From: Myxococcales bacterium
GTDB taxonomy: Bacteria > Myxococcota_A > Polyangia > Polyangiales > SLQV01
DNA: 52,243 nucleotides
NCBI GenBank assembly: GCA_007124745.1
Contig: SLEO01000007.1
Coordinates: forward strand, 1-52,243
Direction: 5' to 3'
In this document: one piece after another, positions 1 to 52,243 of the stretch
Numbering within the stretch: the first letter of the stretch is position 1
How the letters are laid out: every line of letters begins with the position of its first letter
The notes under the pieces: generated by a model
The model's input: only the letters and a program-made list of their open reading frames with translations
What the model was told of the DNA's origin: nothing
Databases searched by the model: none
Made by a program: the position numbers and the translations under genes

Positions 1-1304
1 ATGGCGGGCAAGCCCGCAAGTGAGGCTGGCAGCGTGAAGATGTCAGCGAGGTACATCGAGAGTGGGTCCGCGACCTCTCCTAGCCGGAAGGCGGGGGTCG
101 GCGTGGTCGGTGAGAGGATGGCATCGCACTGGGCGAAAGCGCGCGCGAAGTCCTGACACAGCAAGGTGCGCACCTTCTGCGCTTTCGCGTAGTAGGCGTC
201 GTAGTACCCCGAAGCCAGCGCGAAGGTCCCGAGCATGATGCGGCGCTTCACTTCCGCACCAAAGCCCTGGCCGCGGGTCTGGGCGTAGGTGTCGACGAGC
301 GACTCGCCTTCCACACGCACGCCATAGCGAACGCCGTCAAAGCGCGAGAGATTACTCGACGCCTCGGCGGAAGCCACGATGTAGTAGATGGCGACGGCAT
401 GCTCGGCACTCGGCAGCTGGATGTCGACGAAACGATGCCCCGCCTCGGCCAATACCCGCTCGGCGTCCTGAAGGCCGGACAGGGCCGCCGGGTCCAGGGC
501 AGCAGGCAGCCCCACGAGGCGCCCAATCGTCAGCGGCTTTCTGGCGGCCGCGATGTCCTCACCGTACGTCGGCACGGGAGCCTGCCGACTCGTTGCATCG
601 CGTCCATCGTGGCCTGCGAGCACCTCTAGAGCGAGCGCGGCGTCTGCAGGAGACGCGGCGAACGGGCCGATTTGGTCCAGAGAGGACGCGAAGGCGACTA
701 AGCCATAGCGAGAAACACGACCATAGGTCGGCTTCACCGCGGTGACCCCGCAGAAGGCACCCGGCTGACGCACCGAGCCGCCCGTATCGCTGCCCAGCGC
801 CAGTGGCACAAGCCCCGCAGCCACCGCAGCGGCAGAGCCGCCAGAGCTGCCCCCAGGAACGCGCGTCAGATCCCAGGGGTTGCGCACGACATGATAGGCC
901 GAGTTTTCGTTGGAAGAGCCCATGGCGAACTCGTCCATGTTCGCCCGCCCAAGCACGATGGCGCCCTCGGCGCGAAGCCGCTCAATGACGTGCGCGTCGT
1001 AGGGCGAACGCCAACCCGCCAAGAGCCGCGAGCCGCAGCTGACCTCTTGACCACGCACGCAGATGTTGTCTTTAATGAGCACGGGCACGCCGCAGAGGCG
1101 GCCGGTTTTGGGACCGCGGTCGACGGTGGCTGCCTGCGCGAAAGCAAGTTCCCGGTCCCAACCGAGCAGCGCGCCATAAACGCCATTCAGCGCGCCCAAG
1201 CGGCTGAGGGTCTCCTCCACCACGCTCTGAGCGCTTCGCTGTCCGGAGACTACTGCGTCTCGCAAAGCTACAGCCGACATGGCGTTGGTCGATGAAGGCT
1301 TCAT
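1..1304 (-). CDS. gatA: Asp-tRNA(Asn)/Glu-tRNA(Gln) amidotransferase subunit A (partial, 3' end outside window)
   Basis: Reverse-strand translation from ATG at 1304: MKPSSTNAMSAVALRDAVV...GVPVLIKDNICVRGQEVSCGSRLL...NPWDLTRVPGGSSGGSAAAVAAGLVPLALGSDTGGSVRQPGAFCGVTAVKPTYGRVSRYGLVAFASSLDQIGPFA, the amidase signature. ATGA overlap with the gatC stop. Confidence 0.95.
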   Translation of the reverse strand, partial: MKPSSTNAMSAVALRDAVVSGQRSAQSVVEETLSRLGALNGVYGALLGWDRELAFAQAATVDRGPKTGRLCGVPVLIKDNICVRGQEVSCGSRLLAGWRSPYDAHVIERLRAEGAIVLGRANMDEFAMGSSNENSAYHVVRNPWDLTRVPGGSSGGSAAAVAAGLVPLALGSDTGGSVRQPGAFCGVTAVKPTYGRVSRYGLVAFASSLDQIGPFAASPADAALALEVLAGHDGRDATSRQAPVPTYGEDIAAARKPLTIGRLVGLPAALDPAALSGLQDAERVLAEAGHRFVDIQLPSAEHAVAIYYIVASAEASSNLSRFDGVRYGVRVEGESLVDTYAQTRGQGFGAEVKRRIMLGTFALASGYYDAYYAKAQKVRTLLCQDFARAFAQCDAILSPTTPTPAFRLGEVADPLSMYLADIFTLPASLAGLPA

Positions 1305-1642
1305 GTGCTCGTCTCCATCACCTTCTGAACCGCGAACGCACCCGCATCTGCCTTCGGTGCCGCGGCTAATGCTTCTTCCCGAGGAAGGTGCGGCGTTGGG
1401 ACATCCGCCCGAAAGTGCGGCGTCTCCTCGCGGTCGGGATGCATGGTGTCCGCCACCCCGCTGACATCCACCGCCTCAAGGCGCGCGATGTACTTGAGAA
1501 TCGCCGCAAGGTCTGTACGCAGACCCTCGATTTCGACCTCAGAGCAGGCCAGACGCGCGAGCTTGGCTATCGCACGGACCTGGTCCGCCGGGAGACGCTC
1601 GACTTGGGTTTCAGCCTCAGCCATAGCGGAGCGTTTTACCAC
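1301..1642 (-). CDS. gatC: Asp/Glu-tRNA amidotransferase subunit C
   Basis: 113-aa ORF with the GatC pattern (VRAIAKLARLACSEVEIEGLRTDLAAILKYIARLEAVDVSGV...), directly upstream of gatA. Start could be Met7 (1624). Confidence 0.9.
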   Translation of the reverse strand: MVKRSAMAEAETQVERLPADQVRAIAKLARLACSEVEIEGLRTDLAAILKYIARLEAVDVSGVADTMHPDREETPHFRADVPTPHLPREEALAAAPKADAGAFAVQKVMETST

Positions 1643-1777
1643 CGGCCTCCGTCCGTGTCAGCCAAGAACCCATCGCAAACTCAACCACTAGCTTCCTTCC
1701 AAGGCCAATCCCCCTCAGAAGCCCGAGATATCCGCCCGAACGCGCAAGCGTTCAACCAACACCTACCGCGCTGACCG

Positions 1778-2719
1778 CTAGAAGTAGTAGAGTGCTGCGA
1801 TGTTGGCGGCGAAAAAATCCCACGGGTCATTGAAGTTGACGGTCGAGAACGCGAAATCTCGGGTTCGTGTCGATAGCGACTGACTGGGGTCCGCTGGGTC
1901 CGCGTTGCGCCTCCGCTGTGTCGAGAATTGTGAGCTGATCCCTACCGTTCCCTGAAGTGCCAACTTGGGCAGGCCCATAAATCCAAAGTGTATCTCCGCA
2001 CCCGCCTTGAGATTAAACCCAAAAACAAAGGTATCAATCTCTCGGTCATCTGTGTCGATAGCGGGATCGCGTTCATCGTCGACCGTCCCGACGGCGAAGT
2101 GCACCTCGGGCACAAACAGAAACTTGTAGTGCTTATTGTGATGCAGAACGAAGGGGGCCCCGACATGAAGGGCACCCGCGAAAAAGTCGCGAATGAAATC
2201 TGGGTTCTCCTCCGAATCTCTGCGGTTCCGCCCCGCGTTAAACCCGAGTCCCGCCTGAATCCCCCAACGCTCACTTAACCAGTAGCGCGCCCCCACAACG
2301 GACACATTACTCGCCCCCGGAATCTGAACCCGTCCTAAATAACCAACGCCGAAGTGCCGAATCACCGCAGCATGATCGCTACTTGGCTTGCTGTGCGCGT
2401 GCCTTGACCCCTCCTCCGGCTCCATCGGGATGGCGGTCACCGCTTCGGGCGCTTCCGGCGGCGGGGCTTCCGGCGGCGGGGCTTCCGGCGGCGCTACCTC
2501 GTCAGAAGAGAGGCCGAAAGCAACAACACCCCCTCTAGCCATCCCCTCGGATTCCGTTTCCATTGCTTCGGCTTCGGCGCCTTGCGCCTGCGTCGAAGAC
2601 GCGGTTTCGCAAAGGAAACCGATAACCATCAGCGCAACTAACGCGTGCCTTAACGTCACGGCGCAACCCGCTCTGCGTTCAACACTTCTCGATCCACCCG
2701 TACGTCGTGATGCACCCAT
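1778..2719 (-). CDS. Predicted outer-membrane beta-barrel protein with Pro/Glu/Ala repeat linker
   Basis: 313 aa; signal-peptide-like N-terminus (LRHALVALMVIGFLCETASSTQAQ), PPEAPPPEAPPPEAP linker, alternating beta-strand pattern ending in aromatic YYF. Confidence 0.65.
   Translation of the reverse strand: MGASRRTGGSRSVERRAGCAVTLRHALVALMVIGFLCETASSTQAQGAEAEAMETESEGMARGGVVAFGLSSDEVAPPEAPPPEAPPPEAPEAVTAIPMEPEEGSRHAHSKPSSDHAAVIRHFGVGYLGRVQIPGASNVSVVGARYWLSERWGIQAGLGFNAGRNRRDSEENPDFIRDFFAGALHVGAPFVLHHNKHYKFLFVPEVHFAVGTVDDERDPAIDTDDREIDTFVFGFNLKAGAEIHFGFMGLPKLALQGTVGISSQFSTQRRRNADPADPSQSLSTRTRDFAFSTVNFNDPWDFFAANIAALYYF
2451..2492. repeat. 15-bp tandem repeat (GCTTCCGGCGGCGGG, about 2.8 copies), in frame in the 1778-2719 CDS
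   Basis: Read directly: gcttccggcggcggg gcttccggcggcggg gcttccggcggc. Confidence 0.9.
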
Positions 2720-3003
2720 GTCGCTAGTTCCCTTACCGCTCTGAGTTGCGCGCTAACGGACAGGCGCTGTCCACCAACCCAGCGGCACTCCAACTCTACT
2801 GCTTAGCCACGCGGCCTCACGACTCCACCGGGAGCGCCAGATGCGAAAGCGACCTTCGTCTACCACAACTGCTTAAGCGGTACAAATATTATTGCTTTCG
2901 CCGTGCCGCTCATTTATTTATGTTCGTTATCTAAGACATACCTACGGTCCAATCCGAATTCTTGGCGGACGGCGACTCACTGATCAGGAAAGCAGAGAAA
3001 CAC

Positions 3004-4278
3004 ATGAAATCGTTAACATTCTTGCCTACGCTCACAAGGCAGAAGCGCGCATGGGTCGCCGTATTCTGTTGCGCCCTTGCCGGCTGCTCCATCCGCAAAG
3101 ACCCGGCGGCGGAGGTGTACTACGAGGGGTCGGTCTTGAATCTCGTCACGACGCAACGCCTCGACACCTACTCCCTTCGCATCCGTCAAAACGGCGAAGA
3201 TCGGCGCGCACATGTAAGTAGCGACGGTTTTTACCGGGTAGGGCCCGTGTTCGCAGACCAGGATTTCATCGTCACCATCGAAGCAGAAGGCTTCCGCGCC
3301 TTTATGTCAGCGGTGACCCACGAGGACGTACCCGAAGCGAACACTAGCCGGCGTGCGCCGGGGCTATCCCGCGTCTTTGATGCTTGGCTTGTGCCCGAGG
3401 ACGCGGTGGCGGGCCCTCAGACCCTCCGGTTTGAGGATGCTGACGGGACAAGTCCCGTACGGGGTCAGGTACGCTTAATGCCGCAAAGCGGCTCAGCGCT
3501 GAAGACGAACATCACGCGCCCGGCTTCGCTAACGGGTCAGGAGTGGGAGAATACCCTCGATTTGCAAACGGGTGCTGTCTTCGCGGAAATCAGTGAAGGA
3601 GTGGCTCGGCTACAACCGGGACAACTCGTTTACGGGGTTACCTACGGACTCGAGGTCATCTCGTTCGCAGTCGAGGAAGGCTCCTTTCTGACAGCGGCTG
3701 CCAACGAAAGTTTTACGGCAGGGCTCGCGCCAGAAGAATTAACGTTTGTCGTCACGTCCACGCGCGTGTTGCCGGAGTTCGCGTTTCTCGGGACCAATGT
3801 CGACGAGGCAACCCTTGTCGGAACGGGCTTGCTTGAGTTTCGGTTTGACCGGCCTATCGTTATCACTGGGCCCGCTTCCCTCACCGCGCTACGTACCCTC
3901 CTAGCGGGCAACTTTACGGTGAACTCGCAAGCTGACCGCTTGCTTCCTGTTCTCGATGACAACGGTGACCCGGTTGTGGACCCCGACACAGGCGAAGAAG
4001 AGTTTGCGTTTCAAGGTAACCGCGTTGCTGACCCGGTGACAATCAGCGTGCGGGGCGCGCAATATGTGGGAGACGCCACAACCCTCGGTTTCCAATGGAA
4101 CCGCACACTGTCTCTCGAAGAGTCCCACCCGCGCGTGGCGATCCTCAGCGTTATCTACGGCGGCCTGAATGAGATCTTCATCGCACCGGAAGATGGCTCG
4201 GAGGAGCCCGAAGCGCTCGGAAGCATCGTCGGGGCCCTCTCGATCACCGTCCCAGTGCAGGCTCCGATTACGGACTAG
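3004..4278 (+). CDS. Hypothetical lipoprotein, possible carboxypeptidase-regulatory-like N-terminal region
   Basis: ORF 2962-4278; likely start at ATG 3004 (MKSLTFLPTLTRQKRAWVAVFCCALAGCSIRK) with lipobox ALAGC. Confidence 0.7.
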   Translation: MKSLTFLPTLTRQKRAWVAVFCCALAGCSIRKDPAAEVYYEGSVLNLVTTQRLDTYSLRIRQNGEDRRAHVSSDGFYRVGPVFADQDFIVTIEAEGFRAFMSAVTHEDVPEANTSRRAPGLSRVFDAWLVPEDAVAGPQTLRFEDADGTSPVRGQVRLMPQSGSALKTNITRPASLTGQEWENTLDLQTGAVFAEISEGVARLQPGQLVYGVTYGLEVISFAVEEGSFLTAAANESFTAGLAPEELTFVVTSTRVLPEFAFLGTNVDEATLVGTGLLEFRFDRPIVITGPASLTALRTLLAGNFTVNSQADRLLPVLDDNGDPVVDPDTGEEEFAFQGNRVADPVTISVRGAQYVGDATTLGFQWNRTLSLEESHPRVAILSVIYGGLNEIFIAPEDGSEEPEALGSIVGALSITVPVQAPITD

Positions 4279-4315
4279 TTGACCCGTAAAGCGATTACGG
4301 GGGCTCGATGAAAGA

Positions 4316-4358
4316 AAGCCCGGGTCGACCGTTCTGGATGGACGGTCAACCTGGGCTT
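4316..4358. terminator. Long hairpin between convergent genes (possible bidirectional terminator)
   Basis: Left arm AAGCCCGGGTCGACCGT (4316-4332), right arm ACGGTCAACCTGGGCTT (4342-4358): 17-bp stem with one G-U and one mismatch, 9-nt loop. Confidence 0.65.
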
Positions 4359-4366
4359 CGCGCATT

Positions 4367-4400
4367 GGGGAGCTGCCGCGCATTCGTGAGGCAGTTCCCC
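4367..4400. terminator. Second hairpin in the same convergent intergenic region
   Basis: GGGGAGCTGCC (4367-4377) / GGCAGTTCCCC (4390-4400), 11-bp stem with one wobble/mismatch position, 12-nt loop. Confidence 0.5.
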
Positions 4401-4404
4401 TACG

Positions 4405-5466
4405 CTAAATGCGCATGATGGAGGCGCCCCAGTTGAGGCCTGCACCGAGCGCGAAAAAGCAGACGAGCTGACCGGATTTCACGTCACCGGATTCACGTAG
4501 TTCATCGAGTAGGATGGGAATCGTAGCGCCGGAAGTGTTGCCGTAGCGGGCGATGTTGGAGGGGACCTTGGCCTCGGGCAACTTCATCGCATCGCGCACC
4601 GCCGCGTTGATGCGGTCGTTGGCTTGGTGGGCGAGGAACCAGTCGATGTCGCTTACCTCGACGCCTGCGCCAGCGGCGGCTTTGCGAATCGCATCGGGAA
4701 GGCGGGTGACGGCGAGCTTGAAGAGCTCGCGACCCTTCATCTGGGGCAGCTCACGCTCTTCGGCGAGCACCCCCGCATCGACAAAAGGCTGGGCCAGAAA
4801 GCCAACGCCTGGAATATAGATTTGGTCGAAGTGCGCTCCGTCGCTGGCGACGTGCGTGTAGAGCAACCCTTCGCCCGCAGCTTGGCTACGCTCAAGGACG
4901 CAGGCGCCGGCACCGTCGCCGAAGATGACGGCGTAACCTCGGTGTCGCGTCGCCCGTTCAAAGTCGGCGTCGCCCTCTTCTACCGGGCCGCCCTCGCCCC
5001 GCAGCCGGTCCCAGCGCTTCCAAGGCATCATGCCCGCATGGGCCTCCGCCGCGATGAGCAGCACGCGCTTGGCGGCACCCGACGCAAGCAGGCCATCGGC
5101 GACCTGAAGCGCGTAGGGGAAGGCCGCGCATTGCTGACGGATGTCGAGCGCCGGAACGCCCTGCAGACCCAGCTTCGTGGCGGCCATGGGACCCGAGCCC
5201 GGGAAGACGTACTCGGGGGTCATCGTCGCGAAAATGACGTAGTCGATGCTCGCAGGGTCGATGTTGCCCGCTTCGAGCGCTTGCTTGGCAGCGGCTGCGC
5301 CTAGATCGCTCACCCCCTGCCCCGGTGCGGAAAAGTGGCGCTGTGCGACCCCGGTGCGTTGACGGATCCACGCGTCGTTCGTGTCCATCACACGCGAGAG
5401 GACATCGTTGGTGACAGGCTGCCCAGGCACGAATCGGCCTGTAGCGATGATCTTCGAACCAGGCAT
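4405..5466 (-). CDS. fabH: 3-oxoacyl-ACP synthase III (KAS III family)
   Basis: 353 aa; DIRQQCAAFPYALQVADG (active-site Cys), HQANDRINAAV (His), RYGNTSGATIPILLDE (Asn), FALGAGLNWGASIMRI C-terminus. Confidence 0.85.
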   Translation of the reverse strand: MPGSKIIATGRFVPGQPVTNDVLSRVMDTNDAWIRQRTGVAQRHFSAPGQGVSDLGAAAAKQALEAGNIDPASIDYVIFATMTPEYVFPGSGPMAATKLGLQGVPALDIRQQCAAFPYALQVADGLLASGAAKRVLLIAAEAHAGMMPWKRWDRLRGEGGPVEEGDADFERATRHRGYAVIFGDGAGACVLERSQAAGEGLLYTHVASDGAHFDQIYIPGVGFLAQPFVDAGVLAEERELPQMKGRELFKLAVTRLPDAIRKAAAGAGVEVSDIDWFLAHQANDRINAAVRDAMKLPEAKVPSNIARYGNTSGATIPILLDELRESGDVKSGQLVCFFALGAGLNWGASIMRI

Positions 5467-5576
5467 AACCTTTGATGCTTCCCTTCGTGGGCTGTCACCG
5501 TGCCACGCGCGGCGAGGGGTGCAAGTCCCATCGAACGCGCGTGGTTGACTAACCGAGACCGTATGAGCCCGGCGAT

Positions 5577-6776
5577 CTAGTCATGAAAGGTGAGCTTAAA
5601 CCAGCGGCGCTTGCCTAGGCGCAGCACCTGCCCCTCCGCAGTGGCGTCCACTTGTTCGTGCTCATCACTGAGGCGTCGCTCGTCCAGTCCCACCGCGCCC
5701 GCCCGCAACAAACGCCGCGCTTCACTGCGGCTCAGCTCGGGCTGGCAGGCAACCATGACATCGAGGAGCGGTCCGGGAGTCACACGCGCAGCCGGCGCAT
5801 CGACGGGCTGCTGGCGCTGAGAGAACGTCTCACGGAACCAGGCGGTCTCTTCAGCGCCCGCAGCCTCTCCGTGGTATCGCGTCACGATAGCGGCAGCGAG
5901 CTCGAGCTTGAGGTCCCGAGGGTTGAGTCCACCCGTTTGCATCTGGCCCACACGCGCCTTGATGTGATCGAGGGGCAGCGTGGTGTAGACCTCAAGATAC
6001 TGCGCGATGAGCGTGTCAGGGATGCGCATCACCTTGCCGAATTTGTCGCGGGGGGTGTCGGCGAGGGCGATGTAGTTGCCTAGGGTCTTGCTTTGCTTCT
6101 GCACGCCGTCGGTGCCCGGCGTTATTTTGCTGGTGAGTACCACCTGCGGCGGCTGCCCGAGCCGTTCCTGAAAGAAACGCCCCATCATTTCGTTGAAAAG
6201 CTGGTCCGAACCAACGATGGTCAGGTCGGAGTTGAGCATGAAAGAATCGTATCCCTGGAGCACGGGGTAGAGCAGCTCGTGCATCCAGATTTCCTTCTGC
6301 TCGGCGATGCGCGCCTGAAACATGTCGCGCTGGATGAGGCGCCCATGGGTCACCATAGCGAGCAAACTTAAGAACTCCGTCGCGCCCATGGGCCCGAACC
6401 ATTCGGAGTTGCGGCGCACTTCGAATACCGCCGGGTCCGTCAGCAGAATCTGACCGCACTGGTCGATGAAGGCCTGCGCATTGGCTTCAATCTCCGCGTC
6501 CGTCGGCACCTTGCGGGCCGCAGACTTTCCCGTCGGGTCACCGATGCGCGTGGTGTAGTCGCCGAGCAGGAAGAGTACCCGATGCCCCTCCTCTTGAAGG
6601 CGCCGCATCATCCAGAGATTAACCGCGTGTCCGATATGCAGAAACGGCGCGGTAATATCGACGCCGTACTTGATGCGCAGCGGCCGGCCGAGCTTAAGTT
6701 TGCGCTCCAGCTCCCCCTGGGAGAAGACTTGGTCGCTCGTTCGTTGCAGGTCCTGCAGTAGCGTGGAGTCCGTCAC
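5577..6776 (-). CDS. tyrS: Tyrosyl-tRNA synthetase
   Basis: 399 aa; IKYGVDITAPFLHIGHAVNLW (HIGH), GDYTTRIGDPTGKSAAR, LLYPVLQGYDSFMLNSDLTIVGSDQLFN, KQSKTLGNYIAL (KMSKS position), C-terminal S4-like domain. Confidence 0.92.
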   Translation of the reverse strand: MTDSTLLQDLQRTSDQVFSQGELERKLKLGRPLRIKYGVDITAPFLHIGHAVNLWMMRRLQEEGHRVLFLLGDYTTRIGDPTGKSAARKVPTDAEIEANAQAFIDQCGQILLTDPAVFEVRRNSEWFGPMGATEFLSLLAMVTHGRLIQRDMFQARIAEQKEIWMHELLYPVLQGYDSFMLNSDLTIVGSDQLFNEMMGRFFQERLGQPPQVVLTSKITPGTDGVQKQSKTLGNYIALADTPRDKFGKVMRIPDTLIAQYLEVYTTLPLDHIKARVGQMQTGGLNPRDLKLELAAAIVTRYHGEAAGAEETAWFRETFSQRQQPVDAPAARVTPGPLLDVMVACQPELSRSEARRLLRAGAVGLDERRLSDEHEQVDATAEGQVLRLGKRRWFKLTFHD

Positions 6777-7047
6777 CGGCGAGGACGTAGCAAAGCTCAG
6801 ACGCCCGGTCTACGCCCCGAGCGTCTACTAGCGCGCAAGGTCAGACCTCCGGCAGGCCGGATTGGGGGCAATGCCTACCCCAACACGGGCGCACCCTCCT
6901 TGCCGCGAGACATCGGGTGCTGGGCGGGCAGGTAGCCCCTGCACGGGCTTAGCGCCTTGCGTGCGCGGCCCGAACGCGATGCGAGCCGTCGCTCGGCTAC
7001 GGGCGGCTCCAGTGTGCCTTGAGTGCCCGTTTGGGCCAACGCTTCAC

Positions 7048-9303
7048 CTAACGTGCTCTCTCGCCCCAGGCCTTGATCGGCATAACATCCCCAAGACCGC
7101 CCTGTGTCGCTTCGCCTGCAACGCCAACGGCTGCAGACGAGGCATGAGGCAATCGGGACACTACAGGTGGCCGCGAGGCCGCAGGAGCTATAGATGCGGG
7201 CGATGCCGGTCGACACGACACGGCGGCCAAGCTCGCGCGCACCTCCCGCGCAATCTCGTCGCTCCGTGCCGACTCTGATGGCACCTCTTGCGCCCGCGGA
7301 GTTGGACAATCTGCGTGCAACCCTGCGACACCGCCATTGGGGGTCCCGCCATCGTCCGGCGCGTCAGCGTCTACGCTATCGTCTAGGTCCGCGTCGAGAT
7401 CCGGGGTGACGTCCTGCACGCTCGGCGGCGGACGCGTCGTCTCACGTACGCGTTGCTCTGGCGGAGCCTGGTCTTCGCTGCGCCGCCCAAAGGGCAGAGA
7501 GGAGCGGGACTCAGCCTGGGGCTGCGGCAGTCGCAAAACAAAGGAGGTTCCTTGGGCATTCGATGCGAAGGTGACCTCGCCCTCGTGGTCCTTCGTGACC
7601 TTCTGCACGAGCGCCAAACCTAAGCCCGTACCGTTGTGCTTTCCATAGGTAGCGAAAGAATCGAAAATGCTTGCCTGCGCCTCCTGAGGAATGCCCGGCC
7701 CGTCGTCGGTGACGCGAATCAGCAGGTCACCACTCGTTTCCTCACGGGTCACCGCAATTTCGATGTGCCCGCCGTGCTCCGCGAGCGCTTGCGCCGAGTT
7801 ACGCGCCAAGTTGTGGATGGCCCGCTGCACTTTCATCTCGTCGAAATAGGCCACGCCCTTGTCCGCGAGGGTCAACGAAAAGCGCAGGTGCGGGCTCTCG
7901 AAGGCGCGACGCAAGTGCTCGGTCACCTCGGGAAAGAAACGCGCTAGGTATACCTTGCGGATCAGCACCCGCCGGTCACCCCGCGCAAAAGCCAGGGTCT
8001 CCTTGGTCATCGCATCGACAAGATTGACCTGTTTCAGCGCTGTACGCGCCAGGTTGCGCCGGACCTCCTCGCTTGGCTCCTCGGCCATGAGCTGCACGTA
8101 GCCCGAGATGACGGTCATGGGGGTGCGCAGGTCATGGAGCATGCCGGAAAGAAACTGCCCAATCGCGCTGAGTCGTTCTTCTCGCAGGCGGCGTTCACGC
8201 TGCTGAGCCCGACCGATAGCGGAAGCCACCTGCCCCGCGATAAGCAACGCAAGCCGCAGGTCGTCTTCGTTAAACTCCGCCCGGCCGCCCGCCTTGTTGA
8301 GAAACTGAAGAGCACCGCTACCCTGGTCTTCCCATATCAGCGGCACGCAAAGCACGGACCGCGGGTGGTAGCCCACGCGGTCGGAGATTTGGCGCGAATG
8401 CCGCGCATCGTCGTCAACATTGTTGATGACTTGCGGCTGTTTGTGTTTGGCCACCCAACCTGAGATGCCCTGACCCGACTTAATCTCAATACGCTTGATT
8501 TCGTCAGGTTTGCCTCCGACGGCCGCCCGAAAGCGCAAATCGCCGCTCTCTTCGTCGGCAATCAGAATCGCAGCGGCTTCCACGTCCATCGCTACGGTGG
8601 ACTGCTGCAAGACGCGCTCAAAAAGGTCATCGAGCGCAAGCGCACTCGCGGCCGCCGCCGACACATCAAGGAGGACCTCCTGGTCCCGAATCATGCGCTC
8701 GAGGCGGTCCTTAGCCTCAAGCAGCTCCATGTTCTTGCCGACGACGGACAGGAAGAGCTTGGAGTTCTCAATTGAAACAGCCGCTTGCGACGCGAGTGCG
8801 CTCAGGAGCGCTTCGTCGTCGGAGCTAAAGCAACCGTGACGCCGGTTAAGGGCCTGCACGACGCCGATGGTGCGTCCCTGATGATTCTTCATCGGCACGC
8901 AAATCATCGATTGCGTCGAAAACCCCGTGCGCTTGTCCCACTCGGGGTCGAAGCGCGCATCGTTGCGCGCATCCGCCAAGTTGACCGCCTCGCCGTGCTC
9001 CGCGACCCAGCCCGCTAAACCTTCACCGACCCGCAGCCGGATATCGCCCGGTGCGGTGCCTTGACCAAACTCCGCCGTGAGGGTTTCTCCGGCATCATCG
9101 AGCAAAAACAGGGTGGCGCGCTCCGCATCCATCACGTCGGAAATGCGGTCGATAATCAACGCGAGAAGTTCATCGAGGTCGAGCGCTGACACCAACGCGG
9201 CGCCGATGTCGCGAAGCGCGCGTACTTTGGCGCGTTCATGTTCCAGCAACACCTGCGCGGGCAGTTCCGCTGTAGCTGCCGGTACTGAACCTACTTCCAC
9301 CAT
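7048..9303 (-). CDS. Sensor histidine kinase with two GAF domains and a long disordered C-terminal tail
   Basis: Two GAF-like segments, H-box LSGMLHDLRTPMTVISGY, N/G boxes NLARNSAQALAEH, VTDDGPGIPQEAQASIF, GTGLGLALVQKV; about 150 aa Pro/Ala/Ser/Asp-rich tail. Confidence 0.88.
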   Translation of the reverse strand: MVEVGSVPAATAELPAQVLLEHERAKVRALRDIGAALVSALDLDELLALIIDRISDVMDAERATLFLLDDAGETLTAEFGQGTAPGDIRLRVGEGLAGWVAEHGEAVNLADARNDARFDPEWDKRTGFSTQSMICVPMKNHQGRTIGVVQALNRRHGCFSSDDEALLSALASQAAVSIENSKLFLSVVGKNMELLEAKDRLERMIRDQEVLLDVSAAAASALALDDLFERVLQQSTVAMDVEAAAILIADEESGDLRFRAAVGGKPDEIKRIEIKSGQGISGWVAKHKQPQVINNVDDDARHSRQISDRVGYHPRSVLCVPLIWEDQGSGALQFLNKAGGRAEFNEDDLRLALLIAGQVASAIGRAQQRERRLREERLSAIGQFLSGMLHDLRTPMTVISGYVQLMAEEPSEEVRRNLARTALKQVNLVDAMTKETLAFARGDRRVLIRKVYLARFFPEVTEHLRRAFESPHLRFSLTLADKGVAYFDEMKVQRAIHNLARNSAQALAEHGGHIEIAVTREETSGDLLIRVTDDGPGIPQEAQASIFDSFATYGKHNGTGLGLALVQKVTKDHEGEVTFASNAQGTSFVLRLPQPQAESRSSLPFGRRSEDQAPPEQRVRETTRPPPSVQDVTPDLDADLDDSVDADAPDDGGTPNGGVAGLHADCPTPRAQEVPSESARSDEIAREVRASLAAVSCRPASPASIAPAASRPPVVSRLPHASSAAVGVAGEATQGGLGDVMPIKAWGERAR

Positions 9304-9408
9304 CGCACATCGAGTATCGCCAAAGCATGGCGCACTTTCAATCGTAGAGCGCGGACCCCGCCAGAGAGGAACCTGTGCGTCCTTCTCTCCACCGCGCGAA
9401 GCATTCGA

Positions 9409-10548
9409 CTATGGAGCAGAGCGCGCTGCGGTAAGCCCTCGTACCCGGTCGCCTTTTTGGAGTTCGATGATGCTTTCCATCACAAAAGCAGTCAGTTTAT
9501 CGGGTCCGTTGTCCACAACGATGGCCGTACCCACCCGTTCCATGGGGTAAATTCCCGGAGGTGGCGCACTGGGTGGTTCAACGGAGTGGGGACTCACCAA
9601 ATGCGACACGCCGAGTTCGTCGTGCCACGGGTCCCCCGAGCGGACGATCTCAAGGAGGGTGCCGACGGGCAAATGAGCACGTGCCGCAGGCCTAATCACT
9701 ACCAGCTCACCTGCGGCTATCACCTCACGGTCACGGACATCACCGAGGATTAAGCCTTCATCTGCACGTGCAGCGCGCGTCCCTTCAAGGTGGACGAAGC
9801 GTTCCTCAATCGCGGCGACGGCAAAGCCGCGCTCCAGCGGGCCACTGCTCTCGATGACAAGCCCGCGCGCGAGCTTTTTCCCCTCGAAGGATTCGAGCAC
9901 GCGCACGCGCCCGAAAATCCGCACAAGGTCGCCACGATCCTTTAGGGCATTCGGCTTGCCAAGCTCATATCGCCTAAAAATAGCGAGCTCACTACCGTTA
10001 GGCGGAGGGCTGCCCTCGAAGTGGATGTAGACGAGGTCTCCGTCCACAAGCATCGTTCGCTCATTGGGCGCACCCACAAGCCGCCCCTCGGTGGCTTGGC
10101 CATCAGAACGCACGAAACCCAACACTGAAACGTAACCAGCACCCAGCGCGCCCTTGCGTTGACTGACCTTCCCCGGCGGCGGTCGCAGGGAACCCGGGCG
10201 AGCGGCAGTCGAGTTTTCGCCGCCGGTGCCTTCAACGCGCAGACGCATCCCTGGGTAAATCCAGTGCGGATTTGTGACCTCTGGGTTTTTCGACCACAGC
10301 TTCGGCCAGGCCCCTTTGTCGCCGAGTTCCTGCTCCGCCACCTTGCCGAGGGTATCACCCTCTTTGACCATGTATTCGCGAGACGGCGCGGCGCCCGAGG
10401 GCGTCGCCGAGACCTGGGCTAGGGCTAGACCCGGCCACAGTGCCCATACCCCCAACAGCGTCCACGCCAGGTCGGGCCTGGCATGCCCCCATGCACATCT
10501 GGCTGAGAACCTGAGCCCGCTTGCGTCCTCGCCCAGAATCCCGCGCAT
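9409..10548 (-). CDS. LysM peptidoglycan-binding domain protein
   Basis: LysM pattern REYMVKEGDTLGKVAEQELGDKGAWPKLWSKNPEVTNPHWIYPGMRLRV after a signal peptide. Internal ATG at 10548 preferred over the ORF-track start (10890), which overlaps accA. Confidence 0.75.
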   Translation of the reverse strand: MRGILGEDASGLRFSARCAWGHARPDLAWTLLGVWALWPGLALAQVSATPSGAAPSREYMVKEGDTLGKVAEQELGDKGAWPKLWSKNPEVTNPHWIYPGMRLRVEGTGGENSTAARPGSLRPPPGKVSQRKGALGAGYVSVLGFVRSDGQATEGRLVGAPNERTMLVDGDLVYIHFEGSPPPNGSELAIFRRYELGKPNALKDRGDLVRIFGRVRVLESFEGKKLARGLVIESSGPLERGFAVAAIEERFVHLEGTRAARADEGLILGDVRDREVIAAGELVVIRPAARAHLPVGTLLEIVRSGDPWHDELGVSHLVSPHSVEPPSAPPPGIYPMERVGTAIVVDNGPDKLTAFVMESIIELQKGDRVRGLTAARSAP

Positions 10549-10723
10549 TCCCAACTTTGCTCCGGTTTCCGGCCGCGGGCGCGCTCGCCTCAGACCCTCA
10601 ACCAAACCCGCAGCTCGCTCAACTGCACACCCATGGGCATGTTCACTATTCCAGCTCACCTCTGCAGGATAGCGGCAGCACGTCTCAGGTGTCGAGAAAG
10701 CCTTACGCGCCGCGTACCGGCAA

Positions 10724-10751
10724 CCTAGTGGGTGAGACCTAGTGGGTGAGG
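10724..10751. repeat. 14-bp tandem duplication spanning the accA stop codon
   Basis: cctagtgggtgaga (10724-10737) then cctagtgggtgagg (10738-10751); accA stop at 10739-10741. Confidence 0.85.
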
Positions 10752-12091
10752 CCGTTTGCGAGTGTGGTACCCGCGTGACCGTTGGATTGAGCCCCTTGCA
10801 CGGCTTCTCGGGCGCTGTGCTGTCGCGTCGATGACGCGTTGGCGGCCGCGGTGACCTGTGGCGCGCCTGGGGCAACCGCCCCAGCATCACTAGCTTTAGC
10901 CTCGGAGTTCACTTCCGCGGGAGCAGCAGAAGGGGCGCGGGAGCTGGAGCTGCGACGGGCGGGGGACGCGTCCTGAGAGGGGCTACCGGGTGGCGGCACG
11001 TCCGACTTGGACCGAGCGCCGTTGACGCGCGGCTCTGCTACTGGCTCTGCTACTGGCCCGGCTCGTGGCTCTGTTCGTGGTTGGCCATGTGCGCCCTCGC
11101 CTCGTACAAATCCGATATTGCGAAACTTGTTGTAGCGTTGCTCAAGCCGCTCGGCTTCACTCATGCGCATCGAGACTCGTAGCGCTTCGCGAACGCCGCG
11201 GGCGAGGGACTGGGCCGCACCAGGAGCGTCTCGATGGGCGCCGCCCTCAGGCTCTTCAAGAATCTTGTCCACGATGCCAAGACGGAGCGCATCGTCAGCG
11301 AGCAGCTTGAGCGCCTCCGCCGCTTGCGGCGCCTGAGCACCGTCGCGCCAAAGAATTGACGCACAGCCTTCCGGCGTAATCACGCTGTACGTGGCGTAGC
11401 GCAGCATCATGACGGTGTCTGCCACGCCAAGCGCGAGCGCCCCTCCCGAGCCGCCCTCCCCGATCACAATCGCTACCGTTGGCACCTTGAGTTCGGCCAT
11501 CGTTAAGATGGATGCGCCGATTGCTTCGCTCTGGCCACGCTCTTCCGCGCCGATGCCAGGGTAGGCTCCCGGGGTGTCGATGAGCGTAATCACCGGCCGC
11601 CCGAAGCGCTCCGCGAGGCGCATCACCCGCATGGCCTTACGGTAGCCTTCAGGATGGCTCATCCCGAAGTTCCGCTTGAGCTTCTCTTTCGTACTCCGGC
11701 CCTTTTGATGGCCGATAACCGCCACGCCTACGCCGTCGAAGGTGGCGAGTCCCGCAACGATGGAGGGGTCATCCGAAAAGAGTCGGTCCCCGTGCAGTTC
11801 GACGAAATCGTCGAAGCAACGCTCGATGTAGTCGAGGACGTAGGGCCGTTCCGGATGGCGGCTAAGCTGGACTTTCTGCCACGTGGACAGCGATCGGTAC
11901 AGGGACGCGCGCAGCTCACGCGCCTCGCGCTCAAGCGCCGCAATAGACTGCTGGGTGTCGCCCGAAGAGGAAGATGCCGTCCGCAGCTTGGCAATATGTT
12001 CCTCTAGTTCTACCAGCGGCTTTTCAAAATCAAGCACTGCCACAGGTGGAGAGTCTACCAGACCTGGACCAAAAGCCAAGGAACCGGACAC
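10739..12091 (-). CDS. accA: Acetyl-CoA carboxylase carboxyltransferase subunit alpha with about 120-aa low-complexity C-terminal extension
   Basis: DFEKPLVELEEHIAKLR..., HPERPYVLDYIERCFDDFVELHGDRLFSDD, GHQKGRSTKEKLKRNFGMSHPEGYRKAMRVM, DTPGAYPGIGAEERGQSEAI, GEGGSGGALALGVADTVMML. Confidence 0.95.
   Translation of the reverse strand: MSGSLAFGPGLVDSPPVAVLDFEKPLVELEEHIAKLRTASSSSGDTQQSIAALEREARELRASLYRSLSTWQKVQLSRHPERPYVLDYIERCFDDFVELHGDRLFSDDPSIVAGLATFDGVGVAVIGHQKGRSTKEKLKRNFGMSHPEGYRKAMRVMRLAERFGRPVITLIDTPGAYPGIGAEERGQSEAIGASILTMAELKVPTVAIVIGEGGSGGALALGVADTVMMLRYATYSVITPEGCASILWRDGAQAPQAAEALKLLADDALRLGIVDKILEEPEGGAHRDAPGAAQSLARGVREALRVSMRMSEAERLEQRYNKFRNIGFVRGEGAHGQPRTEPRAGPVAEPVAEPRVNGARSKSDVPPPGSPSQDASPARRSSSSRAPSAAPAEVNSEAKASDAGAVAPGAPQVTAAANASSTRQHSAREAVQGAQSNGHAGTTLANGLTH
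11031..11078. repeat. 12-bp degenerate tandem repeat (4 copies) in the accA C-terminal extension
   Basis: ggctctgctact ggctctgctact ggcccggctcgt ggctctgttcgt, read directly. Confidence 0.8.
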
Positions 12092-12148
12092 GCCAGCGGT
12101 CCCGTAGACATGCGTCGCGCAGATGCGAGACGCCCCGCTCGCGCGCCG

Positions 12149-13054
12149 TCACTGTGCGCTACAGCGCAGCAACGTAGGCGAGTCCTGACCTGGATTGCAG
12201 GGAACGACCTGGTCATCCGTGGGCGACTCGACGCACCCAGCCAGACATTCTCCTGAAGCGCATACCTGGATGGCGTACTCGTAGGGCCCGGTGCGGATCG
12301 ACCGCCCGCCTCCGGTTCGAACATTCAGACGGATGCGCGCCACGACGGTTCCGTCGGGTAGAAACGGGCCGTAGCCATTCGGAATCACCGTAGCTGGCAC
12401 AAAACCCCGCGAAGCGGTTGTGTCCGTGCCGCTCGGTATTCGCGAACCCTGAGCGTTCTCGGTGAAGGGGTTGCTAGCGCCACCGAAGTCGATGACTTCG
12501 CCCGTCTGATTTAGCAAAAGCACCTCGACCGTCTCGGTGATCACTTCGTTGGGGTCCGACCGCCTATTGCTTGCGAGGTTTCTCAACGCGTTGTCTACGC
12601 GCAAAGTGGCTTGGTAGCTGTCGACGTCGGGCTCTAGCGTCGAGGCCGCCCGAGCTCCCGCTAACGTCTCAACACGACTGCGAAACCTAGGATTGAAGAT
12701 GCCGCGATTAAGCGTGAGGCCCGACGGATCGTACAGGCAACCCCCATCGGTCACTTCCCCGGCCAGATTTCCGCTGATGAACACCGAAGAGTTATTTTCC
12801 GCACAGCCTCCAAGGAGGCCAACAGCGACACCGATTGCTCCTACCATGCCGAGACCCGTCGGCAGTGCGGATCTCGCCGATCGCCCCACACGCCCCACCC
12901 CCCCCACATGCACGGCTCGCCCAAGCGGCACGAAAGATCCGCACTTGGCTAGGCACGACGTCTGAATGACGGCCGCGACCGGCCCCAGGCTCCCATATCG
13001 TCCGTGGTTATCGCTTGCGACCGCGGGGCGTTCTCGCTCGTGAGGGCTCTTCAT
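12149..13054 (-). CDS. Hypothetical lipoprotein (start uncertain)
   Basis: ORF to 13105; lipobox-like GVAVGLLGGCAENNSSVFISG; possible starts at 13054 (MKSPHER) or 12847 (MVGAIGVAVGLLGGC). Confidence 0.55.
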   Translation of the reverse strand: MKSPHERERPAVASDNHGRYGSLGPVAAVIQTSCLAKCGSFVPLGRAVHVGGVGRVGRSARSALPTGLGMVGAIGVAVGLLGGCAENNSSVFISGNLAGEVTDGGCLYDPSGLTLNRGIFNPRFRSRVETLAGARAASTLEPDVDSYQATLRVDNALRNLASNRRSDPNEVITETVEVLLLNQTGEVIDFGGASNPFTENAQGSRIPSGTDTTASRGFVPATVIPNGYGPFLPDGTVVARIRLNVRTGGGRSIRTGPYEYAIQVCASGECLAGCVESPTDDQVVPCNPGQDSPTLLRCSAQ

Positions 13055-13108
13055 GATTGAAGGAAGGGTATCAAGATGCAGGCGCGCCCGAAAGTTTCCT
13101 CGCACTTT

Positions 13109-14713
13109 TCAGGCATGCGTCGAAGCACTCGCCGCGAGAAGCAAGCGATCTAGGTCCGCAAATGAGAGCGAGCGGTAGCGGACTTCCCCGGGCGCCGCGA
13201 GAAGCACAAGATTCACTTGGTCGCCGTTGCGCTTCTTGTCGGCCAAAAGAAAGCTCAGGACCTGCGGATCGATGCGCCGCTCAAAGTCGACCGGCAGGTG
13301 AGCGCGCAGCAGAACCTGGCGCATACGCGGCAAAATAGGCGTCTTTGGCTTGAGCAATGTGTCACTCAGGTAGGCTGCAGCACATAGCCCTAGCGCCACG
13401 GCCTCACCATGTGTGAGGCCCCCGAAACCCGCGGCGGCCTCGAAGGCATGGCCCACCGTATGGCCGAGATTGAGGCACTGGCGGCGCCCTTGCTCGCGTT
13501 CGTCTTCGCGGACCACGTCTATCTTAAGGCGCACGCTCTCTCGGATGGCGCGCTCAAGGGCCGACGGTGAGCGCGCCAACAGGTCATCGATATCCGCCTC
13601 AAGGCGGCGCAGGGGCTCCTCACCCGCCAACCAGGCGGCCTTCACGACCTCAGCGAGTGCGGATCGAATCTGTCTGTCGGGCAGTGTATCGAGAAACTCG
13701 GTATCGCAGAGAACTGCAGCGGGCTGGTGGAAAGTACCGATGAGATTTTTGCCCTCCGGGCGGTTGATGCCGGTTTTGCCGCCAACGCTGCTGTCCACCA
13801 TCGAGAGCAACGTCGTGGGTAGGTGAATGACCCGGAGGCCCCGCAATACCGTGGAAGCGACAAAACCTGCGAGGTCGCCGGTGGTGCCACCGCCACAGCT
13901 CACGATGAGCGCTCGTCGATCTACGCCGGCCCCGAGCATGTGCGACCATAGCTTTTCGGTCACTTCGAGGGTCTTTGCGGCTTCGCCCGATGGCACGGGC
14001 AAGAGTGTCACCGGAACCCCCGTCTCAGCGAGCGCGGCTTCAAGTCGCCGGCTTCCGTAGTGCACCGCCACCGCTTCGTCGATGATCGCAAATATCTGCG
14101 AGACATTGCCGTAGTCAGCGATGAGCGAACGCAACTTCTGCAGGGCGCCTTTCGCGATGTGGATGCGGTAGGTTGCACGCCCCAAGGGCACCACAAGGGG
14201 AACGCGCCGGACGAGGGACGCCACATCGGCAGCGACCTCCGACGCACTGCCCGCCGCGGAAACCGCGGCATGACATTCAGCGTAGGCGCCGCCGCGCGCT
14301 TCCAACAGCGCGCGCAAATGACGCGCGGGATCGGTACCGAGAAGCGGACGATCACCGCTGGTACCGATGCGCGAGAGCAAGGCTTCGATGGGCGCGGTCA
14401 GCGAAATGAGTAAGCACTCGTCGAGGAGACGCCAGCGCAGAGGCGTTCGCGTGATCGCGCCTCCACCGAGCGCCACGATGGTCGAGGTGCGGCTATCGCG
14501 GTACTCATCCAGAAGGTTCGCGAGGGTTGAGGCCTCAAGTTCGCGGAAGAAAGGCTCGCCCCGCGTCTGAAAGATGGCCTCGACCGAACTTGCGTTGTCG
14601 GCAGCAATCTTGGCGTCGAGGTCGACGAAATCATAGCCGAGCGTCTCTGCGACGAGACGCCCAACCGTGCTCTTGCCAACGCCCGGCGGCCCACTGAGGC
14701 AAATCAAAGCCAT
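13109..14713 (-). CDS. aroKB: Bifunctional shikimate kinase / 3-dehydroquinate synthase (AroK-AroB fusion)
   Basis: N-terminal shikimate kinase (GPPGVGKSTVGRLVAETLGYDFVDLDAKI; VALGGGAITRTP); C-terminal DHQ synthase (PSGEAAKTLEVTEKLW, CGGGTTGDLAGFVASTVLRGLRVIHLPTTLLSMVDSSVGGKTGIN, LNLGHTVGHAFE, HGEAVALG), one continuous 534-aa frame. Confidence 0.95.
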   Translation of the reverse strand: MALICLSGPPGVGKSTVGRLVAETLGYDFVDLDAKIAADNASSVEAIFQTRGEPFFRELEASTLANLLDEYRDSRTSTIVALGGGAITRTPLRWRLLDECLLISLTAPIEALLSRIGTSGDRPLLGTDPARHLRALLEARGGAYAECHAAVSAAGSASEVAADVASLVRRVPLVVPLGRATYRIHIAKGALQKLRSLIADYGNVSQIFAIIDEAVAVHYGSRRLEAALAETGVPVTLLPVPSGEAAKTLEVTEKLWSHMLGAGVDRRALIVSCGGGTTGDLAGFVASTVLRGLRVIHLPTTLLSMVDSSVGGKTGINRPEGKNLIGTFHQPAAVLCDTEFLDTLPDRQIRSALAEVVKAAWLAGEEPLRRLEADIDDLLARSPSALERAIRESVRLKIDVVREDEREQGRRQCLNLGHTVGHAFEAAAGFGGLTHGEAVALGLCAAAYLSDTLLKPKTPILPRMRQVLLRAHLPVDFERRIDPQVLSFLLADKKRNGDQVNLVLLAAPGEVRYRSLSFADLDRLLLAASASTHA

Positions 14714-14764
14714 AAGCCGCGCAGGCTAGCGCACTTGCCCGCCGCATTCACCGTAAGGCGACCA

Positions 14765-17008
14765 CTACATACGTAGGGCAGCGTCACGGTTGACGATGCG
14801 GGGCGTCAGGAAGATGAGCAGTTCGCCGCGCTCTTCGCGCATGCGTCGACGCTGAAAGAGCACGCCGAGGATCGGCAGATCGCCGAAGAAGGGCACCTGG
14901 TCGATGTTTCGACCCGTATTGCGGGTATAAATGCCACCGATGACGGCTGTGTGGCCATCCGCCACGAGCAGATTGGTCTGCGCTTCGCGCTTAAGGATGG
15001 TGGGGTCACCGCGGTTCGAGGTGCGGGTGAAGTCCGGTTCATCTCGCGTGACCTGGACAGCCATCGCAATCGAGCCGTCGCTCGTCACGTGCGGACGCAC
15101 CTTAAGTTCCAGCTTCGCCTCCTGGAAGGCGGTCTGAACGCCCTGGGCGCTGACCTGTGAGAAGGGAATCAGCGTACCCTGACCGATAGACGCCTCTTGG
15201 TTGTCGAGGGTCAAAATCTTCGGTGAGGAGACGATGCGGACGATCCCATTGGCTTCGGCGGCGCTCAAACGCACGTTGAGGTTAAAGGTGCCGCCGAGGC
15301 TGCCTAGGGTCAGGCCAAGCGCACCGCCCTGCCCGGTGCCCGTGAGCGCCGGCAGGTTGACGGCGAAGTTCGGCTGCGTCGTCGGACCAAAGGGGTTGAG
15401 TCCCGAAGACTGACCCAGCGTGTTGATGTCGAAGTTACCGCCGGCCGCGCCGACGTTGGCGGGAAAGGCAAGACCGGTGGGATTGCCGGTGGCCGTGCTC
15501 ATGACGAAGTCGCCACCCCACTGGATGCCGATGTCTCGCGTGTATTGGCTCGTCGCCTCGACAATGCGCGCCTCGATGAGCACCTGAGGCGTTTGGGTGT
15601 CCAGCGTCCGTACAAGCGTTTCGACATCATCGAGATTCTCATTGATGTCGCGCACGACAAGCATGTTCGTGCGTTCATCGACGGACACCGTGCCGCGCCC
15701 GGAGAGCAGTTCTTTGACCCGCGGTTCAAGGTCCAGAGCCGTCGCGTAGCTCACGGGAATGAGCCGCGTTTCGAGCGGCGCGAGCTGCTCCTTTTGCCGC
15801 TGGCGGGCAATGGCGGCCTCCCGTTCCTTTTCCAGGACTTCCAGAGGCGCCACGCGAATCAGGTTGCGCTGGCGCGTCATGCCGAGTCCCTTGGACTGCA
15901 GGATGACATCGAGCGCTTGATCCCAGGGCACCGAACGCATGCGGATGGTCACCGTGCCTTTAACGTCGTCACTCGTGATGACGTTCACGTTCCCGATTTC
16001 CGAGAGGAGCCGCAGAATATTGTGGATGTCCGCATCCTTGAAGTCGAGGTCGACGGTCCGGCCGGAATAGCTCGGCGCTTTCTTCTTGATGCTTCGTGCG
16101 TCGCCCTCCGCCGCAGCTTCCGCGCCACTTTCGATGAAGCCATCCTGAACGACCCCGTCGTAGCCGCTGACCACGTCAAGAAGCTCGGTCTCACGCTCGC
16201 GCGCGATGGCGACGGGCTTTTGCATCACCTTGCCCTCGGCCTGAGGCGCAAAGAGCCAGACGAGGCGGCGTCCCTGCGCGATCAAGGTCTGGCGTGCGTC
16301 GGCTTTTAATGACACGTCGACAAAAAGCGCATCGCCGCGCTCCAGCAGCTCGATGCGCTCGACGAGATTCAGGTCCGAGTCGAGAAAGTCGCGCGCAAGC
16401 GACTCGAGAGCACGGGCGTGGGAAAGCTGCAGCCGATACGTTCGCCGGCTCACCTGCGTGACGTCGTAGGGCAAAAGGTCATCAAACGAGAGTTCGATGC
16501 GGTCCCGCGCTTCGACATGCTGGGTGTGCACCGCGACCAAGAGCGCTTTGGCACTCGTCTGGGAGAAGGTCTTGAAATCCAGCTTGAGCTCGCCGCCATC
16601 AAGCGTCGCCTGATGCGTCGCGGGAGAGGCCACCTCTATCTGAAAGATCAGACCCTCGGCGCGACGGCGCGGTCGTAGTCGTTCGATGAGTCCGCTACCT
16701 ACCTCCGCTTCGAGAGGCGTTTCTCCCAACTGAGCATCGACTTCCAGCGTAAAGCTTTTGCGGTTGGGCGAAGCATGAACGCGGTAAACCGCATCCTGGG
16801 GCACGCCGTCGAGCCTCAAGGTGGCGCCTTGCGCGGTGTTGGCCACCTTGAGCTTCAAGCGGGGCTTCGGTCCGGCACCTTCGGCGTCCGCAGAAGCAGC
16901 GCGACTTTCCGGGGCAGGCGGCAGGGCACCCGCGCCCCCGACGCCCCAGAACAGCGCCACAGCTCCCGCGCAAAGCGCGCTCGACGCAACCTTAAATACC
17001 ACTTTCAT
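14765..17008 (-). CDS. pilQ: Type IV pilus secretin PilQ
   Basis: AMIN-like N-terminus; GRTVDLDFKDADIHNILRLLSEIGNVNVITSDDVKGTVTIRM (STN); secretin core VLIEARIVEATSQYTRDIGIQWGG, VIGGIYTRN, DLPILGVLFQRR, ELLIFLTPRIV. Start ATG at 17008. Confidence 0.93.
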   Translation of the reverse strand: MKVVFKVASSALCAGAVALFWGVGGAGALPPAPESRAASADAEGAGPKPRLKLKVANTAQGATLRLDGVPQDAVYRVHASPNRKSFTLEVDAQLGETPLEAEVGSGLIERLRPRRRAEGLIFQIEVASPATHQATLDGGELKLDFKTFSQTSAKALLVAVHTQHVEARDRIELSFDDLLPYDVTQVSRRTYRLQLSHARALESLARDFLDSDLNLVERIELLERGDALFVDVSLKADARQTLIAQGRRLVWLFAPQAEGKVMQKPVAIARERETELLDVVSGYDGVVQDGFIESGAEAAAEGDARSIKKKAPSYSGRTVDLDFKDADIHNILRLLSEIGNVNVITSDDVKGTVTIRMRSVPWDQALDVILQSKGLGMTRQRNLIRVAPLEVLEKEREAAIARQRQKEQLAPLETRLIPVSYATALDLEPRVKELLSGRGTVSVDERTNMLVVRDINENLDDVETLVRTLDTQTPQVLIEARIVEATSQYTRDIGIQWGGDFVMSTATGNPTGLAFPANVGAAGGNFDINTLGQSSGLNPFGPTTQPNFAVNLPALTGTGQGGALGLTLGSLGGTFNLNVRLSAAEANGIVRIVSSPKILTLDNQEASIGQGTLIPFSQVSAQGVQTAFQEAKLELKVRPHVTSDGSIAMAVQVTRDEPDFTRTSNRGDPTILKREAQTNLLVADGHTAVIGGIYTRNTGRNIDQVPFFGDLPILGVLFQRRRMREERGELLIFLTPRIVNRDAALRM

Positions 17009-17777
17009 TCTCGACCTCGTAAAGCGCAAGTGTGCGGGACTTCGGAACTTTATTGGGGGATGTCGGGTCTTCCCGCGTGATGACCATCGCATGGGCTCGG
17101 ATGCTCTCGACTCTCCAGTTGAGCAGCACCGACACATCCTCAGCGCCGCTCACCCGGACGATTTCAGGACGCCCGACGTAGTCTCCCTGCCGCACCGTAT
17201 GGCCTACCCCGATACGGTCCACGAGCATCGCACGCGGCGCAGGTATACCGCTGATAATTGCAATGATGCGCATCTCGTCGATGCTCGTCTCGGGCAGGAG
17301 TACCGCGCGCTGCGGGCCTTCGGGAAGCTGGCCGCGGAACACATCGACGTAGGCCCGAAACGGGTCACGTTGCCGCTCGGATTCGAGAAAACGTGATTCG
17401 GTCAATTCGAAATCCGCGGGATCAACGCCGGAACTAGCCGCCCCCGCGCCCTCACCGTTAGCCGTGTTCGCTGCGTTTGGGGTGCCGGCGGCTTTCGGAG
17501 CCGTGCCTGCACCTTTTGGAGAAGCCGCGCCGGGCGCCGCACCTGGCATACCTTGCACACTGGTGAACTCGTCGTCTCCGCTGCAGCCCGGCATACACAG
17601 ACCTAATGCGATGGGGCCTAATGCGATGGGGCCTAATGCGATGGGGCCTAGTGCGATGGGGCCTAGTGTGATGACGCCTGCGAGCACGCGCGCCCACACC
17701 GCTTGCGTACGATGCCGTCGAGGCTTCGCCCCATGTGGAACGCCTGAATGGTCTCCCTGAATAATGACCCAAGTCAT
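16992..17777 (-). CDS. pilP: Type IV pilus assembly lipoprotein PilP
   Basis: Position between pilO and pilQ; lipobox-like CMPGC; C-terminal PilP-like segment (MLVDRIGVGHTVRQGDYVGRPEIVRVSGAEDVSVLLNW). Confidence 0.85.
   Translation of the reverse strand: MTWVIIQGDHSGVPHGAKPRRHRTQAVWARVLAGVITLGPIALGPIALGPIALGPIALGLCMPGCSGDDEFTSVQGMPGAAPGAASPKGAGTAPKAAGTPNAANTANGEGAGAASSGVDPADFELTESRFLESERQRDPFRAYVDVFRGQLPEGPQRAVLLPETSIDEMRIIAIISGIPAPRAMLVDRIGVGHTVRQGDYVGRPEIVRVSGAEDVSVLLNWRVESIRAHAMVITREDPTSPNKVPKSRTLALYEVENESGI
17602..17676. repeat. 15-bp tandem repeat, 5 copies, in the pilP signal-peptide coding region
   Basis: cctaatgcgatgggg x3, cctagtgcgatgggg, cctagtgtgatgacg; encodes TLGPIALGPIALGPIALGPIALG on the minus strand. 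Confidence 0.95.
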
Positions 17778-18481
17778 GCGCCACCTCGTAGGTCAGCGGC
17801 GTGGGCTTCCGCGGGGAGGCGTTCAACGACAGCGGCCGCTGGCTGCGAGTCAGGCTTGCGCGACGGCAATGCCGCGGAGGCCGGTGGCGGCGTCGCGGGA
17901 GGGCTAGGCTTGCGGAACGTCGTGGCAAGCACCTCTACTTCCAGCGTCGAGGAAGACTCCCCGCCTTCAGGTTTCGCGAGCTTGAGCCGTACGTTCTCGA
18001 GATTGATCGCGCGGTCGAGTTTGCTCACGTTGTAGAAGAACTTGAACACCTGGTGAAAGGTGCCGCGCAAGCCGAGATTGACGGGCACCTTGACGTAAAG
18101 CGCCTGCGGCTGCTCGGCGCGAGGTTGGACGAGGGAGATATCGAGCCCGCACAACTCGGCGACCCGGTTGAGGTCCTTGAGGAATGCAGCGATCTCTGCC
18201 TCCTCTGGCAGCGTGCGACGGTTACGCTGGTCAATAGCGCGGCGCGCGAGGAGCGCTTCGGACACACGAACGAACTCGGCCTTCCGCGCTTCGGCAGTGC
18301 GTTCCTTCTGCTTCAGATCCTCAAAGCGGCGGGAGGCGACCTCAAGGTCATCGTTGAGCGGCCGGTAGAGTGCCACGTAGTAGATGCCGGTTACCAGGCC
18401 GAGCAGCACGACGAGCACCAGCACCTTCGCAGGCGCGGGCAAGTAGTTGAAATTGGGCAGCTTATCGATACCAAAAGGCAT
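17774..18481 (-). CDS. pilO: Type IV pilus assembly protein PilO
   Basis: One N-terminal TM, coiled-coil, GLDISLVQPRAEQPQALYVKVPVNLGLRGTFHQVFKFFYNVSKLDRAINLENVRL. Confidence 0.88.
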   Translation of the reverse strand: MPFGIDKLPNFNYLPAPAKVLVLVVLLGLVTGIYYVALYRPLNDDLEVASRRFEDLKQKERTAEARKAEFVRVSEALLARRAIDQRNRRTLPEEAEIAAFLKDLNRVAELCGLDISLVQPRAEQPQALYVKVPVNLGLRGTFHQVFKFFYNVSKLDRAINLENVRLKLAKPEGGESSSTLEVEVLATTFRKPSPPATPPPASAALPSRKPDSQPAAAVVERLPAEAHAADLRGGA

Positions 18482-18521
18482 AACGTTCGTGTCGTCTAGA
18501 GGCCGGTCTGTGGGTTGTGCA

Positions 18522-19169
18522 TCAGTAAGCGAGCCTGCTTTTGAGGGCGAAGGCGATCCAAGTCGTACCGGTGCCGCGGTCTTTGACGGCTTCGGTCTTT
18601 TCGAGGGTCACGCCGTCGAAAAGCTCGGATAGCGCCAAACGCCGCAGGAACTCGGCGACATCCTCGTTGGTCTTGCCGCGGCCCTCGATGGAGCAGCTGC
18701 GATTATCTTCAGCAAAGCGCTCCAACCAAAGCCGCTTGGGGTCCCAATCCCGATTGAAGCCCGCGAGAGGATTTTCGCGGCGTAGTTGCTCGAGCTTCTC
18801 GGCGTTGATCGTGGGCCCCCCGTCGTAGCTGAGGATCTTCGACAACTCGAGGACGGTGCGCGTGGGACCGGTTCGGGCACGGTTCAGCTCCTCTACCGTA
18901 GCCTCCAGTTCCTGACTCGATTTCAATCGTGCCTGCAGCGCATCGAGTTCCCGGGTCTCTTGAGTGAGCCGGGTGATCTTGCTGTCGAGCGAACGGTTCT
19001 GCTCTAACTTCTGAGCGAGTTGGTCGCCGAGGCCCAGGTAGTTGATGGCGAGCAAAACGATCCAAACCACCAGAGCGACCGCGTAGACGACGTACCAAAC
19101 TTGCGTGTTGGCGGTCGCGACCTGAGCCCCACGGGCTTTACCGCCGGGCAGTAGATTGATGCGAATCAT
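18522..19169 (-). CDS. pilN: Type IV pilus assembly protein PilN
   Basis: MIRINLLPGGKARG... start, one TM, position between pilM and pilO. Confidence 0.88.
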   Translation of the reverse strand: MIRINLLPGGKARGAQVATANTQVWYVVYAVALVVWIVLLAINYLGLGDQLAQKLEQNRSLDSKITRLTQETRELDALQARLKSSQELEATVEELNRARTGPTRTVLELSKILSYDGGPTINAEKLEQLRRENPLAGFNRDWDPKRLWLERFAEDNRSCSIEGRGKTNEDVAEFLRRLALSELFDGVTLEKTEAVKDRGTGTTWIAFALKSRLAY

Positions 19170-20239
19170 TGGAAACGCTCCCGCTCCCGGCGGAGGCCAA
19201 GACCGAGCGCCACGTTGAGCTCGGAGGAGCTTTCTCGGAAGGCCTCGACATCGTTGACCTTCGCACTGAAATCAACGCCCGCGCTTGCATCGAGCAGGCG
19301 CACATCGCAGCCCGCCCGTTCAGCGATGGCACCCAGCAGACCGTAGAGCCGGCCGGAGCCTCCAGAGAGCTGGATGCTCTGCAAGCGTTTGTCGACGGCG
19401 GTCGCCAGGTAGAAATCTAGGGTCCGCTGTATTTCACCTGCGAGCTCTTCGGCGGCCTGTGCCAGGGCTTCGCGGATGGAAGGGTTCGCGACGCCGCCCG
19501 ACTCGCGCGTGCACTTGAGCCGTTCCGCTTCGTCGCGGCTGACTCCGAGCTGCCGCTGAAGGGCTTCGGTCACGCGGTCGCCGCCAGTGGTCACGTCGCG
19601 GGTGAACGCGCTTGTGCCCTCTGCGATCACGTTCAGCGTCGTGAGCGACGCACCGATGTGCACGAGAGCCGTGTGCTCACTCGCCTTAATGCCCGCCGGC
19701 AGCGTCCTTGAATACAGATTCTGCAGCGCGAACGCATCGAGATCGATCACCTTAGGCTTGAGGCGAGCCTCTGAGGCGAGATTGGAAAGATCGCGAATCT
19801 CGTCTTTCTTGGCCGCCACCAGAAGCACATCCATCTGCCCCTGGCCCGGCCGGCTGGCGAGCACTTCGTAGTCGATCTGCACCTCCGAGAGCGCGAACGG
19901 GATGTGCTGCTCCGCCTCCCAAATCGCTTGCTCCTGAAGCTCTTCGGGGCTCATCAGCGGTATCGATATTTTCTTGATGATGACGCCATGTCCGCTAACG
20001 CGAAGGGCTACTTCGCGATGCTTGCGGCCGTCGAACAAGCGCTCTAGCGCTTCAACGACCGCACCCGAGTTCATGATGTGGCCGTCGACGATGCTCTGCG
20101 CAGGCAAGCGCTCGATGCCCCAACGCACGACGCGTGGACGCTCCTTCGGGCCTCCTTCGAACTCGCACATCTTCACCGAAGAGCTGCCGATGTCGACACC
20201 CACGAGGTAGCGGCCTTCGTCTTTGTTGCGGAACCACAC
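19166..20239 (-). CDS. pilM: Type IV pilus assembly protein PilM
   Basis: VGVDIGSSSVKMCEFEGG, IPLMSPEELQEQAIWEAEQHIPFALSEVQIDYEVL, QLSGGSGRLYGLLGAIAERAG; actin-like fold motifs. Confidence 0.93.
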   Translation of the reverse strand: MWFRNKDEGRYLVGVDIGSSSVKMCEFEGGPKERPRVVRWGIERLPAQSIVDGHIMNSGAVVEALERLFDGRKHREVALRVSGHGVIIKKISIPLMSPEELQEQAIWEAEQHIPFALSEVQIDYEVLASRPGQGQMDVLLVAAKKDEIRDLSNLASEARLKPKVIDLDAFALQNLYSRTLPAGIKASEHTALVHIGASLTTLNVIAEGTSAFTRDVTTGGDRVTEALQRQLGVSRDEAERLKCTRESGGVANPSIREALAQAAEELAGEIQRTLDFYLATAVDKRLQSIQLSGGSGRLYGLLGAIAERAGCDVRLLDASAGVDFSAKVNDVEAFRESSSELNVALGLGLRRERERFQ

Positions 20240-20524
20240 TGGCGAGCACCCCGACTTCTGCGGAACCCTCTCCGCTGAGAGCCACTCTATCCCAGTGAGG
20301 CGCGCGCGGTAAAGTTCACAACAACATGGAGACCTTGCGGAGAAGGGGCGACAGCAGCGGCACCGTAGGGGTTCGGCACGCGGTGCGCGGGATGCCTCCC
20401 CTACAAGGTTGTGGACCGCCGGCGTTTGTCAGCCAAAACGAGTTGCGGTAGCCTCCCGTCCGCGGCGGCGCCGCTGGCCGTCTCCAAAGCCCGAGGTCCT
20501 GGCGCGTGTGCTCGACAATCCTGA

Positions 20525-20561
20525 CAGCTCGAGCAGCATGCCTGCCAGCTCGAGCAGCATG
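20525..20561. repeat. 21-bp-spaced direct repeat CAGCTCGAGCAGCATG (2 copies)
   Basis: Copies at 20525-20540 and 20546-20561. Confidence 0.85.
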
Positions 20562-20638
20562 GTTCAGCGTCCTACCAAAGCGCGGCGCTGTGAGCGTTCG
20601 GAACGCGGGCGGCCTTATCCCCTGTATGGGCATCGCCT

Positions 20639-20668
20639 CGACGATGTATCCTCCGACGATGTATCCTC
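20639..20668. repeat. 15-bp tandem duplication CGACGATGTATCCTC
   Basis: Two exact copies, 20639-20653 and 20654-20668, intergenic. Confidence 0.9.
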
Positions 20669-20758
20669 CAGGGTATCCTTGAGAAAAGTTAAGTTATGCA
20701 CGCACAACACCCGAGGAAACGCCAAGCTCACCACGGTGACTTCGAGCCGAAAATAGAG

Positions 20759-22066
20759 ATGCCTGCGTCATTCATACTCCGGTTTCGCGAATACGGCGCT
20801 CTCACGCCTACCGGGCTTGCGCTGATAACGGTGGTAGGCTTGGGGATAAGCGGCACGGCCCCAAAGGCGCATGCCGAACGGATACATCAGGTCGCATCGG
20901 GGCAAACGCCCGCTCAAATTGCATCGAAATACAGCGTATCCGTCCAGAACCTGCTGGCGGCGAACTCGATGAGTCACGGGGATTTCATCCGACCGGGTCA
21001 GTCGCTGCGCGTACCGGAACGCGGCGTGGTCTTCGTGCAGTCCGGCGACAGTCTCTCCACGATTGCCAAGCGTCACGGCGTTTCGGTAGCGGCGCTGGCA
21101 AAGACCAACCGGTTAAGCGACGATTCACTGATCCAGATCGGACAGAAACTGCTCCTACCGGGGTATCAGGCCGCTCACGTTCAGCAGAAAGCCGCCAAGC
21201 GTTGGGGCGAGCCCCGCAAGCCGGGCGTCGCAAAGTTTGTACGGGTCTACCCCCAAGCGACACGCACCGTGCGCCTGGTGGATAACCGGGGCCGCACGCG
21301 GATGGCTGCACGTCGGACGCTGAAAGAGCTATTTCGCGATGGGGCATCGGGCAAGACCATGCTGCCGAATGCGCGGCTGGTGCAGTTGCTCGCACGCGTC
21401 TCCGACCACTTTGGTGGGCGCCCGATTCACATCGTTTCCGGCTATCGGAAACGAGGCGGCTATACGAGCGAAGGCAGCCGTCACACCAACGGTCGTGCCA
21501 TTGACTTTCGCATTCCAGGAGTGCCCAACAAGGAGCTTCGGGATTTTTGCCGGACGCTTCCAGGCGTTGGCGTGGGATTCTACCCCAACAGCACCTTCGT
21601 CCATCTCGATGTCCGCGACGACGGCGCATTCTGGGTGGACGTCTCTCGCCCAGGACAGAAGCCGAGCTACGTCAAGGCCAGCGACTACAAAGAACAGCTC
21701 AAGGCACAACCCTCGAACGACAGCGAAGCGGACGGCCTAAAGAACGCGAAGGCCAACGAAGCCGCGAGCGCCGCCGCCGACGAGGAAGCGCACGCAGAGG
21801 CGGCCCATCTCGATACTGGGGTGGAGGATAGCCCTTCGCGAGCGTCCAAAAGCACAGCGCCCGCCGGGGGTGCGGACGCGCTCGGGGAATCACAAGACAC
21901 CAAACCCTCCGGTTCAACAAAGCGCAACGATGCGCTTCCCGCAAAAGCGCCAGCTAAGCGCAAGAGCACACCCGACCCTATCCAGGAGCCGCCGGGCGCG
22001 CTGGAAGTCGAAGGGGACGCAACGGCCACCAATCGCGTTGATAGCCAGGCATCCGGCGCCATCTAG
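20759..22066 (+). CDS. Double-LysM protein with DUF882 / M15-type peptidase-like domain
   Basis: Two LysM motifs (IHQVASGQTPAQIASKYSVSVQNLLAANSM; VFVQSGDSLSTIAKRHGVSVAALAKTN); HIVSGYRKRGGYTSEGSRHTNGRAIDFRIPGV...FVHLDVRD zinc-site pattern. Confidence 0.82.
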   Translation: MPASFILRFREYGALTPTGLALITVVGLGISGTAPKAHAERIHQVASGQTPAQIASKYSVSVQNLLAANSMSHGDFIRPGQSLRVPERGVVFVQSGDSLSTIAKRHGVSVAALAKTNRLSDDSLIQIGQKLLLPGYQAAHVQQKAAKRWGEPRKPGVAKFVRVYPQATRTVRLVDNRGRTRMAARRTLKELFRDGASGKTMLPNARLVQLLARVSDHFGGRPIHIVSGYRKRGGYTSEGSRHTNGRAIDFRIPGVPNKELRDFCRTLPGVGVGFYPNSTFVHLDVRDDGAFWVDVSRPGQKPSYVKASDYKEQLKAQPSNDSEADGLKNAKANEAASAAADEEAHAEAAHLDTGVEDSPSRASKSTAPAGGADALGESQDTKPSGSTKRNDALPAKAPAKRKSTPDPIQEPPGALEVEGDATATNRVDSQASGAI

Positions 22067-22133
22067 CGCGGAGGCGCTTGCGACGTCTGAACCTTTTAGG
22101 CACTGAAGCCGCGCCGAGCGCAACAACGTCGTG

Positions 22134-22460
22134 CTAGCCCGGGATGATAACGAGGTCATCGGGCTGAAGGCAGGGTGTCACGGCCGGCGCGACGATCACG
22201 CAGCGACCGCCCACGCACACATTGGCCTCACCGCCGCACTCGGGCTGCACACACTGGCCATCCTCAACACAGCGTGCGCCCTCCGGAGCCTCCGGCACCG
22301 AAAGCTGGCGAGTGGCACATGCTGCCTGAAGGAGGGCAACACCCGTCGCAAGCACGAGCCAGGGTCCAACGCGGACTAGGTGTCGGGCGAGGCTAGGTCG
22401 AGCAGCTAGGGTGCTCGCCATGCCTGCAGCGTTCGTTATTTTCCGTGTCGCTGTCATCAC
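22134..22460 (-). CDS. Small hypothetical lipoprotein, Cys-rich
   Basis: LVLATGVALLQAACATRQ lipobox; C-rich C-terminus (CVEDGQCVQPECGGEANVCVGGRC). Confidence 0.6.
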   Translation of the reverse strand: MMTATRKITNAAGMASTLAARPSLARHLVRVGPWLVLATGVALLQAACATRQLSVPEAPEGARCVEDGQCVQPECGGEANVCVGGRCVIVAPAVTPCLQPDDLVIIPG

Positions 22461-22503
22461 TCAAGCCTTGAACTCCCTCTAATGCTACCCCAGCGCTCTT
22501 GTC

Positions 22504-23151
22504 ATGGCTCGGATTGTTCTACTCGGACCGTGTGGTCAGTGGCATCGCTGGGTGGCCGAAACGTTGCTGGCCGACGGCCACACCGTCACGCTTGGGGCAG
22601 TGACACGCGACGATTTGAGCCACTTCGGCGCACTACGGCTCATGCTGCGACAACCTGGACCTGAGGGATCCCTACGGGTGCAGGCTGTCGCGGCGGAGCA
22701 CCTCACCGAGCCTGACCACGACATTTCGATCATCCTTTTGTCGGTGGAGGCGGGTTGCGCTTCCGTAGCCTACCCTTCTGACGCACCGATCCTCAGAACA
22801 CACCTTACGCTGCTCTTTGCCGTCGCTGACCCGGGACCCGACGTCCTGCTTCAAGCACTCCAACCGCTCAGCCGCCGCTTCCGCGGACCGAGCGACACCC
22901 ACACGACCGTCTCGCACACTGAGACAGCTCAGAGCACCCTACTCATCGAGGGCGATTTGGCGCAGCTTGCAAGCTGGGCCGCCCCAGCGCTGCAAGCGCT
23001 GGTGACCGCGCGAGCAGACCGACTTCTTCTTCGCGTGAGTGCCGGACGCTATCTGCGCACCTTCATCGCCACCACACCGATCAAACATGCTATTAAGCCA
23101 CCCACCGCGGACGCCTTAAGCCGCGCGCTTCGGGGACCTGTAACCGTTTAG
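22504..23151 (+). CDS. Hypothetical protein with Rossmann-like N-terminus
   Basis: 215-aa ORF MARIVLLGPCGQWHRWVAETLLADGHTVTLGAV...; no confident family. Confidence 0.6.
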   Translation: MARIVLLGPCGQWHRWVAETLLADGHTVTLGAVTRDDLSHFGALRLMLRQPGPEGSLRVQAVAAEHLTEPDHDISIILLSVEAGCASVAYPSDAPILRTHLTLLFAVADPGPDVLLQALQPLSRRFRGPSDTHTTVSHTETAQSTLLIEGDLAQLASWAAPALQALVTARADRLLLRVSAGRYLRTFIATTPIKHAIKPPTADALSRALRGPVTV

Positions 23152-23198
23152 AGGGGCATTTCACAACATGCCCCCGGGTTCTCGGGAGTGAATCCCGC
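23143..23198 (+). repeat. Two-hairpin dispersed element, copy A
   Basis: accgtttagaGGGGCATttcacaacATGCCCCcgggttctCGGGAgtgaaTCCCGc; matches copy B at 35591-35644. Confidence 0.75.
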
Positions 23199-23236
23199 AG
23201 CACCTTCGGAAGCAGGCACAAATAAGAAGGTGCTGC
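23197..23236. terminator. Perfect 11-bp hairpin between convergent genes
   Basis: GCAGCACCTTC (23197-23207) / GAAGGTGCTGC (23226-23236), 18-nt loop. Confidence 0.6.
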
Positions 23237-23248
23237 TCGGTCGAGCCG

Positions 23249-23428
23249 TCATAGAACGTCGAGAATCACGACGCCGCGCGCGTCATCGTCGTCGTCACGG
23301 CCGTGCTTCGCGGGCGCTTCGTCTTCCACGTGCTCAATGATAGGTAAATGCAGCTCAATGTGCAGCGGGGCGGATTCCCGACGCTTTTCGCGTTCTCTGA
23401 GCTGCTCGATGATGAAGGGGTGAAGCAT
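23249..23428 (-). CDS. Small acidic/basic protein, 59 aa (absent from supplied ORF track)
   Basis: MLHPFIIEQLREREKRRESAPLHIELHLPIIEHVEDEAPAKHGRDDDDDARGVVILDVL*; SD-like AGGGAG 5 nt before ATG; followed by a hairpin at 23197-23236. Confidence 0.7.
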   Translation of the reverse strand: MLHPFIIEQLREREKRRESAPLHIELHLPIIEHVEDEAPAKHGRDDDDDARGVVILDVL

Positions 23429-23761
23429 AAGTACTCCCTAGGTTTGCATACAGAAACGAATCCCCGAAAAACGATACATCGCCCTAACTCCAGGTTAAGC
23501 AACCTGCTGGATTAATCAAGTGCTTAACCTCGCGGGGCCCTCGCGGGCTGACTCATCCTACCCGCTTCGCCGCATCGCTCGAGGTGTGACGCAGTGAAGG
23601 GGGTAGGCGATTCACCTGCTCGGTTCCCAGTAGCGAGCTAGGCTCACTTCGAGGTACTGAACAGTGGCTCTCCGTAAGTAGAGCCTGCGAGAATCAGGCC
23701 AAGTGGTCGCGGTGTGCTCGGTCCCTGGGGCCAGCTCGGTGCGTCGCGCGACTCCCCATCC

Positions 23762-24631
23762 ATGAACGCTCAAGAACGCCCGACAACGCCCCCCTGGTGG
23801 GAATCGCCCGGACAGGTGCTTAAGGCGCACCAGCTTCAGGCTCGAAAGCGCTTTTCGCAGAACTTTCTGGCGGATTGGCGGATCGTCGCGAAGATCGTCG
23901 CGCGAGCTGCCGCCTTTGAGCCAACCCACATCGTAGAGATCGGGCCGGGGCTAGGCATGCTCACCGCGGGTTTAGCCAGCCTTGACCTGCCTCTGCTCGC
24001 CCTAGATATCGATAGGAGCCTCGAAATCAGGCTTCGGGAACTTGAAGCGCGCTACGCGAATCTTACCGTGCGCTTCGCCGATGGAAGCGATTTTTCGTCT
24101 TGGCTCGCGGCGCTGGAAACGCCACCGCTGGTGGTTTCCAATCTTCCCTACGCGCTCAGTGGGCGTTTTCTGCGGGCGACGATGGACCACCACGCTGCTA
24201 TCGCTGGGGCGGTATACATGCTGCAGCGCGAAGTCGCGCTGCGGCTTATGGCGAGGGCTAAAACCCCCGACTACGGCGCCTTGAGCGTGCTGGCGCAGAG
24301 CATGTTCCACGTCAGCCCCGTGGCGACTGCGCGTGCCAGCGCATTTATTCCGCCACCTAAGGTCGACAGCATGGTGGTCGCCTTCGAACCCGTTCCCACC
24401 CTATCAGCGAGCAACTTTCCCGAACTGGTGACCCTCGTGAAGGCTGCATTCGCGCAACGGCGCAAGCTTCTCGTCTCCAATCTCAAAGACCTGGTGCCGC
24501 GACCGCTCCTGAGCGACTGGCTTGCCGCCGAAGGCTTCAGCGCCACCTGCCGGGCGGAGGAGCTAAGCCCGGAGCACTTTCAACGATTGACGCGCTTTTG
24601 CGCCAGCCAAGACCTCACGCGGAGCACCTAA
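23762..24631 (+). CDS. rsmA: 16S rRNA (A1518/A1519) dimethyltransferase
   Basis: KRFSQNFLADWRIVAKIV, VEIGPGLGMLTAGL, LDIDRSLEIRL, VVSNLPYALSGRFL, SAFIPPPKVDSMVVAFEP. Start ATG 23762. Confidence 0.92.
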   Translation: MNAQERPTTPPWWESPGQVLKAHQLQARKRFSQNFLADWRIVAKIVARAAAFEPTHIVEIGPGLGMLTAGLASLDLPLLALDIDRSLEIRLRELEARYANLTVRFADGSDFSSWLAALETPPLVVSNLPYALSGRFLRATMDHHAAIAGAVYMLQREVALRLMARAKTPDYGALSVLAQSMFHVSPVATARASAFIPPPKVDSMVVAFEPVPTLSASNFPELVTLVKAAFAQRRKLLVSNLKDLVPRPLLSDWLAAEGFSATCRAEELSPEHFQRLTRFCASQDLTRST

Positions 24632-24729
24632 AGCCCACCAGGGAGGCAGAGGGTCTACCCTGTTTCGCGCTGATAATGATCGGTAGCGGACATCTGCCAC
24701 GGTGGTTAGGCTTCCGTGTGGCCAGGCTC

Positions 24730-26103
24730 ATGTTTTCAACCCGACACGCGCGCATCCAGGTTGCCGCACTCGCGTCGGTGCTGGCGCTCGGAGAAGGGTG
24801 CGGCACGCCCTACGACCGACCCGGAACCACCGTCGTATCCTCGCGGAGCACCTCAGGTCGCGACACAGGTGCGCAGGCTTCGCAGAAGACGAGCCCGGGG
24901 GCAGCGGGTAGCGCCGAGGCGAGAAGCAATAGCGCCGACGCTGCACACGACGCGTCAGCCGTTCCCTGGGGAATCAGTGCCAGCCACCTCCCCGGAACAG
25001 GTATGCTGTCGGTGGATGAACCCGGTGCGAGGCCGGAGGACGTGCCCGCGCGTACGGATAGCGCGGGCGCCGACCCTATGTGCGTCGCCTTGATTTCCCA
25101 CACGCGCACACCCTCGGCACTTGCAAGCGACCTTCGGCGCGGCGTAGTCCTCGGTGCCGCCCGCACTCAGCGTAGGGTCGTCGAACTTTCGTTGGATTCG
25201 CAGCCGACAAGCGCGCCTCTACCTTGCGCCCTCGGCATCGGACTAAGCGATGCCGTCGCCGCTTGGCACGATTCCGCGCCCGCCTCACCCGCTTCGCGAT
25301 TCGTCGCAGTAGCCCTCAAGGAGCGCGACGGACATCGTGGTGCTTGCGGTGCCATCGAAGGAGGCGGTCACATGCCACCCTTAACGCATCTTCCCGCTGC
25401 AGCGCTGGGACCCAGATGCCGGCACGAAGCCGCACACGTGAGCGTGGTCGACCTCACGCTCGCTACGCAGCGGGGTCGCCTGCGAAGCTGCCTTGCTGAC
25501 CGGGCGGCCGCCGAGGTCAGGCGCGACCGAACCATGACGAGCGTTCGACTCGGCGACCCAACGGACCCCACCCCAGAAGTAGAGAGTGGGACCGATGGCA
25601 GGCCGCCGTTTCGAGAGCTCGTTATCGCCCCGGGCCTTTCGTCGCGAGCCCTCAGCGATGTGCTCAAGGCCGAGCGACGCCGTCACTGGGGTTGGGCGGT
25701 CCTCTTGTCTCTCCCGCCCGATATCGCGCGACTCGTCGCTGCATGGGTTGGGCAGAACGCGCAGAGCGCGCCGGCGCTCACCGTCGCGACGAGTGCGGGT
25801 CGACATCCCGAAGCCCTCGCCGCCGCAGGTGATAGCGACAGCATCACTTGGGCCTCCTCCTTCGCCCCGGCAGCCAGCCACGCGCCGGCAGCCACCTTTG
25901 TCGACGACTACGCCCGTCTCTACCAGGACCTTCCTTCGGAGTTAGCCCTTGCGGGTTGGCAGGCAGCTCAGCTCAGCGGAGGTCTATCGAATATGCCGCG
26001 TTCTTTATTGTTGCCTCTCTTCCTGTGGGAGCATGGCGCTAGCCGCGCCTCGCGCTGCGACGGAGAACGCTTTCACGCGCCCACAACGTCCTGGGGGCCC
26101 TAG
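24730..26103 (+). CDS. Lipoprotein resembling a divergent type I periplasmic-binding protein
   Basis: Lipobox ALGEGC; MCVALISHTRTPSALASDLRRGVVLGA and late TFVDDYARLYQDLPSELALAGWQAAQLSGGL resemble Peripla_BP_6-type segments. Confidence 0.5.
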   Translation: MFSTRHARIQVAALASVLALGEGCGTPYDRPGTTVVSSRSTSGRDTGAQASQKTSPGAAGSAEARSNSADAAHDASAVPWGISASHLPGTGMLSVDEPGARPEDVPARTDSAGADPMCVALISHTRTPSALASDLRRGVVLGAARTQRRVVELSLDSQPTSAPLPCALGIGLSDAVAAWHDSAPASPASRFVAVALKERDGHRGACGAIEGGGHMPPLTHLPAAALGPRCRHEAAHVSVVDLTLATQRGRLRSCLADRAAAEVRRDRTMTSVRLGDPTDPTPEVESGTDGRPPFRELVIAPGLSSRALSDVLKAERRRHWGWAVLLSLPPDIARLVAAWVGQNAQSAPALTVATSAGRHPEALAAAGDSDSITWASSFAPAASHAPAATFVDDYARLYQDLPSELALAGWQAAQLSGGLSNMPRSLLLPLFLWEHGASRASRCDGERFHAPTTSWGP

Positions 26104-26131
26104 CACGCAGGAGACCCACCTCGATATGTAG

Positions 26132-26584
26132 CTAGAGACTCGCGAGGAAAGCCGCCTTGATAGGCGGGACGCGACGCTGCGCTGTGGCGGACAAGGCAGA
26201 GCCTCTCGAACGCGTCATCAACCAGTAGCCTTCGCCTACTTCAAAAAAGGTGAGGCAGGCCTGCCGACTTGTGAGGCGCAGCTCCTGAAGCTTGCCACGT
26301 AGCGTCGACGCGCGGGTCGCGGCGAGGACGGCGGACAGCGGCTGCGCCGCCCATACGAGCGCTTGATCGACGGGCACCCGGCTCGCGTAGTCTACCCACT
26401 CTGCTTCGTCGTCGACGATAACGGCAGCATCGACGCGCGGGCAACAGGACACCAGCGCTTCGAGCGCATCCGTAAAGGTCGTGCGACGGTGGTCTCGTTT
26501 CATCCGTAGCTCGCTCGGCAGTACGGGGGCCGCGTCGAAGCCCCCTCCCAAGGCGGATGCGCCCTCCCAAGACTCAGCACGCAC
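26132..26584 (-). CDS. Roadblock/LC7-like small protein (tentative)
   Basis: 150 aa; TDALEALVSCCPRVDAAVIVDDEAEWVDYASRVPVDQALVWAAQPLSAVLAATR...; overlaps the kinase stop by 11 bp. Confidence 0.5.
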   Translation of the reverse strand: MRAESWEGASALGGGFDAAPVLPSELRMKRDHRRTTFTDALEALVSCCPRVDAAVIVDDEAEWVDYASRVPVDQALVWAAQPLSAVLAATRASTLRGKLQELRLTSRQACLTFFEVGEGYWLMTRSRGSALSATAQRRVPPIKAAFLASL

Positions 26585-27671
26585 GGAAAGCCAGGACCGC
26601 TAGCAGCACCGCTACAACCACCACCAGTCCCAGACCTAGCAACACAACCTTGCCCGAAAGCGGTGGCGGCACAACGGCATCCTCCACGGGCCCGTCAATC
26701 CAAGAGCGCGACGCATCGAAGGCCGCAGAGGCTTCGCTCAGATGAGGCAGGCGCTGGCGAATCTCCGCAACACTGAGCTTCTCGAGGGACGCGTCCTGCA
26801 GGCTCTCAGAATCAAGCCCGCACGCCCGGGCGAAATCAAGGGCAAAGTCTGAAGCTTTCGCGTAGCGTTCGCTCTTCTCTTTCGCGAGACCCCGCTGCAG
26901 CACGGCATCAACCGCCGCCGTAACGCCGCTCGGACCCAGCGCCAGCGCTGCGGGTTGCTCTCGCAACACTTTCATCAGAATCTCTCCGACAGACTCGCCA
27001 TCAAAGGCGACACGACCGCTCAGCGCTTCATACGCAACCGCAGCGAGTGAGAAGATATCCGAGCGACCGTCGATATCTTGGCGGCCACGCGCCTGTTCCG
27101 GCGACATGTAAGCCGGGGAACCCAAGGTTGTGCCAACCCCCGTGAGCTTAGGACCCATTTCGAGCTGCATCTTGACGGAGCCAAAATCCAAGACGCGCAG
27201 ATCGTACTCTTCACCGGCAGGGCACAAGAAGATATTGGCCGGCTTAAGGTCTCGATGAATCAACCCTTGGGCGTGAGCAAAGTCGAGCGCTGAGGCCACT
27301 CGGGCCACAATCTGGATGGTGGCGGCGAGCCCTAGACGCCGGCGCTGCGCCAGTTCCAGGCTGAGTTCGCGACCGTAAAGCCGTTCCATCACCAAGAAGG
27401 GGACCCCCGCTGGTGTCTCCCCCCGTTCGAAAACGCGGATAATATGCGGATGCTTGAGACCCGCCGTCACCTCGAACTCGCGGTCGAAACGCTGCCCATT
27501 CACTGGGTCGGAAGCCAGAAAGCTGTGCATGACCTTGATGGCGACGGGGGGGGCTTCAGGGGCATCCGTCGAGCGAGCCTCATACACTGCGCCCGCGGCA
27601 CCTTCGCCGATGCGGGCAGAGAGCTTAAAACCGCCTAGCGTGCTAAATGGGAGGGTCTTTCTATCGTTCAC
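26574..27671 (-). CDS. Ser/Thr protein kinase with C-terminal TM helix
   Basis: GEGAAGAVYEAR, VAIKVMHS, LIHRDLKPANIFLC, VLDFGSVKM, GSPAYMSPEQARG; C-terminal VVLLGLGLVVVVAVLLAVLAF. Confidence 0.92.
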   Translation of the reverse strand: MNDRKTLPFSTLGGFKLSARIGEGAAGAVYEARSTDAPEAPPVAIKVMHSFLASDPVNGQRFDREFEVTAGLKHPHIIRVFERGETPAGVPFLVMERLYGRELSLELAQRRRLGLAATIQIVARVASALDFAHAQGLIHRDLKPANIFLCPAGEEYDLRVLDFGSVKMQLEMGPKLTGVGTTLGSPAYMSPEQARGRQDIDGRSDIFSLAAVAYEALSGRVAFDGESVGEILMKVLREQPAALALGPSGVTAAVDAVLQRGLAKEKSERYAKASDFALDFARACGLDSESLQDASLEKLSVAEIRQRLPHLSEASAAFDASRSWIDGPVEDAVVPPPLSGKVVLLGLGLVVVVAVLLAVLAFRAC

Positions 27672-27740
27672 GAGGGCGCCCTCAGACTACAGTTGCGGTG
27701 CATCCCAATACCTTGGTTACGCGCGGCATCTTCGCACGAC

Positions 27741-27764
27741 CTACCACACCGGCTACCACACCGG
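27741..27764. repeat. 12-bp tandem duplication CTACCACACCGG
   Basis: Copies at 27741-27752 and 27753-27764, intergenic. Confidence 0.85.
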
Positions 27765-27967
27765 CGAATCGTGTCGGCGGGAAGAATCAGCGTATGATGC
27801 GTCAGAGAGCACATAAGGTTGGCACAAGCTTCCGCACCTACGCGGCACGCTTCAAAAAGTAGCCGAATACTCGCTCCCAAGCCAGGCCCGACGCGAGGCC
27901 CACCGCGCCGCGCGACTAGGGGACTAGGATGCGCCTCGAAGCACCTTGAGCACTCGCTGCTCAAGAT

Positions 27968-29794
27968 CTAGTTACCGCCTCTCACTGCGCGCGTACTGAC
28001 GGGGATGGCAAACTCCATCTTATCGTCGTGCGGCGGAAAGCGTATCGCGCCGGCAACGCCGAGCAGGCATGCACCGAGCGGCACTCCCTGCAGCGATGCC
28101 GGCGTGAGGGTGACGGATTCGACCGCGCCCGCAGCGCTGACCTTAAACTTGAAAACGATGCGTTCCTGCGCTGTCGCAGCCTCCGTGTGCTGCTGCAAGC
28201 AACGCTCCATTTGCCCCTTTTTGCCTTGGAAAGTGCGCGTGATGAGCGTCGCCTGGTCGACGGACTTCGACGGTTTAGGCGTTTCAGCCGGACGCCTTGC
28301 GCTAGCCTTGGGTCGCTGCGCTACGCGAGAGGCATGCTTCTTTTCCTCGGGCGGCTCTGAAGGTCCGCTGGGCGAAGTCTCGCCGGAGTCATCCATGCTC
28401 GCCGCATCCGGTGCTAGCGCTGCGTCCTTTGTGTCATCGGCGGTGGTTGTCTCGGCCGCCTCAGATTCCTCTGCTGTCGAACCCGTCACGACGTAGACCG
28501 ACTGCGGCTGGCGTGCGTCAGGTTGCGACACCAGCGCAAATGCCAATGCGGAGATGCCCACAAGCGCCACCGCCACCACCAGCACCCAAAGCCAAGGACT
28601 GCGCCGAGAGGCCGCGGCTGCGCCTGCCGCCGGGCGTTCCTGCGGCCCTTGGGCAGGCCCAACTAGCGCGGGCATCTCTTTGGAAGTTGAAGTGGGAACC
28701 CGAAGGCGTCCTGTAGGTGGCGCGTCACTAGGGCTACCGGGCGGCCGCTCGGAGACGGCGGGGCTCTCTTCCCACACCTCGACGGTACCGTCCCGCCAGG
28801 CGCGGTCGAGGACCTCTAGCGGCTCGATATGCAGAACATCTGCCATGTCGCTGAAAAAGTCGCGCTTTACCTGCGCACCGAGCGCGGCTTCGGCCGCATT
28901 CTCGGTAAGTCCCCGTACCTCCCGCAAGGCCTCGGCCATCGCTCCCGCCGACGCCCACCTTCCGGCGGGCGTCTTCGCTAGGCTCTTTCGAATGATGGCG
29001 TCGATCTCGGGTGACACATCGTCACGTAGCTCCGCGATAGAGCTGGGCGTTTTGGTAAATACCCGATGCAGCGTTTCCGCCATGTCGCGCCCGCGAAACT
29101 CGTTTTTGCCACAGAGCAGCTCGTGAAGCACAAGGCCGCTTGCGTAGAGGTCGCTTTGCGCCGTCGGCTGCTGACCATTGAAAAGCTCCGGCGCAAGGTA
29201 GGGAAACTTACCCTTCACCGTGGTGTCCTCTGTTTTGTACATCGCGGTTTCGCCCATCACGCGCGCGATACCAAAATCGACCAGCTTCACCTGCCCTTCG
29301 ACATCCACGAGGATGTTGGACGGCGAGATGTCTCGGTGCACCACACAGAGCGACTTGCCGTCGGGTCGCCGCAGCTCATGCGCGTAGTGGAGGGCGTCGA
29401 GCACTCGAATGGTAATCTGCAGCGCGCTCGCCACGGGAAAATGACCGTGCGCTTCGCGGACATACTTAAGCCAACGGCCAAGATGAAAGCCATGCACGTA
29501 GTCGAGCACCATGATGTAGGCGCTGTCTTCCTGGGTAAAATCGAGAACGCTGACGATGCCCGGGTGCTTGAGATAAGAGAGGATCCGCGCTTCACGCACG
29601 AACATCTGCGTCATCGCATCGTCGCCGGTGAGGTCCGGCAGAATGCGTTTGACCACCACTGGACGCGCGAAGCCCGCTGCGCCTTCCGCGCGCGCTAGAT
29701 AAAGCACGCCCATGCCGCCGCGTGCTAGGCGCTTAACAATGCGATAGCGACCAAGAACCTTGGTGCCTAGAAGTTCGTCTCGAACTGTGCTCAC
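27968..29794 (-). CDS. Ser/Thr protein kinase with one TM and a TonB/AgmX-type C-terminal periplasmic domain
   Basis: Kinase motifs GGMGVLYLAR, VVHRDISPSNILVD, VDFGIARVMG, FPYLAPELF; TM SPWLWVLVVAVALVGISALAFALV; C-terminal ...KGQMERCLQQHTEAATAQERIVFKFKVSAAGAVESVTLTPASLQGVPLGACLLGVAGAIRFPP. Confidence 0.88.
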   Translation of the reverse strand: MSTVRDELLGTKVLGRYRIVKRLARGGMGVLYLARAEGAAGFARPVVVKRILPDLTGDDAMTQMFVREARILSYLKHPGIVSVLDFTQEDSAYIMVLDYVHGFHLGRWLKYVREAHGHFPVASALQITIRVLDALHYAHELRRPDGKSLCVVHRDISPSNILVDVEGQVKLVDFGIARVMGETAMYKTEDTTVKGKFPYLAPELFNGQQPTAQSDLYASGLVLHELLCGKNEFRGRDMAETLHRVFTKTPSSIAELRDDVSPEIDAIIRKSLAKTPAGRWASAGAMAEALREVRGLTENAAEAALGAQVKRDFFSDMADVLHIEPLEVLDRAWRDGTVEVWEESPAVSERPPGSPSDAPPTGRLRVPTSTSKEMPALVGPAQGPQERPAAGAAAASRRSPWLWVLVVAVALVGISALAFALVSQPDARQPQSVYVVTGSTAEESEAAETTTADDTKDAALAPDAASMDDSGETSPSGPSEPPEEKKHASRVAQRPKASARRPAETPKPSKSVDQATLITRTFQGKKGQMERCLQQHTEAATAQERIVFKFKVSAAGAVESVTLTPASLQGVPLGACLLGVAGAIRFPPHDDKMEFAIPVSTRAVRGGN

Positions 29795-31998
29795 TGCTTG
29801 CTCGTGTGCCTAAGATAATAGTGCACACCGTGAGCCGGATGAGCCAAGCGAATTGCAATGGCGTCGGTCTGAGTGCCGACCGTGAGTTCTGTACTGAAGC
29901 GATGCTTCGCGCCCATGGGGATAGGCTTGCCCTCGACGGCCACGGACCAGCCCGCCATCGCTAGGCCCGAAACCTCAACCGTGCTTCCCGGCGCCGCACT
30001 TCCCTGAGACGGAGAGGTAATGCTCGCTTTCGGCGCCGCGTTGTCAAAGTCGATGACCAGAAGGGTCGGTTTAGACGCTTTGCCGGTGTTGCTCGAAAAG
30101 GTGAACTCGTACCGGCCCTCACGCAGGTCGCCGCCCGCAAAGACATGCGTTGGCTTGGCGCTTGAGAACGTTTCCGGCGAACCTCCGGACACACGCTTTG
30201 CCGTGAGCTTGTAGGCGGACGCTGCGGGCGCTTTGGGCCAGACAACGCGAATCTCTGGAAGGAGATTCTGGTACAGGATCGTGTAGTTACGCCCATCCGT
30301 ATCCACCCGTGTTGAGGGCGCTGAGCGCGGCAACTGGGCGAGGCCCGAATCACGCAAAACACGGATTCTTCCGGAAGCGGCTTCCTTCTCCCCCAACGAT
30401 CCTCCGGTGAAACAACGCACCCGGTAAGTGTGGCTACCTGGAGTAAGCCGCGTGTGCACTGAGGGCGAGCCCTTTGACGAGTAGGAAAGCGTGCGGGCCC
30501 CGCTCTTCACCTCGACGAGTCCTCCGCTTTCTCCGCAGGCGCGCGTGAGACGAAATCCCACCGCCGTCGGAGGCGAGGGGTCGCGCAGGGTAAAGCTCTC
30601 ACCGGCGACCACGTACAGCGCTACGCGCTCCGGCGGTTTGTCTCCCTGGTCGATCTTGCCGTTGTTGAACAACGTGGCGTGCTCGCCGAGCCCGAGCTTG
30701 ATCTGATCGATGTGTCCCTGAACGGACACCGCACCCTTGCGGTTGCGGACCACAGCGCCGCTGCGTGAGAGCTGCACTAGGCTTTGACTGCTGGCCTTAA
30801 GGACAACTTTGCCGCCCTTAACACCGAACACCGCCGGCTCAGAGGCGGCGGAGGTCACCTCGACGCGTCCTTGGGATGCGCTTGCGAAGAGGCCATCCGC
30901 TCCGCCGAGGGTGAGCTCCGCGGGGCCGGTCACATTTGCCGCAGAACCGTTCGCGCTGACGACGGCCGAACCTCGGCGCGTCAGCCGAATGACGGAGCCC
31001 GCTTCAGCCTGGTGGGTACCCACCGGCATAGCTGCCAGCGCTTTCGTCCCGGGTGCGCGGATACGTAGCGGCGCCCCGGTGACCTCAAGTCGGAATCCTT
31101 CTGACCCAAGGCCGTCCTCAGACTCCGCCGGCTCCTCCGGCACTTCGTCCTCTGGCGGTGGGGCAATCTCCGCGGGCCCGACGGCGATGGCAAAACTGAG
31201 CTCGCCCACGTCAATCGCGAAGCGGGTCCCAGCCTCAACGGATTCGCCGTTCAGCACCGCTTCGCCGATCTCGAGCGTTAGGTTGGCTTTCTCACCACTG
31301 ACGGCGTCCATCCGCAGTTGCGTGCCGGGCTCAAAGCGCGCAAGGCCGATCTCGGTCTGCACTTCGATCGCCTGCGCGCCCACCTGCAGGAGCGCCATGC
31401 CTGCTTCAACTTCGAATGCCGCCGCACCCTCCTCGGAGGAAAAACGGACGCGAGAATCGACACTGAACTGCGCAAGGCCGATAGAGGTTTGCAGGCGCAT
31501 CCCCGAGCTTGCGGTTTGGAGCACCGCTTCGCCGAGGGTCACATCAAGCGCGAACGCGTCGCCCGCGTCGCTGTGACTCAACTTAAAGTAGACGATGCTC
31601 TCGGGGCCGATCTCTACGTTGCCACCACCTTCGATGGCAACAATGCTCGTCGCGCCGGGCGCCGTCTTGATGCCGTCACCATCGTAAAGCTTTTGGCCTT
31701 TGTTCGCGGGTTCCCAAGCGACCGTCGACGCTTCCGACGGGCTCTTGGCCGCAAGGCCTCGAAAACCTACGTCGCCGCTGACAGCATGCACCGCTGCTAG
31801 GTGGTCGCTCCCACATCCGAAACGGCTGCATCCCAGGGCGGCAAATACCAGCGAGGCCAGGACCGCGGGAACCGCTGAGCGCACGCCCCAAGGGCTCTGA
31901 ACGCGGCCCGTGGTCGCCAGGCGCATACAACCCGGGCGCGCAGGCGGCACGGGAGCCGACAGGGCGTAGGTTGGATGGGTTGGCGGCTTCGACATCAT
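29791..31998 (-). CDS. FecR-domain protein
   Basis: LAAVHAVSGDVGFRG...LYDGDGIKTAPGATSIVAIEGGGNVEIGPESIVYF FecR pattern, repeated beta segments; ATGA overlap with the downstream kinase. Confidence 0.75.
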   Translation of the reverse strand: MMSKPPTHPTYALSAPVPPARPGCMRLATTGRVQSPWGVRSAVPAVLASLVFAALGCSRFGCGSDHLAAVHAVSGDVGFRGLAAKSPSEASTVAWEPANKGQKLYDGDGIKTAPGATSIVAIEGGGNVEIGPESIVYFKLSHSDAGDAFALDVTLGEAVLQTASSGMRLQTSIGLAQFSVDSRVRFSSEEGAAAFEVEAGMALLQVGAQAIEVQTEIGLARFEPGTQLRMDAVSGEKANLTLEIGEAVLNGESVEAGTRFAIDVGELSFAIAVGPAEIAPPPEDEVPEEPAESEDGLGSEGFRLEVTGAPLRIRAPGTKALAAMPVGTHQAEAGSVIRLTRRGSAVVSANGSAANVTGPAELTLGGADGLFASASQGRVEVTSAASEPAVFGVKGGKVVLKASSQSLVQLSRSGAVVRNRKGAVSVQGHIDQIKLGLGEHATLFNNGKIDQGDKPPERVALYVVAGESFTLRDPSPPTAVGFRLTRACGESGGLVEVKSGARTLSYSSKGSPSVHTRLTPGSHTYRVRCFTGGSLGEKEAASGRIRVLRDSGLAQLPRSAPSTRVDTDGRNYTILYQNLLPEIRVVWPKAPAASAYKLTAKRVSGGSPETFSSAKPTHVFAGGDLREGRYEFTFSSNTGKASKPTLLVIDFDNAAPKASITSPSQGSAAPGSTVEVSGLAMAGWSVAVEGKPIPMGAKHRFSTELTVGTQTDAIAIRLAHPAHGVHYYLRHTSKQ

Positions 31999-32006
31999 TT
32001 TGGTCG

Positions 32007-33626
32007 CTAGTTCTTGCGCAGATCCGCGTTGAGAATCGTCACACCATTCTCTTCCAAAACAACCGTACGCGTCTGGGGCTTATACCCAGTGGCATCGATT
32101 TGAACGGTGTATTCTCCGGGTTCGAGATCGATCGAAAACTCGCCGTCCTCGTCAGTGCTCAGCGCGTGGTCGCCGGGTGACACCTTAACCTGCGCACTCA
32201 GCGCAACGCCGTTGAAGCTTCGAATGACACCTCGTAGCTGCCCAGGTGGTACCGCTACATCCAGTGCGATGGCGAGTTCACGGGAGGGGACGTCGCTTGT
32301 CAGTGTCAGCTTCTGGACGTTGGGTTCAAAGCCCTCGGCGGTCACGCTTAACGTATACTCACCTGGCACCAGGTCACTCAACGTAAGCGTGCCATCGGCG
32401 TTCGCCTCTCGCGTATACAACGCTCGCTCTGCGTCCTCTGGGGCATCTACCGCCTGAAGGGTCACGGAAGCGGCGATAGGCCGCTCGTCATCTGATGCGA
32501 CCACCGCAAGCGCGAGGGTGACCGTTTGAGCCTCAGGCTCGGCTTCGGCTTTGCCGGCGACAGACGGGGTTTCTTCGGACACTTTTTGCCAAACGGGCAG
32601 GACGTAGCGCACGCCAAGAAGCACGCTTAACCGCGGCTCGATAGGCACCAGGGGATCGGTGGGCGCCGAGGGTGGTCTACTGGATGGGACCACCTCAACG
32701 CCGCCCTCAAGCTGAAGCGAAGTCAAAACCGCATAGCGGGCACCCATGTTGATGCGCGAGGGGGACTGCGCGAAAGGCGGCGCGCCCGAACCGACAAGAA
32801 AGTCGAGACTGTAGTCGAGGAGAAGCTCGAGGGGACCGCGTTGATAGGCGAATGCCAGCGCAAAGAGCAGCGCGTTGTACTCCGATATGCCGATCGCGAT
32901 ACGATCGCCCTGGCGCAGCGCGCCTGGGTCATCGATCGATTGAGCGCTCCGGTCGTAACGAAAGCCGAGGCGCGTACCTACGTAGAAGGCTTCCAGAAAC
33001 CTGTAGGTAGCGATAGCGGTCGTATCGAGTGCGAGCGTACCGAAGTCGAAGGATGGCGCGGAGCTGCCAGGAATGCCCATGCGGATATCGAGACCTACGC
33101 CGAGGTCGTCGCTGAATGCGTAAGTCGCCCGCGCGCCGAAGCGCGGCTGACCGCTCTTGCCGTCATCAGGACCGAGGTCATCCTCTCCGTGAAAGTCGGC
33201 GCGTCCCTCAAGACCCGCGGAGAAACCCAGCCAGTCTAGGGGTTGAACACCGACGGCTACCCCGCCGGAGATGCGGTGATGCGACCCGTTATCGAGCGCC
33301 CCCTGATCCTCCGTGTAGCCGTATGCGAAGTTGCCAGCTAGGGCAATTTTGCGCCTTGCTCGCAGCGCCGACGGCGTCCGTATAAAGCCGCTAAGGCCGT
33401 CCTGCGCCACACCGAGTTCGGCTACATTTCCCTCGGGGACGCCTGGCGGCGCCTCCCCCGCACCTTCAGCGGCTGCGTCAACGGAGGCAGAGTCAATGGA
33501 GGCAGAGATGCTTTGCGCTTCCGCACCGCCCACGCGCGTCATGGTCAGGACAAGTGCACTGGCCGCCGCAAGCTGGCCGAAGGCTGACAGTTCTAGCGCA
33601 TAAGTGCGAACTCGTAATTTACTCAC
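32007..33626 (-). CDS. Predicted outer-membrane beta-barrel protein with two C-terminal carboxypeptidase-regulatory-like domains
   Basis: 539 aa; signal peptide, barrel-like mid region, LVPGEYTLSVTAEGFEPNVQKLTL and LEPGEYTVQIDATGYKPQTRTVVL repeats. Confidence 0.72.
   Translation of the reverse strand: MSKLRVRTYALELSAFGQLAAASALVLTMTRVGGAEAQSISASIDSASVDAAAEGAGEAPPGVPEGNVAELGVAQDGLSGFIRTPSALRARRKIALAGNFAYGYTEDQGALDNGSHHRISGGVAVGVQPLDWLGFSAGLEGRADFHGEDDLGPDDGKSGQPRFGARATYAFSDDLGVGLDIRMGIPGSSAPSFDFGTLALDTTAIATYRFLEAFYVGTRLGFRYDRSAQSIDDPGALRQGDRIAIGISEYNALLFALAFAYQRGPLELLLDYSLDFLVGSGAPPFAQSPSRINMGARYAVLTSLQLEGGVEVVPSSRPPSAPTDPLVPIEPRLSVLLGVRYVLPVWQKVSEETPSVAGKAEAEPEAQTVTLALAVVASDDERPIAASVTLQAVDAPEDAERALYTREANADGTLTLSDLVPGEYTLSVTAEGFEPNVQKLTLTSDVPSRELAIALDVAVPPGQLRGVIRSFNGVALSAQVKVSPGDHALSTDEDGEFSIDLEPGEYTVQIDATGYKPQTRTVVLEENGVTILNADLRKN
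33478..33507. repeat. 15-bp tandem duplication (one mismatch), in frame in the 32007-33626 CDS
   Basis: tcaacggaggcagag / tcaatggaggcagag. Confidence 0.85.
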
Positions 33627-33675
33627 ACACCCCCCAAAAATGATCCGCGGTGAACGCGGTTGCTCGGTGCCGTCT

Positions 33676-33698
33676 CAGGTACCTCTGCGAGGTACCTG
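33676..33698. promoter_or_regulatory. Perfect inverted repeat CAGGTACCTC-TGC-GAGGTACCTG
   Basis: 10-bp arms, 3-nt spacer, 50 bp upstream of the 32007-33626 start codon. Confidence 0.6.
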
Positions 33699-33831
33699 TG
33701 CGGCGCAAACACCCCTTTCGCCCCCAAGGATGGCTCACTCCTACCCACGCTGACACATCACGAGTGCCAGCCTTAGGCCGTCTGCCTTTAGCCAAGCTAA
33801 CCGAAGTGGAAAGTAGAAGTCGAGATGACTC

Positions 33832-34527
33832 TCACCTTGGTGCGGACTGCGCCTCGGCGTGCTGCCCGCTGCCATCAAGCCGGGGAACGAGCCGCAAGTT
33901 CGACTCGTAGAGGGTGACCCGCACTTTCGAAGACAAAAGCCGCCCATCTTCCGCAAGCCGTTCGGGAGTGAGTGCTTCCGAGGAGTCCCCTGACTCACGA
34001 GGCATGGTTTCCAGATAAGATCTAACCAAAGCAATGCGGTCGAGGTAAGCGAGTTCAGGGGCACCCATTCGCGGGCCCGCCTCGAGGAGGCGTGCAGCAG
34101 CTAGGCGCAGCAGGGCTTCGCGCACCACCGTTTCAATCGTTGGGGGTGCGCCAACGCCGGCATACGCACCATCTGGGGGCGCAACACCGTCGGCCGGTAA
34201 CGAACCGTGCTCGAGCATGCGCCACGCCAGCGCGCTAAGTGAAGGCGCTCCGATAGGCATACCATTGACCACCGCGGCCACATCACCGCCTGACACCTCT
34301 GAAGCACGCGTGGCAAGCTCACCGCCTTCCGCTCCTTCTTGGGAGCGGGGACCACACGCACTAGCTACCAGCGCTAGGGAAGCGCTCAGCGCTGCACAGC
34401 AAACGCCGGGACGGCTACTGCCGAAAGCTAAAGAAGACGTAGGCTGGCCCCGCCGTGGGGAGGGTGGCACATGACCCCGCGCCTGAGTTTCCGCTGTTGG
34501 ATGCGAACCCGCGTTACAGACGCGCAT
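33832..34527 (-). CDS. Hypothetical exported protein, weak SurA-N-like pattern
   Basis: 231 aa; GDVAAVVNGMPIGAPSLSALAWRML...VREALLRLAAARLLE; no PPIase domain recognised. Confidence 0.5.
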   Translation of the reverse strand: MRVCNAGSHPTAETQARGHVPPSPRRGQPTSSLAFGSSRPGVCCAALSASLALVASACGPRSQEGAEGGELATRASEVSGGDVAAVVNGMPIGAPSLSALAWRMLEHGSLPADGVAPPDGAYAGVGAPPTIETVVREALLRLAAARLLEAGPRMGAPELAYLDRIALVRSYLETMPRESGDSSEALTPERLAEDGRLLSSKVRVTLYESNLRLVPRLDGSGQHAEAQSAPR

Positions 34528-35239
34528 CGCTCACGCCCCCTTGTGCCGACGTCGATGGCTGTATCTCCTCGTAGGGACCCGCATCGTACTCCTCCATAGG
34601 GCGACCACTCATGCCCTGATTCCAGACGAGGTCCGTGCGCCCGTAGGGCCCGGTGAAGCGCAACCGTAGAGGGGTTTCTGCGCCCAGAGACGCGGGCCGC
34701 TCAAACACGACGCGAAACGCCGCACGCAGACGCGATATGGATGGAAACATCTTCTGTTGTTGAGGGCTAGGCTTCCTGAAGCGTTCGATCGATGCGGGCC
34801 TATAGAGGCCCTCGCCAACAACCAACCACACATTCCACGCAGACTCGCGCCCGGTGAGTATGGATTCTCGGAAACGTCTGCCGGTCAACGTCACCATGAA
34901 AGCGACCTCACACTCGCACGCGGCGCGCGCCTTCTCGGCCTCGACGGCAGCCTCGTCTACAGGCAGGCCAAGGTCTCGGGCGAGTAGCCGGTGATAGGCG
35001 TCGCGAAACTCCACGGATTCGAGGGTCGCTGACACCATCAGAGCGTTGGTAAGTGCGCCGACAGAGAAGTTCTCGGTCTCCCGAGTCCATTTGGCGTACA
35101 CGCGGCCGTACGCGCGGTCTTCAGGGTCAAAGGGCGTGATGGATGGGCCGCGCGAGCGACCCGCACAGGCCCCGAGGGCGCACGCAACTAGCATCGCCAG
35201 CAGCGTGCACCAGAGCATTGAACACGCCTGCCCATGCAT
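34514..35239 (-). CDS. Hypothetical lipoprotein
   Basis: Preferred start ATG 35239 (MHGQACSMLWCTLLAMLVACALGACAGRSRG, lipobox ALGAC); ORF-track start 35569 would translate the tandem repeat. Confidence 0.65.
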   Translation of the reverse strand: MHGQACSMLWCTLLAMLVACALGACAGRSRGPSITPFDPEDRAYGRVYAKWTRETENFSVGALTNALMVSATLESVEFRDAYHRLLARDLGLPVDEAAVEAEKARAACECEVAFMVTLTGRRFRESILTGRESAWNVWLVVGEGLYRPASIERFRKPSPQQQKMFPSISRLRAAFRVVFERPASLGAETPLRLRFTGPYGRTDLVWNQGMSGRPMEEYDAGPYEEIQPSTSAQGGVSDARL

Positions 35240-35312
35240 GCGAAGGTGCGTCTCGGATGCAAGCGCTTTGAGCCTTGCGGGTCGTGTACTGGCTTGGCCC
35301 CTTTTGGCGGTC

Positions 35313-35402
35313 CTTGTCTCGACCGTGCTTGTCTCGACCGTGCTTGTCTCGACCGTGCTTGTCTCGACCGTGCTTGTCTCGACCGTGCTTGTCTCGACCG
35401 TG
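35313..35402. repeat. 15-bp tandem repeat CTTGTCTCGACCGTG, 6 identical copies plus partial seventh
   Basis: Read directly at 35313-35402, exact copies. Confidence 0.97.
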
Positions 35403-35590
35403 CTTCTCGGCTGCCAGTTTGGGAGCATGGCCGCTAGGTTTTCACGGTTTTTCAGGGGCAAATCCCACAAACGCGCTCGCTCTGTACCCTCAATAAGTGG
35501 CCTTGAGCTGCGCATGGGCCCCCGGCACCCAAGTGCCCTCTCCTTTGGAGTTTTGGCTTTACAGACCAATCTAGCCCTTACCTTGTCTCC

Positions 35591-35644
35591 ACCGTTCAGG
35601 GGGCATTTTACAGCATGCCCCGAGTTTCCGGGAGTGAATCCCGC
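35591..35644 (+). repeat. Two-hairpin dispersed element, copy B
   Basis: accgttcagGGGGCATtttacagcATGCCCCgagtttcCGGGAgtgaaTCCCGc; about 6 differences from copy A across the 46-bp core. Confidence 0.75.
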
Positions 35645-35938
35645 TACCCTTCCCCAAGCTGCCCCAAAGCCGGCCTAACGCTGCGCGCGGGGCTCCAACA
35701 CCGGCTAGCCCTTTCCGTCAGGGTTGTCGCCATGGCGACCCCTTGAACGCTTACCCTTGTCTCAGCCCACCGTGCGTTGCAGAGGCTAACACACGTGGTG
35801 TGCTAGCGGCACCCCGGCCTTAAATCGCGAACGTACGCTTAGGTCGCAGCGCGTTGTACTTGGAGGCTGCGCGCGGGCGGGAGTCCGTGCCATGCTCCGG
35901 GGGTGGCGGCGCGAGACGGCAGAACCCATGAGGCAGAG

Positions 35939-37267
35939 ATGCGAAGCGACTTTGCAACGGACTTCGACCCCGAGAGTTTATTTCATGGCGCCTGCAAGCC
36001 CGACGCTGCGCACCGAATCGGTGTAGAGTGCGAACGCTTTGGCCTGTTGGGACCCGTGTGCACGCCGCTCCCCTACAGCGGCCCCGTCAGCATCGAAGCT
36101 ATTTTCCAAAACCTGGAGCAACGGGGGTTCGCGCCCTACCGCGAACGCGACGGGGGACCCTCTATCGCTCAGGCACGAGGTGATGCGAGCTTCACCCTTG
36201 AACCTGGCGGCCAGTTCGAGCTCTCGAGCCCAGCGCGCAGCAATATTGCCGAGCTCGGGCGGGAGGTCATTAGCTTGTTTGCGGAACTAGCGCTTCAGGC
36301 GCCGGAAGTGACGTGGCTGCCCATGGGCTTTCATCCGTTGGCACAGCTCGCTGATCTTCCGGCGGTGCCTAAACAACGCTATCCCATCATGAAAGGCTAC
36401 TTTGCGCAGACGGGTCAGCGCGGCAAAGACATGATGTGGCGCACCGCCACGACGCAGGTGAATGTCGACTTTGAGAGCGAAAGCACGGCTTGGGAGAAGT
36501 GGGTGGTGGCGACCAAACTGCAGCCTCTCATCGCCGCTTGGACGGCCAACAGCCCGTTCTTTGAAGGCAAGCATCGGGGCAGGCTCTCGGAGCGCAGCGC
36601 CGTGTGGCTCGACGTGGACCCGGCGCGCACCGGTTTGCTCGAGTCCCTTTGGCACCCGAAGCTGAGTTCCGGCGGCTTCTTCGCGCACTATGCGGCTTGG
36701 GCGCTGCAGATTCCCGTATTCCTCATCAAGCGCGGAGGCGTAGCGACCGCGGCACACCAGCATACGTTTGCGGACCTGATGCAACATGGCTTCGAAGGTC
36801 AACCGGTCACCGAAGCCGATTGGGATACGCACCTTTCGTCGCTCTTCCCCGAGGTCCGGCTGAAGCGCACCCTCGAAACCCGCGGCGCTGACTCGCTGCC
36901 CACGGCGCACGTGCTCGCGTTGGCAGCTTTGTGGCGTGGCCTGCTCGACGACGCTCACACGCGACAGCACCTGCTGGGCCTCGTCGAAGCATGGACCAGC
37001 GATGACCTTCAGCGCCTACGTCACGCGCTCATCAATGACGGCCTGCGCGCAGACTTTCGGGGCAAGCCGGTGGCGGAAACGTGTCAGCGCTTGGTCGAGC
37101 TGGCCACACAGGGCCTCAGCAACCTAGGGGAAAAGGCTAGTTGGCTCGATCCGCTTAGCGATTTGGCGTTCGCGGCAGAGACCCTAGCCAAGCGCGCGCT
37201 GAACGCGCTAGGGGTAGAGCCTCAAGCGCCGGAACTCGCAGTCTACGCGCAGGCGCTCGGCGCGTGA
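35939..37267 (+). CDS. gshA: Glutamate-cysteine ligase, plant/alphaproteobacterial-type
   Basis: RIGVECERFGLL, ASFTLEPGGQFELSSP, YPIMKGYFAQTGQRGKDMMWRTATTQVNVDFESE, WTANSPFFEGK. Start 35939 or 35903. Confidence 0.87.
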   Translation: MRSDFATDFDPESLFHGACKPDAAHRIGVECERFGLLGPVCTPLPYSGPVSIEAIFQNLEQRGFAPYRERDGGPSIAQARGDASFTLEPGGQFELSSPARSNIAELGREVISLFAELALQAPEVTWLPMGFHPLAQLADLPAVPKQRYPIMKGYFAQTGQRGKDMMWRTATTQVNVDFESESTAWEKWVVATKLQPLIAAWTANSPFFEGKHRGRLSERSAVWLDVDPARTGLLESLWHPKLSSGGFFAHYAAWALQIPVFLIKRGGVATAAHQHTFADLMQHGFEGQPVTEADWDTHLSSLFPEVRLKRTLETRGADSLPTAHVLALAALWRGLLDDAHTRQHLLGLVEAWTSDDLQRLRHALINDGLRADFRGKPVAETCQRLVELATQGLSNLGEKASWLDPLSDLAFAAETLAKRALNALGVEPQAPELAVYAQALGA

Positions 37268-37508
37268 CGCTCCGGCGTATGCGTGATCGATTAAGTGCGC
37301 TGTGTGACCCGTTGAGGGTCGGAGGCGAGCGCACCCACCGCCGAAAAGCGCAGCGAACCTAAGGTTCGCGAGGATGGTCGGCGAGGAGGCCAGCCGGCGC
37401 AGGCCCTTCACTGGTCAGGCATACGCTTCGGTGCTGCGACATCAGAGCGGTGCTGCGCTTGACATTCGGAGCGGTATCCGACAAGTTTTCGGGCTCTCGG
37501 AGACCGCC

Positions 37509-38189
37509 ATGAATACCAATCTAGGACTGCTCGGCACAAAACTCGGTATGACTCAGTACTTCGACGAACAAGGCGAAGTGCACCGAGTTACTGCCATCAA
37601 GGCAGGCCCTTGTGTGGTGGTGGGCAAGCGCACCAAAGAACGCGACGGCTACACCGCCTTGCAAATCGGCTTCGGAGCTTCGAAAGCGAAGCGCCACTCG
37701 AAAGCCGAACTTAAGAACTTCGAGAAAGCCGGCACCGATCCTTGTCGCACCATCCGCGAACTGCGCGTGCCCGAGGAAACGTGCGCCACGTTCGAGGTTG
37801 GCCAGGCGATATCCCTCGCGGACGTCTTCCGTGAAGGCCACTTTGTCGATATCGCTGGCATGACCAAGGGCCGCGGCTTCACGGGCGTCATCAAGCGCCA
37901 CGGCTTCAGCGGTGCGGGCACGGACACGCATGGCACCCACGAGTACCGCCGACACGGTGGTTCCATCGGTATGAACATGACGCCGGGTCGCACCTTCAAG
38001 GGTAAGAAGATGCCCGGTCGCCATGGCCATGTGCGCATCACCGTGCCCAACCTGCGCGTGGACCGCATCGAAGTTGAGGACGGCTTGCTTCTGGTTCGAG
38101 GCGCCGTACCGGGCCCGACGGGCGCGCTCGTAGAAGTCCGTTTGGCGAACCGCAAAGCCAAAGCGAACGCACGCGTCGCTGCGGCCTAG
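37509..38189 (+). CDS. rplC: 50S ribosomal protein L3
   Basis: NLGLLGTKLGMTQYFDEQGEVHRVTAIKAGPCVVV, GMTKGRGFTGVIKRHGFSGAGTDTHGTHEYRRHGGSIGMNMTPGRTFKGKKMPGRHG, LLLVRGAVPGPTGALVEVR. Start ATG 37509. Confidence 0.93.
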   Translation: MNTNLGLLGTKLGMTQYFDEQGEVHRVTAIKAGPCVVVGKRTKERDGYTALQIGFGASKAKRHSKAELKNFEKAGTDPCRTIRELRVPEETCATFEVGQAISLADVFREGHFVDIAGMTKGRGFTGVIKRHGFSGAGTDTHGTHEYRRHGGSIGMNMTPGRTFKGKKMPGRHGHVRITVPNLRVDRIEVEDGLLLVRGAVPGPTGALVEVRLANRKAKANARVAAA

Positions 38190-38246
38190 GTCTGTGTTGG
38201 TGCGGCCAAGGGTGCCGCCATGCGTCGGATCTGAGACGGAGATCTT

Positions 38247-38846
38247 GTGGCAGCTCAGGCAAAAAAGCGCTGGCGTGACCACTACACAGACAAAGCACGT
38301 CAGGCAGGTTTCGCAGCGCGCTCAGTCTTTAAGCTTGAAGAGATTGACCGCCGATTGGGGCTGGTCCGTCCCGGGCTTAAGGTCCTCGATTTGGGTGCAT
38401 CACCTGGGTCCTGGACACAGTACGTGCTTCAACGTCTAGCGGGCTCGGGGCAAGTGGTAGCGGTTGACCTCAAGCCGCTCCAGGGCGTTGGCGAGCAACC
38501 GAGCCTGACCTTTCTCGAAGGCGACATTTTCGACTTTAGCGTCGAGGAACTGCAAGGTGGGCCCGAGCCCTTCGACCTCGTGCTCAGCGATATGGCGCCG
38601 GCCACGATCGGCTCTCGCACTGCCGATACGCTTCGTTCCGCAGCCTTGTGTGAGCGCGTAGTGGATGTAGCGGATGCCTGCTTGCGCCCGGGAGGCGGGC
38701 TTCTGTTGAAGCTCTTGGAGGGCCAAGGGACAGCCCAGCTACGCAGCCGCCTCAAGCAAGACTACGCCTCGCTTCGGGCCTTCAGACCCGATGCCACCCG
38801 CAAAGCGAGTAGCGAGACCTTCCTCTACGCTATAAAGCCAGCATAG
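38247..38846 (+). CDS. rlmE: 23S rRNA 2'-O-methyltransferase (RlmE/FtsJ family)
   Basis: DHYTDKARQAGFAARSVFKLEEIDRRLGLVRPGLKVLDLGASPGSWTQYVL, LVLSDMAPATIG, KASSETFLYAIK. Confidence 0.9.
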   Translation: MAAQAKKRWRDHYTDKARQAGFAARSVFKLEEIDRRLGLVRPGLKVLDLGASPGSWTQYVLQRLAGSGQVVAVDLKPLQGVGEQPSLTFLEGDIFDFSVEELQGGPEPFDLVLSDMAPATIGSRTADTLRSAALCERVVDVADACLRPGGGLLLKLLEGQGTAQLRSRLKQDYASLRAFRPDATRKASSETFLYAIKPA

Positions 38847-38857
38847 GGCGATGCGCG

Positions 38858-41518
38858 TCAGAGTACGGCGCTGAGTTCGACGCAGAGCCTTGCAACCGCG
38901 GCTTCGTCCGGAAGCGCGCCCGTGAGCGCCTGGACGTAAAAGACGTCCGTGACCTTGTTTCCGTCGGTGGCGACGGCGGAGTAGGTGATTTCGAGACCGT
39001 GCTCCGCCAACACGCGCGTCAGGCGCGCGAGCAGCCCTGCGCTGTCTGCCGCCCGCACTTCGATGATGGCGGCCTCGCCGTGCTGCGTGCGCTCAAACGA
39101 AATGCGAGGTTCAATGGGGGGAAGGCGCCGGCGCACAAGGGGAGAGCTGACTTCAAGCATGCGGCGCCTGGCCTGTGTCAATACCGACATCTCGCCTGAT
39201 CCAAGGGAAGCGTGCAGCGCCGCCTCCACTTCCGCTAGCCGCTCCTTTGTCCAGCACTCTCCGCTGCGTTCGTTGACCGTCAAGAGGTCGAAGCGCTGCT
39301 TTGCGAACTCGGGGCTACCATCAGGTCGGGCAACGGCCGACGGGTTGAACCAGGAACGAGCCCCCACGATGTTAACGCCGCTGGCCTCAAGGTCCGCCGC
39401 AATGGCCGGGAGCAGACCGCAGGGGCTCGTGCTGCAAATCAAGATATCCGCATGCTCCTGCCGCCGTCGTATCCGCCCGAAGATTTCGAGGTTAGCAGCT
39501 CCCGCCTGCGCTAACCGTGCCTCCATCCAGCGAGCGAGGTCGGCGGGCAGACCCGCCAGAACACGCGCTTGCCAGGTGGCAGGATCGGCTTCGTCCACCT
39601 CCGGGCTCAGGAACTTCGAGGCCTGGTCGTAGAACGCCGTTAGCAGCTCGAGCTTCCAAGGCGTGAGGGCCTTCTCGCTCGTGGTTGCTAGATCGCAAAG
39701 GGTGAGCAGAAAAAGTCGGTCGAGTACAGTGCGCGACGGAATGACGCTACGCACATCCCGGGCGATCTCTGGGTCTGTGACATCTCGCCGCATCGCCCAA
39801 TGGTAGAGCTGCAAATGGTAACGAACGAGCCAGGCGACGGCGGCGGTCTCCTCCGGGCCAAGGCCAAGCCTTGGGCAAATAGACTCGGCCATCACCGCAC
39901 CGACCTCAGGGTGCTCCCTACCCGCATTCTTGCCGATATCGTGAAACAGGACGCCGAGCGCGAGCACGTGGTCATCTGCCATCTTCGCCGCGAGTTCCGA
40001 CGTGCGCGGGAGCACTGCGGCTTCGGCCCCGGACATGAGCTGATGCAGCCAGTCGAGGGCTCGCACCGAGTGCTCGTCTACGGTGTAGGTATGGTAGACG
40101 TCGAAATGCACCTTGCCGACTAGCGGCAAAAACTCGGGCACCACGGCGGTGATGAATCCAAGGTCGTGGAGTTCCCGCAGGAGCGTCCCGCGCGCGAAGA
40201 CGGCGGGCGTTCGGGTCAACAAGATCTGCCGAAAAAGCGTCTGTGCTTTGGCCGACTCGCGCAGCTCGGAGACCACCCCCTTCGCGTGCCAGGCGCGCGC
40301 CAGCGCATCGCGTAGCGTCGCGCCAAGTGGCAAGGGACGCGCGCGTGCCGCCTCAACCACCGCGAGGGTCTGCGTTGCCGTAAGCGTCTCGCTTGCGCCC
40401 GCCTCCGCATGCAGCTTGAGCCGGACCCCGTCCGTCCGAAGCCGGAGCCCATGACCCAAATCACCCACCTGCTCCCAGCGTGTGTCTGCAGTGCTCGTGT
40501 CAAGCGCGCGGGACAGCAGTCGCTCGCAGCTCTCAGCCACGATCTTCGCGTGTCGGTAGTAGAGCTGCATCATGCGTTCCGCCGCTTCGGCGGGCGACGT
40601 ACCGAAGCCGAGACGCAGACCGATAGCCTCCTGGTCTTCGAAGCTCAGCCGGTCGTTCCGCATACGACCGGTTGCGTGGATGAGCTGACGCAGGTGCCAA
40701 ATAAAGTCAGCGGCTTGCCGCACCGCGAGATGCTCGGACTCCCTTATGGCACCCGCCGCAACCAGGCTCTGACTATCGCGGGCGCCCCAGCGAATGTGCC
40801 CCGCCCAGCTGAGCACATCTGCATCGCGCAGACCGCCCCGCGCGAGCTTGAGCTGAGGTTCAAGCAAGAAGGAAGAGTCGCCAAAACGCTGATGCCGGCT
40901 GCTTACCTCTTCTGCGAGCGCTTCAAGCAGACGCCGGCGCAACACTTCGTCTCGCGTCAGATTGTGTGCGAAAGCGGCCTTCAAAGACGCGAGCGGCCCC
41001 GCGCAGCCGGCAATAAGTTTCGTGTCAAGCAGCGCTGTGGCCATCTTCAGATCCGCGAGGGCGTGTGCCAAAAACCCTTCTTCGGTCTGAATGGTGTGAC
41101 CGACCTCAAGTCCCGAATCCCACAGGGGGTAGAAGAGAAACTCCGCAAAGGCTTGGGTGCGTGGACACGCACCCTCGCCACCGGGCACCTCCGGCGCTAG
41201 CAGCACGAGGTCAACATCGCTGCGTAGCGCTACCCTGCCGCGACCGTATGAACCGACCGCGACCAACGTGGGCTCAAAGGACGGTCGGTGCGCGTGTTTG
41301 GCAGACTCGCGCAACAGCGCCGAGGACGCCGCGAAGAGCGATGTCAAAAGCCCGTCGAGCGCCCGCGACCAAGCCTCGGCGATACGCACGCCGTCCTGTC
41401 CGTCTTGCAACGCACTCTGGGACCGGCCGCGATGAAGGCTGATGTAGTCCGTGGTGCTGGCTACCATCCCCGACGTGATTGCGGCGGCGTTCACCTGTGC
41501 GTCTAGGGCTGCTAGCAC
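38858..41518 (-). CDS. glnD: [Protein-PII] uridylyltransferase
   Basis: Nucleotidyltransferase VGSYGRGRVALRSDVDLVLL, HD domain LGVLFHDIGKNAGREHPEVGA, two ACT-like regions at the C-terminus. Confidence 0.9.
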   Translation of the reverse strand: MLAALDAQVNAAAITSGMVASTTDYISLHRGRSQSALQDGQDGVRIAEAWSRALDGLLTSLFAASSALLRESAKHAHRPSFEPTLVAVGSYGRGRVALRSDVDLVLLAPEVPGGEGACPRTQAFAEFLFYPLWDSGLEVGHTIQTEEGFLAHALADLKMATALLDTKLIAGCAGPLASLKAAFAHNLTRDEVLRRRLLEALAEEVSSRHQRFGDSSFLLEPQLKLARGGLRDADVLSWAGHIRWGARDSQSLVAAGAIRESEHLAVRQAADFIWHLRQLIHATGRMRNDRLSFEDQEAIGLRLGFGTSPAEAAERMMQLYYRHAKIVAESCERLLSRALDTSTADTRWEQVGDLGHGLRLRTDGVRLKLHAEAGASETLTATQTLAVVEAARARPLPLGATLRDALARAWHAKGVVSELRESAKAQTLFRQILLTRTPAVFARGTLLRELHDLGFITAVVPEFLPLVGKVHFDVYHTYTVDEHSVRALDWLHQLMSGAEAAVLPRTSELAAKMADDHVLALGVLFHDIGKNAGREHPEVGAVMAESICPRLGLGPEETAAVAWLVRYHLQLYHWAMRRDVTDPEIARDVRSVIPSRTVLDRLFLLTLCDLATTSEKALTPWKLELLTAFYDQASKFLSPEVDEADPATWQARVLAGLPADLARWMEARLAQAGAANLEIFGRIRRRQEHADILICSTSPCGLLPAIAADLEASGVNIVGARSWFNPSAVARPDGSPEFAKQRFDLLTVNERSGECWTKERLAEVEAALHASLGSGEMSVLTQARRRMLEVSSPLVRRRLPPIEPRISFERTQHGEAAIIEVRAADSAGLLARLTRVLAEHGLEITYSAVATDGNKVTDVFYVQALTGALPDEAAVARLCVELSAVL

Positions 41519-41625
41519 TTTAGAAACATGGGGGACTTTGCCCTTCTGAGCAAGGTCTGCGGCCCGGAGGATTTACAGAAACGCCTGCCATGGCATCCGG
41601 TACCGATGCGACCTAAATCTCGCGC

Positions 41626-42987
41626 ATGCCGTGGAGCATTCAAGCATCGCGCGCGCGCCTGGCCGAAAGCCGCGCGCCAGAGCATCCGCGCCGTTACCGG
41701 CGAGGTGAAGACACGACCTGTGCGACGCGAGCGTTCCCGACGCGCGGAGTTCGAGGAAGGTCTCAGTCTGGCGCGAAGGCATTAGCGCGCGTCTATGGCG
41801 AAGGGCTGCGGCGTGGCGCGGCAGGCCTCGCCGTCGGGTGTCTGTTACTGGCGTGTGACTTGGGGCCCCGCAGCGCGCGCGGTGACGCCGAACGAGGTCC
41901 GTTGTCCGAAACGTCGCGGCGGGCTGATGCCGCAGAGCGTTCAGGTGTTGCCGCGGAAACACCATCACCATCGGCCCGCTTGGACAGTGGCAGCGGAGCC
42001 GAGCCGGAACTGCGAACCTTCAGACGCAAGCTGATGGGAACCTACTTCCGCATCGTGGTGCCCGAGCCTGCAAGTGCGGAGACCGAAGCCGCAGTGGAGG
42101 CCGCGTTTGACGTCATGGCGCGAATCGAAACTCGCCTATCGGAATGGATTCCCGACAGCGAAATCTCGCAGATCAACCGGGGATCGGGCAGTGGCAAGTG
42201 GTTCGAGGTTCACCCGGATACCCTGGCAAACCTACGTCTCGGAACGCGCATCTCCGAGCTCAGTGCGGGCGCTTTCGATCTGACGTGGGCAGCACTCCGA
42301 GGGCTCTACACTTTTGACGACACGCGGAACGAAGCACCGAGCCCGGAAGCCATCGCCAAGCGCCTGCCCCGCATCGACTACCGAGCGCTAGAGATCGACG
42401 TAGCCGGTTCACGAGCGCGGCTGACGCGGCCCGACATGGTCATTGGCACAGGAGGCATCACCAAAGGATACGCGCTGGATGAGGCGGGACGCCTTCTGCG
42501 CGAGCGCGGCGTGCGCGACTTCATGCTGGATGCTGGCGGCCAGGTGCATCTCAGCGGGCTTCGGGGTGGAAGGTCATGGCGCTTCGCCGTGCGGCATCCA
42601 CGCAAAGCAGAACCGCTCGCCCTCATCGAAGCGAGTGACGTTGCCGTCGCCACCTCAGGTGACTACGAGCATTACTTCATGGATAGCGAGGGTCGTCGTT
42701 GGCACCACATCATCGACCCACGCACGGGTTATCCTGCGCGCGCGAGTGCTAGCGTGACCGTACTGTCGGAAAACGGCATGGCCGCCGATGCGCTCGCGAC
42801 CACCCTGTTTATAGTGGGGCCCGAGGCGGGCCAAGCGCTGCTGAATCAGCTCGACTACGCCGTTGAGGCGGTCTGGATTACGGCCAACGGGCACATCATC
42901 GAGACGCGCGGTCTGCACGGAAAGGTAGCCTACCGCGATGCGGACGTAGCGAGCGATCCCTTGCGCATCAAGGGAATGACGCCCTGA
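41626..42987 (+). CDS. apbE: FAD:protein FMN transferase (ApbE), likely lipoprotein; start uncertain
   Basis: KLMGTYFRIVVPEP, GAFDLTWAAL, GTGGITKGYALDEAGRLL, DAGGQVHLSG, WHHIIDPRTGYPA; lipobox CLLLAC. Confidence 0.88.
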   Translation: MPWSIQASRARLAESRAPEHPRRYRRGEDTTCATRAFPTRGVRGRSQSGAKALARVYGEGLRRGAAGLAVGCLLLACDLGPRSARGDAERGPLSETSRRADAAERSGVAAETPSPSARLDSGSGAEPELRTFRRKLMGTYFRIVVPEPASAETEAAVEAAFDVMARIETRLSEWIPDSEISQINRGSGSGKWFEVHPDTLANLRLGTRISELSAGAFDLTWAALRGLYTFDDTRNEAPSPEAIAKRLPRIDYRALEIDVAGSRARLTRPDMVIGTGGITKGYALDEAGRLLRERGVRDFMLDAGGQVHLSGLRGGRSWRFAVRHPRKAEPLALIEASDVAVATSGDYEHYFMDSEGRRWHHIIDPRTGYPARASASVTVLSENGMAADALATTLFIVGPEAGQALLNQLDYAVEAVWITANGHIIETRGLHGKVAYRDADVASDPLRIKGMTP

Positions 42988-43017
42988 ACGCTCAACCCTG
43001 ACGGCTGGGCAGCGGCT

Positions 43018-44184
43018 TTGCCTTTCGGAGCCGGTGGTGAGCCTGATAGCCTAAGGGTCGTGCTCAAGGACTCGTCGCTCGCATCACTCCCGTGGCTCAC
43101 CATTGACAGCGCACTGCTGCCAGAGAAGGTGCGCAAGTTCACCTCGGCGCAGGCACCCGCGCCCGCACGTAACATGGCCGCGCGGGGCGCGTTACCGTTG
43201 GCGGCGGTCGAACTTGTCAGCACGCTCGCCGCACTTGCGGGCGGTACGGACGAGGCAGCCGACATTGCGCGCGAAAGCCTCGGCAACCTCCCGCTGCCCG
43301 TCCTGAGCGAGGCGGCGCAGAAAGTGGCGCTTGCCGAAGCCCTGCAGGCCGTCGCCAAAGCCTGCGCATCTCACGCGGAGGTGTTGCGTTTGGTGGCGGC
43401 CAATAAAGCCACCAATGACCAGACGTTTGCGGCGCTCGCCACATCCACGGACCGGGAAACGCTCGATATTCTCGCGAATAACCAAGTTCGCATGCTGGCC
43501 GTACCTCGCGCTATCGAATGCCTCTACTTCAACCCCCTTGCGTCCTCCGTTTTACTCGACCGCTTGATCGAACTCGCTGGACGCCAGGGGGTAGCACTGA
43601 ACGCCATTCCCGCGCTTGAGGAGCACATGGCGGCGCTGGCGGAGGCTGAAGAGGATGCCGCGCTTGCCGCGGATGCCTTCGAAGCCACGCTCATGGAAGC
43701 GCAACTGGCCGCGAACGGCGAAAGCGAAGTCGCCGACGAGGAAGGCGCCGCAGAAGCACTTGAGGATGCCAAATCCAAACCCATCGCCACGCTTATTGGC
43801 AAGATGAACATGGCGCAGAAGATTCGCCTCGCCACCCTGGGCAATGCCAGCGCGCGGGCCGTGCTTGTGCGCGACGGTTCCAAGAACGTGGCACTTGCGG
43901 CGATCAAGTCACCAGCGGTCAGCGTCGGTGAAGCCACCGCCTACGCGCGCAGCAAGGAGGTCGCGGAGGACGTATTGCGCTTCATCGGCAATAAACGGGA
44001 CTGGCTTCGCTACTACGAGGTGAAGCACGCCTTGGTGGCCAACCCTAAGGCACCGACCGCCCTCGCCCTACGGCTAGTGAACCATCTCCGCGATAAGGAC
44101 ATTCGCGCGCTTTCGACAAGCCGCAATATCCCCGCCGCCGTCAAGAACGCAGCGAGCCAGCGGCTCAAGACCCGTTCAGGCTAA
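43018..44184 (+). CDS. Hypothetical protein, helical-repeat-like
   Basis: 388-aa Ala/Leu-rich ORF, no recognised catalytic motif; start could be GTG near 43060. Confidence 0.7.
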   Translation: MPFGAGGEPDSLRVVLKDSSLASLPWLTIDSALLPEKVRKFTSAQAPAPARNMAARGALPLAAVELVSTLAALAGGTDEAADIARESLGNLPLPVLSEAAQKVALAEALQAVAKACASHAEVLRLVAANKATNDQTFAALATSTDRETLDILANNQVRMLAVPRAIECLYFNPLASSVLLDRLIELAGRQGVALNAIPALEEHMAALAEAEEDAALAADAFEATLMEAQLAANGESEVADEEGAAEALEDAKSKPIATLIGKMNMAQKIRLATLGNASARAVLVRDGSKNVALAAIKSPAVSVGEATAYARSKEVAEDVLRFIGNKRDWLRYYEVKHALVANPKAPTALALRLVNHLRDKDIRALSTSRNIPAAVKNAASQRLKTRSG

Positions 44185-44220
44185 GGCAAGTAGCATCGTC
44201 ACGAAAATCACTCGGACGAC

Positions 44221-45102
44221 TTGAACAAGCGACGTCACTTCGCTTCAGCGCCGCTACGTACTAAGCTCGATGGCGTGTATTCTGAAACTCCGGACGCAAG
44301 CCGGCGGATCACCGTGGCTGACCTCGCGAAGCTCAAAGCCAAGGGTGAAGCGATCGTCGCGGTGTCACTCTACGATGCCTGGATGGCGCGGCTTTTCGAA
44401 GGCGCAGGCGCACATGTGCTGCTCGTCGGCGACTCCCTCGGCATGCTGTTTCAGGGCCAGCGTGACACCGTCAGCGTGACGCTGGAACACGTCATCTATC
44501 ACACGCGGGCGGTGCGCGCGGGCGCCGCGCGGGCGCACGTCGTCGCCGATCTACCCTTCCTCTGGGCGTCCCGCAGTGAAGATGAAGCGCTCGTCGCGCT
44601 CGGGCGCCTGCTGCAGGAAGGTGGCGCGGACAGCGTTAAAATCGAGGCCACTGAGCGCCAAGCTCCGCTCATCGCGCGCGCGGTCGAAGCGGGCATCCCC
44701 ATCATGGCCCACGTCGGCCTAAGGCCGCAGACCGCGCGGACCCTTGGGGGCTACCCTCGCCAGGGCCGCGACGCCGAGAGCGCTGCTGCTATTTGCGCTA
44801 CGGCCGAGGTGCTTGCTGACGCAGGCGCCTACGCCCTTCTCATTGAAAATGTGCCGGATAGCCTCGGCAATGAAATCACGGCTCGCGTGCGTATCCCCAC
44901 CATCGGCATCGGAGCAGGCCCGGGCTGCAGCGGTCAGATACTCGTCGCGCACGATATCCTCGGCTTCTCGGACACGACCCCACCCTTCGCGCGCCCCTTC
45001 GCCAACCTTGGTGCTGAAGCCGCGTCTGCTGCGCAGGCCTACGCCCAGGCGGTCGCGAGCGGCCAGGTCGGCAGCCGACCACCGCCCGCTACGCGTCGCT
45101 AA
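44221..45102 (+). CDS. panB: 3-methyl-2-oxobutanoate hydroxymethyltransferase (TTG start or internal start)
   Basis: SLYDAWMARLFEGAGAHVLLVGDSLGMLFQGQRDTVSVTLEHVIYHTRAV, IPIMAHVGLRPQTARTLGGYPRQGRD, IPTIGIGAGPGCSGQILVAHDILG. Confidence 0.93.
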   Translation: MNKRRHFASAPLRTKLDGVYSETPDASRRITVADLAKLKAKGEAIVAVSLYDAWMARLFEGAGAHVLLVGDSLGMLFQGQRDTVSVTLEHVIYHTRAVRAGAARAHVVADLPFLWASRSEDEALVALGRLLQEGGADSVKIEATERQAPLIARAVEAGIPIMAHVGLRPQTARTLGGYPRQGRDAESAAAICATAEVLADAGAYALLIENVPDSLGNEITARVRIPTIGIGAGPGCSGQILVAHDILGFSDTTPPFARPFANLGAEAASAAQAYAQAVASGQVGSRPPPATRR

Positions 45103-45166
45103 CCGAGTGAGGCAAACGGCGCCGGACTTCAACTGGCATCGCGGCGGAACGCGGATGCGTCACGGG

Positions 45167-46093
45167 TCACGAATGCGCGGATGTGACGGCGAAAGCTTCT
45201 AGGTCTGGACCTAGACCCAGGGCCGCGTTGTCGATCAGGCGGGCGCCACCGACGTAGGCGGCGATGAGACAGCGTGCGTCGGCTCGGAGCGGGCGGTCTT
45301 CCGGCCAGGGCTCCAAGGTTTCCGGGTCAACAATTGCGGCGTAGTCGAGGCGCTCGATGGCGCTTGACGCGCCATGTCCGTCATGAAGCGCGGCGCCCCC
45401 AGCCTGTGCCCCCAACACCTCGTCCACTTGGTTCTGAACGGCGTTCACTGCACGCACGCCCTGTACAAAAGTGGCACGCGCGGCAGCAAGGGCCTCCACG
45501 AGGCGCCGCGCCAGCGGCCGTGTGCTGGGCGTCAGGTAGGCGTTACGCGTCGAGAGGGCTACGCCGTCGTCATCGCGGACGGTTTCGACACCGAGCACCT
45601 TGCAGCCGAGCGCCAGGTCCTCGGCGAGGTGCTGAACGACGCGTAGCTGCTGGAAGTCTTTTTCGCCGAAGGCCACGAGCGTTGGGCGGATCAGGCCGAA
45701 GAGGCGCGCCAGAACCGTGAGCACGCCCTCGAAATGCGCCGGACGGCAGGCGCCTTCCCAACGACTCGCCAGCGGACCGGGCAGGACGCGCGTCTGAAAC
45801 CCAGGCGGATAGAACTCGCCTGCCTCAGGGACAAACACGAAGGCGACGCCCGCCGCTTCGCAAAGCGCCAAGTCCGCCTCCGTCGACCGAGGATAGCGTT
45901 GCCAATCTTCCCCGGGCCCAAACTGCAAGGGGTTCACAAAGATGGAGACCGCTCGCGGCAGACCTGAAGGTCTCAGTGCTTCGATGCACGCGAGGTGCCC
46001 CCGGTGGAGCCCACCCATCGTTGGGACAAGCCCTACCCTGCCGAGCGTTTCCAGCTCCGCCCGCAGCGACGCAACATCTCGAATCACCTTCAC
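45167..46093 (-). CDS. panC: Pantothenate synthetase
   Basis: GLVPTMGGLHRGHLACIEALR, SIFVNPLQFGPGEDWQRYPR, FGEKDFQQLRVVQHLAEDL, DDDGVALSTRNAYL. Confidence 0.93.
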   Translation of the reverse strand: MKVIRDVASLRAELETLGRVGLVPTMGGLHRGHLACIEALRPSGLPRAVSIFVNPLQFGPGEDWQRYPRSTEADLALCEAAGVAFVFVPEAGEFYPPGFQTRVLPGPLASRWEGACRPAHFEGVLTVLARLFGLIRPTLVAFGEKDFQQLRVVQHLAEDLALGCKVLGVETVRDDDGVALSTRNAYLTPSTRPLARRLVEALAAARATFVQGVRAVNAVQNQVDEVLGAQAGGAALHDGHGASSAIERLDYAAIVDPETLEPWPEDRPLRADARCLIAAYVGGARLIDNAALGLGPDLEAFAVTSAHS

Positions 46094-46141
46094 GCGCGCT
46101 ACTGTGTGCCTGAAGCCGGAGGGACGCCATGCTTGTGACGT

Positions 46142-48253
46142 CTACTGACCTTCGGCGCGCAAATCGAAGCTCCAAAAGCGGTCTTTGGCACGGGCCTCGA
46201 CCCGGCGATGCTCGATGACTGAGCCGAGGCTCGGGTGGCGCACTTCGACTTCGACGACCGCATCGACTTCGAGGCCTGGCACCTCCGCTGGCGCAGCGCC
46301 GTAGGGCACGCCGTTGACAAAAACAGAGGCGCCCGCGGGGGATGAGAGGATAGTCGCGGAAACACTGAGCGGCTTGAGGACCACGCGCAGCGGGGAGAGC
46401 TGTCCGGGTTCCACAAAGATACGTTCAGGTACGTAGCCGTCCTTGACAAGCGTCACCTCGGCGAGGCCACCCTCTCCCCGGCCGACTTCGATATTGGCCG
46501 GGGTTTGGTCACCATGCGCTACCCCGTTGACCTGGATATGTGCACCCGTTGGCTCGGACTCGATGCGAACCGTCGCCGAAGAAAGCCGCACCCACATTAC
46601 AACGGCCGCCACGAGGAGCACGAGTACAGCACCAGCAGTGAGCGCAAGCAGTCCCGCGCGCGTGCTTGCTTGGGGACGTTCGGTCCGCAGCGCTGCGGGA
46701 GCTTGGGCGCGCACGTCATGCCGCGGAGCTGAAGGCGCTTGGGCAGGTTCCGGGGATGGGCTTGGTGCACCACCTTCACTGATAGGAACGCGGACACGCG
46801 AAGGATTCGTAGGGAATGAGACGTCGCCGGCTGACTGGGAGGGGCCGCGGTCGCCAAAGCCGAGACCTACGTCACTTGAGTCGTCCGTGCTGTCGAGATC
46901 CTCGAGACCGCGAATCAGCGGCTTGACCACCGTGCTCTGAGATTTGCGGCGAACCCGCAGTTGTCTCAGCGCTTCCGCGAAGCGGTCAGGTTCCGCCGCA
47001 GGCTCGGCGGCCGCGGGCGCTTTGACGTCGGCCACCGGAATAAGCGAGAGCACGTTCGCTTTGGCGGGAGCGTTCGCCTGTGCCGCGATGTCCTCGTCCA
47101 TGAGCAGTGACGTGGCCGAGCGGCTGAGGCTCCCAGCACTCGCCAACATCGCCTCCCGAACGGCCTGCCGTATGTCGATATCCGGCTCGGAGCGCGGCGA
47201 GTCCTGCGGCGGCGAAACGCTACTGCGTTTCCGAGACAACCCCGGAGGCCGTTCGGAGCGCAGTAAGGTTTTCCAACGCGGCTTGCTCTGACTGGCCGAC
47301 GCGGTGATGGGCGGGTCACCCTTGAGGAGCTTGCGGATGTAGTTGGCGAGCTCCGCTGGCGCAAACCCGGGAGAGCGCGCGTGCAAACACGTAAGGATGG
47401 CTTGCTCGAAGGCCTTGGCCGAGGCGTAGCGTTTGTTTGGGTCCCGCCGCAAGGCGCCCATCACTAGGGCATCAAGGGCCGGGTCAAGGTCCGAACGGCG
47501 GACCGAGGGTGGGGGGATGTCTGCGGCCCGGACGGCGGTCAGCAGCAGCGGGAAGTTGGGCTCGTTGTAGAGCAAACCGCCGGTCAATAGCTCGTAGAGC
47601 ACCACGCCTGCGGAGAAGACATCGGTGCGGGCGTCCACGGGAACGCCCTTAGACTGCTCCGGCGACATGTAATGGTATTTGCCCTTAATGACGCCGTCTT
47701 CGGTCTCGAACGCGGTCATCGCCGCCTTCGCGATGCCGAAATCCACTAGCTTCACCTCGCCATCTCGGCTGACAACGATGTTTTGCGGCGAGATATCTCG
47801 GTGAACGATAGCGAGAGGCTTACCGTCTTGGTCGCGCTTTTCGTGGGCGTAAGTCAGGCCCGAGCAGACCTGGGCGACGATGAAAAGCGCAAGTTCGATA
47901 GGAAGCGGTTGCTTCGCTTTGCGCGCCTTGAGACCGAGTCGATAGAGGTCGGCCCCTTCGACGTACTCCATCACGATGCAGTAGGTGCCGTCGATACAGC
48001 ACAGGTCATACACCTGGGCGATGTTCACCTGCGTCAGGTGAACGAGCAGCTTGGCTTCAGCAACAAGCGAGTTAATGAACTCGGGATCTTCGGCGTAGCG
48101 AGGGTGGATCACCTTGATGGCGACGAGCTTCTCAAAGCCCCCCACCCCCAGGGTGTTCGCGACATATATCTCGGCCATCCCGCCGACGGCGAGTCGCTTG
48201 AGCAGCTGATACGGCCCAAACCGCGAAGGCAAGTTATGTCCTAGTCCGCCCAC
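46142..48253 (-). CDS. Ser/Thr protein kinase with TM and C-terminal PEGA-like domains
   Basis: VGGMAEIYVAN, VAIKVIHP, IVHRDISPQNIVVS, VDFGIAKAAM, HYMSPEQSKG; IESEPTGAHIQVNGVAHGDQTPANIEV and LSSPAGASVFVNGVPYGAAPAEV PEGA repeats. Confidence 0.92.
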   Translation of the reverse strand: MGGLGHNLPSRFGPYQLLKRLAVGGMAEIYVANTLGVGGFEKLVAIKVIHPRYAEDPEFINSLVAEAKLLVHLTQVNIAQVYDLCCIDGTYCIVMEYVEGADLYRLGLKARKAKQPLPIELALFIVAQVCSGLTYAHEKRDQDGKPLAIVHRDISPQNIVVSRDGEVKLVDFGIAKAAMTAFETEDGVIKGKYHYMSPEQSKGVPVDARTDVFSAGVVLYELLTGGLLYNEPNFPLLLTAVRAADIPPPSVRRSDLDPALDALVMGALRRDPNKRYASAKAFEQAILTCLHARSPGFAPAELANYIRKLLKGDPPITASASQSKPRWKTLLRSERPPGLSRKRSSVSPPQDSPRSEPDIDIRQAVREAMLASAGSLSRSATSLLMDEDIAAQANAPAKANVLSLIPVADVKAPAAAEPAAEPDRFAEALRQLRVRRKSQSTVVKPLIRGLEDLDSTDDSSDVGLGFGDRGPSQSAGDVSFPTNPSRVRVPISEGGAPSPSPEPAQAPSAPRHDVRAQAPAALRTERPQASTRAGLLALTAGAVLVLLVAAVVMWVRLSSATVRIESEPTGAHIQVNGVAHGDQTPANIEVGRGEGGLAEVTLVKDGYVPERIFVEPGQLSPLRVVLKPLSVSATILSSPAGASVFVNGVPYGAAPAEVPGLEVDAVVEVEVRHPSLGSVIEHRRVEARAKDRFWSFDLRAEGQ

Positions 48254-48711
48254 GCCACCGCTCTTTTCGCCACTCTTCGCACGAAACGCATGCCTTCCAA
48301 GAGAAGCGTCTCTCGCTCCTCACCGATGGTCGCAGAAATACAGCCTTTTGTCGCGACTTGACTCACGCTCCGGCCGTCTAGGTAGGCGCCGGTCGCACAT
48401 GCGCGCCGGCATGGGCGTTCGGGTAAGCGCGGCGCTGAGCCGGATTCGCCAGCACACTCCGTCCCACTGCGAGTGCCTTTTCTAGTGGTGCAGCCAGCGG
48501 AGCACCCACGGCCGCGACCGACGGAAACTCGATACGCGGTCGCTTGATAGACGGAACACGGTGTAAATGGAACGCAGTCACTTCCGTGATGCGGTGTACC
48601 GAGGTAGGCACGCGCGCATGCTCGGCGTGTGCCAACCGTTGCCGAAGGGCAAAGTACGCCCTTAGGTTCCGAATGCCCTCTCAGTGTCGGAGCTTCGGGG
48701 TCGACGAACGC

Positions 48712-48846
48712 CTAGCGGCGGCGGCCGAGGCGGCGGCTCTGCATGCCATTCACGCGGCGACGCTCTTTCGCCTTCAGCTTGGCGGTGTGGCGAGCGCACT
48801 TGGTGCGCGAAGGGCGACGAGACTTTTTACTAATCGGAAGATACAT
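48712..48846 (-). CDS. Very basic 44-aa protein (absent from supplied ORF track)
   Basis: MYLPISKKSRRPSRTKCARHTAKLKAKERRRVNGMQSRRLGRRR*; GAGG upstream of ATG; 43 nt downstream of tRNA-Phe on the same strand. Confidence 0.65.
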   Translation of the reverse strand: MYLPISKKSRRPSRTKCARHTAKLKAKERRRVNGMQSRRLGRRR

Positions 48847-48889
48847 GGGGAAACCTCAAGCGCTGGGGTCAGCGTGTCCGAACCCGGGG

Positions 48890-48962
48890 TGCCCAGAGAC
48901 GGATTCGAACCGCCGACACGAGGATTTTCAATCCTCTGCTCTACCAACTGAGCTATCTGGGC
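48890..48962 (-). tRNA. tRNA-Phe(GAA); 3' CCA not encoded
   Basis: GCCCAGATAGCTCAGTTGGTAGAGCAGAGGATTGAAAATCCTCGTGTCGGCGGTTCGAATCCGTCTCTGGGCA: full cloverleaf, anticodon GAA; next bases CCC. Confidence 0.96.
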
Positions 48963-48973
48963 CGCGGCGCGCT

Positions 48974-49001
48974 AGGATGCCCGACGCTCCCTTTTTGTCA
49001 A
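48974..49001 (-). promoter_or_regulatory. Predicted sigma70-type promoter for tRNA-Phe
   Basis: Minus strand TTGACA (48996-49001), 16-bp spacer, CATCCT (48974-48979), about 12 bp from the tRNA 5' end. Confidence 0.5.
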
Positions 49002-49021
49002 GGACAGCAACTCGGACGCCC

Positions 49022-50362
49022 GTGAAAGCCTCTTCCGACGCACCTCAGCAGGCCCTTGATGCACACGAATGTGGTGCTGTCTCGGCGCGGCGTACTCGCC
49101 GCTACGGCGCGACCGCCGCGCCGATTTGGGCACGCGCGCACGGCACACAGCTTCGCGACGCAACGGGCCGCACCTACCTCGACCTGACGAGTTCTTTTGG
49201 AGCAGCCCCCCTGGGCCAGACCAACCTGCGGTGGCTCGCAGCACTCGTGAAGCAAGGGCTCACCCTCACCCATGGCCTTGGTGACCTTCACCCCAACGCT
49301 GCCAAGGCCCGCTTGCTCGCCGCACTTGGAGCGCTTGCCCCCTGGCCGAACGCTCGGGTCATGCTGGGCCTTAACGGCGCAGATGCGATCGACGCGGCGC
49401 TGAAAACCGCGCTGCTCGCCACAGGCAGGCCGCATGTGGTGGCTTTTCGCGGCGGCTATCACGGACTGATGCTGGGACCGCTTGCCGTGTGCGGCCTGAG
49501 CGATGCATTCAGGCAGCCCTTTGCTGCAGCGCTACGCCTGAAGGTCTCCTGGCTCGATTTTCCGACCACAGCGCAGGACGCCGAGGCCACGTTGGAAGCG
49601 TTCGCTTCCCTTCTACGGCGGCCAAAACCTCCAGGCCTTGTGCTGTTTGAGCCGATACTCGGCCGCGGGGGGGTCACGCGCCCCGCCGATGGTTTCTTGG
49701 CGCAGCTAACCCACCTTGCCCGCAAGCACGGCTGCCTCAGCGCCGCCGACGAGATCTTGACGGGGCTCGGGCGGACCGGCGTGTGCTGGGAGAGCACCGC
49801 GCAGGGCGCCCTCCCCGACATGCTGTGTGCGGGCAAGGCACTGGGGGCGGGGCTACCTATCAGCGCGCTGCTGCTCAACCCGAAAAGCGCCGAGGCCTGG
49901 TCGGAGCGTGGGGCGGCCCTCGGCGCCCTGCACACCGCGACCTACTTCGGCTCACCTCTCTTATGCGCGGCGGCCCTCGCCTATCTGGAGGCGTTGCAGC
50001 GGCCGAGCTTTGTGCAGCAGGTGCGCGCCGCCGGCGAAGCAATGCTTTGCCACTTGCGCCGTGCGCTCAGCCCCCTTGGCGATACCGTTCGGGTGGTCGG
50101 GCGGGGTCTGCTCATCGGCATCATATTTGAGAACGGCCCGATCGCTTTGGCCGCACTGGGCAGGTTGCGAGAGCGCGGCATCTTGGCGCTGCTCGCTGGC
50201 GCATCCGGCGAGGTCCTCCAACTACTGCCGCCGCTCAATCTCAGCGCGGGTGCCTACGTACGCATGAGCCACGCCGTGGCGGACGCTATTCTCGGGGCGG
50301 AGGGAACGCTCGCGCAGCGGCTCGAATCGGCTAGGCCAGAGACCGATGATGCGGCTGCCTGA
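49022..50362 (+). CDS. Class III PLP-dependent aminotransferase
   Basis: GTG start after the tRNA; DATGRTYLDLTSSFGAAPLG, GLNGADAIDAALKTAL, FRGGYHGLMLG, LSAADEILTGLGRTG, CAGKALGAGLPISALLL (Lys). ORF-track start at 48743 runs through the tRNA and was rejected. Confidence 0.85.
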   Translation: MKASSDAPQQALDAHECGAVSARRTRRYGATAAPIWARAHGTQLRDATGRTYLDLTSSFGAAPLGQTNLRWLAALVKQGLTLTHGLGDLHPNAAKARLLAALGALAPWPNARVMLGLNGADAIDAALKTALLATGRPHVVAFRGGYHGLMLGPLAVCGLSDAFRQPFAAALRLKVSWLDFPTTAQDAEATLEAFASLLRRPKPPGLVLFEPILGRGGVTRPADGFLAQLTHLARKHGCLSAADEILTGLGRTGVCWESTAQGALPDMLCAGKALGAGLPISALLLNPKSAEAWSERGAALGALHTATYFGSPLLCAAALAYLEALQRPSFVQQVRAAGEAMLCHLRRALSPLGDTVRVVGRGLLIGIIFENGPIALAALGRLRERGILALLAGASGEVLQLLPPLNLSAGAYVRMSHAVADAILGAEGTLAQRLESARPETDDAAA

Positions 50363-51455
50363 ACCCCTACGTTCGCAGGTACTCGGCGCGCTCCAAGTGA
50401 CGGAGTCCGATGCACTTCCTAACTTCCATGCCCTCTTGGCGGCGTTGAAGGCCTGGCAGGCTGAGCGGAGCCCTGCACTCGCGCGGCTCTTCGCCTTCGG
50501 CAGTGACCTGCCCGCACCTATCAGTCTTTTCCGCGACGGTAGCCTCGCAAACCCAGAAGCGGGGGTGCGGGCGAGTGAAGGAGGCCTGCGCTTCGAAAGC
50601 TCGGGCACCACGGCGGCGGAGCGAGCGGTGCACGCGCTCGCGGAAGCCACCTTCTATGACACCGCCGCCTTGGCCTGGGGCCGCGCTCATGTGCTCAGCG
50701 GCGCACTCCCCTCAACTTGGCTGCTGCTTGTTCCCAACCCGGTCGAGCAACCGACATCTTCGTTGGGTCACATGCTCGCGACCTTCCGCCGTGCGTCGGC
50801 GCCAGCGGCGGTGCACTGGCTCGGTGTCGAACAGCCCGCGGCGTCCGCGATGCAGCTCGCCAAACTTGCAGAGGCGCGCCAACCGGTGGCTGTCTTTGCA
50901 ACCGCGTTTGCGCTTGCGGATGCCCTCGATGCCCTCCCAGAGAGGGTCCTTCTCGCGCCTGGAAGCCGCGTCATGCAAACCGGCGGCTACAAGGGCCGCA
51001 GGCGCGCCCTGAGCTTTGACGAACTCGCCCAACGCGTAGAGGCACGTCTCGGACCCGCGCCCTTGTGGTCCGAGTACGGCATGACCGAACTCGCATCGCA
51101 GCTCTACGCCCCGGACCCCCGCGAGGGGACGACGTTGCCCTCCGGGCAAGGCATCAACGACGGGGCGCGCCCCCTCCCCGCTGTGCGCAGCACGGCGCCC
51201 CTTGAGCCCCGCTACTGCGCGCCGCCCTGGGTGCGCCTGAGCATCCGCAACGCACAGACCCTCGCAGTACTGCCGCCAGAGCAGGAGGGGCTGATTCAGA
51301 TAGACGACCTAGCGAACGTCTACGGCTGCGCTTCGATACTTACGGAAGATATCGGTATGCTGACGGCAGAGGGGACGCTGCTGCTACGCGGCCGGGCATC
51401 CCAAAGCCCCCTCCGCGGCTGCTCGCTCGCATCCGAGACGGACGGGGGCGTATGA
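50346..51455 (+). CDS. LuxE-like acyl-protein synthetase / acyl-transferring protein
   Basis: LRFESSGTTAAERAVHAL, SRVMQTGGYKGRRRALSFDELAQRVEARLGPAPLWSEYGMTELASQLYAPD, DIGMLTAEGTLLLRGRA. Confidence 0.75.
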   Translation: MMRLPEPLRSQVLGALQVTESDALPNFHALLAALKAWQAERSPALARLFAFGSDLPAPISLFRDGSLANPEAGVRASEGGLRFESSGTTAAERAVHALAEATFYDTAALAWGRAHVLSGALPSTWLLLVPNPVEQPTSSLGHMLATFRRASAPAAVHWLGVEQPAASAMQLAKLAEARQPVAVFATAFALADALDALPERVLLAPGSRVMQTGGYKGRRRALSFDELAQRVEARLGPAPLWSEYGMTELASQLYAPDPREGTTLPSGQGINDGARPLPAVRSTAPLEPRYCAPPWVRLSIRNAQTLAVLPPEQEGLIQIDDLANVYGCASILTEDIGMLTAEGTLLLRGRASQSPLRGCSLASETDGGV

Positions 51456-52243
51456 GCGCCACAAACGACGGCGCCGCCCCAGGCATCGACGCTGGGCGGG
51501 GGCAGAAACCGAGCGAAGATGTCACCGAACCTGACCGCTATCCAGCTCCTACACCGAGCGAGGAGGCTGCATCGCCGAGCCATCGACGCGCGCCCGCGGC
51601 GCCCGGTGGATATCAAGACGCCGAAGCGATCATCGACCGCCTCGCGCTGAGCACTCCACCGCGCCTCCCCGCACGTCACCGAATACCCGTCGCGTTGTTT
51701 CTTGGGGAGACGGTTCCTCAGGCTTACGCACCGATAGTACTGGGCGCACTCTGCGTCGCCTCCCGGCTAACGATCAAGCTCCCAAGTTCCCGCGCATATT
51801 CGGACCAAGACACGGCGGGAACGCGCTTGCGAACCTTTGTCGGCGCCTGCGTTGACGCACTTCAGCGGACAACGCCCGACGCTCAACGCGTCCCTGTTGC
51901 GTGGCTAGAGAGGCGCCTCGATGCAGCGGAACTCGACGCCTTCTGCGCAGCGCATGCACTGGTCTACGCCCAAGGCGATGAAGCCCTGCTGCACGCACTA
52001 CGTCAGCGCCTGGGCGTGAGCCGCCTCATCGAGCGCGGCCCGGCTTACGGCGCAGCGGTCATCGACCTGCGCCACGCCCGTACCCCGACCGCCTACGCAG
52101 TGCTTGCGGCCCAGCTAGCCGCCGACTTCTTCGGTTCGGACGGGCTCGGCTGCATGCACCCGCGCACAGCGGTGTGCATCGGTGAACCCGTCGAGTGCGC
52201 ACGCTTTGTGGAGGCGCTGCGCGCCACGCAGCGCGACGCTCCC
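51452..52243 (+). CDS. LuxC-like acyl reductase (aldehyde dehydrogenase superfamily), partial at window edge
   Basis: ATG 51452 in an ATGA overlap with the LuxE-like stop; VALFLGETVPQAYAPIVLGALCVASRLTIKLPSS, RGPAYGAAVIDLRHARTPTAYAVLAAQLAADFFGSDGLGCMHPRTAVCIGEP (candidate catalytic Cys). Confidence 0.65.
   Translation, partial: MSATNDGAAPGIDAGRGQKPSEDVTEPDRYPAPTPSEEAASPSHRRAPAAPGGYQDAEAIIDRLALSTPPRLPARHRIPVALFLGETVPQAYAPIVLGALCVASRLTIKLPSSRAYSDQDTAGTRLRTFVGACVDALQRTTPDAQRVPVAWLERRLDAAELDAFCAAHALVYAQGDEALLHALRQRLGVSRLIERGPAYGAAVIDLRHARTPTAYAVLAAQLAADFFGSDGLGCMHPRTAVCIGEPVECARFVEALRATQRDAP

Follow-up and report, generated by a model that had tools for sequence, protein, structure and literature searches.

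A LuxE-LuxC-aminotransferase operon conserved across Myxococcota: a probable carboxylate-to-amine pathway of Lux-type enzymes

The analysed window, that is, the whole 52,243-nucleotide stretch of contig SLEO01000007.1 from a Myxococcales bacterium (GCA_007124745.1), ends with three consecutive plus-strand genes that encode a class III PLP aminotransferase (AT), a LuxE-like acid-activating enzyme and a LuxC-like acyl reductase (Table 1). The coordinates of the open reading frames (ORFs) confirm the 17 bp and 4 bp (ATGA) overlaps between these genes that were reported in the preliminary description of this DNA. The AT frame is open back to position 48743, and because a tRNA-Phe gene occupies positions 48888-48962 of the minus strand, the true start of the AT is either the ATG at 48977 or the GTG at 49022; AT residues are numbered here from the latter, as chosen previously. 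Scans of the locus for promoters and terminators found none. The luxC-like frame is still open at the contig end (52243), and additional operon parts had been suspected beyond it, a suspicion that the relatives do not support. In a genome of the same genus (G347, locus L029), the order is AT, LuxE, LuxC, with the next gene located on the opposite strand; therefore, the operon lacks no part and is complete at three genes. Other relatives likewise give no sign of additional parts. The LuxC homolog in L029 (6787-7986) is complete, comprising 399 aa with 60% identity to the window LuxC.

Upstream of the operon, the window contains a 388-aa ORF without a Pfam match (43018-44184), a plus-strand panB-like gene (Pfam PF02548) facing a minus-strand ORF that, judging by eye, we take to be PanC-like (44221-46093), and, after this pair, a minus-strand gene for a Ser/Thr kinase with PEGA domains (46142-48253).

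Table 1 Features of the operon in the window
Feature	Position	Strand	Evidence
Class III PLP aminotransferase (AT)	48977..50362, start 48977 ATG or 49022 GTG	+	PF00202 E 1.2e-64
AT/luxE-like overlap, 17 bp	50346..50362	+	ORF ends
LuxE-like acid-activating enzyme (acyl-protein synthetase family)	50346..51455	+	orthologue profile vs 7xc6_E 1.2e-25; PF04443 in 20/21 relatives
ATGA stop/start overlap, luxE-like/luxC-like, 4 bp	51452..51455	+	ORF ends
LuxC-like acyl reductase, N-terminal 264 aa, cut at contig end	51452..52243	+	PF05893 in 18/20 relatives; profile vs 7xc6_A 8e-17
Leu149 codon, position of the substrate-carboxylate Arg (OAT Arg180)	49466..49468	+	GabT alignment, 35 orthologues
Arg215 codon, gateway Glu position (OAT Glu235 / YgjG Glu243)	49664..49666	+	YgjG alignment, 35 orthologues
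Lys272 codon, PLP lysine of the AT	49835..49837	+	invariant, 35 orthologues
Cys359 codon (RGCSL) of LuxE-like, equivalent of LuxE Cys364, acyl-transfer site	51420..51422	+	invariant, 35 LuxE sequences
Cys234 codon (GLGCMHP) of LuxC-like, equivalent of LuxC Cys286, acylation site	52151..52153	+	invariant, 29 LuxC sequences

The three family assignments made in the preliminary description hold, for the AT by a direct match to PF00202 and for LuxE and LuxC by way of their relatives. Scanned alone, the window LuxE matches PF04443 under the cut-off (E 0.039) and the window LuxC yields no Pfam match, such that single-sequence Pfam and NCBIfam scans were insufficient to assign either protein, whereas alignments of orthologues sufficed. 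PF04443 is matched by 20 of the 21 LuxE relatives (E<0.01, best 9e-19) and PF05893 by 18 of the 20 LuxC relatives (best 3.8e-37), the LuxC proteins of the window and of the same-genus genome giving no match; because the relatives match, we accept the identity of both proteins although the window sequences alone fall short. The top PDB matches of the orthologue profiles are the LuxE chain (7xc6_E, 1.2e-25) and the LuxC chain (7xc6_A, 8e-17) of the Photobacterium LuxC-LuxE complex, and no acyl-ACP reductase is present among the PDB matches of the reductase profile. A weak Aldedh match was also obtained in Pfam for one LuxC member and for a LuxE-LuxC fusion (L034, see below). Cys359 of the LuxE-like protein is invariant in 35 sequences and aligns with the KGCSL motif of 7xc6_E, and the GC motif of the LuxC-like protein is invariant in 29 sequences and aligns with DQQACFS of 7xc6_A; in the bioluminescence enzymes, the acyl-transfer site of LuxE is Cys364 and the acylation site of LuxC is Cys286, within YDQQACFSTQ (PMC8301110). 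The predicted structure of the LuxE-like protein has an ANL-type fold (pLDDT 70); the model of the truncated window LuxC-like protein (pLDDT 51) is too poor to judge from it whether there is an NAD(P)H-binding fold. Both proteins evolve unusually fast in the window's genus, as indicated by the long stem in the LuxE tree and by the LuxC of this genus being only about 20% identical to LuxC of other families; given this fast evolution, this lineage of small genomes may have changed its substrate.

In addition to the match to PF00202, the PLP lysine and aspartate of the AT, Lys272 and Asp243, as well as Glu210, are invariant in 35 orthologues. In OAT, AcOAT and GABA-AT, an arginine (Arg180 of OAT) holds the substrate carboxylate, and the Glu235-Arg413 pair serves as a gate for the dual use of glutamate (PMC4244111). 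This subgroup signature, that is, the carboxylate arginine and the ion pair, is absent from the 35 operon ATs: the Arg180 position, aligned with the corresponding Arg of GabT, is Leu in 34 and Met in one (Leu149 in the window), the Glu235 position, aligned with YgjG Glu243, is Arg in all 35 (Arg215 in the window), and none carries Arg at the Arg413-equivalent position. Because the Arg180-type residue is lost, the aldehyde substrate probably has no carboxylate at Leu149, which would fit an aldehyde derived from a monocarboxylic acid, and the AT would still take an amino-acid donor, perhaps via Arg215.

A scan of bacterial genomes yielded 20 loci, almost every one of which bears the label Polyangiaceae, Sorangium, Labilithrix, Myxococcales or Deltaproteobacteria, and searches of the phylum added many others; the operon is carried by the cultured Sorangium cellulosum So ce26. 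Of the 379 Myxococcota genomes sampled, 304 encode LuxE of this type (E 1e-8 or better), nearly always in one copy; since some of these copies are weak or of a second type, the figure is an upper bound for the operon itself. Within the window's own order, 70 of the 72 genomes encode LuxE; other families of the same class show a weak LuxE match or none among the genomes listed. The gene order was surveyed in 75 retrieved LuxE loci from 39 Myxococcota families. An AT lies upstream of LuxE in 58 loci (33 families), LuxC lies downstream in 59 (32 families), and both are in place in 48 (28 families), with the AT and LuxE overlapping by exactly 4 bp at 37 of 57 junctions (25 families). Because the same order recurs in dozens of families, the three-gene neighborhood is far beyond chance. 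At three loci (L034, L123 and L130), LuxE and LuxC occupy a single reading frame; in the L034 fusion, PF04443 and PF05893 both score above the cut-off in one 800-aa chain, and in L123, the LuxC part was tested against Pfam. These fused genes (L034 5836-8238, L123 5351-7453, L130 5304-7712) encode chains of about 700-800 aa and adjoin the AT gene.

Among the flanks of the surveyed loci, no constant fourth gene was found. The flanks differ from one lineage to the next; suf and folK-like genes in families f25, f29, f31 and f40, an FHA-GGDEF gene in relatives of Sorangium, and a metallophosphoesterase gene in f3, f5 and f6 are examples. The survey detected neither a transporter as a conserved neighbor nor a conserved neighbor that would name the substrate. 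In the LuxE tree, a branch with moderate support (84/94) separates all operon copies and the dispersed copies, grouped roughly by family, from the LuxE sequences of plasmids and from those of a second Myxococcota type; the placement of the window's genus, on its long stem, is unsure. Under the explanation that we favor below, the pathway would have been inherited mostly vertically in most Myxococcota lineages and would have a conserved, not merely accessory, role.

Other arrangements of these genes were also encountered. At L097 (genome G008, family f26), LuxE and LuxC are located beside genes of the replication-origin type, with the AT elsewhere in the genome. The second LuxE-LuxC type, which forms a separate group in the LuxE tree, occurs without an AT at L101, L106, L107, L119 and L134, where the neighbors presumably include FAD-oxidoreductase-like and further biosynthesis-like genes, the names being guessed from sequence. 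Plasmids of Pantoea, Azospirillum, Lactiplantibacillus and Priestia (L137, L138, L139 and L140) carry LuxE-LuxC pairs that have SDR and ABC-transporter genes behind them or an SLC23-type permease gene in front, an arrangement that suggests import of some carboxylic acid and its reduction, possibly for salvage.

The genes keep company even where they are not adjacent. The AT of the operon type was found in all 15 LuxE-positive genomes tested (E 6e-127 or better), in 12 of them not beside LuxE but at another genomic site (E 6e-127 to 3e-175), and no AT better than 3e-103 was detected in 25 genomes in which LuxE is missing or weak, these LuxE-negative genomes coming mostly from other orders of one class, so that the counts are not phylogenetically independent. 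Where LuxC is not a neighbor of LuxE, most of the genomes encode it at another site, as in families f9, f24, f35, f38, f43 and f61; it was not found in G176 (f52), where LuxE lies close to a contig end. Two fragmented genomes of the window's order, G339 and G291, encode the AT and have no good LuxE match, probably owing to assembly gaps. Together, these observations make a strong case, although not independent evidence, for functional coupling of the AT, LuxE and LuxC even where the genes are dispersed.

Enzymes of the LuxE and LuxC types feed bacterial light production. In the pathway that we propose, the LuxE-like enzyme would use ATP to convert a free carboxylic acid to acyl-AMP and would then bear the acyl group on its C-terminal cysteine, from which this group would pass to the cysteine of LuxC and be reduced with NAD(P)H to the aldehyde; the AT would then aminate the aldehyde, yielding a primary amine, and its donor would probably be glutamate or some other amino acid. 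The acid is probably monofunctional or hydrophobic where the AT holds it (fatty, branched, isoprenoid or aryl); specifying it as long-chain or aryl is a guess because the plasmid relatives accompanied by SDR and transporter genes may reduce other acids, a warning that these families can handle non-fatty ones. Given that LuxE is an ATP-spending acid activator, the reductive direction is far likelier than amine breakdown. Searches of the window's genome (G000) and of G347 for the bacterial-luciferase family PF00296 gave no match, so that luciferase was rejected as the user of the aldehyde in this genus; the preliminary description had noted that luxAB was not in view. On the whole, we think it likely that this is a dedicated carboxylate-to-amine operon, in which LuxE activates, LuxC reduces and the AT aminates. 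The acyl-to-amine reading first drawn from the window thus stands with respect to the families, the neighborhood, the coupling and the lack of luciferase, and gains from the loss of the carboxylate arginine in the AT; the supposition of missing operon parts falls.

The opposite direction deserves consideration because pairs of an AT and an aldehyde dehydrogenase are common in amine breakdown: the AT would deaminate a polyamine or alkylamine, and LuxC, as an enzyme of the aldehyde-dehydrogenase type, would oxidise the resulting aldehyde, a possibility to which the weak Aldedh matches of one LuxC member and of the L034 fusion also point. Such oxidation, however, has no need for ATP-dependent acid activation, although LuxE has been traced more widely than any other gene of the operon; moreover, three lineages have LuxE-LuxC fusions, LuxC is nearest to LuxC and not to aldehyde dehydrogenases, and a transporter is not a conserved neighbor. 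We consider a catabolic operon unlikely. It seems quite unlikely, too, that the aldehyde made by LuxE and LuxC serves another use, such as alcohol formation, next to an AT with a separate role. The plasmid pairs of Pantoea, Azospirillum, Lactiplantibacillus and Priestia, which are accompanied by SDR and transporter genes but not by an AT, as well as the second Myxococcota type, likewise devoid of the AT, are what this scenario would lead one to expect, but it leaves unexplained why the occurrence of the AT subfamily follows that of LuxE even without linkage and why the AT and LuxE genes usually overlap by 4 bp.

Replacement of a housekeeping step, be it in the ArgB/C/D pathway, the GluTR/HemL route to 5-aminolevulinate, or the supply of beta-alanine to panB/panC, is suggested by the fact that ArgD and HemL functions are served by class III ATs, by the location of panB and panC 3-5 kb upstream in the window, and by the lack of ArgD above the curated cut-off in G000, G347 and G049. 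Against this, HemL scores above the cut-off in 14 of 14 genomes, PanD is present in 11 of 14, including G000 and G347, and ArgD exceeds the cut-off in 11 of 14, so that the search for a general stand-in for HemL, PanD or ArgD was mostly negative; furthermore, another AT outscores the operon AT as ArgD in G000, and the carboxylate-binding arginine is lost in the operon AT. Such a replacement is therefore very improbable. Separately, no AT reaches the ArgD cut-off in G000 or in its same-genus relative, and arginine auxotrophy or a divergent ArgD is possible in G000.

The phylum-wide three-gene operon is real, and a carboxylate-to-amine pathway assembled from Lux-type parts is its most likely role. 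Because the operon is near-universal and usually single-copy in Polyangiales and in many other Myxococcota lineages, with only weak matches or none in the sampled other orders of the class, it implies a conserved, seemingly unreported amine; our search of the open literature found no description of it. We raise, as a tentative proposal that may well prove wrong, that most Myxococcota make a conserved primary amine that has so far escaped recognition, an alkylamine of the membrane or envelope or one used in signalling, through a core-metabolism-like LuxE-LuxC-AT pathway in which the ion-pair gate of the AT was rebuilt for carboxylate-free aldehydes. Few biological routes lead from acids to amines, and such routes are useful; the fatty-acid case that our search found described, TamA/TamH, belongs to one pigment pathway. 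The operon offers hundreds of natural three-enzyme sets along with LuxE-LuxC fusions.

Several known systems share parts or logic with the operon. The bioluminescence LuxC-LuxE fatty acid reductase (PDB 7xc6; PMC8301110) belongs to the same families and has the same acyl-carrying cysteines, but the sequences are distant, and the operon contains no luxAB or luxD, the AT being proposed to take the place of luciferase after the aldehyde. In the Aeromonas flagellin glycosylation islands (PMC7874193), luxE and luxC also share a cluster that does not serve bioluminescence; these are glycan clusters with ACP and ketoreductase genes, for which an adjacent class III AT is not described. The ArgB-ArgC-ArgD and GluTR-HemL pathways proceed, by the same logic, from an activated carboxylate to an aldehyde that is aminated by a class III AT, but activation yields an acyl phosphate or a tRNA ester, the activating and reducing enzymes are unrelated to those of the operon, and the AT active site differs. 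PigE of prodigiosin biosynthesis (PDB 4ppm) likewise couples thioester reduction to transamination by a class III AT (PMC8341465), with an AAR-like N-terminal reductase in one chain and without the LuxE that the operon has. In tambjamine biosynthesis of Pseudoalteromonas tunicata, fatty acids are converted to fatty amines by TamA, an ANL-ACP enzyme, together with TamH, in which a class III AT is joined to an AAR-type reductase (PMC9594044, PMC5939613), through the same sequence of adenylate/thioester activation, aldehyde formation and class III transamination. The operon lacks the ANL-ACP activator and the AAR-AT fusion of that system and instead comprises LuxE, a reductase that matches LuxC, and a separate AT, with no ACP and with a phylum-wide spread. 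Since it activates and reduces with enzymes of other families, the operon does not belong to the TamA/TamH or PigE systems; by analogy, it is best read as a LuxE/LuxC counterpart of the TamA/TamH route that would work alike.
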